A stretch of 64,000 nt of DNA. Source: Candidatus Thiothrix putei (GTDB lineage Bacteria > Pseudomonadota > Gammaproteobacteria > Thiotrichales > Thiotrichaceae). A program made the translations under genes and the position numbers. Below the pieces are notes generated by a model. It had not been told where the DNA came from, made no database searches, and saw only the letters and a list, made by a program, of their open reading frames with translations. The stretch spans positions 186,001-250,000 of the forward strand of contig CP124756.1 of the NCBI GenBank assembly GCA_029972225.1. Reading direction: 5' to 3'. This document shows positions 1-64,000 of this stretch, in pieces (position 1 is the stretch's first letter; every line of letters starts with the position of its first letter).

Positions 1-1
1 T

Positions 2-376
2 CGTCTGAGCGAAAATGAACGGGTGCATTTGTATGGCACACCGGGGCAGGAACGCTTCGATTTTATGTGGGATATCCTCACTAAAGGTGGAATCGGTTTG
101 ATCTTGCTGCTGGATAATACCCGCAAGGATCCGTTTCAGGATATCCGTTTTTACACCAATGCATTCCGTGACTTTATCGAAAAACAGCAAATGGTGGTCG
201 GTGTGACACGCATGGATTTGCACCGTAAACCGGGGCTGCCGGAGTACCGTCGTTATCTGGAATCCTTGTCGCTGCAAGCACCTGTCTTTGAAGTGGATGC
301 ACGTAGTCACAAAGATGTCACCATGCTGATTCAGGCGCTGTTGTTCTCACTGGATCCGGGAGTAACGAACGGATGA
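2..376 (+). CDS. MglA-like small Ras-family GTPase (5' end outside window)
   Basis: C-terminal part of a small GTPase related to MglA, the polarity switch of gliding and type IV pilus motility. The reading frame is open to the left edge, so the P-loop lies outside the window. Visible are the G3/switch II region (LYGTPGQERF, with G in place of the usual D) and a G4-type motif (VTRMD where Ras has NKxD). The stop overlaps the next start (ATGA at 373-376), so the two are translationally coupled. A Roadblock protein lies two genes downstream, the usual partner as GTPase-activating protein. The exact role here is inferred from family and context. Confidence 0.8.
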   Translation, partial: RLSENERVHLYGTPGQERFDFMWDILTKGGIGLILLLDNTRKDPFQDIRFYTNAFRDFIEKQQMVVGVTRMDLHRKPGLPEYRRYLESLSLQAPVFEVDARSHKDVTMLIQALLFSLDPGVTNG

Positions 377-1020
377 GCGAATACATACTCACAGAAAACT
401 TGCATCTAGGTGTGACCCCTGCGGGTACTTACTACGCTGTACAAGACAGTGCTGAAGAACCCGGCAGGGTGTTTTTACACCGCCTGTTTCAAGAAGCCGC
501 TACCCCTTTATTCACGGTTGATGTTGCCTGTGAACTGAGTGGCTACAAGAAAAAACGGGCGTTAGAATTTGTGCATTGGATGCAAGAAGCCGGTTTGATT
601 TTGGGGCAGGAGCAAGGCGAAACGGCTCCTGAGGAAACCTTAGAGCGCTTACTGCCTAAACTATTACGTACCCTCTCTGACGAAGGCAAGGCAATTCTGG
701 CGGAAAGTCGAGGGTTGTATTTAGGCAGCGCTGGTTTTACCCATGAAGCAGCGGAAGAACTCGCTGCCCTCAGTGCCAATCTGACGGCAGTGTATGCCCG
801 TCATAAGGAGCTGCTGCACGGTAATCTAGGCTACCGCCAGCGTGCGTGGGGCTTGGTGGATGCGAGTGGTAACAGTGAAGTCGGTTTTTGGCCGCTTTAT
901 ATTGGTCAAAATCGCTTTACACTTATTATTGGAGGCATTCCCCAGTTCAACCAGCCAGATTTTAAACGGTTGGTGTGGGCGCTGGAAATGCGTTACGGTA
1001 ATACCGAAATACCTGTTTAA
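373..1020 (+). CDS. Unknown protein, winged-helix-like N-terminus and Roadblock-like C-terminus
   Basis: A 215-residue soluble protein I do not recognise by name. Residues about 30-80 look like a winged helix (predicted helices around SGYKKKRALEFVHWMQ). Residues about 110-210 have the alternating pattern of a Roadblock/LC7 domain (GLYLGSAGFTHEAAEEL, then strands around FTLIIGG). It overlaps the GTPase gene by four bases and precedes a clear Roadblock gene, so it probably belongs to the same GTPase module as a regulator or scaffold. The fold assignment is by eye only. Confidence 0.6.
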   Translation: MSEYILTENLHLGVTPAGTYYAVQDSAEEPGRVFLHRLFQEAATPLFTVDVACELSGYKKKRALEFVHWMQEAGLILGQEQGETAPEETLERLLPKLLRTLSDEGKAILAESRGLYLGSAGFTHEAAEELAALSANLTAVYARHKELLHGNLGYRQRAWGLVDASGNSEVGFWPLYIGQNRFTLIIGGIPQFNQPDFKRLVWALEMRYGNTEIPV

Positions 1021-1056
1021 TTGAACGAATACTGATAACCAAGGAGAGAAAACAAG

Positions 1057-1419
1057 ATGCGCTCTGAAATGCTGAACTCCATCCTCAGTGACCTGAATGG
1101 TTCATCTGCGGACATTGAAGCCTCTGCTATCTTATCGACGGATGGCTTAATGATGGCTTCTATGTTGCCTGGCGGGATGGATGAAGACCGAGTGGGAGCG
1201 ATGAGTGCTGCCATGTTGTCCCTGGGTGACCGGACTGCCGAAGAATTAGCACGCGGTGCATTGGAGCAAGTACTAATCAAAGGAGCGAGAGGTTATATTC
1301 TGATGACACATGCAGGTAATGAAGCCGTTGTTACTGTCTTGGCTAAACCTAATGCACGCCTTGGCCTCATTTTCTTGGATGTAAAACGTGCGGCTGAAAA
1401 TATTGGTAAAATTATCTGA
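1057..1419 (+). CDS. Roadblock/LC7 domain protein (MglB-like)
   Basis: A 120-residue single-domain Roadblock/LC7 protein. The core reads SAILSTDGLMMAS, followed by a long helix, then GYILMTHAG and AVVTVLAKPNARLGLIFLD, which is the standard order for the family. In Myxococcus and many other bacteria such proteins act as GTPase-activating partners of MglA, and an MglA-like gene lies just upstream. A strong ribosome-binding site (AAGGAGAG) ends about 10 bases before ATG 1057. No terminator is visible after it. Confidence 0.88.
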   Translation: MRSEMLNSILSDLNGSSADIEASAILSTDGLMMASMLPGGMDEDRVGAMSAAMLSLGDRTAEELARGALEQVLIKGARGYILMTHAGNEAVVTVLAKPNARLGLIFLDVKRAAENIGKII

Positions 1420-1539
1420 TAGCTATAGCTAATCTCGATTTAATAAAAATAAAAAGTGGCTCGGTCAATACAGCGCTGAGGATGTGGTGGTTTATAGCTG
1501 CACCCTCTCAAACTGCCGGGATCAACACGGAGAGATGCG

Positions 1540-2052
1540 ATGGAAGACATGACAACCAAGGATGTGCTTGAGCCTTATACAGAACATGTGTTGGACTATT
1601 ATGATGGTACTTCGCGGCGTGTTTTGGTTAAAGACGAGGAGATTCCCTTTCCTGAGGGGAAGTTGATCGTTTCCCGCACGGATTTGCGGGGTATTATTAC
1701 CCATTGTAATCACGCTTTTGTGGAGATGTCCGGTTATACGGAGGCTGAGTTGATTGGACAGCCACACTATATCCTTAGGCATCCTGATATGCCTAAAGCG
1801 ATCTTCAAGGAAGCATGGGAAACTGTCGCGCAAGGCAATAAATGGCATGGCTATGTTAAAAATTTATGTAAGGATGGGTGTTATTACTGGGTATATGCCA
1901 CGATTATTCTCAATGTGCGGGAGGGGAAAGCGGTGAGCTGTACCTCAGTACGGCGTAAACCTTCGCGTACCCAAGTCGATGCCTGTATCGCACATTATGC
2001 CCAGTTAAAGCAAGCGGAGGCGCGACACAATGCCTTATGTCATGACGGTTAG
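1540..2052 (+). CDS. PAS domain protein (Aer-type PAS)
   Basis: A 170-residue protein that is essentially one PAS domain (residues about 45-145). The order is IVSRTDLRGIITHCNHAFVE, MSGYTEAELIGQPHYILRHP and later GYVKNLCKDGCYYWVYA, very like the FAD- or haem-binding PAS of Aer-type redox sensors. There is no kinase, GGDEF or receptor output domain, so it must act through a partner. GGAGAG at 1529-1534 precedes ATG 1540. Its end overlaps the next gene by 23 bases, so its partner may be the binding protein encoded there. Confidence 0.82.
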   Translation: MEDMTTKDVLEPYTEHVLDYYDGTSRRVLVKDEEIPFPEGKLIVSRTDLRGIITHCNHAFVEMSGYTEAELIGQPHYILRHPDMPKAIFKEAWETVAQGNKWHGYVKNLCKDGCYYWVYATIILNVREGKAVSCTSVRRKPSRTQVDACIAHYAQLKQAEARHNALCHDG

Positions 2053-2776
2053 CCCTGATTTCCCCCCTGCGCAAATTGCAGGTTGGTATATTTTTAATAC
2101 GTGGTTACAACGCCAATTGGGCGTGCCTATTCATGTGGAATTATTTTCAGACTTTGCCAGCCAGCGAGCCGTTATTCAGGATAATGGTATCGACCTGATT
2201 TACGCCAACCCCTTTGATGCTGCTATGCTGGTGCGGGAAAAGGGCTTTACAGCGATTGCGACTCCCTTGCATAAATCGGACGAGGCGATTATTGCGGTAG
2301 CGATAGATTCACCAATAAAACACATTGAGGATTTGCAGCCCGGCATACGCATTGTGGCAACAGACGACCCCGATGTGAATCTGATTGCGATGATCATGTT
2401 AGAGCCTGCGGATTTGTCAGCTCATAATGTCCAAACACAAACGGTTGATACTTATGTATTGGTGGCTAAAAAGCTTTTGCAAGGCCAAGCGGATGTTGGT
2501 TTTTTTCTTAGGGATGCATTTGATACGCTTTCTGGCATGATTCAACGTCAGTTACGTGAGTTGATTCGCAGTGAAATACACGTTATTCGTCATGTTTTGC
2601 TGGCAAGCCCTCGATTGCGGGAACAGCATGAAGCTTTACGACGCATCTTACCCGCGATGAATGCTGACGTTAAAGGCAAAGGTGTATTGGAGAGTCTGGG
2701 GTTGCTAGGCTGGGAAATACAAGAACAGGAAGATACCGAATTTATGATTGACCTGATGGATACACTGGTTAACTAA
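2030..2776 (+). CDS. PhnD/transferrin-fold substrate-binding protein without signal peptide
   Basis: A 248-residue type 2 periplasmic-binding-fold protein of the PhnD (phosphate/phosphonate ABC transporter substrate-binding) superfamily. The N-terminal lobe has the typical stretch DLIYANPFDAAMLV followed by AIATPLHKSDEAIIAVA; the second lobe includes GQADVGFFLRDAFD. No signal peptide or lipobox is present: the protein starts directly with the first strand (MPYVMTVSPDFPPAQIAG). It therefore probably stays in the cytoplasm as a ligand sensor for the overlapping PAS gene. No permease or ATPase gene is nearby. Confidence 0.72.
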   Translation: MPYVMTVSPDFPPAQIAGWYIFNTWLQRQLGVPIHVELFSDFASQRAVIQDNGIDLIYANPFDAAMLVREKGFTAIATPLHKSDEAIIAVAIDSPIKHIEDLQPGIRIVATDDPDVNLIAMIMLEPADLSAHNVQTQTVDTYVLVAKKLLQGQADVGFFLRDAFDTLSGMIQRQLRELIRSEIHVIRHVLLASPRLREQHEALRRILPAMNADVKGKGVLESLGLLGWEIQEQEDTEFMIDLMDTLVN

Positions 2777-2778
2777 CC

Positions 2779-3819
2779 ATGAAAAAACTGACCCCCCTTC
2801 ACCAACAGTTACGCCTCCATGTGTTGCAGGTGCTGGTTCCTGTTTCTTTGGTAGGCATGTGTTTGTCTGGCGCAGTCTTGGCGGCAGATAAAGTATGGGA
2901 AATTCAGCTCGGTAATAGCTTAGGCAAAATTATTGCAGAGCAATACCCCGATTACGGGAGCCGTCAGGCCATTGCCCAGGAAATTCTCAAGCGCAATCCA
3001 GAGGCTTTCCGTAACCAGAATGTGAATAGCCTGATTGTTGGAAAAACACTCCAGTTACCTGATCCTGCTGATATTCCCAATCTGAAGCCGTTAGTACCTA
3101 AGGCAGAAGTAGCGGGTGGTGATCCTGCTGCTCAGAAAAAAATACAGGCATTAGAAACGCAAGTTGCCGAACTCGAAGAAACAATCACTATTATTGAGGA
3201 AGAAAATGCAGCGGTGCAGGAGATGCTGCAAGAGCAAGTATCAGGAGGTGCAAAACCTGAGCCTGCTGCCGCTCCTGTCGACAACACGTTGCCGCAACAG
3301 TTGGATGCAGCCAAACAAGCATTAGAAGAGAGCAAGGCTGCTAATGTAACCTTGGAAACGCAAGTCGCCACCCTAACCCGTGAGAACGAAGCCTTACAAA
3401 ACGATTTGCAGCAGATTCGTGCGGCGGCGGCAGTTGCTGAAACCAAAGCAGCCAGTGTGAGCAATTTGCCTTGGATATTACTGGGGTTATTAGCACTGTT
3501 GACGTTGCCGCTGATTTGGTTAATGTGGCGCAAGCACGAATCCTCCTCATTGGATGCAGGTGCTATTTCAGCTTCTACACTGGTCGCTCCCGCTGAGACA
3601 CTGGCAGATGTGCCTGTTCAATCTCACCCTGAAGTACCCGTTGTTGCTACGCTAGCGATGGATGAAAATCCTGATGCTGCTTTAAAGCTAGATATTGCGC
3701 GGGCATACTTGGATTTGCGTGATTCAGAAGCTGCTGCTGATATTTTACAGGATGTCTTGGTAGAAGGGGGCAATCAGCAACGCCAAGAAGCCCGCGAGAT
3801 TCTTTCCTTTATCACCTAA
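2779..3819 (+). CDS. FimV/TspA-like inner-membrane protein
   Basis: A 346-residue protein with FimV architecture on a small scale. It has an N-terminal hydrophobic export/anchor segment (residues about 17-35), a LysM-like peptidoglycan-binding motif (NSLGKIIAEQYPDYGSRQA...ILKRNPEAF...VGKTLQLP), a Glu-rich coiled coil (about 115-150 and 175-215), a transmembrane helix (about 228-248) and a C-terminal FimV domain (ALKLDIARAYLDLRDSEAAADILQDVL). FimV proteins organise cell-pole assembly of type IV pili. It begins 2 bases after the preceding stop, so it is co-transcribed. Confidence 0.8.
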   Translation: MKKLTPLHQQLRLHVLQVLVPVSLVGMCLSGAVLAADKVWEIQLGNSLGKIIAEQYPDYGSRQAIAQEILKRNPEAFRNQNVNSLIVGKTLQLPDPADIPNLKPLVPKAEVAGGDPAAQKKIQALETQVAELEETITIIEEENAAVQEMLQEQVSGGAKPEPAAAPVDNTLPQQLDAAKQALEESKAANVTLETQVATLTRENEALQNDLQQIRAAAAVAETKAASVSNLPWILLGLLALLTLPLIWLMWRKHESSSLDAGAISASTLVAPAETLADVPVQSHPEVPVVATLAMDENPDAALKLDIARAYLDLRDSEAAADILQDVLVEGGNQQRQEAREILSFIT

Positions 3820-3980
3820 GCTTGCCGTTAATACTTAGAAATTAACAGCTTATCCTGCTAGTCTGCTGGTTCTTTCCCTCTATCCTGCTGTGTCTAGCAT
3901 AGACATCACAACACTTCTAATCTCAATGCTCAACCATTGGTCTATATTCTATGGTTCGAGCAATGACTTGGGAGTGTCAA

Positions 3981-4718
3981 ATGGCTTTTTCCGCGTTTAC
4001 TGTAGGCAAACAGCAAGTAATTTCATTCGCTGTGCTATTGGCTGCAATAGCTGTCACCGTATTGACCCTGTTAAGCTTACTAATACAACAACCCGCTATT
4101 GAAACAGATTTGTTACAACGAACCCGCCAAGCCTTGGCTGAATCGGGTTTGCCAACCGAGTTGGTTCAATTTGATGGGCGTGATGGCGTTTTGACAGGCA
4201 CGGTGGCTGGTGAAGCGGAAGCTGAACTGTTGCAACGGATTGTTAGCAGTGTCTATGGGGTACGTTACGTTGAAAATCGCTTGATTCCCGTTAGCGCATC
4301 CGCAGCACAGCCTGCGAGTTTAGAGTCCCCTCCTCTTCCTATCCTGGGTTTACACACCCCTTCTAAGCAGTATCAGATTGAGCAAATCGATCTGAGTGCC
4401 ATTCAGTTTGAATATTCTAGAGCAGAATTGGATAGCAGTGCCGTAGCAGCGTTGGAACAAGTGTTGGCTGAGCTACGTAAGCACCCTGCGATGGCGATTG
4501 AAGTATCCGCGCATACCGACCATGAGGGAACGGCGTTAGGGAATCTGACCGTGAGTCAGGCGCGTGCCGAGGTAGTACGCAATTACTTGCTGTCCCAAGG
4601 CATTGAAGCCAAGCAAGTGCAAGCGAAAGGTTATGGTTCAACACGTCCATTAGCTGAGCCTAATACTGATGCCGCTCAGCAAAATCGGCGCATTGAAATT
4701 ACAGTATTAAAGGAGTAG
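3981..4718 (+). CDS. OmpA-family protein with BON-like domain
   Basis: ATG 3981 is chosen over 3951 because GGGAG (3970-3974) sits at the right spacing. One transmembrane helix (residues about 10-33) anchors the protein. It is followed by a BON-like segment (DGVLTGTVAGEAEAELLQRI...VRYVENRL) and a C-terminal OmpA/MotB peptidoglycan-binding domain containing HTDHEGTALGNLTVSQARA and NRRIEITV. The family binds meso-diaminopimelate of peptidoglycan non-covalently. The following gene starts 6 bases after the stop, so the two form one unit. Confidence 0.85.
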   Translation: MAFSAFTVGKQQVISFAVLLAAIAVTVLTLLSLLIQQPAIETDLLQRTRQALAESGLPTELVQFDGRDGVLTGTVAGEAEAELLQRIVSSVYGVRYVENRLIPVSASAAQPASLESPPLPILGLHTPSKQYQIEQIDLSAIQFEYSRAELDSSAVAALEQVLAELRKHPAMAIEVSAHTDHEGTALGNLTVSQARAEVVRNYLLSQGIEAKQVQAKGYGSTRPLAEPNTDAAQQNRRIEITVLKE

Positions 4719-5023
4719 CAGGGATGCTCTATCTTGCTTTCCAGATAGTGTTATTACTGAGTATTGCCCTATTAGTGGGCGTATGGCTTGGTGGCTGGGT
4801 TGCCAAATGGCGTTATGACAGGGAGGTAGCCGGATGCTTAACGGAGTTAGCAGGTTTACGGCGTAACTACCAGGATGTAACGGTAGACAATGCCAATCTG
4901 CGCAGCAAAACACGCCAACTGGAAAAAATCTTGCGTAAAATTAGCACGCCGCCGGTTGATAGTGAGTATGGTCAGTTTCTGGAACTGAGAAAAACACTGG
5001 AAAAGACACGGAGCGAATACCAA

Positions 5024-5355
5024 GGAACTGTCCCGAAATAACTTCCCGAAATCAGGGGGACTGAGGGGTAGCGGTGTAGTTCCATTTTGGCAGGAAATCA
5101 TCGAACTGGATGGTCATGTTATCCTTAAACGCTTGGGTATACTTGCGCCCGGTTTCAAAAACTTTACTGATGATGCGGACAGCGACCTTCAAGCCAGTGG
5201 TGGTTTCCGTTTTTGCCATGTAGACAAGCTGGATACCGATCACAAGAAAGAACTGACCCAGTTGATGACAACAAATTTTCAAACCTTTAAAAATGTTCAG
5301 GTCTTGACGCTGTAAGGTATAGCAGAAAAGAGGGAAGTTATTTCGGGACAGTTCC
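5024..5355. mobile_element. 332-bp miniature/internally deleted insertion element
   Basis: The element is bounded by a perfect 24-bp inverted repeat (5024-5047 and 5332-5355; outer end GGAACTGTCCCG) and flanked by a direct repeat CAA (5021-5023 and 5356-5358). It is too short to encode a transposase. It keeps only a stretch on the minus strand that looks like the C-terminus of one, so it is probably a deletion derivative moved in trans. Confidence 0.8.
5052..5330 (-). pseudogene. C-terminal remnant of a transposase inside the miniature element
   Basis: An open frame without a proper start (TTG at 5282; open upstream to the inverted repeat). It encodes about 90 residues (...LNIFKGLKIC...FDDFLPKWNY...) with the basic, aromatic-rich look of a transposase C-terminus, and its stop lies just inside the left inverted repeat. 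The IS family could not be assigned by eye. Confidence 0.45.
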
Positions 5356-5719
5356 CAAGTGTTGCTGACACAATGTCATCAGCAAGAAAAAACCTTGGCA
5401 GATTTGCGTATTGAATTGCAACGTAACCAACAGGTATCGGCTACTTTGCAAACTACATCAGCAACCCCAAGAGCGTTACCTATCACGCCAATCACCAATA
5501 CTCAACGCCCGGAAGTGGGTAAGCATGATGATCTGACCCGTATTCAAGGTATTAGTCAGCAGTTAGCCAGTCAGTTAAAAGCACTGGGTATTGTCACCTA
5601 TCGCCAAGTTGCTGAGTTCACATCAGATGATATGCTGCGAATTCAACGTATTATTGGTAGCGACCTCTATCAACCGCCAGACGGATGGGCGCAGAGTGCC
5701 CGCGCACTACTCTGTTGAT

Positions 5720-6214
5720 TCAAAATTTCGTCGGTTTTTGATAGGTTCGTACAATCAAAAAACCTGTTTGTGATTCAGCATGGTAAATCAAACCAATTTC
5801 ACGGCCTTCGTCTGTGCCAATAAAACAGGTTTCGCGTGCCAACTTGGTGGGTTGCCACCATGATGCGGGAGGTTGTTGTACCATAAACGTTGTTTGCAAG
5901 ATTTCGGGAGTTAAATCTTGCTGTTTCAGGCCGTTTTGACGGATGAAATATTCAACCGCTTGGCGTTCTATACCAAACATAAACCATGAGGTATTGCCTT
6001 GTGCAGAGGCTTGGTTGCTGGCCTGCACACCAGTAACGTTGGTCGGGGCTGTGCCAAACCAGTTGGCAAGTGCTTGTTTGGAGCGTTCTGGATCAGCCGT
6101 GCGTAAGGTGGTTTTTGACGCTGGAAAAAACTGTTCCGCAATATAGGGTGTTGCGACCAGACTGATGCCAGCGAGGATGAGCAATGTCATCAGGGCAGGA
6201 AAAAAGTATTTCAT
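5720..6214 (-). CDS. Hypothetical single-pass membrane/exported protein
   Basis: A 164-residue protein not recognised. It starts with a hydrophobic signal-anchor (residues 4-22, FFPALMTLLILAGISLVA). The rest is soluble and probably periplasmic, with an Asn/Gln-rich stretch and the motif RETCFIGTDEGREIGLIYHAE. Its start overlaps the tatD stop (ATGA at 6211-6214), so it is translated from the tatD transcript. It is convergent with the split gene at 4724-5718, with only one base between the stops. Confidence 0.6.
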   Translation of the reverse strand: MKYFFPALMTLLILAGISLVATPYIAEQFFPASKTTLRTADPERSKQALANWFGTAPTNVTGVQASNQASAQGNTSWFMFGIERQAVEYFIRQNGLKQQDLTPEILQTTFMVQQPPASWWQPTKLARETCFIGTDEGREIGLIYHAESQTGFLIVRTYQKPTKF

Positions 6215-6999
6215 AAAGACTCGTGTTGCAATTTGAATAAGTGTATCGCATTTGCGGTGGTCGCTTCAGCAATACGGTTAAGGCTTTCACCCCGCAGTTC
6301 TGCCAAGCTAGCGGCAATCACGGGTAAGCGGGTGGGGTCATTACGCTTACCACGCCATTCGCTGTCCGGTTGATCGGGGGCGTCTGTTTCCAGTAATAGC
6401 CTTTCCAACGGCACGTTAGCGAGAACATTACGCAGGCGTTGGGCGCGTGGATAGGTGACAGTGCCACCGACGCCTAAATAAAACCCCAGATTGATTAGCG
6501 TATCGGCTTGCTGCTGGCTGCCAGCAAAACTATGAATCACACCGTTTAAATTATTTTTCCCAGAAAAAAAGCGCCGAATGTGTTTGAGAACACAGTCAAG
6601 CGAACGTCTGGCGTGAATAATTAGCGGAAGCTCAAATTCACGGGCTAACCTGAGGTGTGTGACAAATAGGGATTCCTGTTGAGCCACATCCAGTTCAGGT
6701 AGATAGAAATCTAAGCCACATTCGCCGATGGCAACGGGTTGTTCCTTCTCTACCCAGTGACGTAACGATACACAATCGTCTGGGGTATGTTCGGCAAGAT
6801 AAACGGGGTGTAAACCGTAAGTGGCATGAAAATGGGGAGATGTGGTGCAAATATCGCGCAATCGAGGCCAATGTTTAGCACTGACTGCTGGGAGAATTAG
6901 ATCGGCTACGCCTAGCTTTTGCATTTTGTCAATTAATAATAACCGATCATCGGCAAAATCGGGTTCGTCAAAGTGGCAGTGTGTATCGATCAGTTTCAT
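6211..6999 (-). CDS. tatD: TatD-family metal-dependent hydrolase
   Basis: A 262-residue TIM-barrel hydrolase with the complete TatD metal site: DTHCHFD (residues 5-11), Glu in AIGECGLDFY, His in LIIHARRS, His in IHSFAGS and Asp in LLLETDAPDQ. Family members have 3'-5' exonuclease activity on DNA and act in DNA repair or oxidative-damage tolerance; the gene also resembles YjjV-type members, so the exact paralogue is uncertain. No helper gene for Tat export is nearby, which is normal for the family. Confidence 0.88.
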   Translation of the reverse strand: MKLIDTHCHFDEPDFADDRLLLIDKMQKLGVADLILPAVSAKHWPRLRDICTTSPHFHATYGLHPVYLAEHTPDDCVSLRHWVEKEQPVAIGECGLDFYLPELDVAQQESLFVTHLRLAREFELPLIIHARRSLDCVLKHIRRFFSGKNNLNGVIHSFAGSQQQADTLINLGFYLGVGGTVTYPRAQRLRNVLANVPLERLLLETDAPDQPDSEWRGKRNDPTRLPVIAASLAELRGESLNRIAEATTANAIHLFKLQHESL

Positions 7000-7154
7000 T
7001 GTGCAGTAAAGTACAATATTATGAGTGTAATGAATAGGATGTCAGCAGATGTTGTTACCTGAAAAAGTAACTAGTCAAAACGCGTGAAATACACTATAAA
7101 ATGCAATTATATGGTTAATTTATCGGAAAGACAGGCTCGCGAGGGGCTATTCAC

Positions 7155-8021
7155 ATGGAAACAACACCGAGTGCGGTACGTTTGTTCCAAATAACCGATA
7201 GTCACTGTTATGCCAGTGATGATAGTCGTTTAACTTGGACAGACATGCCTATTTACCCCAATCTTTCGTTAAAAGCGATCTTGGCACATTTGGGGGGAAT
7301 GGCAGAAGGTTACAATGCCTTATTGTTAACCGGCGATTTGGCACAGGAAGAAATCCCCGCGACTTACCAGCGTGTCAATGCGCTACTCAATAGGTTCCCT
7401 TTACCGGTTTATACGATTCCGGGAAACCATGATATTCCCCAGATGATGCAGGAAAATCTTAGTGGGAATGTACAGATGGCAGAGCATGTTGAGCTAGGTG
7501 CTTGGCATTTATTGTTGCTGGATACCCATGCTGACGGTAAACCGGATGGACGCTTGAGTGAAGCACAATTTGAGCGTTTAGAGCAACACTTGAGCAGCAT
7601 CCCGGAAGATCATTTCGTTGCCATTTTTATGCACCATCACCCTGTGCCGATTGAGAGTGAGTGGATGGATGTGATGGGTTTGCAGCAGAAAACCTATTTC
7701 TGGCAATTGGTCGAACATTTCCCGCAAGTCAAAGTCGTGTTCAACGGGCATATCCATCAAGAATTCAATGGGCAGTATACCTACACCGATGGGCGGGTGG
7801 TTGCAGTGCACGGTACGCCCGCGACTTGTGTACAGATGAAACCCGTGCGTAAAAATATCGAATTCGACCATACCCAACCCGCATGGCGCGATATTGTATT
7901 GTTAGCGGATGGTCGGGTAGAAACCCGCGTTTACTATCTGCCCTTTGTGGTGGAAGAAGAAATGGTGAATTCAAGTAATAAGTGCATAACCCACCAACTT
8001 TTCGGCCTCTATGCCGGATAG
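7155..8021 (+). CDS. cpdA: 3',5'-cyclic AMP phosphodiesterase CpdA, C-terminal tail replaced by IS30 sequence
   Basis: A calcineurin-like metallophosphoesterase with all metal motifs: ITDSHC (D and H), LLTGDLAQ, IPGNHD, MHHHP and FNGHIHQE. CpdA hydrolyses cAMP and so tunes Crp-dependent transcription. The first 273 residues are native. The last 15 (after EEEMVNS) are read into the IS30 element that begins at about 7973. Joining 7972 to 9083 restores a native end of seven residues (PIIKLSI) with a stop at 9105-9107. The catalytic domain is complete, so the protein may still work. Confidence 0.85.
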   Translation: METTPSAVRLFQITDSHCYASDDSRLTWTDMPIYPNLSLKAILAHLGGMAEGYNALLLTGDLAQEEIPATYQRVNALLNRFPLPVYTIPGNHDIPQMMQENLSGNVQMAEHVELGAWHLLLLDTHADGKPDGRLSEAQFERLEQHLSSIPEDHFVAIFMHHHPVPIESEWMDVMGLQQKTYFWQLVEHFPQVKVVFNGHIHQEFNGQYTYTDGRVVAVHGTPATCVQMKPVRKNIEFDHTQPAWRDIVLLADGRVETRVYYLPFVVEEEMVNSSNKCITHQLFGLYAG

Positions 8022-8966
8022 TTCTCGGAACACCTCGTAAGGTGTCTTGAATCCCAGACACTTCCTTGGTCTGTTGTTGAGTTTATGTACAGCCTCCAGT
8101 ACCTGTCGGGTGGTCACGTCCAATAGCCCCATTGCCTTGGGGAAGTATTGGCGTAACAGCCCATTGGCGTTCTCATTTTGCCCACGCTCCCACGAATGGT
8201 AGGGCTTGGCGAAATACGTTTCGCACCCAAGGGCTTGGGCAACTTGCTCATGTTTGGCAAACTCTTTGCCGTTGTCGAAGGTGAGCGTGTGCACCCAATC
8301 CTTGAAGCTGTCCAGCAAGGTGATAATGCTGCTGGTTACGGCTTCTGCGGTCTTGTTTGCCACTGGAAAAGCTAGGCGTAGCTTGGATTTGCGTTCATCC
8401 AGTGTCACCAGTGCGCCTTGGTGTCCCTTGCCGATCATGGTGTCGGCTTCCCAGTCACCGAGCCGTTCACGCTGGTTGGCTACCGCTGGGCGTTCGTCAA
8501 TGTCCACTCGGTTGGGGATGCCTTTGACGCTGCCCGTTTTACTGCCGTAACGCTGGCGGTATTTCTTCGTATGGCGGCGCAGGTTCAGGTACAGCTTGCC
8601 GCCCGCACGCTTGTCCCTGAGTACATGCTGGTAGATGGCTTCATGGCAAATAGTGGCTTTGCCTTCCGCTTTCAGTCGACCGCTGATCTGCTCAGGACTC
8701 CATTGTTGTTCCAGCAGCGTATCAATGCTGACCGCCAGTTCCGGGGTCAACTTGACCGCTTTGGGCTTGTCCGCATGGCGTTGTTGCGCTTTGGCGTGCG
8801 CTTGCTTGTGCCGATAGCCGCGTTGCCCTCGGTTGCGGGTCAGTTCACGACTGATCGTCGATTGACTGCGCCCCAAGGTTAACGCGATTGTTGCCGTCGA
8901 TTCCTTCATCTTGTGCCGGGTTTCGATATAATGCCTCTCCTCAGAGGTAAGGTGTGTGTAAGCCAT
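7971..8966 (-). CDS. IS30-family transposase
   Basis: A 331-residue DDE transposase. The N-terminal helix-turn-helix domain (TSEERHYIETRHKMKES...LGRSQSTISRELTRN) and the catalytic core (Asp in DWEADTMIG, Asp in LTFDNGKEF, Glu in ERGQNENANGLLRQ) are all present, so it looks functional. Its stop codon TGA is completed by the first flanking bases at the left junction. Confidence 0.93.
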   Translation of the reverse strand: MAYTHLTSEERHYIETRHKMKESTATIALTLGRSQSTISRELTRNRGQRGYRHKQAHAKAQQRHADKPKAVKLTPELAVSIDTLLEQQWSPEQISGRLKAEGKATICHEAIYQHVLRDKRAGGKLYLNLRRHTKKYRQRYGSKTGSVKGIPNRVDIDERPAVANQRERLGDWEADTMIGKGHQGALVTLDERKSKLRLAFPVANKTAEAVTSSIITLLDSFKDWVHTLTFDNGKEFAKHEQVAQALGCETYFAKPYHSWERGQNENANGLLRQYFPKAMGLLDVTTRQVLEAVHKLNNRPRKCLGFKTPYEVFRELSGIEAEKLVGYALIT

Positions 8967-9076
8967 GAAGCTCTCCTGTCAGTGGTTTTTCGGGATGCTT
9001 TTTACCACATTTTGCCTCTGACCTGATGAGGAAAGCCGCATCCCGCCTCGATTAACGGGCTATGCACTTATGATAC
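7973..9076 (-). mobile_element. IS30-family insertion sequence
   Basis: About 1.1 kb with one transposase gene. The imperfect terminal inverted repeats share ATAAGTGCATA(A/G)CCC near both ends (about 7978-7993 and 9056-9072). GAATTC occurs at both junctions (7967-7972 and 9077-9082), giving a target duplication of 4-6 bp, longer than the 2-3 bp usual for IS30. The insertion hit the last codons of cpdA, 27 bp before the btuB promoter. Confidence 0.85.
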
Positions 9077-9103
9077 GAATTCGCCAATCATCAAATTGTC
9101 GAT

Positions 9104-9132
9104 TTGACAGTATGGGGTGAATCCCGTAACGT
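9104..9132 (+). promoter_or_regulatory. Promoter of the btuB leader
   Basis: TTGACA (9104-9109), a 17-base spacer and TAACGT (9127-9132) form a strong sigma-70 promoter directly upstream of the cobalamin riboswitch. The -35 box overlaps the original cpdA stop. The IS30 insertion left the promoter intact. Confidence 0.65.
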
Positions 9133-9139
9133 GCGTCGC

Positions 9140-9255
9140 TGTTCAGGTGCGCTCATCTTGGTGAGCGTTAAACGGGAAGTTGGTGCAATACCAACGCTGC
9201 CCTCGCAACGGTAAGCAGGTTAAATCAATCTGATAAGTCCGATACCGGCCTAACA
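9140..9255 (+). promoter_or_regulatory. Cobalamin riboswitch
   Basis: The leader carries the conserved core in order: AGGTGC, TTAAACGGGAA, GGTGCAATACC, the B12 box GCTGCCCTCGCAACGGTAA (about 9197-9215) and AAGTCCGATACCGGCCT before a stem-loop at 9261-9276 (CGACTC/GAGTCG). Binding of adenosylcobalamin is expected to shut off expression of the downstream btuB unit. Confidence 0.9.
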
Positions 9256-10165
9256 AGGCGCGACTCTGCCGAGTCGTCTTCATACACGTGCGCGATGGGC
9301 GCATCGTTACGGAAATCCATACCCCATGAAATTATCCCCTCTTGCCGCGCAGTTCGGCACTGTTACCTTTTGCCTGTTGGCATCCCCACTGGTATTGGCA
9401 GAAGATGCCACAACCCTCGATGAAATCATTGTCACGGCTGACCGCAAGGCTCGTACCGTTGATGCAACCTTAGCCCCTGTCAGCATCATTACCCGTGCGG
9501 ACATTGAAAAATACCAAGCCAGCAGCATCCCCGATGTCTTGCGTCATGTGCCCGGTATCAACCTCAGCAACAGCGGTGGCGTGGGCAAAGCTACTTCGGT
9601 ATTCATTCGCGGCACGAATTCCAGCCACGTGTTGGTGCTGATTGATGGTGTCAAAGTCGGTTCTGCCACGACGGGCAGCGTCGCGTTTGAAGATTTACCG
9701 CTGGATCAAGTGGAGCGCATTGAAGTCGTGCGTGGTCCCCGCTCCAGCTTGTACGGTTCGGAAGCCATCGGCGGTGTGATCCAGATTTTTACCCGTAAAG
9801 GTGGCAAAGGTTTCCAGCCCGAAGCCAGCCTCAGTGCAGGCAGTCACAACACCCAAAAAGCCAATGTGAACCTTGCAGGAGGTGACGCGACTACTTGGTA
9901 CAACCTGAATGCGGGTACGGAAAAAACGGATGGCATTGATGTTACTGCCAACCACCAAGAGCCGGATGCCGATGGTTATGACCGCGATAGCCTGTCGCTG
10001 CGTGCTGGACATCGCTTTGCCGACGATACCACGCTGGAAGTATCAGCCTTACGCGCTGCTGGTGAAAACCACTTCGACAGCAGTTTCAATAACGAAACCC
10101 ACTTTACCCAACAAACCCTGTCTGGCAAGCTGCAACACCGTGTCAATGACAACACATTGCTGACC

Positions 10166-11386
10166 TAGGGCAATCGCTTGAATAATCGCCTTACTTACAT
10201 GACTTGCTCCAGCAGTTGTGCCAGATAGTCAGTTGACCACCCTGCCTGTTTACGACGGACTTTGAGGCTATGTTTGTTGGTTTTGTCATTGCGCAGCAGG
10301 TTAGTACCCATGTGGCGCAGGATGGCGAGATTATGTGCGCCATGGTTGCTACGGTTTCTCGCCAAATCTTCCCGCATCAGGACATCCAGCACCCAATGCA
10401 ACTTGTTTTCGATTGCCCAGTGGGAGCGGACGGCATATTGTGCGGCCTTGGCGATCATCGCCAGTGAACAGATGTAGTGGCGGATGGAATAGGTGGATTT
10501 TCCTGCTTTTTCGACCCAGGACTCGATACAGATGATGCTGGCAAGTCCTGCCCATTCCTGCCGTTGTTCCAACCAAGCAACATCGGTGCAAATGCGGCAA
10601 CGGCGGGTTTCGAGCCGCCCGTGGTCTTTTTCCACCTGGGTGTCTTCATCCAGCACATAACCGGCAGGCGGCTTTTCGAAAAACAGGGCGATGTCTTCTG
10701 CTAACGTTTTCTGATTGTCTTTGACTGCCAGTAGGTAATCACCGCCTGCTTCCACGATTTGCTTGGCGATGGCCTTTTGTGTCCCCATCGCATCAATGGT
10801 GATCAAGCAGCCTTCAATGTCGAGCTTGCGTAGCAAGGCGGGGATGGCAGTGATTTCATTGGATTTCTGGTCGGTGGCTTCCTGCCCCAGCACTAGATTT
10901 TGCTGGTTTGCCCACGCTGACACCAGGTGCAGAGGGTTCTGCCCGTTGCCACCACTGCGCCGTGAGGTTTTGCCGTCAATGTTCAATAGGTCAGCCTCCC
11001 CTGCGGACAGGCTGTTTGTCCAACGGATAAACAGTTCCGAAAACAGCTTAGCATTCAGCGCGTTGAACACGTCACTCACCGTGTCATGGCTGGGAAAGCC
11101 CCGTGCATAGGGATAATAGCGGCGCAGGAAATCCGCGTTTAGCTTTGCCCAGCGCACCATTTCCACCACATCGTCTGCCCCTGCTAAGCTGCCTGCCAAA
11201 CCCAGCAATAGGATTTCAGGTAGGGGGTAGAGAACTTTGGCTTGCTGGCGTGGGTCTTCTAAAACTGACAACTGTTCCAGTAGGCGGCTGATAGCGCTGG
11301 ACGGCAAGTTCGGCATCGGTTTTGTCCTTTCGGGAAAAACCTTATTTATGGATGTTTTGCAACCAAACTTTCAAGCGATTGCCCTG
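10166..11386 (-). mobile_element. ISAs1-family insertion sequence
   Basis: A 1221-bp element with terminal inverted repeats (TAGGGCAATCGCTTGAA at 10166-10182 against TTCAAGCGATTGCCCTG at 11370-11386) and a perfect 10-bp target duplication ATTGCTGACC (10156-10165 and 11387-11396), as is usual for this family. It lies inside btuB in the opposite orientation. The intact duplication suggests a recent insertion. Confidence 0.92.
10195..11316 (-). CDS. ISAs1-family (H-repeat-type) transposase
   Basis: A 373-residue transposase. The N-terminal DUF4338-type region (SVLEDPRQQAKVLYPLPEIL) and the DDE core (LLNIDGKTSRRSG, LITIDAMGTQKAIAKQI, a YLLAVKDNQ stretch, and the RSHWAIENKLHWVLDV Glu region) match the ISAs1 or H-repeat family. 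It looks complete and has no frameshift. Confidence 0.93.
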   Translation of the reverse strand: MPNLPSSAISRLLEQLSVLEDPRQQAKVLYPLPEILLLGLAGSLAGADDVVEMVRWAKLNADFLRRYYPYARGFPSHDTVSDVFNALNAKLFSELFIRWTNSLSAGEADLLNIDGKTSRRSGGNGQNPLHLVSAWANQQNLVLGQEATDQKSNEITAIPALLRKLDIEGCLITIDAMGTQKAIAKQIVEAGGDYLLAVKDNQKTLAEDIALFFEKPPAGYVLDEDTQVEKDHGRLETRRCRICTDVAWLEQRQEWAGLASIICIESWVEKAGKSTYSIRHYICSLAMIAKAAQYAVRSHWAIENKLHWVLDVLMREDLARNRSNHGAHNLAILRHMGTNLLRNDKTNKHSLKVRRKQAGWSTDYLAQLLEQVM

Positions 11387-12393
11387 ATTGCTGACCGCAC
11401 AAATCGGACAGGCACGCGATGATGCTGACAACTACCTCAATGGCACGCCATTGGCGGCATTTCGTACCTACAACACCCAGCGCGATACGGCTTCCCTCCA
11501 GGCGGATGTTGATGCAGGCAGCCGTGGTGCAATAACGCTAGGGCTGGATCAGCAACGCGATACAGTGGAAAGTGATAGTGCTTACGACCGTACCTCCCGC
11601 GACAATACCGGGCTGTTTGCCAGCTACCAAACCGACATGGGTGCAAATCGGCTGGAAGTGTCGGCACGGCATGACGATAATGAGCAATTTGGTACACATA
11701 ACAGCGGTAGCATTGCTGTCGGGCGTGACCTTCGCAATGGAATGCGCGTGACGGCGGCGTATGGCACGGCTTTCAAAGCGCCAACATTCAATGACTTGTA
11801 CTACCCATTCAGTGGTGATGCGAGCTTGCAGCCGGAAGAATCGCAAAACGCCGAACTCGGTGTCGCCGGTAAACTCGCGGGTGGCAAAACCACCTGGTCA
11901 GCGAATGCTTTCAGCAACAGCATCGACAATCTGATCAGTTACCGACCACCGACTTACCAGGTCAGCCAAACGGACAAGGCACGGATTCAAGGCTTGGAAT
12001 TGAGCACGGGTACGCAATTGGCTGGTTGGGATATTGCTGCTAATGTCACGCTGCAAAATCCCGAAAACCGCAGTGGCACGGATGCGGGTAAAACCCTGAT
12101 CTACCGCCCGAAACAGCTTGCCAGTGTCGATATTGATCGTGCTTTGGGTAAATTTCGTGTGGGTGCAACCGTGCGTGGGGAAAGTCAACGTTATACCGAT
12201 GACGCCAACACCGAGAGCGCGAAGCTGTCAGGTTACGGCACTTTGGATTTACGCGCTGATTACCGCTTGGCAAAAGACTGGACGATTGGCGCGAAACTCG
12301 GCAACGTATTGGACAAAGATTACCAAACCAACTCCGGGTATAATCAGGATGGTGTTAATGGTTTGGTGACAGTTAAATACGCACCAAAGTAAC

Positions 12394-12478
12394 GTAGGGT
12401 GGGTGAAGCGAATGCGATACCCACCCTCTTTAGCGGTTTGGAATAATGGTGGGTATCGCTACGCTCCACCCACCCTAC
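12394..12478. repeat. Imperfect palindromic repeat between btuB and the next gene
   Basis: Two arms of about 34 bp, 12394-12427 and 12445-12478, are near-perfect reverse complements (GTAGGGTGGGTG...CGATACCCACC). The unit resembles the GTAGGGTGGGT-type palindromes scattered in many gammaproteobacterial and cyanobacterial genomes. The RNA hairpin could modulate expression between the two genes. Confidence 0.7.
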
Positions 12479-12830
12479 AGGAGATGTTTATGTTTACACT
12501 TTCAACTAAGAATCAATGGCTGGTCGGTGGCATTCTACTGGCGGTCATGCTGCTTACCCGCGTTCATGTGATTGACCATTTACTGGATGCGTCGTGGGCG
12601 GTGTTTTTCCTTGCCGGATTTTATCTGCGCAATCTGTTGGCGTTTGGGGTATTTATGGCAACCGCAGTAGCGATTGATTACGTCGCCACTAGCCAGCTTG
12701 GCGTTAGTAATTTCTGTGTATCGCAGGCGTATATTGCGCTGGTTCCCGCTTATGGTGTGATGTTTGCTGCCGGGCGTTGGTTTGCGGGGCAGTATCAAGG
12801 CGAAACCTTGGAGCCACTTGCAAAATTACA

Positions 12831-14026
12831 TTTTCAGCGTGAACCTTCCTTCATCTGAAGGAAAAAAGAAGTGTGGGCTGCCGTTTTCGGCGATAATAGA
12901 AGCATCAAAACAACCATTAAGCCCACGCTATGAATTCTACCGAACGCGCCCTGATTGCACAACGCTGGAGTTTGCTGCAAATTGAAATACTGCCTTGCTT
13001 CAATGATGCCTTTGGCACATTGACCCCCAAGCTTGAAAAGCTCATTCACGTACTGGAGCTGACGCGCATTGAAGATTTTGTGCGCTCTTTTCGTGATGGG
13101 TCTGGACGGCCAGCGACGGAGCGATCTTGGTTTGCCAATGCTTTTGTCGCCAAAAGCGTGCTCAATATTGTCAATACGCGAGCACTCATTGACCGGCTGC
13201 AAAACGATCGCTCCCTGCGACGCATCTGCGGGTTTCCCCTGACCAAGAAACTGCCTTCCGAATCCACCTTTTCACGTGCCTTCGCTGAATTTGCTGAACA
13301 GCGTTTAGCGGAACGTGTGCATGAAACGTTGGTGAAAACGTATTTGGGCGATGCGCTGATCGGCCACCTGTGTCGGGATTCAACAGCCATTGAGGCACGT
13401 GAACGGCCTGTTGCCGAGGAAAAGCCAAAGAAAAAACAAGGGCAAACACGGATTCAGCGCCAACGGGAACAGTCACTTCAGCAAGCACTCGATGAGATAC
13501 CGGTTCAGTGTAACCGGGGGACGAAGAAGAATGCCCAAGGCTACAAGCACAGTTGGAACGGCTACAAACTGCATATCGATACCGCCGATTGTGGTGTCCC
13601 GATAGCAGCCATTCTGTCTTCCGCCTCCTTTCACGACAGCGGGGCAGCCATCCCACTCTCTCAAATCAGTGCCCAACGTGTCACCAGTCTCTACGACCTG
13701 ATGGATGCGGCCTATTGCAGTGCTGATTTGCACGAATACAGCCGTCATCTGGGGCATGTCCCTCTGATTGATCACAATCCTCGCGGCGGACAGAAAGAAG
13801 CGTTTGAACCTGCTGATGCCGAGCGTTACAAAATTCGCAGCACCGTAGAACGAACCAATGCCCGCCTGAAGGATGAATTTGGTGGTCGGAATGTGTGGGT
13901 GCAAGGTGCGCAAAAAGTTTACAGCCACTTGATGTTTGGGATTTTGGTGTTGAGTGCTGATCAACTGATGCGTGTCTTGTTATAAAGCGACTGGGTTTGA
14001 AAAAACACGGGAAGACTGACTGAAAA
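12831..14026 (+). mobile_element. IS4/IS5-superfamily insertion sequence
   Basis: An element of about 1.2 kb. Its ends share TTTTCAG, followed a few bases inward by CTTCC (12831-12849 and the reverse complement near 14008-14026). ACA flanks it on both sides (12828-12830 and 14027-14029), a likely 3-bp target duplication. The ends are placed by eye and by the restored reading frame, so they may shift by a few bases. Confidence 0.65.
12930..13985 (+). CDS. DDE transposase, IS4/IS5 superfamily
   Basis: A 351-residue DDE_Tnp_1-type transposase. Recognisable parts are an N-terminal region with RRICGFPLTKKLPSESTFSR, the first Asp in HLCRDSTAIEARE, a second block around LMDAAYCSADLHEYSR, and the C-terminal KIRSTVERTNARLKDEFGG with the catalytic Glu. 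No frameshift is seen. The subfamily (IS5, IS1182 or another) is not settled here. Confidence 0.88.
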   Translation: MNSTERALIAQRWSLLQIEILPCFNDAFGTLTPKLEKLIHVLELTRIEDFVRSFRDGSGRPATERSWFANAFVAKSVLNIVNTRALIDRLQNDRSLRRICGFPLTKKLPSESTFSRAFAEFAEQRLAERVHETLVKTYLGDALIGHLCRDSTAIEARERPVAEEKPKKKQGQTRIQRQREQSLQQALDEIPVQCNRGTKKNAQGYKHSWNGYKLHIDTADCGVPIAAILSSASFHDSGAAIPLSQISAQRVTSLYDLMDAAYCSADLHEYSRHLGHVPLIDHNPRGGQKEAFEPADAERYKIRSTVERTNARLKDEFGGRNVWVQGAQKVYSHLMFGILVLSADQLMRVLL

Positions 14027-14050
14027 ACAGGAGCAGTCGCATCGGTATGG

Positions 14051-14152
14051 GTGAAATTTAGCAAAAGTTACGGTAAAACTGAAAAAGCTCAGGTTTCGTT
14101 GGTCAAATTGAGTAAAAAATCGGCTGAATATGCGGCGTTCGGTCAATGCTGA
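14051..14152 (+). CDS. Possible 33-residue protein translationally coupled between two membrane genes
   Basis: GTG 14051 overlaps the restored stop of the upstream membrane gene (GTGA at 14051-14054), and its own stop overlaps the next start (ATGCTGA at 14146-14152). The peptide is basic and soluble (MKFSKSYGKTEKAQVSLVKL and 13 more residues). The double overlap is the only support. It is not recognised and could be chance. Confidence 0.4.
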   Translation: MKFSKSYGKTEKAQVSLVKLSKKSAEYAAFGQC

Positions 14153-14436
14153 AAATTGAGCAACTCAGTTTGTCGGATTTTGCAAGTCGCTCCTTGGCAT
14201 CACTGGGCAAGTTAGTGCTGGCGGTATTGATCGGGTTTACACTGACTGAAGTGATTTCCAGTGGTAGTTTCTATGCCTTTTCGGGTACATCCGTCGACAT
14301 CAGTGTGGCAGGGTTTGTGGCGCAATTGCTGAAGTATGCACCGCATGGTTTGTATATTACAGGCATGTACCTGACCGTTGCGGCTTTGCTGCATGTTGCT
14401 GTCAAGCAAGTAAGTGGTTTGAAGACTACGGTGTAG
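14146..14436 (+). CDS. Small two-helix membrane protein of the B12-regulated unit
   Basis: A 96-residue membrane protein with two clear transmembrane helices (SLGKLVLAVLIGFTLTEVIS and LYITGMYLTVAALLHVAV) joined by a polar loop. It is not recognised. It is the last gene of the unit that starts behind the B12 riboswitch, and it overlaps the 33-codon frame before it, so a role in corrinoid transport is plausible but inferred. The IS elements upstream may have cut it off from its promoter. Confidence 0.6.
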   Translation: MLKIEQLSLSDFASRSLASLGKLVLAVLIGFTLTEVISSGSFYAFSGTSVDISVAGFVAQLLKYAPHGLYITGMYLTVAALLHVAVKQVSGLKTTV

Positions 14437-14466
14437 TCTGGAATACCCGTTGTCAGGTTTACTGCC

Positions 14467-15417
14467 TTGCGCCTAATCCTCGCTCCGATGGAAGGCGTGA
14501 TGGATCACACCATGCGCGATCTGCTGACCCGTGTTGGCGGTTACGCGCGTTGCGTGACCGAATTCGTGCGCGTGGTCGACCGGCAATTACCCAACCGTGT
14601 ATTCCACCGCGCTTGCCCTGAATTGAGCCAAGGTGGCAAAACCCCTGCCGGAACCCCTGTCTACGTGCAATTACTCGGCGGCGCTCCCGACGTGATGGCA
14701 CTGAATGCCCAAGCGCTGGAACGCTTGGGTGCACCCGGCATCGACATCAATTTCGGCTGCCCTTCCAAAACGGTTAACAACAGCGATGGCGGTTCGGTAT
14801 TATTGCGTGAACCGGAGCGCGTCCACGGCATTATTCGGGCAGTACGCGCCGCCGTTAGCCCACAGATTCCCGTGACGGCGAAAATCCGCCTCGGTTTCAA
14901 AGACAGCAGCTTGTTTGAAGACATTGCCCTCGGTGTGGAAGCGGCGGGCGCAACCGAACTCTGTATTCACGCCCGCACCAAACAACACGGTTACTTACCC
15001 CCGGCGTATTGGGCAGAAATCGGCAAGGTGAAACCCAGGCTCAGCATTCCCGTGATTGCTAACGGCGAAATCTGGTCAGGTACTGATGCGCAGCAAGCCC
15101 AAGCAGAAAGCGGTTGTGTGGATTTAATGTTGGGTCGGGGCGCGTTGAGTTTCCCCGATTTGGCACGGGTAATTCACGCCCAATACGCAGGCGAAGCTTA
15201 CACTCCCATGCCTTGGGCAACGGTGTTACCGTTGGTGCAGCATTACGCTGCACAGTTGGAAGCACGCGCCCCGAAATACGCCGTGAGTTTCGTCAAACAA
15301 TGGTTTACCTATTTACGCCGCCAATACCCTGAGGCTGAAAGCCTATTCCAGCAAATCAAGCGGATGAAGGACATGGCGGAGATTAACAAGCAATTCAAGC
15401 ACGGGAGTTACCCATGA
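14467..15417 (+). CDS. dusC: tRNA-dihydrouridine synthase (DusC type)
   Basis: A 316-residue FMN-dependent enzyme that reduces uridine in tRNA D-loops. It carries the family signature (LILAPMEGVMDHTMRDLLT), the FMN-barrel motifs GIDINFGCPSKTVNNSDGGS with the catalytic Cys and LCIHARTKQHGY, and the phosphate-binding IPVIANGEIWSG and DLMLGRGAL. Length and the PAYW motif fit DusC, which modifies U16 in E. coli. TTG 14467 is the only start before an in-frame stop. It overlaps moeA by four bases (ATGA). Confidence 0.88.
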   Translation: MRLILAPMEGVMDHTMRDLLTRVGGYARCVTEFVRVVDRQLPNRVFHRACPELSQGGKTPAGTPVYVQLLGGAPDVMALNAQALERLGAPGIDINFGCPSKTVNNSDGGSVLLREPERVHGIIRAVRAAVSPQIPVTAKIRLGFKDSSLFEDIALGVEAAGATELCIHARTKQHGYLPPAYWAEIGKVKPRLSIPVIANGEIWSGTDAQQAQAESGCVDLMLGRGALSFPDLARVIHAQYAGEAYTPMPWATVLPLVQHYAAQLEARAPKYAVSFVKQWFTYLRRQYPEAESLFQQIKRMKDMAEINKQFKHGSYP

Positions 15418-16664
15418 CCGACCAGCCTAACGTCACCACTTCTTGCGACACGCTGCCCAGTGGCACACTTGCTGTCGAACAGGCGCAAGCCCGCGTGCTC
15501 GATAGCATCCAAGCCCTGCGTGATACCGAAACCTTACCACTGATGCAAGCTGCCGGGCGCATCCTTGCTGAACCTGCCCGTGCACAAATGCAAGTACCGC
15601 CACACACCAATTCTGCGATGGATGGCTACGCTTTGCGCCATGCGGATAGCGGGGCGTCATTGCACGTCATCGGCACGGCCTTTGCGGGGCATCCGTTTAC
15701 TGGCACAGTGCAGGCAGGTGAATGCGTGCGCATTATGACGGGCGCAGTTCTGCCTGCGGGAGCCGATAGTGTGGTCATGCAGGAAAACGTGCAACGCGAC
15801 GGTGACACCATCCGGCTTTCCGGCACGCTCAAGCGGGGTGAAAACGTGCGTTATGCCGGTGAGGACAGTCAACCCGGTGATATTTTGCTCGAAGCAGGGC
15901 GCAAGCTCAACGCCGCTGACCTTGGTATGCTTGCCTCGCAAGGCATTAGCACGGTGACGGTCTGGCGGCGGGTACGGGTAGCGTTTTGCTCCACGGGCGA
16001 TGAACTCACCCCCTTGGGTATGCCGCTACAGCCCGGTCAGATTTACGATAGCAACCGCTATACCCTACACGCGATGCTGCAAACGCTGGATGTGGACATG
16101 ATCGACATGGGCATTATCCGTGACACCCCACAAGCGGTGGAGCAGGCATTCCAGCAAGCCACATTAACGGCTGATGTGTTGATCACCAGTGGCGGGGTAT
16201 CGGTTGGTGAAGCCGATTACGTGTCTGATACGCTGCAACGTTTGGGGCAAGTCAATTTCTGGAAAATCGCTTTCAAACCGGGCAAACCGTTAGCTTTTGG
16301 GACGTTGGGCGATTGCCTGTTTTTCGGCTTGCCGGGTAATCCGGTATCGGTGATGGTGACTTTTCTGCTGTTCGTGCGCCCTGCCATCCTTACATTACGG
16401 GGTGAAAGCGTGCCACTCATACCGGAATACCCGGCTATTTGCGACACGCCACTGAAAAAAGCACCAGGGCGCAAGGATTACCAGCGCGGTATTGCGGAGC
16501 GTGACAGCACTGGGCAGTGGCATGTGCGCACTACTGGCAACCAAGGTTCGCATGTGTTGCGTTCCATGAGCCAAGCCAATTGCTTTATTGTCTTACCGTT
16601 GGAGTGGGGCAATGTGGCGGCTGGTACGTCTGTGACGATTATCCCTTTTGAGGGGTTGATGTGA
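15414..16664 (+). CDS. moeA: Molybdopterin molybdenumtransferase MoeA, copy 1
   Basis: A 416-residue MoeA, which inserts molybdate into adenylylated molybdopterin. Visible are the N-terminal PPHTNSAMDGYALRH motif, the MoaB/Mog-like domain (VDVLITSGGVSVGEADYV homologue at residues about 245-265, then FGLPGNPVSVMV) and the C-terminal domain IV ending VTIIPFEGLM. It overlaps dusC by four bases. A close paralogue lies at 19974-21230; the two are nearly identical in the last 90 residues. Confidence 0.93.
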   Translation: MTDQPNVTTSCDTLPSGTLAVEQAQARVLDSIQALRDTETLPLMQAAGRILAEPARAQMQVPPHTNSAMDGYALRHADSGASLHVIGTAFAGHPFTGTVQAGECVRIMTGAVLPAGADSVVMQENVQRDGDTIRLSGTLKRGENVRYAGEDSQPGDILLEAGRKLNAADLGMLASQGISTVTVWRRVRVAFCSTGDELTPLGMPLQPGQIYDSNRYTLHAMLQTLDVDMIDMGIIRDTPQAVEQAFQQATLTADVLITSGGVSVGEADYVSDTLQRLGQVNFWKIAFKPGKPLAFGTLGDCLFFGLPGNPVSVMVTFLLFVRPAILTLRGESVPLIPEYPAICDTPLKKAPGRKDYQRGIAERDSTGQWHVRTTGNQGSHVLRSMSQANCFIVLPLEWGNVAAGTSVTIIPFEGLM

Positions 16665-16676
16665 TGTCTATCACCG

Positions 16677-17579
16677 TTAATCTGGTTTGCTCTGGCGCAA
16701 TTCCACCATTGCCTTTTCCGCTTTTGCACCCAGGAATACATACATCCCCAGTGCAACCAGCAAGCCTGCCGCCGAGAACATCATTTCCACTGCGCCTGCC
16801 AACATCTCGCCGTCGCCCAGCACCGATTTGAACATCAGCAGCAACGCCTCGATCGACACCGCAATCAGGATTGCCGACATAAAGCGGGTGATGGTGCGGC
16901 GGGTGGAGCTGTGGCGGAAAATGTCCTTGTGCATCAACACTTCCTCTTCCAGCGTGGTTTTGGCGAGGTCGAAAATCGCCAGTGCCAGCGTCAGGTAAAC
17001 GATAATCCCGAACGGTTTGGTGTAATGCAGCTCGTGTTCGCCCGTCCCCGGTATGAACACTGACCACAATTCTTCCAACGAAAAATAGAACAACAGCCCG
17101 ACCACACTGAACAAGCCCAGCGCAATCGCGGCGTAAATGCTCTTAAACAGCACACTGAACTTGCGCCGCTGCGAATCGCCCATCAAAAACTCGATGGTGC
17201 GTGACAAATCAATGTCCAGCACGATGTAACCCAGCAAGACATCGGTGGCGGAACGCACCTCCACCGCCGCCGAAATGCACAAACTGCGGCTGGCAACCGA
17301 TAAATACGGTGCAGTGACGATGGTGGCGCGGCTGTCTTTGGCTTGCAGAAAATACGGGCGGTGGCTGCGGTCTTTGCCCACGCCGCCTTGCTGATCAGCC
17401 AAGGTATTGCCGGGGGCGACATTGTGGCTGAGTTGCTGCCCGCTGGGGTCAAGGGTGTAGAGCAAGTCCACAAACGGGTAACTTTCCATAAGGCAATCAA
17501 TGGCTTTCTGTTGGCGAGCTTCATCTTGAAACAAGGTTTCATCGTTGATGCCGCTGAGGATCGACCGTTATTTCAAACC
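16677..17579 (-). pseudogene. PDC/Cache-like sensor membrane protein, C-terminal fragment
   Basis: The fragment encodes half of a Cache/PDC sensory domain (VDLLYTLDPSGQQLSHNVAP, HRPYFLQAKDS, APYLSVASRSLCISAAVEVR) and then four transmembrane helices. There is no start codon of its own: an in-frame TAA precedes CGG TCG at about 17565, and the best start is TTG 17534. The missing N-terminus is found at 18954-19035 on the other side of the tnpB element. The rejoined sequence is off by one frame near the junction, so a small indel adds to the damage. The ligand is unknown. Confidence 0.6.
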
Positions 17580-18962
17580 TACCCAAATCTACCTATAGCT
17601 AACTAAAAGTAGTCATGGTGTTGAATTCCTGCTTCACGGGGGCTGGTTTCGTCTTCGGCTTGCGCCCAAGACCAGAGCCTTCCCCTCCACAGGCAGACAC
17701 CGTGTAACTCACGGCATATTTTTTCAAATTTTTGGCGGCATTGATGTCACGGTCATGGACTGCACCGCAAACGGGGCAAGTCCATTCACGTACCGACAGT
17801 GGCAGCTTCTCCACTTTATGCCCACAGCCAGCAGCAGAACAGGTTTTGCTGGAGGCAAAAAACCGATCAGCCACCACGACCACCGCACCCCGCATTCCCG
17901 CCTTGTATTCCAGTTGACGGCGAAACTCGAAAAACCCCATATCACTGATGGCACGGGATAAATGACGGTTTTTCACCATACCCGACACGTTCAAATCTTC
18001 AATGCCGATGGTGTGAAAACGGCGGGTTAAATCCGTAGTGAGTTGGTGCAAACTGTCTTGGCGAATGTTGGCAATACGTGCGTGAAGTGTTGCCAGTTTT
18101 TGTTTTGCCTTGTGGCGGTTGGCACTGCTTTTGACCTTGCGGGACAGGCTGCGCGAGAGCCGTTTTAGGCGGGAAAGCAAGGCTTTATGCGGCTTCGCCC
18201 CGACCACTTTTTCCCCCGTTGATAGGGTTGCCAGTGCAGATACGCCCAAATCCACCCCTACCGTGCCTTGGTTTTTGGCAGGCGGGAGATGATGTTGGTC
18301 GGTATCCACGGTGATGCTGGCGAACCACTGGTCAGCGGTGCGGGAAATCGTGGCAGAGAGAATTTTACCGGAAAAGCGTAACGTTTCCCGCATCCGTACT
18401 ACCCCAAGGTTGGGAATGCGGATGCGGCAAGCGTCGATGGCAAACTGGTCGTTAGTGAGGGTGAAACTGTCGCGGCTTTTGCCTTTCTTTTTGAATTGCG
18501 GGTACTTGGCTCGCCCCGCAAAGAAGTTCTTGAAAGCTGCACCGAGTTGGATAATCGCCATTTGCGGGGCGTTTTTGGTGACTTCCAGCATCCAGGGGAA
18601 TTGTTCGCGTTTGATGGCGTTCAATTGGCGGCGCAAGCCCATTTGGTTGGGTTTTGGCTGGGTGTTATCGTCTTTCCATGCGGCGTATTGGGTTTGCCAT
18701 TCTGCCAACGCCCAGTTGTAGGCGAACCGTGCTGTACCAGCGGCTTTCGCCAAGTACGTCGCTTGCTTATGGTTGGGGTCAAGGCGGATTTTGTGGCTGA
18801 TGATCATGGCAAACAGAATGCAGCGCGGTGTGATAGTTGTCTAGTCATCCGTGCTTTTGCTGCTATCTTTTACGGATAAACGGCACTACGCTTTTATAAA
18901 CCTAACCAAAATGATAAAGTTTGAATAGATTTAGATAGACTTTATGGTAACTGTTTCAAACC
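17571..18962 (-). mobile_element. Solitary tnpB element (IS200/IS605-like, no tnpA)
   Basis: The tnpB gene is flanked by TTTCAAACC on both sides (17571-17579 and 18954-18962). In IS200/IS605 elements the target motif next to the left end can resemble the cleavage motif at the right end. The repeated motif (GGTTTGAAA in tnpB orientation) fits that better than a target duplication. The omega RNA is expected at the 3' end of tnpB, about 17571-17700, minus strand. Confidence 0.65.
17599..18807 (-). CDS. tnpB: TnpB RNA-guided nuclease (IS605 OrfB family)
   Basis: A 402-residue TnpB, ancestor-type relative of Cas12. The split RuvC site is complete: Asp in TVGVDLGVSALATLS, Glu in TIGIEDLNVSGM and Asp in AVHDRDINAAKNL. 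A zinc finger (CSAAGCGH...CPVCG) lies before the last. The N-terminal wedge (HKIRLDPNHKQ, ARFAYNWALAEW) is present. The family cuts DNA next to a transposon-associated motif, guided by an RNA from the element's right end. No tnpA lies nearby, so it cannot transpose alone. Confidence 0.92.
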   Translation of the reverse strand: MIISHKIRLDPNHKQATYLAKAAGTARFAYNWALAEWQTQYAAWKDDNTQPKPNQMGLRRQLNAIKREQFPWMLEVTKNAPQMAIIQLGAAFKNFFAGRAKYPQFKKKGKSRDSFTLTNDQFAIDACRIRIPNLGVVRMRETLRFSGKILSATISRTADQWFASITVDTDQHHLPPAKNQGTVGVDLGVSALATLSTGEKVVGAKPHKALLSRLKRLSRSLSRKVKSSANRHKAKQKLATLHARIANIRQDSLHQLTTDLTRRFHTIGIEDLNVSGMVKNRHLSRAISDMGFFEFRRQLEYKAGMRGAVVVVADRFFASSKTCSAAGCGHKVEKLPLSVREWTCPVCGAVHDRDINAAKNLKKYAVSYTVSACGGEGSGLGRKPKTKPAPVKQEFNTMTTFS

Positions 18963-19035
18963 CCATCAGTTCGTTGATCGAGGCGGTGTGTTGGTGATAG
19001 TGCTCAATGATCTGGATGTAGCTCATTTCAGACAT
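18931..19035 (-). pseudogene. N-terminal fragment of the sensor gene cut by tnpB
   Basis: ATG 19035, preceded by GGGAG, opens a 34-residue frame whose first 27 residues (MSEMSYIQIIEHYHQHTASI, then NELMGFE) lead up to the element boundary. The last residues are element-encoded. It is the displaced start of the sensor at 16677-17579. The rest of 18808-18930 is element flank without a gene. Confidence 0.6.
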
Positions 19036-19098
19036 GGCTTAGCTCCCTTTCTCAGGTTGTTTTGTGCAGTTGCAGCAATATCCATGCCATTGCATAGC

Positions 19099-19122
19099 CG
19101 CTATGTTTTATGATACATAACG
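19099..19122. promoter_or_regulatory. ModE-like operator
   Basis: The inverted repeat CGCTATGT-N8-ACATAACG resembles the ModE box family (CG(T/C)TATAT...ATATAACG). It ends five bases before the chosen start of the regulator, so autoregulation is likely. Confidence 0.55.
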
Positions 19123-19127
19123 AAATC

Positions 19128-19478
19128 ATGAATATTGCACCCAACACTTACCACCTACGCGGACGCTTTTGGATCGAAAGCCCTCAAGGAACCTTCCTCG
19201 GTCAAGGCCGTGTTGCCTTGCTGGAACGCATCCACGAACACGGCTCCATCAGCGCGGCGGCACGTTCCATCGAAATGTCCTACCGCCAAGCGTGGGCGTT
19301 AGTTAATTCCATGAATACCCACAGCCACACGCCGCTGGTCAGCAGTGCCACGGGCGGGAAGGGCGGCGGCGGCGCAAGCCTTACCGAGACGGGCGAAAAA
19401 GCCATTGCGCTTTACCATGCTGTCCGCACGGATTTTGACGCTTTTCTGGCAAAGCGTTCCGAATCCCTGACCCTGTAA
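19128..19478 (+). CDS. ModE-like molybdate-responsive regulator (DNA-binding domain only)
   Basis: A 116-residue winged-helix protein matching the N-terminal domain of ModE: GRFWIESPQGTFLGQGRVAL, then HGSISAAARSIEMSYRQAW as the helix-turn-helix and GGKGGGGASLTETGEKAI as the wing. It lacks the C-terminal TOBE/Mop molybdate-binding domains of E. coli ModE; a separate two-Mop protein is encoded at 21376. ATG 19128 is chosen because the earlier ATG 19110 lies inside the operator palindrome. No good ribosome-binding site is seen. Confidence 0.82.
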   Translation: MNIAPNTYHLRGRFWIESPQGTFLGQGRVALLERIHEHGSISAAARSIEMSYRQAWALVNSMNTHSHTPLVSSATGGKGGGGASLTETGEKAIALYHAVRTDFDAFLAKRSESLTL

Positions 19479-19518
19479 AATTTTTTGCCACTCGTTATGT
19501 TTTTTTGGGAATAGCGAA

Positions 19519-19977
19519 ATGAATGCACCACTGATTAACATTGCCATTAACCCGGTTAACGCCGCGCCAATGGATGTAACGCCAACCACGACGATGGAAA
19601 TGTGTGGTTTGGGGCTGGCTTGCCTGATCGACATTCGGCAGTCGTTTGAGCTGGAGATCAAGGGCGAAATTCCACGCGCCACCCATATCCCGTTTTTCAA
19701 CGTCAAGCAATTCTTTGGCTTCCAACTCAGCGAAGATGAACAGGAAATCCTCGATGCCGATGAACCCAACGATCTGGACATCCGCTCGTTCATCAAAGCC
19801 ATCAACACCCTCAAACAAAGCCGGGATTGTACCTTCCTGATCGTGTGCAACAGCGGCAAACGCAGTGTTTGTGCCACCAAATTGCTGCGCGAACTTGGCT
19901 ATCCCAAAACGTTTTCGGTGCAAGGCGGCTTCATTGCCCTGAAACCCTTACTACCCATGCCCGGAGTCAGTGCATGA
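19519..19977 (+). CDS. Rhodanese-like sulfurtransferase
   Basis: A 152-residue single-domain rhodanese. The active-site loop is C-N-S-G-K-R-S (in FLIVCNSGKRSVCATKLL), the seven-residue length typical of sulfurtransferases, and GLACLIDIRQSFELEIKGEI is the usual N-terminal signature. Its stop overlaps the second moeA (ATGA at 19974-19977), so it is part of the molybdenum operon. A role in sulfur delivery for molybdenum cofactor or a molybdoenzyme is inferred from this position only. Confidence 0.82.
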   Translation: MNAPLINIAINPVNAAPMDVTPTTTMEMCGLGLACLIDIRQSFELEIKGEIPRATHIPFFNVKQFFGFQLSEDEQEILDADEPNDLDIRSFIKAINTLKQSRDCTFLIVCNSGKRSVCATKLLRELGYPKTFSVQGGFIALKPLLPMPGVSA

Positions 19978-21230
19978 GTAACACCCTGAAATCAGCCATT
20001 TCCTGTGACACCATGCTGCAAGGCACACTCAGTGTTGAACAAGCGCAAGCGCGGATACTGGAAAGTATTACGCCACTGCATGACATGGAATATGTCGAAT
20101 TGTTGCAAGCGGGTGGGCGTATTCTTGCTAAGCCTGTCTATGCGCAGATGAATGTCCCGCCCCATACCAATTCCGCGATGGATGGTTATGCCCTGCGCCA
20201 TGCCGATCTGGCGGAAGGCGCGTGGTTGAAGATTGTCGGTAGCGCTTTCGCGGGTCGTCCCTTTGCTGGTGTGGTGCAGGCGGGCGAATGTGTGCGCATC
20301 ATGACAGGCGCGGTTTTGCCCGCTGGCGCAGATACTGTGGTCATGCAGGAAAATGTGCAGTGCGAAGATCATGCCATCCACGTTTCTGGCAAGCTCTCTG
20401 TCGGTGAAAACGTTCGCCATGCCGGGGAAGACAGCAAGGTTGGTGATCTGCTGCTGGTTGCCGGGCATAAACTGAATGCCGCTGACATTGGCTTGCTGGC
20501 TTCCCAAGGGATTGCCAAGGTTGCGGTGATCCGCCGCCTGCGCGTGGCGTTCTGCTCCACGGGCGACGAACTCAAAATCCTCGGTGATACCCTGCAACCC
20601 GGCGATATTTACGACAGTAACCGCTATACCCTCCACACCTTGCTGCAAAAGCTGGATGTGGAAATGTTCAATCTGGGTGTGGTGCGCGACACACGGGAAT
20701 CCGTGGAAATGGTTTTCCGCCATGCACGCGATATGGCAGATGTCTTTATCACCAGCGGTGGCGTATCCGTTGGCGAAGCGGATTATGTCACCGACACGCT
20801 GAAAAGCATGGGGCAAGTCAATTTCTGGAAAATCGCCTTCAAACCGGGCAAACCGCTGGCGTTTGGCACATTGGGCAATTGCCTGTTCTTCGGCTTGCCG
20901 GGGAATCCTGTTTCGGTGATGGCAACATTTCTGCTGTTCGTGCGCCCTGCCATTCTCGCTTTGCGCGGGGAAACCGTGCCACTCGTGCCGGAATACACCG
21001 CTATTTGCGATACGCCACTGAAAAAAGAACCGGGGCGCAAAGATTACCAACGCGGCATTTGTGAGCGTGACAGCAGCGGGCAATGGCACGTCCGCACCAC
21101 GGGCAACCAAGGTTCGCATGTGTTGCGTTCCATGAGCCAAGCCAACTGTTTTATTGTCTTGCCGCTTGAGTGGGGCAATGTGGAAGCGGGAACAGCGGTC
21201 ACGATTATCCCGTTCGAGGGGCTGATGTGA
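19974..21230 (+). CDS. moeA: Molybdopterin molybdenumtransferase MoeA, copy 2
   Basis: A 418-residue second MoeA with the same motifs as copy 1 (PPHTNSAMDGYALRH, VFITSGGVSVGEADYV, FGLPGNPVSVMA, VTIIPFEGLM). ATG 19974 overlaps the rhodanese stop and is supported by similarity to copy 1; the longer frame open to 19827 is the rhodanese gene read in another phase. The paralogues differ most in the first 120 residues. One may serve molybdenum and the other another metal or enzyme, but nothing in the sequence shows this. Confidence 0.92.
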   Translation: MSNTLKSAISCDTMLQGTLSVEQAQARILESITPLHDMEYVELLQAGGRILAKPVYAQMNVPPHTNSAMDGYALRHADLAEGAWLKIVGSAFAGRPFAGVVQAGECVRIMTGAVLPAGADTVVMQENVQCEDHAIHVSGKLSVGENVRHAGEDSKVGDLLLVAGHKLNAADIGLLASQGIAKVAVIRRLRVAFCSTGDELKILGDTLQPGDIYDSNRYTLHTLLQKLDVEMFNLGVVRDTRESVEMVFRHARDMADVFITSGGVSVGEADYVTDTLKSMGQVNFWKIAFKPGKPLAFGTLGNCLFFGLPGNPVSVMATFLLFVRPAILALRGETVPLVPEYTAICDTPLKKEPGRKDYQRGICERDSSGQWHVRTTGNQGSHVLRSMSQANCFIVLPLEWGNVEAGTAVTIIPFEGLM

Positions 21231-21233
21231 TGG

Positions 21234-21256
21234 GTTATGTACTCCTACAACATAAT
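21234..21256. promoter_or_regulatory. Possible ModE-type operator before the mop-modABC genes
   Basis: GTTATGT and ACATAATG form an inverted repeat with a 9-base spacer, similar to the site before the ModE-like gene. It lies between moeA copy 2 and the Mop gene, where control of molybdate uptake would be expected. About 120 bases of otherwise unremarkable sequence follow. Confidence 0.45.
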
Positions 21257-21375
21257 GTAGCAAAACCGACAAGATAGATGGAATTGTAGTAAAGGAACAC
21301 GCCCGCATCCTCTCGCAACTGGGGCAGGTGGCGGACAATTTTGAGCAATATTTTCAACTGATCAGGAGATTCGAC

Positions 21376-21804
21376 ATGCAAACTAGCAGCCGCAACCAAT
21401 TCTTAGGCACTGTCACCAAAGTGACCACCGGGTCGATTAATTCCGAAGTCATTCTCGACATCGGCGGCGGTGATGAACTCGTTGCCGTCATCACGCACAA
21501 CAGCGTTGACCACCTTGGTCTTGCCCTTGGTTCACAAACCTATGCACTGGTAAAAGCCCCGTGGGTCATTCTCGCCAAAGACGATGGCAAGATCAAAACC
21601 AGCGCCCGTAACCATTTGCACGGCACAATCGTCAGCATACAAGAAGGTGCGGTCAATGCCGAAGTCATCATTGAATTACCCGGTGGCAAAACCGTCACTG
21701 CGATCATTACCAACGACAGCGTGCAGAATATGGAGCTGAACGTCGGGGACAAAGCCTGCGCTTTGATCAAGGCATCGCACATTATCCTTGCCGTATCCAA
21801 CTAA
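21376..21804 (+). CDS. Molbindin with two Mop (TOBE) domains
   Basis: A 142-residue protein of two tandem Mop domains. Each begins with SSRNQFLGTV or SARNHLHGTI and ends with the oxyanion-binding stretch AYALVKAPWVILA-like or ACALIKASHIILA. Molbindins store or buffer molybdate in the cytoplasm. ATG 21376 follows AGGAG at 21364-21368. It supplies in a separate chain the ligand-binding domains that the neighbouring ModE-like regulator lacks, so the two may work together. Confidence 0.88.
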   Translation: MQTSSRNQFLGTVTKVTTGSINSEVILDIGGGDELVAVITHNSVDHLGLALGSQTYALVKAPWVILAKDDGKIKTSARNHLHGTIVSIQEGAVNAEVIIELPGGKTVTAIITNDSVQNMELNVGDKACALIKASHIILAVSN

Positions 21805-21848
21805 TAACCAACTGATTTTTCCTCACTAGCTATTTTAAGGAACTCACC

Positions 21849-22661
21849 ATGAAACTGTTTAAACAAACCCTGCTTACCGCCGCCATCGCTTTCAGCACCG
21901 CCAGTGCGTGGGCGGAAGATGTAACCATTGCGGCGGCTTCTGATCTCAAGTTCGCACTCGAAGATATTAAAACCGCTTACGTGACTGCGCACCCAGATGA
22001 CAATGTGAAAATTACCTTCGGCTCCTCTGGTAAACTCAGCACCCAGATTGAACAGGGCGCACCGTTTGACCTGTTTTTTTCTGCCGACATCAAATACCCC
22101 AAGCAATTGGCGGCGGCGAAACAAGCTGCGTCTGAGGTGAAGCCTTACGCACTGGGGCGGATTGTGTTGTGGAGTAATACCCACGATGCCAGCCAATTGA
22201 CGCTGGAAAGCCTCAAAGAGGAACAATTTAAGCATATCGCCATCGCTGACCCTTCTCACGCGCCGTATGGTAAACGTGCTGAAGAAGCCCTCACTGCCAG
22301 CAAGCTCTGGGACACGCTCAAGCCCAAACTGGTTTACGGTGAAAACATTGCACAAACCGCGCAATTCATCGAATCTGGTAATGCTGATATTGGTATTATC
22401 GCGTTGGCATTGGCACTTAACCCTGAATTGTCTAAGCAAGGTGGTCATTACCTGATCGACGATGCGCTACATGAGCCGTTGGAGCAAGCGTTCATCCTCA
22501 CGACGCACGGCAAGGACAACACCGCAGCACAACGTTTTGCTGAGTACATGCAGCATCCTGCCGCTCGCAAGATCATGGTGAAATATGGATTTGTATTGCC
22601 GGGCGAAGCTGCTGATACGATTGCTACAGCGGACAAAACTGCCACGACAGGGGCACAGTAA
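21849..22661 (+). CDS. modA: Molybdate ABC transporter substrate-binding protein ModA
   Basis: A 270-residue periplasmic protein. A signal peptide (residues 1-22, ending SAWA) is followed by the ModA signature VTIAAASDLKFALEDI, then FGSSGKLSTQIEQGAPFDLFFSAD and IADPSHAPYGKRAEEAL. It captures molybdate or tungstate. AAGG precedes the start. It overlaps modB by one base (TAATG). Confidence 0.93.
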   Translation: MKLFKQTLLTAAIAFSTASAWAEDVTIAAASDLKFALEDIKTAYVTAHPDDNVKITFGSSGKLSTQIEQGAPFDLFFSADIKYPKQLAAAKQAASEVKPYALGRIVLWSNTHDASQLTLESLKEEQFKHIAIADPSHAPYGKRAEEALTASKLWDTLKPKLVYGENIAQTAQFIESGNADIGIIALALALNPELSKQGGHYLIDDALHEPLEQAFILTTHGKDNTAAQRFAEYMQHPAARKIMVKYGFVLPGEAADTIATADKTATTGAQ

Positions 22662-23362
22662 TGGAGTGGCTGCCCTTTACTACTGAAGACTGGGCAGCCA
22701 TCCGCCTGACGCTGGAGCTTTCCGCTGGTGCAACGCTGATCCTGTTGGTATTGGGGACACCTCTGGCGTGGTGGCTGGCGCAAACCCGTTCCCGCCTTAA
22801 ACCTATCATTGCGGCACTGGTAGCTATGCCGTTAGTCTTGCCGCCGACGGTATTGGGGTTTTACCTGTTGATGCTGATGGGGCCACATGGCTGGGTAGGG
22901 CAAGCAACTCAAGCCTTGGGGCTGGGGCGGTTGCCGTTCAGTTTTGGCGGTATGCTGGTGGCTTCGGTACTGTTTTCGATGCCGTTTGTGGTGCAGCCAC
23001 TGCATAATGCCTTTGAGGGATTGGATAAACGGATGCTGGAAGCGGCGGCGACTTTGCGTGCCAGTACGCTGGATGTTTTTTTCAGTGTAGTGCTCCCGCT
23101 GTCACGGCGAGGTTTCCTCGCTGCTACTATTTTGGGCTTTGCGCATACCGTTGGTGAGTTCGGAGTGGTGCTGATGGTCGGTGGCAATATTCCCGGTCAG
23201 ACACGGGTGGTTTCCATGCAGATTTATAACCATGTCGAATCCATGCAGTACAGCCATGCGCACTGGCTGGCGGGATTGATGGTGGCGTTTGCATTCATTG
23301 TGCTGCTTTCCATGCACCTGATGAACCAGAAACTGGATGTGGAAAAGGCGGTTAAAACATGA
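22661..23362 (+). CDS. modB: Molybdate ABC transporter permease ModB
   Basis: A 233-residue inner-membrane permease with five or six transmembrane helices. The EAA loop that docks the ATPase is clear (EAAATLRASTLDVFFSVVLP), followed by FGVVLMVGGNIPGQT typical of ModB. It is coupled to modA upstream and to modC downstream (ATGA at 23359-23362). Confidence 0.93.
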   Translation: MEWLPFTTEDWAAIRLTLELSAGATLILLVLGTPLAWWLAQTRSRLKPIIAALVAMPLVLPPTVLGFYLLMLMGPHGWVGQATQALGLGRLPFSFGGMLVASVLFSMPFVVQPLHNAFEGLDKRMLEAAATLRASTLDVFFSVVLPLSRRGFLAATILGFAHTVGEFGVVLMVGGNIPGQTRVVSMQIYNHVESMQYSHAHWLAGLMVAFAFIVLLSMHLMNQKLDVEKAVKT

Positions 23363-24429
23363 TCGAAGTACGTTTTAATTTGCGGTTTCCTGACTTCACA
23401 CTTGCAACTGATCTGCAATTGCCGGGGAGCGGCGTAACCGCATTGTTCGGGCATTCCGGCTCTGGCAAAACCACCTTGTTGCGCTGCATTGCTGGGTTGC
23501 AACGCCCGGACAGCGGTTTCCTGCAAGTGCGCGGGCAGGTGTGGCAAGACAGCGCGAACGGGGTGTTTTTGCCAACGCACCAACGCCCCTTGGGGTATGT
23601 GTTTCAGGAAGCCAGCCTGTTCCCGCATCTGACTGCTCGCAAGAATATGGATTACGGGCGCAAACGTGCCCCGCAATCCGCGAATGATGACGAACTGGCA
23701 GCGATAGTGGAGATGCTGGGGATTGGACATTTACTGGACAAAATTCCCGCGCAACTCTCCGGTGGAGAACGCCAGCGGGTTGGCATTGCTCGTGCTCTTG
23801 CCCTCAAGCCGCAAGTGTTGTTGATGGATGAACCGCTTGCTGCGCTCGATCTCAAGCGTAAACAGGAGATTTTGCCGTTTTTGGAACACTTGCACCGTGA
23901 ACTCGATATTCCCATTTTGTACGTGACGCATTCACCGCAGGAAGTGACCCAGCTTGCGGATCATCTGGTGGTGCTGGAAGCGGGCAAGGTAGTGGCTTCG
24001 GGCGCATTGGCGGAGGTGCTGACGCGGCTGGATTCGCCAATGGCGCAAGGAAAAGAAGCCTCCAGCGTGTTGCAGGTGAAAGTGTGGGATCATGAGCCGG
24101 AGTTTCACCTCAGCCACGTCGGTTTTGCCGGGGGCGTGATCAGTTTGCCCTACCAGCAGGCAACCGCCGTGGGTACGCCGTTACGTTTACGCATTGATGC
24201 CCGCGATGTCAGTCTGACGCTGCAACAACCAGCGCAAACCAGCATTCTCAACGTGTTGCCTGCCAGCATTACCGGCATGGCGCAACCGGTGGCGGGGCAG
24301 GTGATGGTGCGTTTGAACCTAGGCGGCGTGCCATTGCTGGCACACATTACCCAGAAATCGGCGAGTGTGATGGGCTTGCGGGTGGGGATGGCAGTGTTTG
24401 CGCAGATCAAGGCGACCGCGATTGTGTGA
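23359..24429 (+). CDS. modC: Molybdate ABC transporter ATPase ModC
   Basis: A 356-residue ATPase. Walker A is GHSGSGKTT, the signature is LSGGERQRVGIARAL, Walker B is VLLMDEPLAALD and the H-loop is YVTHSPQE. The C-terminal 100 residues form a TOBE/Mop regulatory domain (SILNVLPASITGM...MVRLNLGGVPLLAHIT). It completes modABC. No terminator is visible in the 127 bases after it. Confidence 0.93.
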   Translation: MIEVRFNLRFPDFTLATDLQLPGSGVTALFGHSGSGKTTLLRCIAGLQRPDSGFLQVRGQVWQDSANGVFLPTHQRPLGYVFQEASLFPHLTARKNMDYGRKRAPQSANDDELAAIVEMLGIGHLLDKIPAQLSGGERQRVGIARALALKPQVLLMDEPLAALDLKRKQEILPFLEHLHRELDIPILYVTHSPQEVTQLADHLVVLEAGKVVASGALAEVLTRLDSPMAQGKEASSVLQVKVWDHEPEFHLSHVGFAGGVISLPYQQATAVGTPLRLRIDARDVSLTLQQPAQTSILNVLPASITGMAQPVAGQVMVRLNLGGVPLLAHITQKSASVMGLRVGMAVFAQIKATAIV

Positions 24430-24556
24430 AAATCGTTGTTACTAAGCTGTTACTCCGCCGTTACTGCTATCATTTGACGCTCTTTATCTATCAGTGTAAT
24501 GTCGATCAATCAGATTAATGATTAATCATGTTGCAAGAACATGAAGGGGCTACTAG

Positions 24557-24952
24557 ATGGAAAAGAAAGCGTTTTTTCTCAAACGTTTGAATGATCACGT
24601 ACAATATTTGCGCCAAATGAAAGGGCGTTTAGACGGATCTAATCACTTTGAGCCAACGACTTGCCGTATGTGTTCCTTGGGTGGGTGGTTATATGGCGAA
24701 GGGCAACGCGAGGCGAATGCATACGGTGAGTCAATGGTGGAACTTTTCAATGCGTTATTTGTGCCACACGAACGTTTCCATCTAGCCAGTGATGAAGCCT
24801 TGCGCTGTCAGCTCGACGGCAATGAAATCGGAATGCGCCGCGCCTTCACGGAGATGCATCAGCTTTCCAATACCTTGGTGAATCTCTTATTGCAGATGGA
24901 TGGTGTCTCAGGCAAAGTCAAATCCCAACCCATTAGCGCAGAACAAGCATGA
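24557..24952 (+). CDS. CZB (chemoreceptor zinc-binding) domain protein
   Basis: A 131-residue protein formed by one CZB domain. The zinc ligands fit the family pattern: His in NDHVQYL, Cys in CRMCSLGGWLYGEG and the later HERFH. CZB domains sense zinc or hypochlorite in chemoreceptors and diguanylate cyclases; here the domain stands alone, so its output partner is unknown. AAGGGG lies about 8 bases before ATG 24557. It overlaps cobO by four bases (ATGA). Confidence 0.78.
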   Translation: MEKKAFFLKRLNDHVQYLRQMKGRLDGSNHFEPTTCRMCSLGGWLYGEGQREANAYGESMVELFNALFVPHERFHLASDEALRCQLDGNEIGMRRAFTEMHQLSNTLVNLLLQMDGVSGKVKSQPISAEQA

Positions 24953-25554
24953 CTGATTCGGATAAAAACACCCGCCACCAAGCCCGCATGGCACGCAAAA
25001 AAGCCATGATTGACGCCAGTATTGCCCGCGCCGATCAGGAAAAAGGCTTGCTGTTAGTGCTAACGGGTAACGGCAAAGGCAAATCCAGCTCGGCGTTTGG
25101 CATGGTGGGGCGCTCGTTAGGGCATGGCATGACAGTCGGGGTCTGCCAGTTTCTCAAAAGCCGTACCGATACCGGTGAAGAAGCGTTTTTCGGCAAGCAA
25201 GCAGGTTGCGACTGGCATGTGTTAGGCGACGGTTTTACCTGGGAAACGCAAAACCGTGAGCAAGACATTGCCACCTCACAACGTGGCTGGGCGGTGGCGC
25301 AGCGCATGTTGGCTGACCCCCGTTATGACTTGGTAGTATTGGATGAATTAACCTATTTACTGAACTACGGTTATTTGGATGCGGATCAGGTGTTGGATGA
25401 CATCAGCGCCCGCCCGCCCATGCAACACGTGGTGGTAACAGGGCGGGCAGCCAGCGAAACCTTACGCGATTTCGCTGACACCGTGTCTGAGATTGCGGAT
25501 GTGAAACATGCTTACCGCGATGGCATCAAGGCACAAAAAGGCATTGATTTATAA
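24949..25554 (+). CDS. cobO: Corrinoid adenosyltransferase CobO/BtuR
   Basis: A 201-residue enzyme that transfers the 5'-deoxyadenosyl group of ATP to cob(I)alamin or cobinamide. The P-loop TGNGKGKSSSAFGM and VVLDELTYLLNYGYLD are diagnostic of the CobA/CobO/BtuR family, and VVTGR closes the fold. It belongs functionally with cobS and cobU-cobT-cobC elsewhere in the window. Its coupling to a CZB gene is unusual and unexplained. Confidence 0.93.
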   Translation: MTDSDKNTRHQARMARKKAMIDASIARADQEKGLLLVLTGNGKGKSSSAFGMVGRSLGHGMTVGVCQFLKSRTDTGEEAFFGKQAGCDWHVLGDGFTWETQNREQDIATSQRGWAVAQRMLADPRYDLVVLDELTYLLNYGYLDADQVLDDISARPPMQHVVVTGRAASETLRDFADTVSEIADVKHAYRDGIKAQKGIDL

Positions 25555-25563
25555 GCAACGTCG

Positions 25564-26388
25564 TTACTTCACCCACTGATCCACTAACACTTTGGCACGC
25601 CGTGCGTATTCGTCATACGCATACTGCCAAGCCTCACCCGTCAGTTCAGGGAAGTGCAGAAGCTGGCAATCTTGCGCCATGATTTCAGTATCCGCTAAAT
25701 AATAGCCGGTGTTGCGGTAGCGCCAAGTGAATTCTGCGCCGCCGCATTGCAGCTCATCGTTAGGAAACGCACGGTTTAACAGCAAACGGGTGCGGATTTC
25801 TTTGTAGCCTTGCTCCTTGTAGTGATTGACCACGTGCAGGCTGCCATCGCCTTCTGCCAGTACCCGGTATTGACCGTTCGCCCGTTTTTGCAAGACCCAG
25901 TAATGCGCTTCGGTATCGCCCTGCCGTAGTTTGACGCTTTCATCATCACTCAGGCACTGGATGGCGGAAAAGGCGACGACCCATTCTTGCGTGGTGGGTT
26001 TATCATCCAGCTCAAAGGGAACGCCTAACACCGGGCAATCCAAACGCTTGCGATTACTCACCTCCGTGTAGAAATCGGGGTAGCGCTTGCGGAATGGGTT
26101 GAGTGTGGTCTCGGCTGACAACGCCACGTTTAGCGCTGGTGTTATCGGGCGGAATACATTGTCGTGTTGTTCCCCCATTAAGTCCGCCTTGTTTTTGTAG
26201 AGCACCACCCAACCATTCGCATCGGGTAGCGAGGGAATCGCAGGCGGAAAGCGGGTTTCAAAGGCGGCTCTGTACCAACTGCTACCCAGTTTGATGGCTT
26301 GTTCCTGAGGTTCTGCGAAGCTGTTAACGCTGAAGCAGGTGCTCAGGGTAATCATGAATGCAATGAGCGTTTTTAGGTTACACACCAT
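25564..26388 (-). CDS. Hypothetical exported protein
   Basis: A 274-residue protein with a signal peptide (TLIAFMITLSTCFSVNSFA, residues about 7-25). The mature part is soluble with several Cys (LDCPVLGVP, AIQCLSD, LQCGG, AQDCQLLHF), which suggests disulfides in the periplasm. Motifs such as VHYWVLQKRANGQYRVLAEG-like stretches are not recognised. Convergent with cobO; probably its own transcription unit. The function is unknown. Confidence 0.6.
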   Translation of the reverse strand: MVCNLKTLIAFMITLSTCFSVNSFAEPQEQAIKLGSSWYRAAFETRFPPAIPSLPDANGWVVLYKNKADLMGEQHDNVFRPITPALNVALSAETTLNPFRKRYPDFYTEVSNRKRLDCPVLGVPFELDDKPTTQEWVVAFSAIQCLSDDESVKLRQGDTEAHYWVLQKRANGQYRVLAEGDGSLHVVNHYKEQGYKEIRTRLLLNRAFPNDELQCGGAEFTWRYRNTGYYLADTEIMAQDCQLLHFPELTGEAWQYAYDEYARRAKVLVDQWVK

Positions 26389-26421
26389 CCGTTTTATTAT
26401 CCTCCGTGATAATTCGATAAT

Positions 26422-27996
26422 TTAAGTGGCGACTTGGGCAAAACCCCGTTGTACCAGGGTATCCATCATAGCCTGCCATTGCGTGGGCGTCTGCGGATTT
26501 TGACGTTTTAACAGGGTATGCAGTTCCACCATATCGACGTCGCGGTAACAGCGCCCACTGGCTTGAATTTGACGGCGGAAATCGCGAGCAGGCGGCACAC
26601 CGAGAATCGTGTCGTACTGATAATAGCGGGTATCTGTTGGGTTGATGGCGGTTTTATTCTTGAAACCAATGATATAAATATTAGCGCCTCCCCCCAGTCG
26701 CAACGGATACAGGGCAATCTTATCATCCGCTAAGGGGCGGTTGTGGATGTCTGTATTCCCCAGGATAGAGCCGTTTAACATCCCGCTGATAGAAATGGTG
26801 TGTTGCCCGCCAATTTGCAGATGGTTATTGCGAATATGCAGGTTGCGGAATGCCCCATCCGACGCGAATATGCCTTGCAACGCGCCGTCAGAGTACAGCA
26901 AGTTGCCCGTAATGCTCACATTACTCATGACGGCTCCGCCATAACGGTCGATACCGTCCGGGGTACGGTCGGGGATTAACTGAAAAGCATCGCGGTGCGC
27001 CATGCGCAGGAACGGGAATACGCGGTAGGTGCGTCCGCGTTGCTGCTGGTATTGGTTGATGCTATTGACCAATTTGTCAAAGTCTTGGGCAAAGAGGGAA
27101 TACACCGTGTCATCCACGGCGATTAAGTCCCCCACCGTTAAATTGCCTTGGCTGTTGACTTGCATAAAGTCGCGGATGAAAAAGGTTTGCCCCATGCGTC
27201 GCCCGCTCAGATTCAGGCTGGGGAAGCGGCGTTTCTCCTGATCATTGACGACGGGTAAGCGTTTATACAGATCTTGGGCTTGGGTTTGGTTGCGAATCCA
27301 GTGCAAGGGGGCGCTATTGTTGGTTCTGACGACCGTGTAAGCCGCTGTTTTGGGATCATTGGCGGGAATCTTGGAAGCACTGTATTTGCCTTCCAATAAT
27401 TCTTTGAGGATGGCATTGTGAGCGTAATCCTGATTGCCGTTGGTGTTGAAGGTGTCCGCTAAGTTGCTGATAAAGTCGTTGCTGTTCGTGGCAGGTGGCG
27501 GAGTGGCAGGTGCAGGCGTCACGGGCGTAGGCTGTGCCGGGGTTGGTGTGACAGGTGCAGGCCGGACGGGTGTTGGTGGTGGGGTAACGGGGGAAGGCGT
27601 TGTGGTATTTATGGCTTTCAGTCGAGCTTGCTCGGCTTCGAGATTTTGCAGTTCACGTGCCCATTCGTTGATTTTTGCCGCATTATTAACGCGTTGGTAT
27701 TCTGTTAACATTTTGTTGGCGTACTGTATTTTATACGGCAGTTCATTCAGGCGTTTGCGGATTTCTTCAGGGGTCATGCTGGGGGCGGGCGGCGCATTCA
27801 GCCATTCGGTTAAGCGTTTGGATTCGGCGTTGTAATAATCACGGCGTTCACGCCATAACGTTGCGGAGGCTTGGTTGCTGGCTTTTAGCGCTTCTCGCAT
27901 CTTGGTGTCAGCGTCTTTTGCTAAGCCATTGAGTTCCAGAATTTTGTTTTTAACAACGGTGCGATTATCGGTGTTACTGGTGGTGGTTTGTGGCAT
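26422..27996 (-). CDS. Hypothetical protein: coiled coil, proline-rich linker, possible beta-helix
   Basis: A 524-residue protein. ATG 27996 is chosen because GGGGAG lies 8-13 bases upstream. Residues about 10-130 are helical, charged coiled coil. Residues about 132-172 are a Pro/Thr/Ala/Val linker of repeated PTPV- and PAPVT-like units. The rest contains short repeats of beta-helix character (VSITGNLLYSDGALQGIF, NLHIRNNHLQIGG, NGSILGNTDIHN). There is no signal peptide. It is not recognised; large scaffold, adhesin or phage-tail-like roles are all open. Confidence 0.55.
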   Translation of the reverse strand: MPQTTTSNTDNRTVVKNKILELNGLAKDADTKMREALKASNQASATLWRERRDYYNAESKRLTEWLNAPPAPSMTPEEIRKRLNELPYKIQYANKMLTEYQRVNNAAKINEWARELQNLEAEQARLKAINTTTPSPVTPPPTPVRPAPVTPTPAQPTPVTPAPATPPPATNSNDFISNLADTFNTNGNQDYAHNAILKELLEGKYSASKIPANDPKTAAYTVVRTNNSAPLHWIRNQTQAQDLYKRLPVVNDQEKRRFPSLNLSGRRMGQTFFIRDFMQVNSQGNLTVGDLIAVDDTVYSLFAQDFDKLVNSINQYQQQRGRTYRVFPFLRMAHRDAFQLIPDRTPDGIDRYGGAVMSNVSITGNLLYSDGALQGIFASDGAFRNLHIRNNHLQIGGQHTISISGMLNGSILGNTDIHNRPLADDKIALYPLRLGGGANIYIIGFKNKTAINPTDTRYYQYDTILGVPPARDFRRQIQASGRCYRDVDMVELHTLLKRQNPQTPTQWQAMMDTLVQRGFAQVAT

Positions 27997-28123
27997 GGTT
28001 GAACTCCCCAAGTGTTATTTTGACCTATCCGGTGAATGAGGTGCGACAGGCTGTGTTATTTAATTCTAGTGTAAAATAGACCTCTCGTTAGGAAAAATGT
28101 GCCGTTTATTTTTGTGTTCTGTG

Positions 28124-28855
28124 CTAAGTCAGTATTAAGGCCGCACCTGTCAGCCATAACATTTCCCCGCTTTCGACGCTTGCCCCGGCGGTATCGCCCG
28201 TACAGCCTTGTAAACGTTGCAACATTAGGCGGCGTAATAACCAAAATCCTAATAGCATCAGGAGGATGCCAGCAGTGGAGATTGCTAATCCGAGCAGCAA
28301 GCCAGCCGCCGTGATCCACCCGGCTGTCTGACGCGGTAAATGTTGTGTCACCTCACTTGCCAAGCCACCAGCCCGTACATACGGCGTGGTTAAAAAGAGC
28401 AGCAAAATTAAGATACGCCCTAATAGCGGGGCAAATACGATCACCAGCCACTGTTGGTGTGCAATCAATACGCTTAACGCGGCGAATTTCAACAGCAATA
28501 CCCCGACCAAAGCAATCACCCCGGCTGCCCCGACCAGCGGGTCTTTGAGAATACGGTGGGTTTTTTCCTCATCGCCAAAGCCGCCGAGCCATGCATCGGC
28601 ACTGTCTGCCAGCCCATCCAGATGCAGTCCGCCGGTAATGGCTGCCCACAGCACAGTGAGAATTGCCGCCAGCAACAACGGCGATGCATGGGGAAAGACC
28701 AGCCATGGCACGCACAGCAAACCACCGATTACTAAACCCACCAAGGGGTAGAACAGCGCTGCCCGACCAAAATCAGGTGCTTCCAGTTTGCCCAGATCGG
28801 GGACGGGGAGACGGGTGAGGAAGGATAGGGCGAGTAGGAGGTGTTGAAACTTCAT
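28124..28855 (-). CDS. cobS: Adenosylcobinamide-GDP ribazoletransferase CobS
   Basis: A 243-residue polytopic membrane enzyme that joins adenosylcobinamide-GDP to alpha-ribazole, the last step of the nucleotide-loop pathway. The signature GGLHLDGLADSADAWLGG and DPLVGAAGVIALV are intact. Its start overlaps the hipA stop (ATGA at 28852-28855). The other loop genes cobU, cobT and cobC are about 16 kb away on the same strand. Confidence 0.93.
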   Translation of the reverse strand: MKFQHLLLALSFLTRLPVPDLGKLEAPDFGRAALFYPLVGLVIGGLLCVPWLVFPHASPLLLAAILTVLWAAITGGLHLDGLADSADAWLGGFGDEEKTHRILKDPLVGAAGVIALVGVLLLKFAALSVLIAHQQWLVIVFAPLLGRILILLLFLTTPYVRAGGLASEVTQHLPRQTAGWITAAGLLLGLAISTAGILLMLLGFWLLRRLMLQRLQGCTGDTAGASVESGEMLWLTGAALILT

Positions 28856-30150
28856 CCTGTTAGCTGTTTAACCATATCGTGAATAATGAGATAAACAATA
28901 GTCCGCAAACAGCGACTTTCCCCAACAAAAAAGTGTGCTAAAGCGGGGTGTTGCTGTAATAACACGCGGTTTTCCTGTTCAATGTCTAGCAGCAATTGTT
29001 TAGCTGCTGGTTTGATACGCTTTAGTTGAAAATCCAACAAACGTTCACAAGTAGCCATTTGAATACCCAATACGGCTCCGGCTTCTAATAATGTCGCTCG
29101 CTTGATTTCTGCGAAGGTGTGTTTGTCGAATAACGGCCATGCCAGTGAGGTGTGCGGCCAGACATCGCGCCCCAGCGCTTTAGTGTCGTATACCGCGATT
29201 GCCAACAGGTCGTAGTGTGGAGCAAGGCTGATACCGTGTTTTCCCATCAAAAAGGATAGGTTTTTCAGGTGTGCATCACTATTGCCCACCAAAACATTGA
29301 ACACCAGCCAAGAATACAACCGTAAACGGGCAGCAGCAGGAGCATGACAACGCTCAGCCAATGTGTGTAAGCGTTCTATACTGGCATGGGTGTATTTGAA
29401 TTGGCGATTAACATCCAATAGTTGGCACGCATCCAGTACGTGTAAGCGTTCTACATGGTTGGTGGTGATTTGTCGGTCAAAACGTTCAATCAGGTACACT
29501 GGCTCCGGCACATAATGCCTAGTGACATTGGGTACAGGAATATTGAGTGCTTTTGCCAAGCGCATGGTGAAAAACTCATTAATGACGCTGTGTGCATACG
29601 TTTTATCAGGGTGATCCGGTTTCAAAATATGTGTAGAGGGTGTGTTGCCGATTGGCTCGAACAATTGCCCTGCACGTAATACAACGGGTAATTTGTGTTG
29701 TGCACCCGCTAGTGACATGCGCTTGGCTGCGCCTGTGGATAATGAAACGGTAGGTAAGCGTTGGATGCGCTCATGCAAACTAGCATCACTGAGTGGTCGC
29801 TCTCCAGATTCCGTTATTGGGTCTTGTTCTGAGCGTAAGATTAGTGAACCGGCTGACTCTGCCCCGTAATACGCCAGCAACCCGAAGTTATCCGCAAGGT
29901 CGAGTCTAGCATCACGTGCCAGTAAGGTGCGTGCGCCTTCTTCAGGCAGTAAATTATCGAAAAACCATTGCACACTGCGCTGTGAGCTGCCATCCAGATG
30001 TGGTAAAAGTTGAAGCGGTAGTGCCGGGCTAATGGCGTATCCATCCGCTGCCGTCACCCAGTCGTCAGCGTAAGTAAACGACCAGATACCGTTTTCATCG
30101 CGTAATTCACCAATTCGACGGGTATTGATGTAAACCTGCAACGTTCTCAT
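28852..30150 (-). CDS. hipA: HipA-type serine/threonine kinase toxin
   Basis: A 432-residue HipA with the N-terminal domain (TLQVYINTRRIGELRDENG) and the kinase-like core: LAGAQHKLPVVL, THILKPD, YLIERFDR, catalytic VGNSDAHLKNLSFL and the DFG-equivalent APHYDLLAI. In E. coli HipA phosphorylates glutamyl-tRNA synthetase and causes persistence. It overlaps hipB by four bases. Unusually its stop overlaps the start of cobS. All catalytic residues look intact. Confidence 0.93.
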   Translation of the reverse strand: MRTLQVYINTRRIGELRDENGIWSFTYADDWVTAADGYAISPALPLQLLPHLDGSSQRSVQWFFDNLLPEEGARTLLARDARLDLADNFGLLAYYGAESAGSLILRSEQDPITESGERPLSDASLHERIQRLPTVSLSTGAAKRMSLAGAQHKLPVVLRAGQLFEPIGNTPSTHILKPDHPDKTYAHSVINEFFTMRLAKALNIPVPNVTRHYVPEPVYLIERFDRQITTNHVERLHVLDACQLLDVNRQFKYTHASIERLHTLAERCHAPAAARLRLYSWLVFNVLVGNSDAHLKNLSFLMGKHGISLAPHYDLLAIAVYDTKALGRDVWPHTSLAWPLFDKHTFAEIKRATLLEAGAVLGIQMATCERLLDFQLKRIKPAAKQLLLDIEQENRVLLQQHPALAHFFVGESRCLRTIVYLIIHDMVKQLTG

Positions 30151-30416
30151 GATTTCGCTGTTGTAGTGCGTTGCAAAGTGGCGTATCGCTTAGCAACATC
30201 GTCTGTTACATTCACTTGCAGAACCAAACCTAAGCCGTGCAAGACTTTCAAAAGTTTGTCTAAACGAACGCCGGGTGCACCGTTTTCCAGTCCGCTTAGA
30301 AACATATCGGAAACGCCAATGGCTCCTGCAGCGTCATCTTGCCGCAAGCCTTGTGCTTTACGTGCAGCGCGTACTAAGCGCCCAATCTCTTGGGGAGTGG
30401 ATACAGTAATGGGCAT
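30147..30416 (-). CDS. hipB: HipB-type antitoxin
   Basis: An 89-residue XRE helix-turn-helix protein (EIGRLVRAARKAQGLRQDDA, SDMFLSGLENGAPGVRLDKL). It neutralises HipA and represses its own promoter. The gene lies immediately upstream of hipA with a four-base overlap. Two palindromes directly upstream fit HipB operators. Confidence 0.9.
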   Translation of the reverse strand: MPITVSTPQEIGRLVRAARKAQGLRQDDAAGAIGVSDMFLSGLENGAPGVRLDKLLKVLHGLGLVLQVNVTDDVAKRYATLQRTTTAKS

Positions 30417-30425
30417 GGGTATTCC

Positions 30426-30502
30426 TATAATCCTAACAGTTATTCGGATTATAGAAGCGCCAACCTATTTCCCCAATAAAATCCTAACAATTATTAGGAT
30501 TT
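30426..30502. promoter_or_regulatory. Pair of HipB-type operators
   Basis: Two palindromes: TATAATCC-N12-GGATTATA at 30426-30453, and 30479-30502 with arms AAATCCTAA and TTAGGATTT. Both share ATCCTAACA(A/G)TTATT, and their spacing resembles the E. coli hip operator array (TATCC-N8-GGATA). They lie 10 and 63 bases upstream of hipB. Confidence 0.7.
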
Positions 30503-30633
30503 TTTTATTCCAGTATCGTGGTTCAATCGTCAAAAAACCGCAATCCAGTTTCTCACTTGCCACGTAATACCCCAAGACAGGTTTGTAAAAAGCCGCGTAA
30601 CCACGATGACAACGAGAAACTGGAGAGCCACCC

Positions 30634-32493
30634 ATGAATAGCCAAAGCCTAAAATTATCCCCTTACCCGCTGGTCAGTGGGGTCAGTGTGTTGCTGGCTG
30701 CCTTGCTTACCGGTTGTAATAACAGTAGCAGCACTTCGGTTGCTGCCAGCGACGGTACAACTGCCACACCAGAAACCCCGGCGGTTTCCCCCGTCGCCTT
30801 GGGCAAAACCGTCTTCAGCTACGAAACCTTCGGCAATGAACGTTTCTGGACGGATGCGATGCGCTTGCCGCAAGGCTTGGCGGGCGCAGGCGTCACCCCG
30901 CTGGATGCCCTGAATCTGGGGCTGAACGTAAATGTCGAAGCCCTATCGCCGGGGACAGCCACCGCCTTAGTCGGCGCATTGGATCAAATCAAGGCAGGCA
31001 CATCCCCCAACGATACCGTGCTGGCCAAGCCGGAAGTGACCCTTGCCTTGATCAATGAAGGCGCAGTCATCGGGGTTGTACCCTTCGATGCGGCAGGCCA
31101 GCGCAAACCCTTGGGCAGTGATCCCGCGTTCAAAAATGACAGTGTTTTCAACCCGCTGGTCGGCGACCGCATCGGGGTATCGTGCTCTTTGTGCCATGCC
31201 GCCACCGATAATTCCGTCGTGCCCGCAGGCTTTGCAGGTCCCGGTTCGGTTGGCAAACAAGTCGATGGCGTGATTGCAGAAAAGCTGGATGTTGGGGCAA
31301 TTTTTGCCGCAGCCGAAAACCCGCTGGCGTATTTGCCGTTCCTGCAACTCGCGTATGACGCGCTGGGCGATGCAACCTTGGGGCGTGGCAGTTTCGCCGG
31401 TATTAAAAGCAGCGATTCGATTGCGGATCAAACCGCCGCTGCCCGCGCATACCTGACAGGCATGACCGCTGAAGGCTTGCGCCATTACCCAATCAGTTCG
31501 TTTGACGCGACCCCGGATGGTATCGGTAACGCCACCTACATCCCGCCGTTTTTCCGTACCGACCTTGCCGCGCCGTGGGGTAGCAGTGGCGCATTTGAGA
31601 AGCTGGATGATTTCAACAATCTGGTATACACCGTGGCACTCGACCCGACCAGTTTGCTGACCAAAGACGGGCGAGCTTTCCTGAATTTCCTCGCAGGGCC
31701 GGTGGGGGATGAAATTGCTGAACGTTATGAAACGGTATTGCGGGCAACGAATGTGATTCCCGATGCCACGACTTCCGACACCATCAAGCCGTTTGTGACC
31801 GCAAATGCCACCGGCATGGCGGCAGGTTCGCCGACCGGCCCCGTGGGTTTGCGGGTGGATGAGAGCAAATTGCAGGCATTGCGGGCGTACACCGATCAAT
31901 TGCAATCGCCTGCTGCTCCGGCGGGTTTGAATCCTGAAAAAGTGGCGTTGGGCGAACAGATTTTCATGATGCCACGCGCTGCGGGTGGGGCAAATTGCAT
32001 TGCCTGCCATACTGCACCGGATAAGGCGGTGGAAAGTTTTGTGCGCCCCTTGGAACAAATGTACCGCCCTTACAGCAACAATCTGCTGACCTTGCTGGAT
32101 CGTTCGGAAAAAGGCATTACCAATATCCAGAAAACGCTGGCAGGGGCTGACCCGAATTACGACCTGTCACTGGTGGTGTTGGATGCGAGTATTCGCGGCG
32201 AGCCAGAGAGTGCGCCGGGGTCAAAACCGGGTTACGCCAAGCCGTTGTTGCTGGACTTGAATGCCAAGGATGATTTCCTGCATGACGGCTCGGTTGGCGG
32301 GGCAACTGCGGCGGCAGGTTTGAACAAACTGCTTGACCCGGCACGTGGCACCGAATCACCGCATCCGTTCTACTTTCCGGGCTTGAGTGCCACGGGTGAG
32401 CTGCAATTGGGGCCGTATCTGGGCGATGGTGATGGCAGTGCCGGGCGTGAAGCGTTGACCGAATACTTGCGTAGCCGTACCACTCAACAATAA
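30634..32493 (+). CDS. Di-haem c-type cytochrome lipoprotein
   Basis: A 619-residue exported lipoprotein: lipobox LLTGC with Cys28. Two haem c sites, CSLCH (residues 184-188) and CIACH (455-459), are far apart, so each sits in its own domain. The C-terminal region DDFLHDGSVGGATAAAGLNKL resembles cytochrome c peroxidase/MauG-type di-haem proteins, but the spacing and length differ, and I do not assign an enzyme name. It probably faces the periplasm. A strong terminator follows. Confidence 0.75.
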   Translation: MNSQSLKLSPYPLVSGVSVLLAALLTGCNNSSSTSVAASDGTTATPETPAVSPVALGKTVFSYETFGNERFWTDAMRLPQGLAGAGVTPLDALNLGLNVNVEALSPGTATALVGALDQIKAGTSPNDTVLAKPEVTLALINEGAVIGVVPFDAAGQRKPLGSDPAFKNDSVFNPLVGDRIGVSCSLCHAATDNSVVPAGFAGPGSVGKQVDGVIAEKLDVGAIFAAAENPLAYLPFLQLAYDALGDATLGRGSFAGIKSSDSIADQTAAARAYLTGMTAEGLRHYPISSFDATPDGIGNATYIPPFFRTDLAAPWGSSGAFEKLDDFNNLVYTVALDPTSLLTKDGRAFLNFLAGPVGDEIAERYETVLRATNVIPDATTSDTIKPFVTANATGMAAGSPTGPVGLRVDESKLQALRAYTDQLQSPAAPAGLNPEKVALGEQIFMMPRAAGGANCIACHTAPDKAVESFVRPLEQMYRPYSNNLLTLLDRSEKGITNIQKTLAGADPNYDLSLVVLDASIRGEPESAPGSKPGYAKPLLLDLNAKDDFLHDGSVGGATAAAGLNKLLDPARGTESPHPFYFPGLSATGELQLGPYLGDGDGSAGREALTEYLRSRTTQQ

Positions 32494-32537
32494 GCGTTCC
32501 GCAACACACTCCCCTGGCTGTCATGGCTGGGGTTTTA

Positions 32538-32580
32538 AAGCCTGACAGGATTCCCCCTCATCCGTCAGGCTTATTTTTTT
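32538..32580 (+). terminator. Rho-independent terminator after the cytochrome gene
   Basis: A perfect 9-bp stem, AAGCCTGAC (32538-32546) with GTCAGGCTT (32564-32572), followed by ATTTTTTT. Confidence 0.85.
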
Positions 32581-32641
32581 AAAATTCGGGATAGAATGCC
32601 CCTGTGCTAGACTCACGGAATCGTTTTGCGGGAGAGCATGA

Positions 32642-33223
32642 ATGGCACACGATCAGGCCGAACTTTACCCTTTGCTGGCACAAGTGCAGCGGGGTGATCA
32701 ACAGGCATTGGGCAGTTTTTACGATGCAACCGTGGGCAGGGTGTATGCCATTGCGCTCAAAGTCACCGCGAATCCGGCGTTGGCGGAAGAGATTGTCAGC
32801 GATGTGTATTGGCAAGTGTGGCGTGCAGCGGGCAGTTACAGCGCCGAACGTGCTACCCCGCTGGCATGGTTGTTGATGATGGCACACAGCCGTGCGATTG
32901 ACGCGCTGCGCAAAGAGTCTGCCACCACCAAACAGCAAGTGGAATTGAGCGATGATTTCGAGGCAGCCGACCCCGATACGCCCAACCCGCTCGATTTAAC
33001 CTTGACGGTGGAAGCGGACAGTGCCTTGCAAACCGCCTTGCAATTGTTGGATGCACCGCAACGCCAATTGATTGCCTTGGCGTTTTATCGCGGCATGAGC
33101 CATCAGGAAATCGCCGCGCATACCGGCGAACCGTTAGGGACAATCAAAACACAGTTACGGCGGGCGCAAGCGATTTTACGCGCCGCCTTAGCGGATTCTT
33201 TTCCAGACAGAGGTGTGTCATGA
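32642..33223 (+). CDS. ECF-type RNA polymerase sigma factor
   Basis: A 193-residue sigma factor with region 2 (AIALKVTANPALAEEIVSDV, WQVWRAAGSY) and region 4 (APQRQLIALAFYRGMSHQEI, GTIKTQLRRAQAILRAAL). It overlaps a ChrR-like gene by four bases (ATGA at 33220-33223), the arrangement of the RpoE/ChrR singlet-oxygen systems. Its targets are not visible in the window. Confidence 0.92.
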   Translation: MAHDQAELYPLLAQVQRGDQQALGSFYDATVGRVYAIALKVTANPALAEEIVSDVYWQVWRAAGSYSAERATPLAWLLMMAHSRAIDALRKESATTKQQVELSDDFEAADPDTPNPLDLTLTVEADSALQTALQLLDAPQRQLIALAFYRGMSHQEIAAHTGEPLGTIKTQLRRAQAILRAALADSFPDRGVS

Positions 33224-33699
33224 ACAGCAATGACGACAACAAGGTAATGACAGACGCATTGGACGCGGACGTAGCAGCATTATTGGCAGAACACCACGCC
33301 AGTGCGACCGTGCCTGCCGCGCTGAAGCTGCGGATGCGCACCGCTATGCTGGAAAAAGTGGCGGCAGAAAGCGCGTGCCTGACACCCGGTTTCCAAACCA
33401 TTCGGGCGGCTGAAGGGGAATGGATACATGCTGTCCCCGGTGCAGCAATCAAAATCTTGCACCAAAGTGCGCATTCCCCCGTGGTCACGTATTTGGCGCG
33501 GTTAGAACCGGGCTTTGAAATGCCGGGGCATCCGCACCCCTATGATGAAGAGTGCATTATGCTCGAAGGCGAAATGTGGTTGGGGGACTTGCACCTCAAA
33601 GCCGGTGATTACCACTTTGCCGCCAAGGGTGTGTTACATGGCAAGTTGCGGACAGAAACCGGCGCGTTGGTGTTTCAGAAAGGGGCATTGCCGGTTTAA
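33220..33699 (+). CDS. ChrR-like anti-sigma factor with cupin domain
   Basis: A 159-residue protein. The C-terminal cupin has metal-binding-type motifs (PGHPHPYDEECIMLEGEMW, LKAGDYHFAAKG) as in ChrR. The helical N-terminus is the expected sigma-binding part, but the His/Cys zinc site of classic ChrR is not evident. It is translationally coupled to the sigma gene, so it is very likely its anti-sigma partner. Confidence 0.82.
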   Translation: MNSNDDNKVMTDALDADVAALLAEHHASATVPAALKLRMRTAMLEKVAAESACLTPGFQTIRAAEGEWIHAVPGAAIKILHQSAHSPVVTYLARLEPGFEMPGHPHPYDEECIMLEGEMWLGDLHLKAGDYHFAAKGVLHGKLRTETGALVFQKGALPV

Positions 33700-33784
33700 A
33701 GTGGCATTGTGTTTGCCTATTGGCTAAGGTTTTTCACTTTTTTGGCTATGTACACGCGGAAAGGTTAGGAAGTTTTTGACCCGT

Positions 33785-33806
33785 GCCCTGAGCGTAGTCG
33801 AAGGGC
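33785..33806. repeat. Short palindromic repeat of the CCTGAGCGNAGTCGAAGG type
   Basis: GCCCT and AGGGC arms enclose GAGCGTAGTCGA. This palindrome is scattered in many bacterial intergenic regions. Only one copy was noticed here. Confidence 0.6.
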
Positions 33807-33818
33807 AGACCCGATACC

Positions 33819-34100
33819 TCAATCAGCTTTTCCGCCTTTCTTGTTCGCACCCAGCAGTTTAGCGTCCTGCAATTTGCGCCCAAATTCATCATCCTGCGCT
33901 ACGTTGGCAAGGTCTTCCGCCAGATTCAGTGCTGCCAACATAGTCAGGTAGTGACCGATGGAAACACCAGCATCCCCCTTTTCAATTTTACGCAGGGTGA
34001 TTGGGCTGATACCGGTGCGTTCGCTGATCAGTTTCTGGGTAAGCTGGCGGCGTTTGCGTGCCAACTCGCGGCGGCGGATATTGCGGCGAAAATTTACCAA
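33819..34100 (-). CDS. XRE-family helix-turn-helix regulator
   Basis: A 93-residue protein with one helix-turn-helix (RRQLTQKLISERTGISPITL, RKIEKGDAGVSIGHYLTML). The only start is TTG 34100, overlapping the stop of the NYN frame. It resembles antitoxin-type regulators usually placed before hipA-like genes, but no such gene follows. The first bases of the gene (34059-34083) match, on the opposite strand, the start of the HIT gene over 25 bp. Confidence 0.75.
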   Translation of the reverse strand: MVNFRRNIRRRELARKRRQLTQKLISERTGISPITLRKIEKGDAGVSIGHYLTMLAALNLAEDLANVAQDDEFGRKLQDAKLLGANKKGGKAD

Positions 34101-34758
34101 CTGCTTGGCTTGGTAATGGATGTTCCGGGTATCTTATGAGGCAATTGTGCTTGTGCCATATCGTCCAACTTAAGCACTTTCACCCAATGGGATAAGGCTT
34201 TCAGTTCCTTGCAGATATGCCGATGATCAGAGCTGGCAATCGGCGTGACCAAACCCACTCGCACAGCGGGGCAATGCTGGCGAATTGCCTTCAATGCTCC
34301 TTCTATGTCGCTGTCATTGCTGCATAACACCACTTGTTCACATTGCCCAAGAAATACTGCTGTCAGCATATCACTGGCAATGTTCACGTCGGTTTTTTTC
34401 TCAGTCAGCGTAATAACCCTTGCCATCGTCAACTCTGGTGCTGCCGGAATCGGTTCTGCAAGGCGCAGAATCGGAGTGCTTTTAACCAGTTTCCCTTCAA
34501 AGATAGCAATCTTTTCTGGGTGTAATTTGCGTAATGCTTGCAGGTATTGCCGTTGGCGTTGAGGGGATGCGGGATCATCGCACAACAAACCCAATACCGG
34601 GCGGTGTAATAACGCACTTCCAGTAATTCTGTTTCTGGCAACAAGAGGCGTTCTTGGAATAGCTTGAAAATATCCAGCCACTTGTAAGGTGTGTGCCGCA
34701 CTATGCCGTAATACAAGTTGTAGCCGTCAATGAAAACGATGGTTCGCAAAATATTCAT
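34094..34758 (-). pseudogene. NYN-domain (PIN-like, LabA/DUF88) ribonuclease, frameshifted
   Basis: The N-terminal part (MNILRTIVFIDGYNLYYGIV, from ATG 34758) is in one frame. The rest (VLGLLCDDPASPQRQRQYL ... VVLCSNDSDIEGALKAIRQ ... VGLVTPIA) is in another. The switch is at about 34596-34600, where one extra C on the plus strand would restore YYTARVLGLL. The NYN acidic residues (FIDGYN, SNDSD) are otherwise present. The C-terminus overlaps the XRE gene, so the two were a pair. A sequencing error is possible. Confidence 0.7.
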
Positions 34759-34773
34759 TCTCCAGAAATGACA

Positions 34774-34793
34774 AAGCCGCCCGAAGGCGGCTT
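34774..34793. terminator. Stable hairpin upstream of the NYN gene
   Basis: AAGCCGCC and GGCGGCTT form a perfect 8-bp stem with a 4-base loop (TTCG when read on the minus strand, where TTTGTC follows). It may end a transcript arriving from the right, or shape the NYN leader. Confidence 0.4.
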
Positions 34794-34899
34794 GCCGCCC
34801 CAAGAGCATTTGACCTAGCCAAACGGTCAAGGGGAGAGTCGTGTTTCTATGATAGGATATTGTAACCGTAACTACAATGCCCAGTTTTCCTCAGCTTAA

Positions 34900-34972
34900 A
34901 ACGCCATGTGGCTTCACTGGTTTGCACTCACGGCTGTGGAAAGGCGGTGTATTGGAAATAACGGTCAAATAG
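34900..34972 (+). pseudogene. HIT-gene remnant with internal deletion
   Basis: 34900-34935 matches the HIT gene at about 35377-35411 (GCCATGTGGCTTCACTG). It is joined directly to 34937-34970, which matches 35611-35645 (AAAGGCGGTGTATTGGAAAT) including bases beyond the HIT stop. It encodes nothing. Confidence 0.65.
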
Positions 34973-34982
34973 GAGAACGGAA

Positions 34983-35185
34983 TTAGCGAGCCGCATACAT
35001 CAGCACGGCGCGAATATCGGCTGCTTCCAAATAGGGGGAGTCTTCCAGAATCTCTTTGGTTTCCATGCCTTCCGCCAGCATCCCAGCACATCTTGTACAC
35101 GGATACGCAAGCCGCGAATGCAAGGGCGACCGCCACATTTGCCTGTTTCAACCGTGATGCGGCTTAACAAATTTTCTGATGTCAT
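34983..35185 (-). pseudogene. DUF433 antitoxin-like gene, frameshifted
   Basis: ATG 35185 opens LLSRITVETGKCGGRPCIRG, the DUF433 signature. The frame shifts at about 35082-35084 and continues as MLAEGMETKEILEDSPYLEA to a stop at 34983. DUF433 proteins are antitoxins of PIN-like DUF5615 toxins; no toxin gene is left beside it. It lies between a HIT remnant and the full HIT gene. Confidence 0.7.
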
Positions 35186-35250
35186 GTTACAACCCACTTG
35201 AGTATTGGTGTTTCCGACTTTGCTGAAACAGTAACATAAGGAGTAATCAC

Positions 35251-35637
35251 ATGACCACTGCATCATTTTGCCCGTTCTGCCAACTCGCGGCGGCGGATAT
35301 TGTGGCGGAAAATGCGTTTCATGTGGTCATTCGGGATCGTTTTCCGGTGTCGTTGGGGCATTCGCTGCTTATTCCGAAGCGTCATGTGGCTTCACTGTTT
35401 GAACTTACGGCTGAAGAATTCAACGCTTTGCATGAATTGCTGCATCTCACTAAGCAGCAATTGGATACCCAACACCAGCCCGCAGGCTATAACATCGGGG
35501 TAAATGTCGGGGAAGCGGCAGGGCAAACGGTGTTTCACCTGCATGTGCATGTGATGCCGCGTTATGTGGGCGATCAGGAAGATCCTCGTGGTGGGGTAAG
35601 GTGGATTTTTCCTGAAAAGGCGGTGTATTGGAAATGA
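35251..35637 (+). CDS. HIT-family nucleotide hydrolase/transferase
   Basis: A 128-residue HIT protein. The histidine triad is HLHVHV (residues about 97-102); FCPFCQ at the N-terminus and the LGHSLLIPKRHVASLFEL stretch are typical. The family hydrolyses or transfers nucleoside phosphates such as AppppA or AMP-amides. AAGGAG precedes ATG 35251. The last 40 codons are repeated, in frame and 94% identical by my count, at 36380-36498 behind an inserted toxin-antitoxin pair. Confidence 0.9.
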   Translation: MTTASFCPFCQLAAADIVAENAFHVVIRDRFPVSLGHSLLIPKRHVASLFELTAEEFNALHELLHLTKQQLDTQHQPAGYNIGVNVGEAAGQTVFHLHVHVMPRYVGDQEDPRGGVRWIFPEKAVYWK

Positions 35638-35640
35638 CGG

Positions 35641-36054
35641 TCAACTAATAACATCAAAATTTTTGAGGTGATGACCTGCCTCAATTCGATAGACAAAAAA
35701 ATCATTACGGTCGGTAGTGAATACTCGGTTTGTTTTTAAGCATTGAGCGGCAACAACTAGCGAGGCATCCGCTAAATCCATTGGGCGGTCGATGTATTTT
35801 TCCATCAGGTTTAGAGCTGTTTCAACACCAGCATCATCCATCAGCCATACTGCCAAGCCATTCCGCGCAATGAATTGTCGTAAAGCCTTACTTCCTTGGC
35901 TGTCAGGGCAGAGCAGGTGAAATACTTCAGTCAAGACAGGCAGTGTTGTTACCATCGGCTCGTGCAATGTTTGCATGATTTTAGTGCAGTGCTTGTGGTA
36001 CGGATCTTGTGGATCAAACAGGGCGACTAAGGGGCCAGTATCGACCAAAATCAT
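35641..36054 (-). CDS. VapC-like PIN-domain ribonuclease toxin
   Basis: A 137-residue PIN protein with acidic residues in MILVDTGPLVALFD, LTEVFHLL, PMDLADASLVVAA and FTTDRNDF, the full set for VapC-type RNases. It overlaps the antitoxin gene by four bases. It runs opposite to the HIT gene, with three bases between the two stops. Confidence 0.88.
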   Translation of the reverse strand: MILVDTGPLVALFDPQDPYHKHCTKIMQTLHEPMVTTLPVLTEVFHLLCPDSQGSKALRQFIARNGLAVWLMDDAGVETALNLMEKYIDRPMDLADASLVVAAQCLKTNRVFTTDRNDFFVYRIEAGHHLKNFDVIS

Positions 36055-36302
36055 TGTTTGTGTTTCCGCAACAAGAGTTCACGTATGCCTTGTTTGGCGC
36101 GGTTGGAAGGAAATTGTGCGTATCCACCGACTCCCAAATCTAGCGTTTGGTAGATAGCAAATGGGGTTGAACTCGCGGGCTTTGCGGCGGTAACAGGTGC
36201 TTGGTATTTGGCAAGCATGAATTCTACGAAATCCAGTATTTCTTGCTGGATATTTTCCGGCAAGGTACGTGTCTGGCGGATAATTTGGTCAAACGTTTGC
36301 AT
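36051..36302 (-). CDS. VapB/DUF2281-like antitoxin
   Basis: ATG 36302 is chosen because GAGAGGTAAG precedes it. The 83-residue protein has a helical start (QTFDQIIRQTRTLPENIQQEI, FVEFMLAKYQ) like DUF2281/VapB proteins and a C-terminal toxin-wrapping tail (YAQFPSNRAKQGIRELLLRK). It overlaps the PIN gene, so the pair is one toxin-antitoxin unit. Confidence 0.78.
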   Translation of the reverse strand: MQTFDQIIRQTRTLPENIQQEILDFVEFMLAKYQAPVTAAKPASSTPFAIYQTLDLGVGGYAQFPSNRAKQGIRELLLRKHKQ

Positions 36303-36379
36303 GGCACTTACCTCTCTGTGTTGTATGGTATGAGTATACGCCAAGGGTTGCGCTTAAGTCGAAGTCACGTCCTAAAAAT

Positions 36380-36504
36380 AAGCGGCAGGGCAAACGGTGT
36401 TTCACCTGCATGTGCATGTGATGCCGCGTTATACGGGCGATCAGGAAGATCCGCGTGGTGGCGTGCGGTGGGTTTTTCCTGAAAAGGCGGTGTATTGGGA
36501 TTAG
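36380..36504 (+). pseudogene. Displaced 3' end of the HIT gene
   Basis: 119 bp (36380-36498) align without gaps to 35513-35631, 7 mismatches by my count. The frame is kept (AAGQTVFHLHVHVMPRYTGD, then QEDPRGGVRWVFPEKAVYWD and stop). It has no start. It looks like the original end of the HIT gene, moved away by the inserted toxin-antitoxin cassette. Confidence 0.75.
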
Positions 36505-37397
36505 CGATACTTGCCTTGGAACACCTCGCGAATATGCCAATCCGTAAATTCGGTCTGCGGTGCATATAGCGAATTGCGCGGTTTCAGCAGTGCTTTGCCG
36601 TCGAAATTGAGCACCCATTCTTGAAAGCCACCATGTCCGTTTGCTTTTTCTGACACTACGATTTTCTGCTCATTGGAAATGGCTAACGCGCCACGGTCGA
36701 GCAATTTATGGTGCAAAGAGCAGAGTGCCAAACCGTTGCTTTCAATATCGGGGCCACCTGCTTGAAACCATTTGATGTGGGCGGCTTCGAGCGCAATTGG
36801 GGTGTTTTCCATGCGTACACTGAAATTACAAATAGCGCAGCGGTAGTCGTAAGCCTCCAGTATACGGCGGCGAAATGTTGGGTCACGCTTGGCACGTTTT
36901 TGCGTGGTGAGTTGCGGAATTGCTTCAAAATCCAAGCCGACTTCATCCAAAATATCTTGATGGACAGACGACGGGAAATTGTCCTCCAACAATTGTATCG
37001 CTACTTGTTGCAGCAGTTCTGCATTGGTTTTTAGCAGGTCGTATACCTCTTGAGTGAAGCCTGCTTCAACGTGGTTATCGCGCAAATACTTTTTGCTGAT
37101 GCTGCCGGATGCGGTCAAAACGCCGGTAGAACGCGGCATTTCCCAAATCAGATCAGACTGCAAATGCCAGAACGGTAATTCGGGGTAATAGCTGGCGCGG
37201 CTGGGGCCGAAGTCTTGCAATAACTGTGTGAGCTTTGCATCGATCTGATCAAACGGAATTAAACGCGGTAACTCGGCATGAATACGCCCTAATGCCAATA
37301 GCAGCAATAGTGGTTTGTGCGGAGCGCGTTGGTCGCCTTTTTTCCAGACGTTTAACGCGGTGATGCGGGTGATGAGTTCTTGCGCATTCATTAACAT
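36501..37397 (-). CDS. Phosphorothioate-DNA-binding HNH restriction endonuclease
   Basis: A 298-residue protein. The N-terminal domain (NVWKKGDQRAPHKPLLLLLA, DFGPSRASYYPELPFWHLQ) matches the sulfur-binding domain of type IV enzymes such as ScoMcrA/SprMcrA-like proteins. The C-terminal part is an HNH nuclease (DYRCAICNFSVR, LEAAHIKWFQAGGPD, NGLALCSLHHKLLDRG). The family cuts DNA carrying phosphorothioate modification. No dnd modification genes are in the window, so it would act against modified incoming DNA. Confidence 0.82.
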   Translation of the reverse strand: MLMNAQELITRITALNVWKKGDQRAPHKPLLLLLALGRIHAELPRLIPFDQIDAKLTQLLQDFGPSRASYYPELPFWHLQSDLIWEMPRSTGVLTASGSISKKYLRDNHVEAGFTQEVYDLLKTNAELLQQVAIQLLEDNFPSSVHQDILDEVGLDFEAIPQLTTQKRAKRDPTFRRRILEAYDYRCAICNFSVRMENTPIALEAAHIKWFQAGGPDIESNGLALCSLHHKLLDRGALAISNEQKIVVSEKANGHGGFQEWVLNFDGKALLKPRNSLYAPQTEFTDWHIREVFQGKYR

Positions 37398-37423
37398 AGC
37401 CCAGTATCGTTTAGTTGCGCAGA

Positions 37424-37744
37424 TTATACGCCATCTTGCGACTCATTTTGCAGTGCAAATGCTTTCATGAGAACAGCACGGCGTGTTTCCGTATGATCGC
37501 TAAACCCACGCGCTGCCAAGTCACGTTCAAGTCCTTTTTTGTCATATTCACTCAGATACCCGATATGAGCCATTAATACACCAATTATTTTATCGGCTTT
37601 CTCCAACTCGAATAAAACGTTATCGGCTAAGTCGATATTGTTTTCTAAGAATTTTTCAGCCGCTTGTTTTCTCATTAGTCCTTTCCTTGTTAGCGTGTCG
37701 GCGACTTCTATCAGATTGCGTATGTGAGTGTTAGCACTTGCCAT
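37424..37744 (-). CDS. Hypothetical small helical protein
   Basis: ATG 37744 is chosen because AAGGAC lies 8 bases upstream. The 106 residues are mostly helical and charged (RNLIEVADTLTRKGLMRKQA, DLADNVLFELEKADKIIGVL). Not recognised. It sits between the endonuclease and the truncated methyltransferase, just where the missing N-terminal part of the latter would be expected. Confidence 0.5.
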   Translation of the reverse strand: MASANTHIRNLIEVADTLTRKGLMRKQAAEKFLENNIDLADNVLFELEKADKIIGVLMAHIGYLSEYDKKGLERDLAARGFSDHTETRRAVLMKAFALQNESQDGV

Positions 37745-37893
37745 TTTATAGTCCTTGATCGTTTTAGTGTTCGTAAAAACTGGAGTTTCAGAGCCACTGG
37801 TATAGCACAAGTTGTTCTCCCAAAGCCGAACGCGCCGCCCGCCTCACCAAAGCCGACAAAGAACGCGCCTTCTACGAACAACACGCAGCCTTA

Positions 37894-39291
37894 TTGGATG
37901 CACTCTGGCTACGCTGGCTAGAACTGGGCAGACCACCCCAAGACGACGAATTCCCCGACCTTGCCGCCAGCAAAGACCTGTTCGGCACAACACAACGCGC
38001 CCTGAAATTCCTGCAACGCTTCCAGGGTGATGAACTGCTGAAACTCGCTTTCGACAGCCGCCGCGATGACCTCACGGTGTACTTTGCGATGCGCCGTTTC
38101 GACCAACAACGCATTTACCGCCACTTGCCGGAAAGCCTCAAGCGCGATGTCAAAGCCTTCTTCCAAAACTACCAACACGCCCAAACCGACGGCGAACGCC
38201 TGTTATTCTCAGCGGGCAACCCCGCGTTGCTGCGCCAAATGTGCCAACAAGCCGCCGCGCAAGGCTATGGCTATCTCGATGAAGAAGGCGCATTCACCTT
38301 CCACACCGCACAAGTCGTGGCATTGCCGCCGATTTTGCGGGTCTACATCGGTTGCGCCACCTTCGTTTTCGGTGACGTGACTTCTGCCGATTTGCTGAAA
38401 ATCCATGCCGAATCCGGCAAATTATCGCTGATGAAATACGATGACTTCGAGGAATCGCCCCTGCCACGCTTGCTGGAACGCATCAAAATCAGCCTAGTCA
38501 ATCAACGTTTCGAGTATTACAAATACGGCGACACCTACACCCCGCCTTACTTGTACCGAAAAGCGCGTTTCCTCACCCCCGATTTCCCGCACTACGCCGA
38601 ACAACTCGCCTTTGACCAAGTGCTGGCAACCCACCCTGAATTTGCCTTAGACGGTTACGGAATGCCTCTCGAACAATTCGATGCCACCTTGCAGCGTTTA
38701 CGCTTGGCAGTCGTGGGCTTTGAACTGCAACCCGCGCAACATACCCCCGCGTTGGATGACCCCTGCGGTCAATACCACACCTTCCGCGATTTCATCGAAT
38801 GCGGCGCAACCCAAGCCAACACCGGCTTACCCAACCTGCCCAAACAGCCTGACACCTATAACGCACTCGCCGCGCTTGCCCTGCACATTATCGACCCGGT
38901 AATGGATTACTTTGGCGGTATCGAACTCACCTACGGCTTCTGCTCCCCCGAACTCGCCAAACACATCAAAGGCAGCATCGACCCCAAACGCGACCAACAC
39001 GCCGCCCATGAAGTGAATACCCGTGGCAACCTGATCTGCGAGCGCAAAGGTGCAGCCTGTGATTTCATCGTCCCCGACGAAAACATGCTGGAAGTCGCGC
39101 AATGGATCGTGCAAAACACCCCGTTTGACCGCCTGTATTTCTACGGCAACGGCAAACCGCTACACGTCAGCTACAGTGACGCACACAACCGTGCCATCGT
39201 GCTGATGTTACCGGGGAAAAGCGGGCGGCTCGTGCCGAAGGTGGTGACGGCGGAAAGATTCAGCGAAATAACCATTGATTGCCCTCGTTAA
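37894..39291 (+). CDS. Phosphorothioation-associated putative methyltransferase, N-terminally truncated, with M15-like C-terminus
   Basis: The frame is open from 37777 with no good start (TTG 37894 is the first candidate), so about 200-300 N-terminal residues with the methyltransferase fold are missing. What remains matches the second half of the DNA phosphorothioation-associated methyltransferase family (TIGR04096-like): FYEQHAALLDALWLRWLELG, DDLTVYFAMRRFD, LPPILRVYIGCATFVFGDV, LLKIHAESGKLSLMKYDDFE. Residues about 330-450 resemble a peptidase M15/hedgehog zinc site (DQHAAHE, ACDFIVP, PLHVSY). Its last 130 bp recur downstream at 40801-40930. The family call is from memory of the family sequence. 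Confidence 0.68.
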   Translation: MDALWLRWLELGRPPQDDEFPDLAASKDLFGTTQRALKFLQRFQGDELLKLAFDSRRDDLTVYFAMRRFDQQRIYRHLPESLKRDVKAFFQNYQHAQTDGERLLFSAGNPALLRQMCQQAAAQGYGYLDEEGAFTFHTAQVVALPPILRVYIGCATFVFGDVTSADLLKIHAESGKLSLMKYDDFEESPLPRLLERIKISLVNQRFEYYKYGDTYTPPYLYRKARFLTPDFPHYAEQLAFDQVLATHPEFALDGYGMPLEQFDATLQRLRLAVVGFELQPAQHTPALDDPCGQYHTFRDFIECGATQANTGLPNLPKQPDTYNALAALALHIIDPVMDYFGGIELTYGFCSPELAKHIKGSIDPKRDQHAAHEVNTRGNLICERKGAACDFIVPDENMLEVAQWIVQNTPFDRLYFYGNGKPLHVSYSDAHNRAIVLMLPGKSGRLVPKVVTAERFSEITIDCPR

Positions 39292-39332
39292 GTCTACATT
39301 GAGCTACACTAAGCGTAACTTCATGTAGACTT
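39290..39332. promoter_or_regulatory. Inverted-repeat operator of the AbiE pair
   Basis: Perfect 10-bp arms, AAGTCTACAT (39290-39299) and ATGTAGACTT (39323-39332), lie 8 bases before the antitoxin start. AbiEi antitoxins are known to repress their promoter by binding such repeats. Confidence 0.75.
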
Positions 39333-39340
39333 AAATTGCG

Positions 39341-39889
39341 ATGCAACCGATTAAACACTTGGCAAATACGCTCAAAGCACTGGCTAACAGTGAACATTGT
39401 TTGTTCACCTTGAGTGATTTACGTGGCGCAATGCCGGAGCAAACCCCTGCTGCATTCAAGGCATTACTCAGTCGTGCAGAACAGACTGGCTTGCTTAAAC
39501 GCATTTGCCGGGGTTTATACCTTTACCCAGAAACTTACGCTAACGATGGCTTGCTGTTGTATCGTGCGGCGGCGCGGTTGCGGGCGGGTGAATTTAATTA
39601 CATCAGTCTGGAATCAGCCTTGAGTGATGCGGGGGTTATTTCTCAGCTTCCCATGAACTGGGTTACGCTGATGTCATCGGGACGCACGCATATTATGGAT
39701 TGTGGCAACTTCGGCAAGATTGAATTCATCCACACCAAAAAGCAGGCGGCAGATTTGGCAAACCAACTGGTTTACGACACCCGTTGCCATTTATGGCGGG
39801 CAAATGTGGGATTGGCATTACGCGATATGAAGCGCACCTGTCGCGATACGGATTTAATTGACTGGAAGGTTGCCCATGAATTTGTTTAA
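39341..39889 (+). CDS. AbiEi-type antitoxin (type IV toxin-antitoxin)
   Basis: A 182-residue protein with an N-terminal winged helix (LFTLSDLRGAMPEQTPAAFK, LLKRICRGLYLYP) and the AbiEi C-terminal domain (FNYISLESALSDAGVISQLP, THIMDCGNFGKIEFIHTKK). It represses the operon and counteracts the toxin enzymatically rather than by binding it. It overlaps the toxin gene by 14 bases. Confidence 0.88.
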   Translation: MQPIKHLANTLKALANSEHCLFTLSDLRGAMPEQTPAAFKALLSRAEQTGLLKRICRGLYLYPETYANDGLLLYRAAARLRAGEFNYISLESALSDAGVISQLPMNWVTLMSSGRTHIMDCGNFGKIEFIHTKKQAADLANQLVYDTRCHLWRANVGLALRDMKRTCRDTDLIDWKVAHEFV

Positions 39890-40772
39890 CCAGCTTGTTT
39901 CCCAAGCCATGCAAGAGCAAGGTGATCTAGCCCCGTTACGCACCGTGGTGGAAAAAGAGTTGCTGCACCATGACATTCTGCGGGAGATGGCGGAAGCGGG
40001 GTTGTTGAGTCAATTGACTTTCATCGGTGGCACTTGCTTGCGGGCGTGTTACGGTTCTAACCGTTTAAGCGAAGATTTGGATTTTACCGGCGGTGCTGAT
40101 TTTCAGCGTGAAACCCTGAGTCACTTGGGTGCGGTATTGGTTGAACGCTTACGGGTAAAATACGGTCTTGCGGTTGAAGTCAGCGAGCCAAGCCGCGAAT
40201 CGGGCAATGTGGATACGTGGAAATTACGGGTGATTACCCAGCCGAAACAACGGCATTTGCCTGCCCAGCGCATTAACATCGACATTTGCGCTATCCCCAG
40301 TTACGACAAACGCCCGCAGGTATTACGCAACCATTACGGGGTGGACATGGGAACATCCGGTCTGATCCTGCAAGCCGAAAGCCGTGAAGAAATTCTTGCT
40401 GACAAATTAGTGGCTTTCGCGTTACGCCCCAACCGCATCAAAAACCGTGACTTGTGGGACATCACTTGGTTGCGACAACAAAATATTCAGGCTCCATTAG
40501 ACTTGGTAGCAAAGAAGGTGATTGATCATCGCTATGCGACCCAACAGTTTACGCAATTGATGGCACAACGTTCCCAGCAGTTGCGTGATGACTCTGATAT
40601 TCATCGCTATTTTGTGCAGGAAATGCGTCGTTTTCTCCCCACTGCTGTAGTGGTGCGCACAGTAGAAAATACCGCCTTCTGGACTTATCTGGCAGACACC
40701 GTGCGGGGCGAATGTGCGCGGGTTATGCAATTTTTAGAGGCGGGTGATACAGCTCAGCAGTTTACGATGTAA
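39876..40772 (+). CDS. AbiEii-type nucleotidyltransferase toxin
   Basis: ATG 39876 inside the antitoxin end is the likely start (298 residues). It is a DUF1814 nucleotidyltransferase: LTFIGGTCLRACYGSNRLSE followed by DLDFTG gives the GG-Sx-DxD core, and later motifs INIDICAIP and ILADKLVAFALRP with KNRDLWDITWL are in place. AbiEii adds nucleotides to cellular RNA targets and stops growth during phage infection. Confidence 0.9.
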   Translation: MNLFNQLVSQAMQEQGDLAPLRTVVEKELLHHDILREMAEAGLLSQLTFIGGTCLRACYGSNRLSEDLDFTGGADFQRETLSHLGAVLVERLRVKYGLAVEVSEPSRESGNVDTWKLRVITQPKQRHLPAQRINIDICAIPSYDKRPQVLRNHYGVDMGTSGLILQAESREEILADKLVAFALRPNRIKNRDLWDITWLRQQNIQAPLDLVAKKVIDHRYATQQFTQLMAQRSQQLRDDSDIHRYFVQEMRRFLPTAVVVRTVENTAFWTYLADTVRGECARVMQFLEAGDTAQQFTM

Positions 40773-40800
40773 GATTTTCCCTGAGTTATGCTTTCCTACT

Positions 40801-40955
40801 GCCTGTATTTCTACAGCAACGACAAACCGCTACACGTCAGCTACGGCGATGCACACAACCGCGCTATTGTGCTGATGTTACCGGGGAAAAGCGGGCGACT
40901 CGTGCCGAAAGTGGTAACAGCGGAAAGATTCGCCGCGATGACAGCAGAGGTTTAG
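40801..40955 (+). pseudogene. Displaced 3' end of the phosphorothioation-associated gene
   Basis: 40801-40930 aligns without gaps to 39131-39260 with about 12 mismatches, mostly synonymous, and continues to its own stop (LYFYSNDKPLHVSYGDAHNR ... VVTAERFAAMTAEV). It has no start. It looks like the original gene end, moved away by the AbiE cassette. Confidence 0.75.
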
Positions 40956-41018
40956 TTTAAGCAATTAACACCGTAAGAGACTTGCCAGACCACTACGAAT
41001 GGTTGTACATATGACACC

Positions 41019-41270
41019 ATGAAAACACGAATTGCGAATAAACTGACATTGCGTTTACCCCAATCATTGCATGAGAAGATCAAAGAGCTGGCAAAGGCGG
41101 ATGGTGTCTCGATCAATCAATTTTTGGTAACAGCGGCGGCTGAAAAAATGTCTGCCTTGCTGACCAAAAATTATTTGGCACAAGAAGCTGCTCAAGCCTC
41201 TCGTGCAGATTTTCTCAAGGTCATGCGTGCTGTACCGGATGTTGAGCCGGAGGCGTTCGACCGTTTGTGA
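41019..41270 (+). CDS. Ribbon-helix-helix (HicB/Arc-like) protein
   Basis: An 83-residue protein. Residues about 5-45 form a ribbon-helix-helix (NKLTLRLPQSLHEKIKELAK, DGVSINQFLVTAAAEKM), as in HicB-type or Arc-type antitoxins. A helical tail follows. No toxin gene is next to it, so it is an orphan or a regulator. Confidence 0.75.
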   Translation: MKTRIANKLTLRLPQSLHEKIKELAKADGVSINQFLVTAAAEKMSALLTKNYLAQEAAQASRADFLKVMRAVPDVEPEAFDRL

Positions 41271-41331
41271 TCGACTGTTGCCGAGGAAGAATGAGCGGCT
41301 TAATCAACTAAAAATGATAAAAAATTGAGTT

Positions 41332-43203
41332 ATGGCGAAGTTAATCCCCTCTTTACAAAGTTGTCTCAACCGCATGACTTCCGGCGAAAAGCGTTTTGCG
41401 CGGCGTTTGGAGCAGTTATTGGAAGATGATTACCTGTGTTGGTATGAGCCGCGTGTGGGTGAAGGTTTTCGCCAGCGTTACGCCGATTTCATTATTGTGC
41501 ATCCCTGGCGGGGATTATTGCTGCTGGAAGTCAAAGATTGGAAGTTGGATAGCATTCAGTCTATCGACAAAGCCTCAGCGACCTTGCTAACCCCGCAAGG
41601 CGTGAAAACCGTCACCAACCCGCTGGAACAAGCGCGGCAATGTGCTTATAAGTTGGTGCAGCAACTCGAACAAGACCCGCAATTGATTCAATACGCGGGA
41701 AGGTATCAGGGCAAATTGGCATTCCCTTACGGTTATGGTGTGGTACTGACCAATATGAGCCGCCAGCAGTTTAGCAATACCGATTTGTCAGCCGTGTTGC
41801 CGTGGAATCGCACCCTGTGCAGTGATGAAATGCTGGAAAATACTGACCCGGAAGATTTCCAGCAGTGTTTGTGGAATATGTTCGATTACCAATTCAGCAA
41901 ACCGCTGACCGTGCCGCAATTGGATCGCATCCGCTGGCATATTTTCCCAGAGATTCGCATTGCCTCCCAAGGCAGTTTGTTTGCTGACCCACCGGCGGAC
42001 GTTGCGGACAAACCCCTCGAAACTGTGTTGCCCGATATTCTGAAAGTGATGGATCTGCAACAGGAACAACTGGCTCGCAGCATGGGGCGTGGGCATCGCG
42101 TCATTCACGGGGTTGCCGGTTCTGGCAAAACCTTGATATTGGCGTACCGTTGTTTGTATCTGGCAAAGGTGTTAGCCAAACCCATTTTGGTGCTGTGTTA
42201 CAACATTGCATTAGCGGCGCGGTTACGGGCATTGATGCAAGAAAAAGCCATTGATGACAAGGTGAGCGTTTACCACTTTCACGATTGGTGCGGTGAACAA
42301 TTGCGGGCGTATCACATCGACCGCCCAACGGAACACGGGCTTGAGTATCTGGATGCGCTGGTGAATACCGTCAGTGCTGCGGTGGAAAATGGGCGTATTC
42401 CCAAAGCGCAGTATGGCGCGATTATGATTGACGAAGGGCATGATTTTCAGCCCGCGTGGTTAAAGCTGATTAGCGGCATGGTTGACCCGGAAAAGGATTC
42501 CCTGTTGTTGTTATACGATGACGCGCAGTCGATTTATCAGCAAAGTAAAGCGTTGAAGTTCAGCCTGTCCAGCGTGGGGATTCAGGCACGTGGGCGCACC
42601 ACGGTGCTGCGGCTTAATTACCGCAATACCGATGAAATCTTTGGGTTTGCTTATCAATTTGCGCGGCAATACTTGCAACCGCACGACAGCGACGATGACC
42701 ATATACCGCTGCTTGCCCCTGAAATGGTGGGGCGGCACAGCTTTGCGCCGGTCTGCCGTTTGTTCCCCAGTTTTGCGGAAGAAACTGCACGGGTGGTGCG
42801 TTGGTTACGCCAATGGCATGAGGAACGCGGAACCGCATGGGCAGACATCGCGGTGTTGTACCGGCATTATCAACAGGGCGCGGCGTTGTGGCAGGCAATA
42901 CAGGCGGAAGGCGTACCTTGTGCTTGGTTGCGCGATGCCGCGAGTAAGAAAGGTTTTAACCCGGCGGACAATACTGTGAAGCTGATGACCTTCCACAGCA
43001 GCAAGGGATTAGAATTTCCGCTGGTCGTGGTTGCGGGTCTGGGTTTTATTAGTGCGGATGCAGAAAGTGCAGTCGACGAAGCCAAGCTATTGTATGTCGC
43101 GATGACCCGCGCTACTGACCGTTTATTGCTGACTAGCCATCAGGAAACGGACTTTACGCGAGTCTTGCAAAGTAAAACCACTTCCGTAGCAGTAACGCTT
43201 TAG
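41332..43203 (+). CDS. NERD-domain UvrD/Rep-like helicase
   Basis: A 623-residue protein. The N-terminal NERD nuclease-related domain (residues about 15-130) has Asp in YADFIIVHP and LLLEVKDWK. A superfamily 1 helicase follows: Walker A in HGVAGSGKTLILAY, motif II in IMIDEGHDFQP, motif III around LLLLYDDAQSIYQ, motif IV in TVLRLNYRNTDEI, motif V in LMTFHSSKGLEFPLVV and motif VI in LLYVAMTRATDRLLL. Such fusions are common in defence islands and probably degrade or process foreign DNA. Confidence 0.85.
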   Translation: MAKLIPSLQSCLNRMTSGEKRFARRLEQLLEDDYLCWYEPRVGEGFRQRYADFIIVHPWRGLLLLEVKDWKLDSIQSIDKASATLLTPQGVKTVTNPLEQARQCAYKLVQQLEQDPQLIQYAGRYQGKLAFPYGYGVVLTNMSRQQFSNTDLSAVLPWNRTLCSDEMLENTDPEDFQQCLWNMFDYQFSKPLTVPQLDRIRWHIFPEIRIASQGSLFADPPADVADKPLETVLPDILKVMDLQQEQLARSMGRGHRVIHGVAGSGKTLILAYRCLYLAKVLAKPILVLCYNIALAARLRALMQEKAIDDKVSVYHFHDWCGEQLRAYHIDRPTEHGLEYLDALVNTVSAAVENGRIPKAQYGAIMIDEGHDFQPAWLKLISGMVDPEKDSLLLLYDDAQSIYQQSKALKFSLSSVGIQARGRTTVLRLNYRNTDEIFGFAYQFARQYLQPHDSDDDHIPLLAPEMVGRHSFAPVCRLFPSFAEETARVVRWLRQWHEERGTAWADIAVLYRHYQQGAALWQAIQAEGVPCAWLRDAASKKGFNPADNTVKLMTFHSSKGLEFPLVVVAGLGFISADAESAVDEAKLLYVAMTRATDRLLLTSHQETDFTRVLQSKTTSVAVTL

Positions 43204-43294
43204 CCGTATTCGATACCCAAGCCAAACAACAGAAGCAGTTGCCTCCCTATGCTATGATTTTCCTACCGTGAGCTTTTAGGAACAAAGAACCGCC

Positions 43295-45007
43295 ATGAAA
43301 ATCCCCTACGGTCTGAGCAATTTCAAAGATGTCATCACCCAAGGCTATTATTACGTCGATAAAACCGACTATATCGCCAAGCTGGAAGAAAATGGTAAAT
43401 ACCACATCCTGCTGCGTCCGCGCCGTTTCGGCAAGAGCCTGTTTCTATCCGCATTGGAACATTATTACGACATCGGCTATCAGACTGATTTTGATGCAAT
43501 TTTTTCAACGCTTTATATTGGCAAGCACCCCACAACGCTCAAAAGCAGTTACCAAGTACTGTTCATGGAATTCAGCGGAATTGCCACTGAACAGGGGTTT
43601 GAGCGCTTATACCAAGACTTTGACCGAAAAATATCCATCTCACTGCAAGCCTTTTTACGGCGCTACGGTTATCCGCCGGATATGCTTGCGCTGGTCGATA
43701 GCGAACCCTCTCCCCACGCGAAAATGGAGCAATTCTTCAAACTTGTCGCAGAGCAGAAAATTCTGTTGCTGATCGACGAATACGACCACTTTGCCAATAG
43801 CATTCTGGCGCAAGACCTGAAATTGTTCCAAAGCATTGTCGGCAAGGGCGGCTTCTTGCGCAGTTTTTACGAAACTCTCAAAACTGCCACACAACGCGGC
43901 ACGATTGACCGTTTGTTTATTACGGGGGTTACGCCGATTACGCTCGATAACATGACTAGCGGGTTTAATATTGGCGAAAATATTTCCCTGCATAAAGACT
44001 TCAACGCCTTGATGGGGTTCACCAAAGCGGAAGTGGAACAGTTGCTGCAACCCTTAGTGAAGGCGTGCCAGCTTGATGCTAGCATACTGATGGCGGATGT
44101 GACCCGTTGGTACAATGGCTACCGCTTCCATACCAAAGCACAGGAGAGCCTTTATAATTCGGATATGGTGCTGTACTTTGTGAAAAACTTTGATGCAGAG
44201 GATTGCGCCTACCCTGCACGGATGCTGGATGACAATATCGCCTCAGACTACGGCAAGCTGTTGGGCATGTTCAGTATCGGCGACCGTGACGAAAACTACG
44301 CCGTGCTGGACGAGTTGATCAATACAGGGCAGGTGATTGCTGAGCAACGCCGTAAATTCGACTTCGACAAGGGCTTTGATCGCGACGATTTTATCAGTTT
44401 GCTGGCGTACATGGGTTTTGCCTCCCTGCAAGGTCAAACCCTTTCCGGCGAAATCTTTGGAATCCCCAACCATGTGATGCAGGAATTGTATTTCCAGTAC
44501 TTCAAAGTCGAATTGGAACGCCGCAACCAGATCAGCATTCCCAATCGTGCGTTGCGGATGGCGCTGGAAACCTTGGCGTTGCATGACAATATCCAGCCAC
44601 TGGCGGATGAGATGCAACGGGTACTGCAATTGCTCTCCAATCGCGATTTTACCAATATGGATGAAAAGCACGTCAAGACCCTGCTGTTAACCTTGCTATA
44701 CCAAGTGTCGTTCTATTTCATTCAGAGCGAGCGCGAAATGAACCACCGTTATCCCGATGTTTTGCTGTTGGAGCGCAGCCCGTTTGCCGTCAACCACCAG
44801 CACCTGATTGAGTTAAAATACGCCAAGAAAAGCGATAAGGAAAAGGGGTGGGAAGCCAAACGGCAGGAAGGCATTGCGCAGGTGCAAGGCTATTTGCAGT
44901 TGCCAGAGATTGCCGCACTCCCCAAACTCAGTGCATGGGTATTACTCACGGATGGGGAACGGCTAGATGTGGTGAAAGTGCAAACAAATCCATACCTATC
45001 GACATAA
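43295..45007 (+). CDS. AAA-ATPase-like/PD-(D/E)XK nuclease-like protein (DUF1703 family)
   Basis: A 570-residue protein of the widespread AAA_PD family. The N-terminal AAA-like part (IPYGLSNFKDVITQGYYYVD, LLRPRRFGKSLFLSALEHYY as P-loop, LLIDEYDHF as Walker B) precedes a C-terminal PD-(D/E)XK-like domain (YPDVLLL then HLIELKYAKK). The function is not known; these genes amplify in sulfur bacteria and look mobile. It is convergent with cobC. Confidence 0.82.
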   Translation: MKIPYGLSNFKDVITQGYYYVDKTDYIAKLEENGKYHILLRPRRFGKSLFLSALEHYYDIGYQTDFDAIFSTLYIGKHPTTLKSSYQVLFMEFSGIATEQGFERLYQDFDRKISISLQAFLRRYGYPPDMLALVDSEPSPHAKMEQFFKLVAEQKILLLIDEYDHFANSILAQDLKLFQSIVGKGGFLRSFYETLKTATQRGTIDRLFITGVTPITLDNMTSGFNIGENISLHKDFNALMGFTKAEVEQLLQPLVKACQLDASILMADVTRWYNGYRFHTKAQESLYNSDMVLYFVKNFDAEDCAYPARMLDDNIASDYGKLLGMFSIGDRDENYAVLDELINTGQVIAEQRRKFDFDKGFDRDDFISLLAYMGFASLQGQTLSGEIFGIPNHVMQELYFQYFKVELERRNQISIPNRALRMALETLALHDNIQPLADEMQRVLQLLSNRDFTNMDEKHVKTLLLTLLYQVSFYFIQSEREMNHRYPDVLLLERSPFAVNHQHLIELKYAKKSDKEKGWEAKRQEGIAQVQGYLQLPEIAALPKLSAWVLLTDGERLDVVKVQTNPYLST

Positions 45008-45016
45008 CCTGCGGAT

Positions 45017-45679
45017 TCAGGCGTGCGGCAAGCCATGCCCCACCAATGAGGTTTCACCATCAGGATAAGTCCGCACCCGGGTAAGCTGTGCGTACCCCAC
45101 TTCAAAGCGCAAACTGCGCTGATACAAAATATCCAGCACCTTTGCCAGCACCACGCGAATCACGCCTGCATGAGTCAGCAGCAAGATATTTTGCCCCGCG
45201 TAGCTGCGTTGCAGTTCATCCCAGGCTTGTTGCACGCGGTCAATGAAGTCTTCCATCGCCTCGCCATTGGGGGCAATGAAACGGCGCGGTTGATACCACA
45301 ATTGTTGCATCAGTTCGGGGTATTGTTCCCAGATGTCGCTTTGGGATTTGCCGATCCAATCCCCGAAATCCATTTCCCCGAAACGTGGGTCAACCCCAAA
45401 TGGGCAGCCGAGGCGTTGCGCCAATAAGCGGGCGAAATCGTGGCAGCGGCGGTTGGGGGAGCTGATCACGATGTCCCATTGCCCCGCTTGGGTGGCAAGG
45501 GTTAATTGCTTCCAGCCGTGATTACCCAGTGGCTCGTTGCTGGGGGCGCAAAACAAGTTGGGGGTGACCACTTGCCCATGGCGTAACAAGTCCACCGTGG
45601 TGGGGGTGGTGATTGGCGCGGGTTGTTCTGGCGCTACGTCGGGCTGATCAGCCTGAGTTTCGTGGGTTTCGTCTGTCAT
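45017..45679 (-). CDS. cobC: Alpha-ribazole phosphatase CobC (histidine phosphatase family)
   Basis: A 220-residue histidine phosphatase with the RHG motif (VDLLRHGQVV), SSPNRRCHDFARLL, the acidic MDFGDWIGKS and the second His in LLTHAGVIR. Position right after cobT in the cob operon identifies it as the enzyme that removes the 5'-phosphate of alpha-ribazole-P or adenosylcobalamin-P. The N-terminal 30 residues are an unconserved Pro/Thr-rich stretch. Confidence 0.82.
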   Translation of the reverse strand: MTDETHETQADQPDVAPEQPAPITTPTTVDLLRHGQVVTPNLFCAPSNEPLGNHGWKQLTLATQAGQWDIVISSPNRRCHDFARLLAQRLGCPFGVDPRFGEMDFGDWIGKSQSDIWEQYPELMQQLWYQPRRFIAPNGEAMEDFIDRVQQAWDELQRSYAGQNILLLTHAGVIRVVLAKVLDILYQRSLRFEVGYAQLTRVRTYPDGETSLVGHGLPHA

Positions 45680-45685
45680 CGTGTC

Positions 45686-46729
45686 TCACAGTTTTCCGGC
45701 TACGGCGGCTTCCGCAAACGTCGCCATGTGATTGTGTAAGGCGCAGGCCATGCGCAATAAGGGGACGGCAACAGCAGCACCACTGCCTTCGCCTAAGCGT
45801 AAATTCAAATCCAGTAAGGGGCGTTGTTGCAATTCGGCAATCGCAAAGAAGTGCCCAGGTTCGGCAGAGGTATGGGAAAGCAGTAACCAGTCAGCGACGC
45901 TAGGTTGCACATTAATCGCAAGCAGCGCGGCGGCAGTGCTGATGAAACCATCCACCAATACCGGCAAACCGAGTTGTGCCGCCCGGATGTATGCGCCGGT
46001 GATGGCGGCTATTTCAAACCCACCGAGGCGGCGTAAGACTTCCAGCGGGTTGTCGAAATGGCTGCGATGTTGGTTGAGAATACGGCGGATTACATTCACT
46101 TTATGTATCATACCATCGCGGTCTAAACCCGTACCGGGGCCGGTAGCATCGAGTATGGCGACATCCAGCAGGGCGCAATAGATAGCAGTGGCGGCAGTGG
46201 TGTTGGCAATGCCCATTTCGCCTGCAATGAATAGATCCGCATTGGCGGCTTTAGCACGATCAGCCGCATCGGCTCCGGCTTGCAGGGCAAGGCTTAATTG
46301 GGCTGTATTCATGGCCGCATCCAAGGCGCTGTTAGCGGTGCCATCACCAGCACGTTGGCTGATGAGATTGGGGTGCGTGAGTGGGGTTTTCACGCCGACA
46401 TCAATGATTTCCAGCGTTGCGCCGAGTTCACGTGCCAAAACGTTGATAGCCGCACCACCGTTGAGGAAGTTATGTGCCATTTGTGCGGTGACAGCTTGGG
46501 GGAATGCGGATACGCCTTCATTGGCTACGCCATGATCAGCGGCAAACACGCTAATGTGGACGTTATCAACGCGGGGTTGCTCCCGCCCTTGCAAACCCGC
46601 CAGACGGATTGCAACCGCTTCCAATTCACCCAACGCACCGGCTGGTTTGGTCAGTTGTGTTTGGCGCAAGTGGGCGGCTGCGGTCATTGCTGCATTGGGC
46701 GCTTGAGCCGGGGTGTTTAGCCATTCCAT
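45686..46729 (-). CDS. cobT: Nicotinate-nucleotide:dimethylbenzimidazole phosphoribosyltransferase CobT
   Basis: A 347-residue enzyme that activates the lower ligand of B12 to alpha-ribazole phosphate. The family motifs VFAADHGVANEGVSAFPQAV, FIAGEMGIANTTAATAIYCA, GPGTGLD and the catalytic Glu in LRLGEGSGAA are intact. It overlaps cobU by 13 bases. Confidence 0.94.
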   Translation of the reverse strand: MEWLNTPAQAPNAAMTAAAHLRQTQLTKPAGALGELEAVAIRLAGLQGREQPRVDNVHISVFAADHGVANEGVSAFPQAVTAQMAHNFLNGGAAINVLARELGATLEIIDVGVKTPLTHPNLISQRAGDGTANSALDAAMNTAQLSLALQAGADAADRAKAANADLFIAGEMGIANTTAATAIYCALLDVAILDATGPGTGLDRDGMIHKVNVIRRILNQHRSHFDNPLEVLRRLGGFEIAAITGAYIRAAQLGLPVLVDGFISTAAALLAINVQPSVADWLLLSHTSAEPGHFFAIAELQQRPLLDLNLRLGEGSGAAVAVPLLRMACALHNHMATFAEAAVAGKL

Positions 46730-47247
46730 GAGATCACTCCTTTCAACGGTTGTGGTAACCCTGCCACCATGAAAATTACGGTATCCAATTGTGCGGCGAG
46801 TTGCTGGTGTAATTGGCCTGCATGGTCGACGTAACGGCGGGTTAATTCGCCTAATGGCACAATGCCTAAACCGACTTCGTTACTGACCAGCAAAATATCA
46901 GCGGGTAAGGCGGGCAAACACCTTAGCAACGCGCTGGTTTCGGTGTGCAGGCGGTCGTTATCGTTTAAGCATAGCAGGTTGCTGAGCCAGAGGGTCAGAC
47001 AATCCACCAGTAGTAAGCGTCCGGGTACTGCATGGTTTTGTAGGGTGGTCGCCAGCGCTAAAGGTTCTTCCAGGGTTTGCCAATGGGCAGGGCGGGAGGC
47101 ACGGTGGTGGGCAATGCGGCTGTGCATTTCAGCATCATGGGCTTGAGCGGTGGCGATATACACCACGTCGCGCCCGGATTGTTGCGCAAGGGTTTCCGCA
47201 TAACGGCTTTTGCCAGAACGTGCACCACCGAGGATCAAGGCTTGCAT
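46717..47247 (-). CDS. cobU: Adenosylcobinamide kinase/guanylyltransferase CobU
   Basis: A 176-residue bifunctional enzyme. The P-loop is LILGGARSGKSRYAE; VYIATAQAHDAEMHSRIAHH holds the guanylylated His; LLVDCLTLWLSNLL and LLVSNEVGLGIVP are family motifs. It is first in the cobU-cobT-cobC unit. No B12 riboswitch is seen in the short gap upstream. Confidence 0.94.
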   Translation of the reverse strand: MQALILGGARSGKSRYAETLAQQSGRDVVYIATAQAHDAEMHSRIAHHRASRPAHWQTLEEPLALATTLQNHAVPGRLLLVDCLTLWLSNLLCLNDNDRLHTETSALLRCLPALPADILLVSNEVGLGIVPLGELTRRYVDHAGQLHQQLAAQLDTVIFMVAGLPQPLKGVISWNG

Positions 47248-47252
47248 GGGCG

Positions 47253-47276
47253 TTTCCTGTGAATAACAACAGGAAA
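47253..47276. terminator. Hairpin between pyrR and cobU
   Basis: TTTCCTGT (47253-47260) pairs with ACAGGAAA (47269-47276). It lies between the pyrR stop and the cobU start and may be a weak terminator; there is no clear T-run. Confidence 0.35.
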
Positions 47277-47283
47277 GCGTGTA

Positions 47284-47790
47284 TCAGCTTGCCACTAATT
47301 GCAAGGTTAACGGCTCAGGGCCGGTCACTTGGTAGCGGAAATGGCTGCCGGGTTCTTCCCGTAAGGCAACGATTTGTGGCTCGATGGGGAGTTCACGCCC
47401 CTCACGGGCAATTAGCACAATGGCCGTAATGCTGGCAGGGCGACCGAAGTCGAACAACTCATTCATCGCACCACGCAGGGTACGCCCGGTGTAGATGACG
47501 TCATCGACCAGCAGCACATGGCGGTTTTCAATTTCAAACGGCAGGTGGGAGGGCTTTTGTTGGCGGTGTAACCCTACTTGATGGAAGTCATCACGGTAGA
47601 AGGTGGCGCTGACTGTGCCGAGTTCTTCCGCTATGTGTAAGCGTTGGCGCAGTGCTTGGGCTACCCACACGCCTGCGGTGTGTAAACCAACAATAACGGG
47701 GTTGGTAATGCTTTTTGCTTGCATCCACGCACGGATTTGCTGTTCGAGCTGGTCAAGTAAGGCGTTGATATTATAGCTTTTGCTGTCCAT
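47284..47790 (-). CDS. pyrR: PyrR, uracil phosphoribosyltransferase/pyr regulator
   Basis: A 168-residue phosphoribosyltransferase with the PRPP loop LLVDDVIYTGRTLRGAMNEL and VIVGLHTAGVWVAQALRQRL. PyrR makes UMP from uracil and can regulate pyr mRNAs. It overlaps ruvX by 20 bases. The usual following genes pyrB and pyrC are absent; the cob genes follow instead. Confidence 0.92.
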   Translation of the reverse strand: MDSKSYNINALLDQLEQQIRAWMQAKSITNPVIVGLHTAGVWVAQALRQRLHIAEELGTVSATFYRDDFHQVGLHRQQKPSHLPFEIENRHVLLVDDVIYTGRTLRGAMNELFDFGRPASITAIVLIAREGRELPIEPQIVALREEPGSHFRYQVTGPEPLTLQLVAS

Positions 47791-48217
47791 GGGTGTATTC
47801 CTGCATCCAGCTTTCCAGAATAATGGTTGCTGCTATTTGGTCAATTTCTTCTTTGCGCACTTTGCGCTTACGCCCTACTTGCCGGGCCTGCTTGAGACGT
47901 TGTTCGGCTTCGAGGGATGATAGTTGCTCACTGACGACATCAACAGGAAGGTGGTAACGTCCTTCCAGTTGGCGGATAAAGCGTAAAATCGGTTCCTGCA
48001 TAGCACTGTCGGAGCCATCCAGTTTGCGTGGCATTCCCACCACTAAGCGTTTCGGTTGCCATTCTTGCAGGCAACGGGTAATCGCGTTCCAGTCGGGTGT
48101 GCCATCGTGCGCCTGAATGGTGGACTGGGGTGTCGCAATACCGGTGAGGGTATTGGTTATCGCCACGCCAATTCGTGCTTTACCATAATCAAAGCCTAGC
48201 ACGGTTATGTGACTCAT
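47771..48217 (-). CDS. ruvX: RuvX/YqgF Holliday-junction resolvase-like protein
   Basis: A 148-residue RNase H-fold protein (VLGFDYGKARIGVAITN, VVGMPRKLDGSDS, VSEQLSSLEAE, IDQIAATIIL), with all acidic residues. Needed for rRNA 5'-end maturation in E. coli. It overlaps yqgE by four bases. Confidence 0.93.
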   Translation of the reverse strand: MSHITVLGFDYGKARIGVAITNTLTGIATPQSTIQAHDGTPDWNAITRCLQEWQPKRLVVGMPRKLDGSDSAMQEPILRFIRQLEGRYHLPVDVVSEQLSSLEAEQRLKQARQVGRKRKVRKEEIDQIAATIILESWMQEYTHGQQKL

Positions 48218-48795
48218 GCGTGACCAGCCGCAACGCCTAACAAATTAACATCAATACCGAGTGTGCGAGCTGCCCCATGCCAGCGTTCCTGATAAGGCAT
48301 TTCAAACAGAATATTGGCGTGGGAGGGGCAAGTCAGCCAGACATTTTCTTTCATTTCGTGTTCGAGTTGCCCCGAACTCCAACCCGCACAGCCTAATAAC
48401 AGCAAAAAGTGTGCAGGCCCCCGGTCATGGGCGATGTCTTGCAGAATGTCACGCGACGAGGTAAGCGCTAAATCCTCAGCAATACGCAAGGTGCTATCCC
48501 AACTGCGGCTGCCATCATGCAGTACAAAGCCTTGTTCGGCTTGTACCGGGCCACCGCTGAGGGCATATTGCCCCGCAATGTGGGGGTCATCAATGATAAT
48601 GTCGAGTTGCTCAAACAGTTCACCCACCGTCATTTCCAGTGGGCGGTTGATCATCACCCCAAAGGCACCGAATTCATCGTGTTGACAGATCAGGCTGACC
48701 GTATGCTCAAAGTTGGGGTCACCCATGTTTGGCATGGCTATCAGCAGATGATTGCGTAAATTGAGGATGTCTTGGGTCACAGTTGTTCCGGTCAC
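48214..48795 (-). CDS. YqgE/AlgH family protein
   Basis: A 193-residue UPF0301 protein: LRNHLLIAMPNMGDPNFEHT, GAFGVMINRPLEMTVGELFE, ALSGGPVQAEQGFVLHDG and LLLGCAGWSSGQLEHE. The biochemical role is unknown. The order tonB-like, yqgE, ruvX, pyrR is conserved in pseudomonads. Confidence 0.92.
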   Translation of the reverse strand: MTGTTVTQDILNLRNHLLIAMPNMGDPNFEHTVSLICQHDEFGAFGVMINRPLEMTVGELFEQLDIIIDDPHIAGQYALSGGPVQAEQGFVLHDGSRSWDSTLRIAEDLALTSSRDILQDIAHDRGPAHFLLLLGCAGWSSGQLEHEMKENVWLTCPSHANILFEMPYQERWHGAARTLGIDVNLLGVAAGHA

Positions 48796-48802
48796 GCTCT
48801 GG

Positions 48803-49675
48803 CTATTGGGTGTTTAGGGTTCCGCTGTGGAAAATCCACGTGCGGGTGATGTTCAGTTGATCCCACTTACGGCGAATTTCATCGGGCAATGCGGGGTAAG
48901 GGCCTGCGAGTTTAATAATACGCAGCGCGGCTTTGTCCAGCACGTCATACCCTGATGATAGACTAATTTGTGCATCAACGACACGCCCGCCATGATCCAG
49001 TGTCGCATTGAGAATGAGTTTGCCACTGAGGTTGCGCATGATGGCTTCTTCAGGGAAATTGATATTGCCAATGCGTTCGATTTTCTTGACCCACGCGTCG
49101 ATGTATTCGGCTTCGACCGCACTTTTGGCACTCACTGCATCAATGAAGTGGATGCGTGGGCGACGGGCATAACGGGCTTCGTCCTCATCCATTTCAGCGA
49201 GTAATTGGGCAATTTCCTCGGTCGCATCGGTGCGTTCTTCGGCGACGGGTACGTCCTCTTCCTCAACCGGTTGTTCGGGTGTCTTGTCGACACGTTTGAA
49301 GGTTTCTCCTTTCGTGGTGAGGATTTGCGGCGTCAGTTTGAGCGGGGTATCCGGTGAACCGGCTTCCGACTGCACCGGCGATTCGCCGCTGGTTTCGATA
49401 GGCAGAAGCGCAGCCAATGGGCTTTGCGGGCGATTCTTTTCGTCGCTGCTGCCGCTGGCTTGCTGGTTGGCTTGTGCAATAAAGTCCACCACATCGGGTG
49501 CTTGTTCGGAATGCGTCTGAACAAGGGTAATATCCAACACGGGTGCTAAGCGGGTGTTTTTGCTGATTTCGGGTAGGAAGCCCACGCCAAAGATCAACAA
49601 CAGGTGCAACAGCGCTGCAACAGGGAAGGTTTTGGCTAACGGTTCGTCAGCTAGGTTCATTGGCAATACATGCAT
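48803..49675 (-). CDS. TonB-like energy transducer
   Basis: A 290-residue protein. One N-terminal transmembrane helix (FPVAALLHLLLIFGVGFLP) is followed by an acidic, Pro-containing linker and a C-terminal TonB domain (GKLILNATLDHGGRVVDAQI, YPALPDEIRRKWDQLNITRT). TonB proteins couple the proton-motive force to outer-membrane receptors. No exbB or exbD lies next to it. ATG 49660 is an alternative start. Confidence 0.85.
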   Translation of the reverse strand: MHVLPMNLADEPLAKTFPVAALLHLLLIFGVGFLPEISKNTRLAPVLDITLVQTHSEQAPDVVDFIAQANQQASGSSDEKNRPQSPLAALLPIETSGESPVQSEAGSPDTPLKLTPQILTTKGETFKRVDKTPEQPVEEEDVPVAEERTDATEEIAQLLAEMDEDEARYARRPRIHFIDAVSAKSAVEAEYIDAWVKKIERIGNINFPEEAIMRNLSGKLILNATLDHGGRVVDAQISLSSGYDVLDKAALRIIKLAGPYPALPDEIRRKWDQLNITRTWIFHSGTLNTQ

Positions 49676-49809
49676 TGTTATAGTACGCAGATAACGTGTC
49701 CCACGGACAGGATATTGTTTTTAATATTACCCTGCTTGCTTTTTTTCAAGGTATGCCCCTTTGATTGAAGGTATTCTAACACTTTTCAGAGCCGATTGAG
49801 TAGAGCCTT

Positions 49810-50406
49810 ATGTTGAAACAAATCATCGGGGTGGTCTTAGCTGTCTTATTAGGTGTCGGGGGAGCATGGTTTGTTGCCGGATTTCTCAGTCCAGATGAAA
49901 CGCTGAGTCAAGCACCGTTACCTTTGCCTAAAGGCGGGGATTTTACCCTGCAAGCGGTACAGGGTGCGGTTAGCCTGAGTGACTTTCAGGGCAAAGTCGT
50001 GGTGCTGTATTTCGGCTATACCGCGTGCCCGGATATTTGCCCCACCTCCATGGCGACCTTAAAAGCCGCACTGGCACAGTTGACGCCAGTGGAGTTGTCA
50101 CAGACACAGGGGCTGTTTGTTTCGGTAGACCCCGAACGCGATACCTTGGAACACATTCAGCGCTACGTTGGGTATTTCCACCCCAGTTTGATAGGGGTGA
50201 GTGGCTCTCAGGCAGAACTCTTGGAAATTACCCGCCGTTATAATGCGTTTTACCGCAAGGTGGAAGTGCCGGGTTCGGCAATGGCATACACCATCGACCA
50301 TTCCGCAATTTTATATGTCATTGATAAGGATGGGCAGGTGCGTGAGCAGGTGCAACACGCCGTGCCACCCGCAGAATTAGCGGCGGCTATACGCCGTCAT
50401 TTGTAA
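49810..50406 (+). CDS. SCO1/SenC/PrrC copper chaperone
   Basis: A 198-residue membrane-anchored thioredoxin-fold protein. Cu ligands are Cys73 and Cys77 (FGYTACPDICPTSMATL) and His in YTIDHSAILYVIDKDG. The N-terminal helix (IIGVVLAVLLGVGGAWFVAG) anchors it. It delivers copper to the CuA site of cytochrome oxidase. Its 3' end overlaps the end of cmoM by 20 bases on the opposite strand. Confidence 0.92.
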   Translation: MLKQIIGVVLAVLLGVGGAWFVAGFLSPDETLSQAPLPLPKGGDFTLQAVQGAVSLSDFQGKVVVLYFGYTACPDICPTSMATLKAALAQLTPVELSQTQGLFVSVDPERDTLEHIQRYVGYFHPSLIGVSGSQAELLEITRRYNAFYRKVEVPGSAMAYTIDHSAILYVIDKDGQVREQVQHAVPPAELAAAIRRHL

Positions 50407-51169
50407 GTTTGCGGCACAACATGTGCTGATAACGTGCCAGCGAGCGCCAAGGTTCTTGCTGTGAATATTGGCGTTCCAGTGGTAGCACTTCTTCCAATTT
50501 GGCGGCTTTGCGGACATCACGATACATATAGTCATAAAAGCAGCGTACTCCTGACCAAGTATCCAATTCCAAGCCTAATGGTGCAAGCCAGCTCAGGACT
50601 TCATCCGGCTTTAGGGGCGAGATTGGCGCTAAGCCACGTTTGCCATCGCTGGCAATCTCACCCCGGCGCACGGTATCAAGATCGCCCGCAATCAGCCGCC
50701 GCATGACCGTCGAATGGTGATTGAAAAACATGAGAGACAGCCAGCCTTCCGGTTTCAGGCACGATAACAACTGTGCTAACACTGCTCGCGGCTCTGCCAG
50801 CCATTCCAATACGGCATGAAAGGTGATTAAGTCGAAGGATTCACAGTCTTGTGCCGCTAATTCCTGCACACTGGCTTGCAATAAGTGAATCGCATCTTGC
50901 AAACCCGCAGCGGCAATCGCGGTGGCAGCGCGTTGTAACATCTCGGCGGAAGGTTCTGCCAATACCACTTGGTGGCCTTGCTGCGCTAACCAAATAGCCA
51001 TTTGCCCCAAGCCGCCCCCGGCATCCAAAATCTTCAAGGGGCGCGTATTCACGACGCAAGGTTGCAAATCGTCTTGCAGAATGGCTAAGCGAATGGCTCC
51101 ACGCGGGTCATCATAAATGCTGCGTTGGAAACGTTGAGCTAAACCGTCAAAGATTCGGTCTTGTTGCAT
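50387..51169 (-). CDS. cmoM: tRNA 5-carboxymethoxyuridine methyltransferase CmoM
   Basis: A 260-residue class I methyltransferase. The SAM motif is ILDAGGGLGQMAIWLAQQGH, with LAEPSAEML and FDLITFHAVLEWLAEPRAVL after it. The N-terminal IFDGLAQRFQRSIYDDPRGA and C-terminal RCFYDYMYRDVRKA are CmoM hallmarks. It methylates cmo5U34 of tRNA to mcmo5U. Confidence 0.88.
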   Translation of the reverse strand: MQQDRIFDGLAQRFQRSIYDDPRGAIRLAILQDDLQPCVVNTRPLKILDAGGGLGQMAIWLAQQGHQVVLAEPSAEMLQRAATAIAAAGLQDAIHLLQASVQELAAQDCESFDLITFHAVLEWLAEPRAVLAQLLSCLKPEGWLSLMFFNHHSTVMRRLIAGDLDTVRRGEIASDGKRGLAPISPLKPDEVLSWLAPLGLELDTWSGVRCFYDYMYRDVRKAAKLEEVLPLERQYSQQEPWRSLARYQHMLCRKLTNDGV

Positions 51170-51264
51170 ATCAAAACCTATGGTGATTACTAGGTTGTTT
51201 GTCAGGTTTTTTAATAAAATGCCTAAAAAAAACTTGACGTGTAAACCGGCATTAACTTTTTCTT

Positions 51265-51390
51265 TGTTATGCTCGTTCCAAGTTGAACAGAGTTTTCCGT
51301 CTCAGCTTTATGTGCTAGGGACCCCTCAACTGACCATAAGAACTAGCACATAACTTCAACCGGCCTCCATAACGGTAGGCCGGTTTTTTT
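51265..51390 (+). ncRNA. Candidate small RNA with long stem and terminator
   Basis: The 220-base gap between cmoM and the ABC-F gene holds an extended -10 promoter (TGTTATGCT at 51265-51273), a perfect 11-bp stem TTATGTGCTAG (51308-51318)/CTAGCACATAA (51343-51353) around a 24-base loop with GGGACCCCTC, and a terminator at 51358-51390. No reading frame fits. A transcript of about 110 bases is predicted. I could not match it to a known RNA family. Confidence 0.6.
51358..51390 (+). terminator. Rho-independent terminator of the small-RNA candidate
   Basis: AACCGGCCT (51358-51366) pairs with AGGCCGGTT (51377-51385), followed by a run of T up to 51390. It directs plus-strand termination; in the other direction no U-run follows. 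Confidence 0.85.
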
Positions 51391-53194
51391 ATGCCTGCTG
51401 TTCCAGCATTTCCCAACGGGTAAAAGCCGTTTCCAAGTCGCTTTCCAGGCGCTGTAATTCATCCTGTCGCGCCGCAATTTGCACCGTGCCTTGCTGGTAA
51501 AAGTCAGGCTGGTTCATCAGTTCGTGGAGTGCGGCAATCGCCAGCTCCAGTTGTTCGATCTGGGCGGGTAATTGTTCGAGTTCGCGCTGGTCTTTGAAAC
51601 TGAGCTTTTTGGCTTTGGGAGCGGGTTTGGCGGCTACTGCGACTGGTTTTTCCGCTGATTTTTCAGTTTTTGCGGCAGGTTTATCTTTCTCAGACACGGG
51701 CTGCGGGCGTTGCAACAGCCAGTCGTCGTAACCACCTGCGTATTCGCCGATCGTACCGTTATCAAACACGATGGTGCGCGTGACCACCGAGTTGAGGAAA
51801 CTTCTGTCATGCGAAATCAGCAATAAAGTGCCTTGGTAGTCGATCAGCAATTCTTCCAGCAATTCGAGGGTTTCAGCATCGAGGTCGTTGGTCGGTTCGT
51901 CGAGTACCAGTAAATTGGAGGGTTGCGAGAATAAGCGAGCCAGCAATAAACGGTTGCGTTCGCCACCGGAGAGCACTTTCACCGGCTTTTGGATTTGCAG
52001 CGGGGTGAACAGGAAATCCTGCAAATAGCTGATGATATGGCGCTTTTGCCCGTTGATTTCCACAAAATCGGAACCGCTGGCGATGTTATCACGCAGATTT
52101 TTCTCACCATCAAATTGCGAACGGTGTTGGTCGAAATAGGCGACTTGTAAACGTGTGCCGAGCTTGACCGTCCCCGCCGTGGGTTGTAATTGCCCTAATA
52201 ACAGTTTGATCAGGGTGGTTTTGCCGACCCCGTTGGGGCCGATAATGCCGATCTTGTCGCCACGCAAGACGGTGGTGTTGAAGTCTTGAATCAATAGCTT
52301 GCCATCCCAGCCATAATCGAGGTGTTCGGCTTCGACCACGATTTTGCCGGAGTTGTCGCCTTGCCCGATTTGTGCGGTGACTTTGCCTTGCAGGTTACGG
52401 CGTTGTTTGAATTCTTCGCGCATGGCTTCGAGGCGGCGCACACGACCTTCGTTACGGGTGCGGCGGGCTTTGACACCTTGGCGTATCCACACTTCTTCGT
52501 CGGCTAAGCGCTTGTCGAACAGCGCGGCTTGCTGGGCTTCGGCATCGAGCGCGGCTTGTTTGTTTTCTTGGTATTTTTGGAAATTGCCCGGCCAACTGGT
52601 GAGTTTGCCCCGGTCAAGTTCAATAATGCGGGTGGCGAGCTTTTGCACGAAGGAACGGTCATGGCTGACAAACAGCAGGGTACTTTTGAAGCCCATCAGG
52701 AAGTTTTCCAACCATTCAATCGCGGGGATGTCGAGGTGGTTGGTTGGCTCGTCCAGCAATAGCAAATCGGGTTCGGCGACGAGGGCGCGAGCGAGTAAAG
52801 CGCGGCGTTTCCAGCCACCGGAAAGGCTGTCAAACAGGGTGTCGGGGTCAAGCTGGATGCGGGAAAGCACCGTGTCGACTTTCCACTGGATTTGCCACTC
52901 GTCTTCAGGCTGCACTTCACCTAGGCCTTCTGCCACAATGTCGAAAATGCGGGCAGAAAGATCGTGGGGTACGTCTTGTTGCAGGCGGGCAATTTTGAGT
53001 TCGGGCGGGTGAATCATTTCGCCATCATCCGGCAAAATATCGCGGCACAACAATTTCATCAGGGTGGATTTGCCCGTGCCGTTGCGCCCGACCAAACACA
53101 GGCGTTCACCCGGTTCTATGGTGAGGTCGATGCCGTCAAACAGGCGATTGTCGCCGTTTTCGAGGTGGATATTGCGTAAGTGAAGTAAAGCCAT
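51389..53194 (-). CDS. ABC-F family ATPase (Uup-like)
   Basis: ATG 53194 is the conserved start (MALLHLRNIHLENGDN); a longer frame to 53269 is not typical. The 601-residue protein has two ABC domains (GRNGTGKSTLMKLL...LLLDEPTNHLD and GPNGVGKTTLIKLL...LVLDEPTNDLD), an Ala/Lys/Pro-rich linker and a C-terminal coiled coil (LEQLPAQIEQLELAIAALHE), the Uup arrangement. ABC-F proteins act on ribosomes or branched DNA, not in transport. Confidence 0.9.
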   Translation of the reverse strand: MALLHLRNIHLENGDNRLFDGIDLTIEPGERLCLVGRNGTGKSTLMKLLCRDILPDDGEMIHPPELKIARLQQDVPHDLSARIFDIVAEGLGEVQPEDEWQIQWKVDTVLSRIQLDPDTLFDSLSGGWKRRALLARALVAEPDLLLLDEPTNHLDIPAIEWLENFLMGFKSTLLFVSHDRSFVQKLATRIIELDRGKLTSWPGNFQKYQENKQAALDAEAQQAALFDKRLADEEVWIRQGVKARRTRNEGRVRRLEAMREEFKQRRNLQGKVTAQIGQGDNSGKIVVEAEHLDYGWDGKLLIQDFNTTVLRGDKIGIIGPNGVGKTTLIKLLLGQLQPTAGTVKLGTRLQVAYFDQHRSQFDGEKNLRDNIASGSDFVEINGQKRHIISYLQDFLFTPLQIQKPVKVLSGGERNRLLLARLFSQPSNLLVLDEPTNDLDAETLELLEELLIDYQGTLLLISHDRSFLNSVVTRTIVFDNGTIGEYAGGYDDWLLQRPQPVSEKDKPAAKTEKSAEKPVAVAAKPAPKAKKLSFKDQRELEQLPAQIEQLELAIAALHELMNQPDFYQQGTVQIAARQDELQRLESDLETAFTRWEMLEQQA

Positions 53195-53269
53195 GAGTGC
53201 CAGCGCGGTGTTGAACAGGCGGGCAGTATAGCGCAGATGCGGGAAAAAGGGTTCTGTTACGCATGGCAC

Positions 53270-54526
53270 TCAGCCAAACATCTCCCAAAACGGCAAGGTT
53301 TCTATCCCGTCTGCGAAAGGCTCTGACTGATCGAAGGTAATCAATAACTTGCGAGTAACTGCCAGTTTCAGTTTGAGCAAACCTTGCCGTTCCCGCTCAC
53401 GGTTTTGCGGAGTCAGTTGGTAACACACCTGAATAGCAGTCAATTGCTCCTCTTTGCGGGCAATGAAATCACACTCGAAATCGCTGCTGATAAAGAACAA
53501 CTCATAGCCCTGTTTGACCAGTTCACTAAACACCAGATTTTCAAACAACGTGCCGTAATTGGCGGAAAAGCGGAATGCGGTTTGTGCCAGAAAACCGTTA
53601 TCAATGATGTAGCTTTTTTTCTTAGCCTTCAGTTGTTCCTTGGGCGAATAGGAATAGGGTTTGAGTTCAGTCAACACATAGCAATCTTCCAACACGCGGA
53701 TGTATTCCTTGATGGTGCTGTCATGTTGCCCCAAAGCACGACCCAGCGAGTTGTAGGAATACAGGTTAGCGGTATTGGAAATCAGAAAATGAGCAGCTTC
53801 ACGGAAACTTTTGGTATCGCGTATTTGGTTATTGGCAATGCAGTCCTTGAAGATCACGGTATCGTAGTAGTTCAGCAGAATGTCACGTTTCAGCCCTTCA
53901 TCCTGTTGCCCAAACACTTCGTAAAACGAACCGTATTCCATCATCTGCATCATCAATGCCAGAATCTTGGGCTTGTTTGCCAAGCGTGACAGATAATCGG
54001 TGTAACCTTGCGCCTGCAAAAGTTCGCTCAACGCGGGTGGATAAACAATGTCACGCACATAACGCCCACTCAATAAGGTCGCAAATTCGCCTTCCAGCAA
54101 GGAGGAGTTCGAGCCAGTGACGAAAGTTTTCTGCACTTGCTGGTTATCGTAGATGGCTTTGACGAACTTTTCCCAACGGGTGACGTTTTGTACTTCATCC
54201 AGAAACAAGTACACCACTTTATGCCCTGTGAGCGATTCGGATAAATCCAACAGGCTGTAAAGTTGCTTAGAATCCGTGTACAACTCAGCGAAATACGGGT
54301 CATCCAGATTCACATACAGGATGCTCCTCGCCTCTACGCCCTGTTCCACAAGGTGCTGGATCAACAGGCGGAACAGCGATGACTTGCCGCTGCGGCGGCT
54401 ACCTTGCAATACTTGCACCTGTTTGAGTGCCAACTTTTTGGTTAGAACGGGCAGCAACGCACGCGGGTATAAAGTGGGGAAACGTGCTTCCCAGTGAGGA
54501 TTGTGCGTCAGCAAGGCTCTTTTCAT
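53270..54526 (-). CDS. AAA_14/DUF4143 ATPase
   Basis: ATG 54526 gives 418 residues. The P-loop is VLQGSRRSGKSSLFRLLIQ, Walker B is VVYLFLDEVQNVTRWE, and FVTGSNSSLLEGEFATLLSG follows. The DUF4143 domain (LKAKKKSYIIDNGFL, FENLVFSELVKQGYEL, DFIARKEEQLTAIQVCY) has a restriction-nuclease-like ending. The family is widespread, mobile and of unknown function. Confidence 0.85.
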   Translation of the reverse strand: MKRALLTHNPHWEARFPTLYPRALLPVLTKKLALKQVQVLQGSRRSGKSSLFRLLIQHLVEQGVEARSILYVNLDDPYFAELYTDSKQLYSLLDLSESLTGHKVVYLFLDEVQNVTRWEKFVKAIYDNQQVQKTFVTGSNSSLLEGEFATLLSGRYVRDIVYPPALSELLQAQGYTDYLSRLANKPKILALMMQMMEYGSFYEVFGQQDEGLKRDILLNYYDTVIFKDCIANNQIRDTKSFREAAHFLISNTANLYSYNSLGRALGQHDSTIKEYIRVLEDCYVLTELKPYSYSPKEQLKAKKKSYIIDNGFLAQTAFRFSANYGTLFENLVFSELVKQGYELFFISSDFECDFIARKEEQLTAIQVCYQLTPQNRERERQGLLKLKLAVTRKLLITFDQSEPFADGIETLPFWEMFG

Positions 54527-54587
54527 AACGATTCTTGGCAATAAATGAGTATTTTAGAGATTATAGACTGTAAAAAAATTAATATTT

Positions 54588-55265
54588 TCACCTTGCCCCA
54601 AAAATGGCTGTGCCGATGCGCACAATAGTCGCCCCTTCGGCAATGGCGGCTTCCATGTCATCGGTCATCCCCATTGATAATGTATCGAGGCTGAAACCTT
54701 GTGAGACGAGATTTTCTTGCAAGGCACGTACTTGCGCAAATACGGCACATTGCTTAGTGAAGTCGTGTTCGGGGGCGGGAATCGCCATTAAGCCGCGTAA
54801 GCGAATACCGGGTAAGGTTGCTATTTGGGCGGCTAATTCGGGCAGGTCTTCCGGCGTTACGCCTGATTTGCTGGCTTCCCCGCTGATATTCACTTGCAGG
54901 CAGATATTGATGTCGGGCGCATCTGCTGGTTTTTGCTCACTCAAGCGCTTGGCGATTTTGACACTATCCACAGAATGTACCCAGCGGGCGGTTGCTGCAA
55001 TCAGGCGCGTTTTGTTGGATTGGATCGGGCCGATGAAATGCCACACGATGCCGCTATTAGCGAGTTCAGCCGCTTTTTCGACCATTTCTTGCACGTAATT
55101 TTCACCAAACTGCGTCTGGCCTGCGAGGATGGCTTCGCGAATACTCGCTGTGGGGTGTTTTTTGCTTACAGCGAGTAAGTGTACGCTGCCCGGTTCACGT
55201 CCGAAGCCTTGTTCAGCAGAACGGATGCGTTCGCCGATTGTCTGGATATTGTCACGGATTGTCAT
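54588..55265 (-). CDS. yggS: YggS-type pyridoxal phosphate homeostasis protein
   Basis: A 225-residue PLP-binding barrel: LLAVSKKHPTASIREAILAG holds the PLP lysine, FGENYVQEMVEKA, WHFIGPIQSNK and LSMGMTDDMEAAIAEGATIV are the family motifs. ATG 55265 starts the conserved protein; the longer frame adds an untypical end. Divergent from pilT, as in many gammaproteobacteria. Confidence 0.93.
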   Translation of the reverse strand: MTIRDNIQTIGERIRSAEQGFGREPGSVHLLAVSKKHPTASIREAILAGQTQFGENYVQEMVEKAAELANSGIVWHFIGPIQSNKTRLIAATARWVHSVDSVKIAKRLSEQKPADAPDINICLQVNISGEASKSGVTPEDLPELAAQIATLPGIRLRGLMAIPAPEHDFTKQCAVFAQVRALQENLVSQGFSLDTLSMGMTDDMEAAIAEGATIVRIGTAIFGAR

Positions 55266-55326
55266 GGTATGTGTTACTTTCCTCATTAATTACGGAACTA
55301 AACCTTCAACGCGAATAATAACAACA

Positions 55327-56361
55327 ATGGATATTACTCAACTGCTGGCATTCAGCGTCAAAAACAATGCATCCGACTTGCATTTATCGGGCGGGATGCC
55401 GCCTATGATCCGTGTCGATGGTGAAATGCGCAAGATTAACTTGCCGGTGCTCGACCATAAACAGGTACACGCGCTGGTGTACGACATCATGAATGACTAC
55501 CAGCGTAAAAATTACGAGGAACATTGGGAATGCGATTTTTCGTTTGAAATTCCGGGTGTTGCCCGTTTTCGTGTGAATGCCTTTAACCAAAATCGTGGGG
55601 CAGGTGCGGTGTTCCGTACCATTCCCAGCAAAGTATTAACCTTAGATCAGTTGGGTGCGCCGGGTATTTTTCGCAAGATTTCCGAAAATCCACGGGGGTT
55701 GGTGCTAGTGACAGGGCCTACGGGGTCGGGTAAATCCACCACCTTAGCGGCGATGATCGACTACAAAAATGACACCGATTACGGTCATATTCTCACCATC
55801 GAAGACCCCATCGAATTTGTCCACGAAAGTAAAAAAAGTCTTATCAACCAACGTGAAGTGCACCGTGATACCAAAGGTTTTGAAGCAGCTTTGCGTTCCG
55901 CCTTGCGTGAAGACCCGGACACCATTCTGGTGGGGGAAATGCGTGACTTGGAAACCATTCGTCTGGCACTGACGGCGGCGGAAACCGGGCATTTGGTGTT
56001 TGGCACCTTGCATACCACGTCTGCGCCCAAAACCATTGACCGTATTGTGGATGTGTTTCCTGCTGCCGAAAAAGAAATGGTGCGAGCCATGCTGTCTGAA
56101 TCGTTGCAAGCCGTTATTTCCCAAACGTTATTGAAGAAAAAAGGCGGCGGGCGTGTGGCTGCTCACGAAATTTTGATTGGCAACCGTGCGGTGCGCAACT
56201 TGATCCGCGAGAACAAGATTGCGCAGATGCGTTCCGCGATGCAGACCGGACAAAATGACGGAATGCAAACCCTTGATCAGTCACTGAAAAATTTGGTGAT
56301 GAAAGGGCTGGTCGAGCGTGAAGCTGCCCGCCGCAAAGCCGATAACCCCGATAGTATTTAA
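55327..56361 (+). CDS. pilT: Type IV pilus retraction ATPase PilT
   Basis: ATG 55327 gives 344 residues, the usual PilT length. Walker A is GPTGSGKSTTLAAMIDY; the Asp and His boxes are in LTIEDPIEFVHESKKSLINQ and LVFGTLHTTSAPKTIDRIVD, with Walker B ILVGEMRDLETIRLAL between. The C-terminal AIRNLIRE-like retraction motif is present as AVRNLIRENK. It drives pilus disassembly at the inner membrane, needed for twitching motility. Confidence 0.94.
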   Translation: MDITQLLAFSVKNNASDLHLSGGMPPMIRVDGEMRKINLPVLDHKQVHALVYDIMNDYQRKNYEEHWECDFSFEIPGVARFRVNAFNQNRGAGAVFRTIPSKVLTLDQLGAPGIFRKISENPRGLVLVTGPTGSGKSTTLAAMIDYKNDTDYGHILTIEDPIEFVHESKKSLINQREVHRDTKGFEAALRSALREDPDTILVGEMRDLETIRLALTAAETGHLVFGTLHTTSAPKTIDRIVDVFPAAEKEMVRAMLSESLQAVISQTLLKKKGGGRVAAHEILIGNRAVRNLIRENKIAQMRSAMQTGQNDGMQTLDQSLKNLVMKGLVEREAARRKADNPDSI

Positions 56362-56375
56362 GCAGAGGGTAAGAT

Positions 56376-57533
56376 ATGGATCGCGATGCTGCCATCAGCT
56401 ATGTGCATAAATTGTTGGCTACCATGTTGGATAAAAAGGCTTCCGACTTGTATATCACTGCCGAGGCCGCGCCTTCTGCCAAAATTGCTAACGAAATGCT
56501 ACCGTTAACCACGCAGGCACTTAATGAGCAAAACGCTAGGATGTTGGTGCGTGCCATTATGAATGACCGCCAGCTCAAGCAGTTTGAAGAGGATATGGAA
56601 TGTAACTTTTCCATCAGCCTGCCTGGCAAAGCGCGTTTCCGGGTCAATGCTTTCACGCAACGTGGGTGCGCAGGCATGGTATTGCGGCACATTCCTACCC
56701 ATATTCCGGGTTTGAAGGATTTGGGCTTGCCGCCAGTATTGCGTGAAATTGCCATGACCAAACGCGGTTTGGTGATTATGGTGGGGGCAACCGGTTCGGG
56801 TAAGTCCACCACGTTGGCCTCAATGGTGGATTACCGTAATACGAATTCCAAGGGGCATATCATTACCATCGAAGACCCTATCGAGTTTGTGCATCAGCAC
56901 AAGGGGTGTTTGATTACGCAGCGTGAAATTGGAGTGGATACCGCCAGTTACGAAATCGCCATGAAAAACACCTTGCGCCAAGCACCCGATGTCATTTTGC
57001 TGGGTGAAATTCGGGATCGTGAGTCGATGGATTATGCGATTGCTTACGCGGAAACCGGGCATTTGTGCTTGACTACCTTGCACGCCAACAGTTCTAACCA
57101 AGCGATTGACCGGATTATTAACTTTTTTCCCGAAGAACGCCGCAACCAGTTATTGATGGATTTATCGTTAAACCTGAAGGCGGTGGTGTCACAACGTTTG
57201 GTACGTAAAGCCAAGGGCGAGGGGCGTTTGGCAGCGGTGGAGGTGGTGATTAATACCCCATTAATGGCAGATTTGATCCTCAAAGGGGATGTGCCGGGGA
57301 TGAAAGTGCTTACCTCGAAATCGCGTGAACAGGGAATGCGCACGTTCGACCAAGCCTTGTTTGACCTGATTGAAGCGCGGCAAATCACCGTACAAGAAGC
57401 GTTGCGCCATGCAGATTCACAGAATGACTTGCGTCTACGCCTTAAATTGGAAAGCCGCTTTGCCCAGGATAATGACTTCTTTAAGGGTTTGGATGAGTTG
57501 GCGATTGAGCCGCTGGAGAATGCCACACGATGA
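56376..57533 (+). CDS. pilU: PilT-like ATPase PilU
   Basis: A 385-residue PilT paralogue: VGATGSGKSTTLASMVDYRN, IEDPIEFVHQHKGCLITQRE, LLGEIRDRESMDYAIAYAET and LTTLHANSSNQAIDRIINFF. Length and the KFxxL-type C-terminal extension fit PilU, which assists PilT in pilus retraction. It begins 14 bases after pilT and overlaps the next gene by four bases. Confidence 0.92.
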   Translation: MDRDAAISYVHKLLATMLDKKASDLYITAEAAPSAKIANEMLPLTTQALNEQNARMLVRAIMNDRQLKQFEEDMECNFSISLPGKARFRVNAFTQRGCAGMVLRHIPTHIPGLKDLGLPPVLREIAMTKRGLVIMVGATGSGKSTTLASMVDYRNTNSKGHIITIEDPIEFVHQHKGCLITQREIGVDTASYEIAMKNTLRQAPDVILLGEIRDRESMDYAIAYAETGHLCLTTLHANSSNQAIDRIINFFPEERRNQLLMDLSLNLKAVVSQRLVRKAKGEGRLAAVEVVINTPLMADLILKGDVPGMKVLTSKSREQGMRTFDQALFDLIEARQITVQEALRHADSQNDLRLRLKLESRFAQDNDFFKGLDELAIEPLENATR

Positions 57534-58660
57534 CCATTTTAAGTGAAGCTGAGATGCGCATCACGCCATTATTGAATGTGATGGTGAAACAAAGCGCGTC
57601 GGATTTGTATTTGACCACGGGGGCGCACGCCACGATTAAGGTGCGCGGGCAGCTCAAGCGCATTAGCCGGGAGTCGATGAAGCCGGGCAATATTCGCCAA
57701 TTAGCCGAAGAGATCCTGACGGCAACCGAAATTGAAGCTTTCTTTGCGGATCGTGAATTAAATAAGGGATTTTCGCTGAAAGGTATTGGGCGCTTTCGCA
57801 TGAATTTTTATTTTCAGCGAGGGGAAGTGTCGATGGTGATTCGCCATATTCGTTCCGACATTCGTTCGCCGGATGAGTTGAAATTGCCGGAAGTGCTGAA
57901 AAAACTGGTGATGCAAAAGGAGGGGATGTTGCTGTTCGTGGGGTCTACGGGATCGGGTAAATCCACGTCGATGGCATCTTTGATTCAGCACCGCAATGAG
58001 CATCACTGTGGGCATATTTTGACTATTGAAGATCCGATTGAATACACCTTCCGCCATGGCAAATCCATCATCGGGCAACGCGAAGTCGGTTTTGATACCT
58101 TGAGTTATGCCAATGCGATGCGTGAGGCAATGCGTGAAGCACCGGATATGATCATGGTGGGGGAGGTACGCGATACCGAAACGATGGATGCAGTATTGGG
58201 GTTTGCGGATACCGGACATTTGGTGTTATCGACTTTACATGCCACTAACGTAATTCAGGCATTGGAGCGGATGTTGTACCTGTTTCCCAGCGAAAATAAA
58301 AGTCGGGTGTTGATGGATTTATCCCTTAACTTGCGGGGTATTGTGGCGCAACGGCTGATTCCTGATGAGCAGGATGGCTTGCATCTGGCGGCAGAAGTAT
58401 TGGTCAATACGCCGTATGTGGCGGAACTGATTCGCACCGGGCAGTTTGGTGAACTGAAAGACATCATTACCAAGGGCACGGTGGATGGAATGCAGACCTT
58501 CGACCAAGCGCTCTACCAGCTTTATATCGGTAAACACATTAGCAAAGCGATTGCGCTGGAATATGCGAGTTCACGCAACGACCTTGAGTGGCAAATCAAT
58601 TTCGGGGCGGGTCAAGGTGATAGCCGCGAATCCCTCCATGAGTTACCGGAGATGGTTTAA
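57530..58660 (+). CDS. Third PilT/PilU-family ATPase
   Basis: A 376-residue further paralogue in the same operon. Walker A is VGSTGSGKSTSMASLIQHRN; IEDPIEYTFRHGKSIIGQRE, MVGEVRDTETMDAVLGFADT and LSTLHATNVIQALERMLYLF follow. It is closer to PilU than to PilT by eye. A third retraction-type ATPase in tandem is less common. All catalytic motifs are present, so it is not a decaying copy. It overlaps the bioD end on the opposite strand by four bases. Confidence 0.88.
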   Translation: MTILSEAEMRITPLLNVMVKQSASDLYLTTGAHATIKVRGQLKRISRESMKPGNIRQLAEEILTATEIEAFFADRELNKGFSLKGIGRFRMNFYFQRGEVSMVIRHIRSDIRSPDELKLPEVLKKLVMQKEGMLLFVGSTGSGKSTSMASLIQHRNEHHCGHILTIEDPIEYTFRHGKSIIGQREVGFDTLSYANAMREAMREAPDMIMVGEVRDTETMDAVLGFADTGHLVLSTLHATNVIQALERMLYLFPSENKSRVLMDLSLNLRGIVAQRLIPDEQDGLHLAAEVLVNTPYVAELIRTGQFGELKDIITKGTVDGMQTFDQALYQLYIGKHISKAIALEYASSRNDLEWQINFGAGQGDSRESLHELPEMV

Positions 58661-59268
58661 GCACATGGGAACTGCATGATTGGAATATCGAGGTATTGTT
58701 GCAAATCATGGCGGTTATCCATGCCTGCGATGGGTGTCTGCCGAGCATTGAGGATAATACCCGCAAGTCTGAGCGCTCGGTGTTGAATGGCTTCTGCTAT
58801 CAGTAAGACATGATTCATACAGCCTACACGGTCTTCTGCCACTAGGATAATCGGTAACCCCAGAATTTGGGCAAGGTCGGCATTTACCCCATCATGTGCA
58901 ATGGGTGAGTAGAAACCACCCGCGCCTTCCACATGCAGAAATTGGCGAGTTTCCCAACGTGTAGGGCAGGTTGCGGCAAGTTGTTGTAATCCTAAAGTTG
59001 TGCCTGCTTGTCTGGCTGCCCTTGGCGGGGCAAGGGCAGCGGCGAACCGGTAGGGACAAATTGTGTTATCCAGGGGCAATCCAGCCGCATCTGCTAATTG
59101 CCAAGCATCGGTTTGTTTTAGGTCTGATACCCAGCCTGATTCCACGGGCTTACGGGGGATCACTTCGCGCCCTAAAACACGCATGACCCGAATCAATTGA
59201 GTGCCAACCCAAGTTTTACCCACACCGGTATCGGTGCCTGTTATGAAAACACCATTGCTAGTACTCAT
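58657..59268 (-). CDS. bioD: Dethiobiotin synthetase BioD
   Basis: A 203-residue enzyme of biotin synthesis. The P-loop is FITGTDTGVGKTWVGTQLI, with KPVESGWVSDLKQTDAWQLA, YRFAAALAPPRAARQAG and the FLHVEGAGGFYSPIA motif that binds the substrate. ATG 59268 starts the conserved protein; the frame continues to 59316. Other bio genes are not in the window. Confidence 0.92.
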   Translation of the reverse strand: MSTSNGVFITGTDTGVGKTWVGTQLIRVMRVLGREVIPRKPVESGWVSDLKQTDAWQLADAAGLPLDNTICPYRFAAALAPPRAARQAGTTLGLQQLAATCPTRWETRQFLHVEGAGGFYSPIAHDGVNADLAQILGLPIILVAEDRVGCMNHVLLIAEAIQHRALRLAGIILNARQTPIAGMDNRHDLQQYLDIPIMQFPCA

Positions 59269-59473
59269 TCCGGAGTCATCCAGCCATTGAGCAAGTGCCG
59301 GGACAATCATTCCCATAGCGTTCCCTCTTCGTTAATAACGTATCCAAAAGGTATCATTTTATGGAATATATAATCTGATACTTACGTCTAGCAAAACAAG
59401 TTGATAAATTTACATTATCAGTTTGAACCATTTTGATTAAATAAGCGTCTTAAAGATTGATTGTTAATCATAT

Positions 59474-59487
59474 TTGATTTTGATCAA
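59474..59487. promoter_or_regulatory. FNR/ANR-type binding site
   Basis: A perfect TTGAT-N4-ATCAA palindrome in an AT-rich gap, 50 bases before the DUF1566 start. The distance would place FNR at the usual class II position for a promoter whose start lies at about 59522. No second site was noticed. Confidence 0.6.
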
Positions 59488-59523
59488 TAAATAAAACGAA
59501 TGACTTGCTTGGTAAATAACAAT

Positions 59524-60042
59524 ATGACAATGAAAAGACTCTCCCTCCTGTTGAGCGGTAGTTTGCTGCTCACTAGTGCTAATGTGGTCATGGCACAACA
59601 AAATTGCAACCCTAATATTCCATCTTCCACGCCAGTGCAGCGCTTCAACGATCAGGGTAATGGCACATTAATTGACGTTAGTACAGGCTTAATGTGGAAA
59701 AAATGTCTAGAAGGCCAAACCGGTGAACGCTGTACAGGACGTGCTGTACGTATGGAGTGGGATAAAGCCGCCAGTCTGGCGCAATTGAGCAGCAGTGACA
59801 AATTTGCAGGTTATTCTGGCTGGCGTTTACCCACATTGGATGAGTTAGGTACACTGGTGGATAAGCGTTGTATTGAGCCTGCGGCTAACCATGACATTTT
59901 TCCGAATATGCAGGCGGTTGGTTTATGGTCAGTCAATCAGTCCGATCCATTAGCATGGAGCATGGATTTCGCTAAAGGCCGCGCCTATGAAAATCTCAAA
60001 GGCGCGGGTATGTACATTCACTTGGTGCGTAATTTACGCTAA
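59524..60042 (+). CDS. Exported DUF1566 (Lcl C-terminal) domain protein
   Basis: A 172-residue protein with a signal peptide (LSLLLSGSLLLTSANVVMA). The DUF1566 domain is recognisable from DVSTGLMWKKCLEGQTGERC, YSGWRLPTLDELGTLVDKRC and GLWSVNQSDPLAWSMDFAKG. Four or more Cys suggest disulfides. The function is unknown; the domain is related to FGE/C-lectin-like folds. ATG 59530 is an alternative start. It may be induced at low oxygen through the FNR-type box. Confidence 0.78.
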   Translation: MTMKRLSLLLSGSLLLTSANVVMAQQNCNPNIPSSTPVQRFNDQGNGTLIDVSTGLMWKKCLEGQTGERCTGRAVRMEWDKAASLAQLSSSDKFAGYSGWRLPTLDELGTLVDKRCIEPAANHDIFPNMQAVGLWSVNQSDPLAWSMDFAKGRAYENLKGAGMYIHLVRNLR

Positions 60043-60044
60043 CG

Positions 60045-61538
60045 TTACGGTGACGTATCCGTTGGCAGCATCAAGCTCACCCAATACTGGCTGCTGGTTT
60101 CAGTCATATCCAACATCCCCTGTGGGTAGAGGCCGAATACCAGCACCAGTATAACTATCAGCAGCAGGACACCCAGTTCTCGCGGCTTCAAGTCAGGTGC
60201 GTCACGGATAATGTCGTGACGCGCTTCACCCAGAAAGGCTTTGCGGTAGAAGTTCAGGAAATACGCCGCCCCCAAAATCACCACAAACAACACCACCAAA
60301 CCTGCGCCGGTGTGTACTTCCAAAATACTCACAATCAGCAAGAATTCCGCCGGAAAGCCGCTGGTGGCGGGCATTCCGATCCCCGCTAAGCCGAGGAAAA
60401 AGAACAGCGATGCCAGCAATGGCATGGATTTCGCCACCCCGCCCAAGCTCAACAACTCCGTCGAGCCGGTACGTTGATGCAAAAAGCCGGTAATCAAAAA
60501 CAAGCCACCCGCAATCAGCGTAAAGTTCAGCAACTGGAAGATTGCGCCCTGCATCCCTTGTGGGCTAAACGCAGCAATCCCCAACACCACCAGCCCGACG
60601 TGGCTTAAGGATGAAAACGCCAACATGCGCCGCAAACTGGTCTGGCTCAACGCCGCCACCGCGCCATACAACACCCCAATCATCCCCAGCCCCACCAGAA
60701 TCCAGCGGAATTCCAACGCGGCATCCGGCACCAGCGGCAAGCCAAAGCGCAATAACCCATACGCCCCGACTTTCAAACCCGTCAGCAAGGCCACGGTGGT
60801 CGCAGGCCCTTCTTGTGCGACTACCGGCAACCAGGTATGCAGCGGGAACAGCGGAATTTTCACCCCAAACCCCACCAGCAACAGGAAAAACACCGTCACC
60901 TGCACCCCGTATTCACGGCTACCCTGCAATAAATCGGTGTAGGCAAAACTCATCCCCGTGGAATTATTCATCGCCAGCACCACAAACCCCAGCAGAATCG
61001 GCAAGCCACCCGCCAGCATAAACAAGCTGTATTTCACCCCCGCGTAACGCCGGTTCGCACCGCTGCCCCACAAACTGATCAGGAAAAACAGCGGCAGCAG
61101 AGTCATTTCCCAAAACAGGAAAAACAAAATCGTATCCAGCGAGGTGAAAATGCCCATCATGGTGCATTCCAACACCAGCAATAGCGCGAAATACAGGCGT
61201 GTCATGGTGCGAATCGCGTTCCAAGACGCCAATATCACCCCAATGAACAACAGCGCGGTGAACGGCAGGAACAAGACCGATAACCCATCCACCCCCAAGA
61301 GGTAATGAATCCCCAAACTTGGCATCCAGGGGGCTTTTTCCACAAATTGGAACCCCGCCTGCTGCGAATCAAACCCCGCCACGATAATGAGCGCCACCAC
61401 CAATGTCAGTACCGCCGTGGTCAACGCTGCCAACCGCGCTTCTTTGCCCGGCATGAATGCGGTCAAGATTGCGCCCAACGGTAACATCAGCAGTAACAGG
61501 CTGAGCCAAGGAAAATTCATGCTTGTTAAGCTATCCAT
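60045..61538 (-). CDS. NuoM-like proton-translocating subunit (first copy)
   Basis: A 497-residue polytopic membrane protein of complex I/antiporter type. The conserved charged residues are present: Glu in LFWEMTLLPLFFLI, Lys in GVKIPLFPLHTWLP and Lys in LLTGLKVGAYGLLRF. The C-terminus (LYPQGMLDMTETSSQYWVSL) is NuoM-like. It starts inside the stop of the upstream gene (TGATG). It is convergent with the DUF1566 gene, stop to stop. Confidence 0.88.
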   Translation of the reverse strand: MDSLTSMNFPWLSLLLLMLPLGAILTAFMPGKEARLAALTTAVLTLVVALIIVAGFDSQQAGFQFVEKAPWMPSLGIHYLLGVDGLSVLFLPFTALLFIGVILASWNAIRTMTRLYFALLLVLECTMMGIFTSLDTILFFLFWEMTLLPLFFLISLWGSGANRRYAGVKYSLFMLAGGLPILLGFVVLAMNNSTGMSFAYTDLLQGSREYGVQVTVFFLLLVGFGVKIPLFPLHTWLPVVAQEGPATTVALLTGLKVGAYGLLRFGLPLVPDAALEFRWILVGLGMIGVLYGAVAALSQTSLRRMLAFSSLSHVGLVVLGIAAFSPQGMQGAIFQLLNFTLIAGGLFLITGFLHQRTGSTELLSLGGVAKSMPLLASLFFFLGLAGIGMPATSGFPAEFLLIVSILEVHTGAGLVVLFVVILGAAYFLNFYRKAFLGEARHDIIRDAPDLKPRELGVLLLIVILVLVFGLYPQGMLDMTETSSQYWVSLMLPTDTSP

Positions 61539-63079
61539 CAATGTTCTCCCCCTTGAACGTCGCCCGTGTATTCTGCAAACAGCCCCGCCAAACCTTGGAT
61601 GGGCTGACCAATCAATGCAATCCACGGCGCGGAATAGAACCCCGCCGTTACCGTTACCACAATCACAATACTTGCCATCAGCATTTCTGCCGGGTAAGTG
61701 GGGTTGGTATCCCACCGTTTGGTATCCACCCCCGGATTGGCTAAAAACGCCTGTTGGAAAGCGCGTAACAAAAAGCCCGCCGCCACCAAGTTGCCCAAAG
61801 CCGCAGCGACTGTCACCAACGCCCCGAAGCGTTTAATCGAGCCTTCCAACACGAAATGCACTGCATCAAACCCCGGTGTTCCCGGCATTCCCACAATCGC
61901 CAAGCCAGCCACCAGAAACGCCAAGCCCACAATCGGGATGTAATCCATCATCCCACCGAGCTTGCTCAAGCGCGTGGTGCGAGTCCGTTGCCACACCATG
62001 CCGGTCATCAGTAACAAGCCAGTGATCGCCAATCCAAAATTCATCGCCAGCAATACCGCGCCTTCAAACGCCATGCGGTGCAAACTAAACAAACCAATCG
62101 TCAAAATCCCCGTATGGCTAATGACCGCAAACGCCAATAATTCACGCAAGGTTTGCTGGCGCATCGCCAAAAATGCGGCGTAAAACACTCCAGTTGCGGC
62201 GAACACGGTCGCGACCATGTGCCATTCCCACACCGCATGAGGCACAATCGGGAACACAAAGCGCAACAGCCCATAGACTCCCACTTTCAAACCCAGCAAG
62301 TAAATCGGTGCCACTGCCACATTGCCGTGCAACATAAACGCAGGCAGCCAGCCGTGAAACGGGAATAACGGAATCCGTACCGCCATTGCATAAAACAGGG
62401 CGAAAAACACCAAGGTTCCCACCATATCGTGCGCCCCAAAGCCGAGGGTTGCCAGCTCATACAGGCTGAAACTCCAGCGTCCGGCATTCGCATCGGCATA
62501 ATTCCAGCCCAACACCAGCGTGCCAAACACCAACAACAGCAGCCCTACCACCATGAATTGCAGGTAACGCGCCAAGGTCGGTTGAATGTCGTGGAACGTC
62601 GGCCAGCGTTTGGTCAAATACGCCACCATGACCACTTCGAGGAAGGACATACAGGTAAACCATAACAAATCCACCGTCACAAACTGACTGGTAATGACGG
62701 ACTGAATCATCATCATCACCGCCAGTATCGAACTTTCGTGCAAACGCCGCACCAGAACAAACGCCACACTTAATAAGCTGATCAAGCTGGTCAGCAACAC
62801 AAACATGACCCCGATGCCATCCACCGCCGCGTGGTAGTGAAACGCACCGAGTATCTGGAAACGTTCCGCAAACTGCATCACCCCCGCCGCTTGATGCACA
62901 TCAAACTTGGCATACAAGCTTACCGCCAGCAACATTTGCGCCAGCGCCATAATGCCCGCCAAGGCCACTGCCGCATTGCCGCGTATCTTAATTAACACCA
63001 GCCCGGTCAACAGCGGGAACAGTTGCAACATGGTCAACAACGGTGATGCTGCCGGAATTTCCGAAAATGTCATTGGCAT
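61538..63079 (-). CDS. NuoM-like proton-translocating subunit (second, divergent copy)
   Basis: A 513-residue relative of NuoM with 13-14 helices. It keeps Glu in FLEVVMVAYL and Lys in YLLGLKVGVYGLLRF, but has Arg for the helix-7 Lys (MAVRIPLFPFHGWLP). The C-terminus has EHG-type charged ends. Both ends overlap the neighbours by one or a few bases, so the three genes are coupled. Confidence 0.82.
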   Translation of the reverse strand: MPMTFSEIPAASPLLTMLQLFPLLTGLVLIKIRGNAAVALAGIMALAQMLLAVSLYAKFDVHQAAGVMQFAERFQILGAFHYHAAVDGIGVMFVLLTSLISLLSVAFVLVRRLHESSILAVMMMIQSVITSQFVTVDLLWFTCMSFLEVVMVAYLTKRWPTFHDIQPTLARYLQFMVVGLLLLVFGTLVLGWNYADANAGRWSFSLYELATLGFGAHDMVGTLVFFALFYAMAVRIPLFPFHGWLPAFMLHGNVAVAPIYLLGLKVGVYGLLRFVFPIVPHAVWEWHMVATVFAATGVFYAAFLAMRQQTLRELLAFAVISHTGILTIGLFSLHRMAFEGAVLLAMNFGLAITGLLLMTGMVWQRTRTTRLSKLGGMMDYIPIVGLAFLVAGLAIVGMPGTPGFDAVHFVLEGSIKRFGALVTVAAALGNLVAAGFLLRAFQQAFLANPGVDTKRWDTNPTYPAEMLMASIVIVVTVTAGFYSAPWIALIGQPIQGLAGLFAEYTGDVQGGEH

Positions 63080-64000
63080 TACCCCTGAAAAATAACGACC
63101 AGCGTTGCCAAAATCAGCAACACCAGATAACGCGGTTGAGTGAGCAGGCGTTCAATCTTATCCAAATAACGCCCTAAGGTATCCCGAATGGATTTGGCTT
63201 TGCCGCCGCCTTGTTGCAGCAATAAGCGTTGCTCAAACCATTCCAGCCGTTCGGCTATCCATTGCATGAGCTTGCCGAACAGCCCAGAGCCAGTGCCGAT
63301 ACTGCTTTCTACCCGCAAGCGCCCTTGCTGCATGGCTTGCATATCCGCAAGGGTCGCAATGCCGCTGTGATGCCCCGGTGTGCCGCTGAGTTTGTCGAGG
63401 ATTTGCCCGTCAAAGATTTGCGCTTCCTGCGACAGGGCAACGGTGGGTTTTACCAGCAACCAATCCGCCAGCGGGTCGAGCCAGAAACGTTGCAAGGCCG
63501 CATTGTGCAGCCAGCGCCGTTTCCCCAGCCATGCCGGAACAGCGGGAGCCGCTTGCCATTGGGTATGCAATGCAAACGAGGGCGAATGCAGAAATTGATA
63601 CGCCCGCCACACCGCGTGCAACACCAGATGCACCAGCGCCAAGCTATACCAGCCCAGCGCAATCGCGATCAACATCAAGCCGGTTTGTGCCAAGGTGGAA
63701 AACAACAACGAGGTTTTAATATCGGTTTGTGCCAAGCCACCCAGCCAGCCATACAATACGGTGAGAACACCCACCCCCAGCAGCAAGTATTGCAATGCCG
63801 GGGCTTGTTCCAACAGTGGGTGAATCCGCAGCAATAAGAAAATGCCTGCATGAACCATCAATGACCCGTAAAACACCGTACTGGACGGCGTAGGCCCTTC
63901 CAGCGCACGGGTAATCCACGCCGAAAACGGAAATTGCGCCGATTTTACTAACGCCGCGCCCATCAAGCCAAACGCCGCGACGCCAATCAGCAAACTCGAC
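63079..64000 (-). CDS. NuoL-like proton-translocating subunit (5' end outside window)
   Basis: The last 300 or so residues of a NuoL-like protein; the reading frame continues past the right edge. The stretch GAALVKSAQFPFSAWITRAL, then EGPTPSSTVFYGSLMVHAGI, holds the conserved Lys and Pro, and DIKTSLLFSTLAQTGLMLIA is the next helix. The C-terminal part has an amphipathic charged region and a last helix (YLVLLILATLVVIFQG), as in the long lateral arm. It could belong to complex I or a complex I-like antiporter. Confidence 0.8.
   Translation of the reverse strand, partial: SSLLIGVAAFGLMGAALVKSAQFPFSAWITRALEGPTPSSTVFYGSLMVHAGIFLLLRIHPLLEQAPALQYLLLGVGVLTVLYGWLGGLAQTDIKTSLLFSTLAQTGLMLIAIALGWYSLALVHLVLHAVWRAYQFLHSPSFALHTQWQAAPAVPAWLGKRRWLHNAALQRFWLDPLADWLLVKPTVALSQEAQIFDGQILDKLSGTPGHHSGIATLADMQAMQQGRLRVESSIGTGSGLFGKLMQWIAERLEWFEQRLLLQQGGGKAKSIRDTLGRYLDKIERLLTQPRYLVLLILATLVVIFQG

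Follow-up and report, generated by a model that had tools for sequence, protein, structure and literature searches.

The AbiE toxin-antitoxin pair of this DNA was probably inserted by recombination that was anchored in a methyltransferase-like gene on one side, used no fixed site on the other, and displaced the old end of that gene; we put the probability of this reading at roughly 0.6. The term window is used for the whole 64,000-nucleotide stretch of the sulfur bacterium Candidatus Thiothrix putei that was analysed, and its relevant features are collected in Table 1. The 3' end of the anchor gene recurs behind the pair. A repeat search of the window gave 39128-39272 and 40798-40942 (145 nt, 88%), and blastn gave 39128-39261 and 40798-40931 (134 nt, 90%) with an E-value of about 1e-48, which means that the match is not due to chance. 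The preliminary description had reported a gapless match of 39131-39260 to 40801-40930 with 12 differences, 8 of them synonymous, and a second copy in frame with a stop of its own. Both statements hold, with a 13th difference at position 39130; copy 2 is read from an ATG at 40788 to a TAG at 40955 (55 aa). As had also been described, AbiEi, AbiEii and one inverted repeat lie between the copies, and nothing else.

Table 1. Features of the island segment in the window
Feature	Position	Strand	Evidence or remark
HIT gene remnant, 34 nt	34059..34092	+	94% to HIT nt 42-75
NYN-domain gene between HIT remnants	34097..34681	-	PF01936, 25.3 bits, barely above cut-off
HIT remnant, internally deleted	34899..34967	+	HIT nt 141-177 and 377-407
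DUF433 gene	35003..35266	-	PF04255
Full HIT gene, second anchor	35251..35637	+	PF01230
PIN toxin of VapBC-type pair	35641..36054	-	PF01850
DUF2281/VapB antitoxin	36051..36344	-	PF10047; NF050009 match below cut-off
Displaced HIT 3' end	36380..36498	+	94% to 35513-35631
Phosphorothioated-DNA-binding restriction endonuclease	36501..37397	-	NF045808, 356.9 bits
5'-truncated DNA phosphorothioation-associated methyltransferase-like gene (TIGR04096), anchor	37894..39291	+	NCBIfam match
Copy 1 of gene end	39128..39261	+	Direct repeat
Inverted repeat before abiEi, predicted operator	39288..39334	.	Arms 39288-39310/39312-39334
AbiEi antitoxin	39341..39889	+	NF047376, 194.6 bits; PADLOC AbiEi
AbiEii toxin ORF	39858..40772	+	PF08843, 103.7 bits; PADLOC AbiEii
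Copy 2, displaced old end of methyltransferase-like gene, ancestral tail	40798..40955	+	90% to copy 1 over 134 nt
Orphan CopG/HicB-like antitoxin gene	41019..41270	+	PF05534
NERD/UvrD helicase	41332..43203	+	Pfam and PADLOC

The genes for AbiEi and the AbiEii nucleotidyltransferase are adjacent and overlapping, as in type IV AbiE systems; the likelier start of AbiEii is the ATG at 39876, which still overlaps abiEi. The arms of the predicted operator are 23 nt each, 83% complementary and separated by a 1-nt spacer. The pair is predicted to act as an ordinary type IV toxin-antitoxin pair.

The anchor gene of the window is a remnant of 465 aa that covers only positions 203-475 of the 478 in the TIGR04096 profile, and its similarity to close relatives begins at about 37819. 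The corresponding open frames measure 860-881 aa in seven relatives, 767 aa in G001 and 694 aa in G004. In G003, a relative with the same arrangement as the window, an internal stop interrupts the gene. The idea that the insertion leaves its target gene intact therefore fails in both genomes, although ORFs of 869 and 872 aa persist in G005 and G007. The gene of the present genome (G000) is 95-98% identical to those of G001, G005, G009 and G012. When it was searched for a donor tract none could be marked, the site patterns being mosaic.

Which of the two copies is the older is indicated by the relatives. In G009, G012 (Thiothrix caldifontis) and T. eikelboomii a single gene end is present, it carries the tail of copy 2, and AbiE is lacking there; in T. 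eikelboomii no pair follows. Copy 2 runs through its stop and 3' flank as do the full genes of G005, G009 and G012, while the tail of copy 1 past 39261 is unlike that of these three. Copy 2 is therefore the old end, and the tail of copy 1 arrived with AbiE. By this genome comparison, the relatives with one gene end demonstrate an insertion of AbiE at this gene. A repeat older than the cassette, which the preliminary description had named as a contrary outcome, is ruled out by the same three single-copy genomes. Direct repeats of about 100 bp thus flank an insert and are single in relatives without it, the anatomy of a long target duplication, and homology is present on one side, in the anchor gene, as in homology-facilitated illegitimate recombination.

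Two further genomes without AbiE, G005 and G007, possess two copies of the gene end around other cargo, namely a CopG/HicB-like gene in G005 and TnpB (OrfB_IS605) with UPF0175 in G007. One G007 ORF was first taken for a DUF3368 remnant, a reading that was dropped. The CopG/HicB-like gene of the window has no PIN partner; a partner is present in G009 (PIN_3) and, as similar ORFs, in G012 and G007.

The AbiE joints are identical in G000 and G003. The island segment of these two genomes is 96.4% identical over 5.3 kb, against 77% for the pil genes, and the arrangement has therefore moved between species. Two G003 ORFs (L094 11118-11594 and 10930-11214) were considered as an AbiEi-like antitoxin and rejected, neither having a Pfam match and the first also lacking an NCBIfam match.

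The same anatomy could come from a single event in one cell, a long target duplication in which a long staggered break or a replication template switch copied AbiE from elsewhere and restarted about 134 nt farther upstream within the anchor gene. The trace of AbiE behind the helicase of G009, a surviving predicted-operator stretch with the start of abiEi, is a possible template place. The divergence between copy 1 and copy 2 (13 nt in G000, 7 nt in G003) is near that between the two genomes (9 nt for copy 1, 7 nt for copy 2), and the two gene-end copies of G007 are 95% identical although the genes of other lineages differ by about 20%, so that either a local duplication or a donor closely related to G007 has to be assumed there. 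Against this stand the full HIT copies, described below, which within one genome come from different lineages; we consider such a duplication unlikely for AbiE, though a serious candidate.

The joints were inspected for short matches. In the window the joint of the hipB region with HIT has 8 exact nt common to both parents, and at the right joint of G005 there is an imperfect match of 13 nt, 10-11 of which agree by visual count. No exact overlap was found at the joint of HIT with the NYN flank, and none by eye at the joint of the HIT tail with VapB in G001. The joints scored are those with known parents, a group to which the AbiE right joint does not belong. A decayed gene end may be what underlies the imperfect G005 match.

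Some joints do recur, as would be expected if a site-specific recombinase or transposase moved the cassettes into gene ends in the manner of integrases at tRNA genes or integron sites. Three HIT-linked modules begin after an identical TGACGGTCA just past the HIT stop, two methyltransferase tails (AbiE and HipBA) both depart from the common sequence after GATTC, and an OrfB_IS605/TnpB gene lies inside the G007 cassette. Yet selection would in any case place joints past the stop codon of a gene that stays intact, no recombinase gene was found between the copies of the window (ORF list, Pfam and NCBIfam), and the displaced methyltransferase ends start variably, with matches of 134, about 104 and 56 nt, so that they share no constant recombination site. 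The differing starts also rule out one common insertion core. The varying starts and the mixed-lineage HIT copies together speak for an insertion that was anchored by homology and had an illegitimate second joint, rather than for a site-specific element, which is very improbable.

The starts bear likewise on a circular molecule, composed of gene end and AbiE and integrated by a single homologous crossover of the Campbell type. It predicts direct repeats on both sides of the insert as well as full-length copies, of which HIT in G009 offers examples; the circle would, however, have to supply the joint where copy 2 starts, and this joint differs among the three cassettes compared. The insert also contains no ORF of at least 80 aa besides the AbiE pair. 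We regard this explanation as improbable.

The HIT gene, on the opposite border of the island, shows a comparable pattern. The 'first case' of the preliminary description is real: 35513-35631 is repeated at 36380-36498 (94%), with the PIN and DUF2281 genes between. There are up to six HIT copies (G009), and in various species VapBC, HipA, DUF433, DUF5615, NYN or helicase genes lie between them. A tree was built from 10 long copies, fragments being left out; it is weak, 5 of its 7 inner branches having support below 80. One G009 copy groups with G010 (support 100/99), and 0% of the bootstrap replicates (n=200) separate the three G009 copies from the two G003 copies by one change. Over 119 sites, the displaced HIT end of the window has 7 differences from the window's own HIT gene and 3 from G009 copy 2. 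In this weak tree full HIT copies from a single genome do not group and seem to be of different lineages, which is expected if gene ends arrived with donor DNA.

Under the homology-anchored reading, the donor DNA would have contained a homologous gene end followed by AbiE and may have entered by natural transformation. ComEC, the sole uptake gene sought, was found; it is widespread, being present in 10 of 14 control genomes. On the left side RecA-type pairing would have joined donor and chromosome; on the right side a short match or none would have sufficed, as in homology-facilitated illegitimate recombination, and the old gene end would have been pushed downstream to become the second copy. 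Finished arrangements would later have passed from one species to another within longer homologous segments. HIT probably plays the same role at its edge of the island, where this would produce arrays of gene copies interspersed with modules mostly of toxin-antitoxin type. More tentatively, and with some doubt on our part, the HIT and methyltransferase-like genes that border this phosphorothioation island may form an integrase-free platform. Every copy of their ends would serve as a landing pad by homology, at which VapBC, HipBA, DUF433/DUF5615, AbiE and UPF0175 modules could be stacked, exchanged and passed on to other species as cassettes linked to a gene end.

The layout had been proposed as a transfer mode of toxin-antitoxin and abortive-infection cassettes at 3' gene ends. 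Its recurrence stands, since unrelated toxin-antitoxin types occupy two genes of the island in several species. Exclusivity does not: copies of purL surround a sulfatase or DUF637 gene, and a helicase is flanked by HIT, which rules out a mode for toxin-antitoxin genes only. Nor is it peculiar to 3' ends, the purL copies being 5' parts and a PTPS gene a mirror case. The suggested search for enrichment gave, on raw counts, no significant excess of such repeats around toxin-antitoxin loci. In the genome itself, flanking repeats were found at 2 of 36 toxin-antitoxin loci and 8 of 240 control tiles, all tiles being from this genome only (p = 0.62). When loci of other genomes were added and the controls left unchanged, the count was 5 of 63 (p = 0.15), the five including L185 (45 nt) and L191 (40 nt), which are not tied to a gene end. 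Restriction to gene-remnant repeats, a post hoc sorting, gave 2/36 versus 2/240 (p = 0.08). The sample comprised 30 of 34 PIN, 3 of 3 ParE and 30 of 34 AbiEii places, where several places can be fragments of a single gene; the PIN list is incomplete, the window's own PIN gene being absent from it, and with flanks of 1.5 kb longer cassettes can be missed. Nine repeat-bearing blocks were inspected (L096, L099, L106, L107, L121, L199, L200, L208 and L209), out of a larger set that also includes, for example, L105, L126 and L133. The L199 locus (C1:1207000-1219500) was rejected as a simple insertion, its far flank lying elsewhere in relatives.

The way in which small toxin-antitoxin modules that lack a transposase or integrase enter chromosomes often stays unexplained. 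In the present case the insertion is caught through relatives without the insert, several cargos at two genes, and residual gene ends that record arrivals. If the pattern is general, one could search genomes for displaced gene ends as a footprint left by the acquisition of toxin-antitoxin modules, and the growth of defence islands would be a matter of ordinary recombination at their border genes.

Integron cassette arrays, like the array here, are tandem toxin-antitoxin modules separated by a repeated element; unlike them, the repeated element here is a protein gene of varying length, and no integrase or attC is evident. Rhs/CDI orphan toxin-tip arrays are, as here, strings of displaced 3' gene ends with modules, the displaced end encoding the toxin tip in those systems and being a bystander gene end here. 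The insertion route as such has already been proposed for other bacterial gene pairs, and its equivalents are in print, contrary to the suggestion of an undescribed mode. In type VI effector-immunity modules, sequential displacement has been described (Kirchberger et al. 2017, PMC5361080); its authors, who mention the Rhs/CDI arrays as well, suggest homology-facilitated illegitimate recombination. The type VI cases described there resemble ours in entry behind a conserved upstream anchor, an old 3' end shifted downstream, arrays, and no specific integration site; they differ in that the cargo here is toxin-antitoxin and the anchors, a phosphorothioation-linked gene and HIT, are not toxins themselves. 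Restriction-modification genes inserted with long target duplication (Nobusato et al. 2000, as described in PMC3874152) share with the present case addiction-type genes and direct duplications of about 100 bp, but AbiE is toxin-antitoxin rather than restriction-modification cargo, and the HIT copies are of different lineages, not one duplicated target. The Helicobacter PabI locus, as presented in PMC4615327, is similar in that one junction is apparently homologous and the other non-homologous, with part of a gene duplicated around the insert; the insert there, unlike AbiE, is a region of some 50 kb from a conjugative element.

As a sequence observation, the duplicated gene end of the preliminary description is borne out, while its interpretation is supported in part. 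The end of the phosphorothioation-associated methyltransferase-like gene (the anchor gene) stands on both sides of an AbiE pair, and blastn of the two gene ends gave 134 nt at 90% identity (E ~1e-48). Over the stretch first described the copies show 12 differences, 8 of them synonymous, as claimed. The AbiEi antitoxin and the AbiEii toxin, recognised by domain and profile matches, lie with an inverted repeat between copy 1 (left) and copy 2 (right), whose reading frame is open. The companion case, the end of a HIT gene recurring beyond a PIN/DUF2281 pair, was likewise found.

Positions of the duplicated gene ends and of associated features (G000, the genome of the window; L-numbers, retrieved loci with their own coordinates)
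Feature	Position	Remark
Anchor gene (TIGR04096)	window 37894-39291	
Copies 1 and 2 of its end	window 39128-39272, 40798-40942	direct repeat, 145 nt, 88% identity
Copies as first described	window 39131-39260, 40801-40930	
Copy 2 reading frame	window 40788-40955	ATG to TAG
HIT gene	window 35251-35637	
HIT gene end and displaced copy	window 35513-35631, 36380-36498	
Upstream HIT remnants	window 34059-34092, 34899-34967	
TGACGGTCA	window 35626-35650; also L224, L094, L223	directly after HIT stop codon
Interval before anchor gene	window 37424-37894	
CopG/HicB-like gene	window 41019-41270	
Further direct repeats	window 15651-16468, 20217-21034	72-84% identity, 4566 nt apart
HIT array of G009	C2:960201-966403 (L224 2202-8404)	six copies, three full
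AAA/DUF4143 duplication	G000:C1:434116-440004 (L099 6116-12004)	98% identity
PTPS locus	G000:C1:1210821-1214153 (L199 3822-7154)	
purL 5' parts	L219 2231-6222; L220 3541-8692; L221 3299-7118	
AbiE pair at GIY-YIG gene	G053 (L200 1672-3924)	
Repeat around 932-aa ORF	L209 11855-15299	125 nt, 90% identity

Relatives from the same genus were used to decide which copy is ancestral. G009 and G012 (taken as Thiothrix caldifontis DSM 21228, its pil genes 99% identical to those of the window's genome) possess one long anchor gene, the end of which continues into the sequence found after copy 2 and is followed by a PIN/CopG pair. The same tail is present in the T. eikelboomii gene, with no toxin-antitoxin pair behind it, and in a remnant in G006; the full gene of G005 continues like copy 2, yet has a further gene end downstream. 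Because the single gene ends of relatives carry the tail or flank of copy 2, it is this copy that represents the old end, now displaced, whereas what arrived with AbiE is the copy 1 tail past 39261. The joints in G003 are the same as in the window; in G001 the anchor gene is followed by AbiE and a gene which we take to be asd-like, copy 2 being absent.

The target gene had been described as kept intact. It is not: the window retains just the C-terminal 465 aa, compared with 860–881 aa in seven relatives, and in G003 the gene is interrupted by an internal stop. An 8.2-kb stretch with DndC and DndD separates HIT from the anchor gene in G012, and no match to it of at least 120 nt was found in the window or the next 12 kb. 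The corresponding interval of the window is without these dnd genes and without the 5' half of the methyltransferase-like gene. The phosphorothioation island of the window looks decayed. Beyond copy 2, the CopG/HicB-like gene has lost its PIN partner in G000, G003 and G005, and the start of the antitoxin gene is changed.

Other cargo occurs at the same gene. In G007 (taken as T. fructosivorans) the cargo is TnpB plus a UPF0175-family gene, bounded by the gene's own end and a second one (95% identical over 104 nt), with PIN and CopG ORFs next. In G005 a CopG/HicB-like gene lies before the second end of 56 nt, HipBA following, and in G009 an AbiE remnant, consisting of the predicted operator and start only, is located behind a helicase. 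These arrangements show one set of modules being shuffled between several gene ends.

At the HIT gene the window has the order HIT remnant, NYN, HIT remnant, DUF433, HIT, PIN/DUF2281, HIT end and restriction gene. The G009 array, whose intervals include DUF5615, HipA, NYN and other ORFs, ends before a shortened phosphorothioation restriction gene. G003 has three HIT copies, with HipB, a split HipA and ORFs without family assignment between them; a HIT remnant of 42–47 nt is separated from HIT by HipA in G006 and by a NERD/UvrD helicase in G010. Fifteen intervals that separate copies of HIT, or copies of the methyltransferase-like gene, were tallied, arrangements common to G000/G012 and to G000/G003 being counted once. 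A toxin-antitoxin-type gene or remnant lies in 10 of the 15, NYN only in two, a helicase in one and nothing nameable in two; this is our own count over retrieved loci and not a random sample, in which HipA (G003/G009) and NYN (G000/G009) may each represent one event counted twice. DUF433/DUF5615 and UPF0175 are presumed here to be toxin-antitoxin genes. TGACGGTCA, which precedes three different modules, may reflect chance, a flank that the modules have in common or a favoured joint. The HIT array is striking and deserves a wider census.

Homology combined with illegitimate joining is favoured over a site-specific element by three results. The displaced copies at the methyltransferase gene begin at different points (134, ~104 and 56 nt), as do those of HIT. 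Among joints with known parents, the hipB-region/HIT joint of the window has 8 exact nt in common and that of G005 an imperfect 13-nt match; no exact overlap was found at the HIT-to-NYN-flank joint or, by eye, at that of G001. Full HIT copies within one genome do not cluster together: in a tree with five of seven inner branches weak, 0% of 200 bootstrap trees set the three copies of G009 apart from the two of G003 by one change, and one of the G009 copies clusters with G010 at 100/99. Over 119 sites, the displaced HIT end of the window shows 7 differences to the window's HIT gene and 3 to a copy in G009. Such relationships are to be expected if a gene end entered together with the incoming DNA. 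Against this reading, a search for a donor tract at the methyltransferase gene found none, and the two gene ends of G007 are far more alike than either is to other lineages, so that local duplication by template switch may apply there.

Once formed, arrays seem to be spread by ordinary homologous exchange, as identity contrasts suggest. G000 and G003 have 5.3 kb in common at 96.4%, with pil genes at 77%, and the AbiE operons of G000, G001 and G003 differ at 28–43 of 1515 nt. Per 500 nt, the window and G012 are 92–98% identical where aligned at 30.5–43.5 kb, 98.6–99.6% at 43.5–45 kb, 94.6–98.2% at 45–48 kb and 98–100% at 48–57.5 kb.

That this trace is special to toxin-antitoxin genes was not proven. 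Flanking repeats were present at 2 of 36 toxin-antitoxin loci of G000, window included, versus 8 of 240 control tiles (p = 0.62), and at 5 of 63 with other genomes' loci added (p = 0.15). In 864 kb of G000 (40 sampled 20-kb blocks plus the window) there were 36 repeat pairs. The gene-remnant cases in opened blocks outside the window were part of purL around a sulfatase gene and an AAA/DUF4143 pair around a Fic-domain gene, the latter adjoined by HipBA-looking ORFs; several other pairs were read as insertion sequences. Duplications of purL also surround DUF637 genes in G005 and G011, which makes purL a second hotspot, with cargo other than toxin-antitoxin genes; as its 5' parts are duplicated, a restriction to 3' ends was not proven either. 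Two further cases came from the surveyed toxin-antitoxin loci. In G053, of another genus, an AbiE pair has a GIY-YIG gene on one side and a remnant of this gene on the other. At the PTPS gene, a remnant of its 5' half lies beyond HigBA and VapBC; the far flank is located elsewhere in relatives, which indicates a larger rearrangement. The further direct repeats of the window are probably paralogous genes. Next to the 932-aa ORF of L209 lies a presumably reverse-transcriptase-like ORF.

An undescribed mode of toxin-antitoxin transfer had been proposed. Titles and abstract beginnings, which cover the literature in part, held no report of toxin-antitoxin arrays arranged in this way at HIT or at genes linked to phosphorothioation. 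Known equivalents exist. Some restriction-modification systems insert with long, variable target duplications on the order of 100 bp (PMC3874152), and a paper of 2000 on long target duplication in restriction-modification gene mobility is cited in PMC2654758. In another described case, one junction is homologous and the other non-homologous (PMC4615327), and type VI effector-immunity modules are displaced successively, homology-facilitated illegitimate recombination being the suggested cause (PMC5361080).
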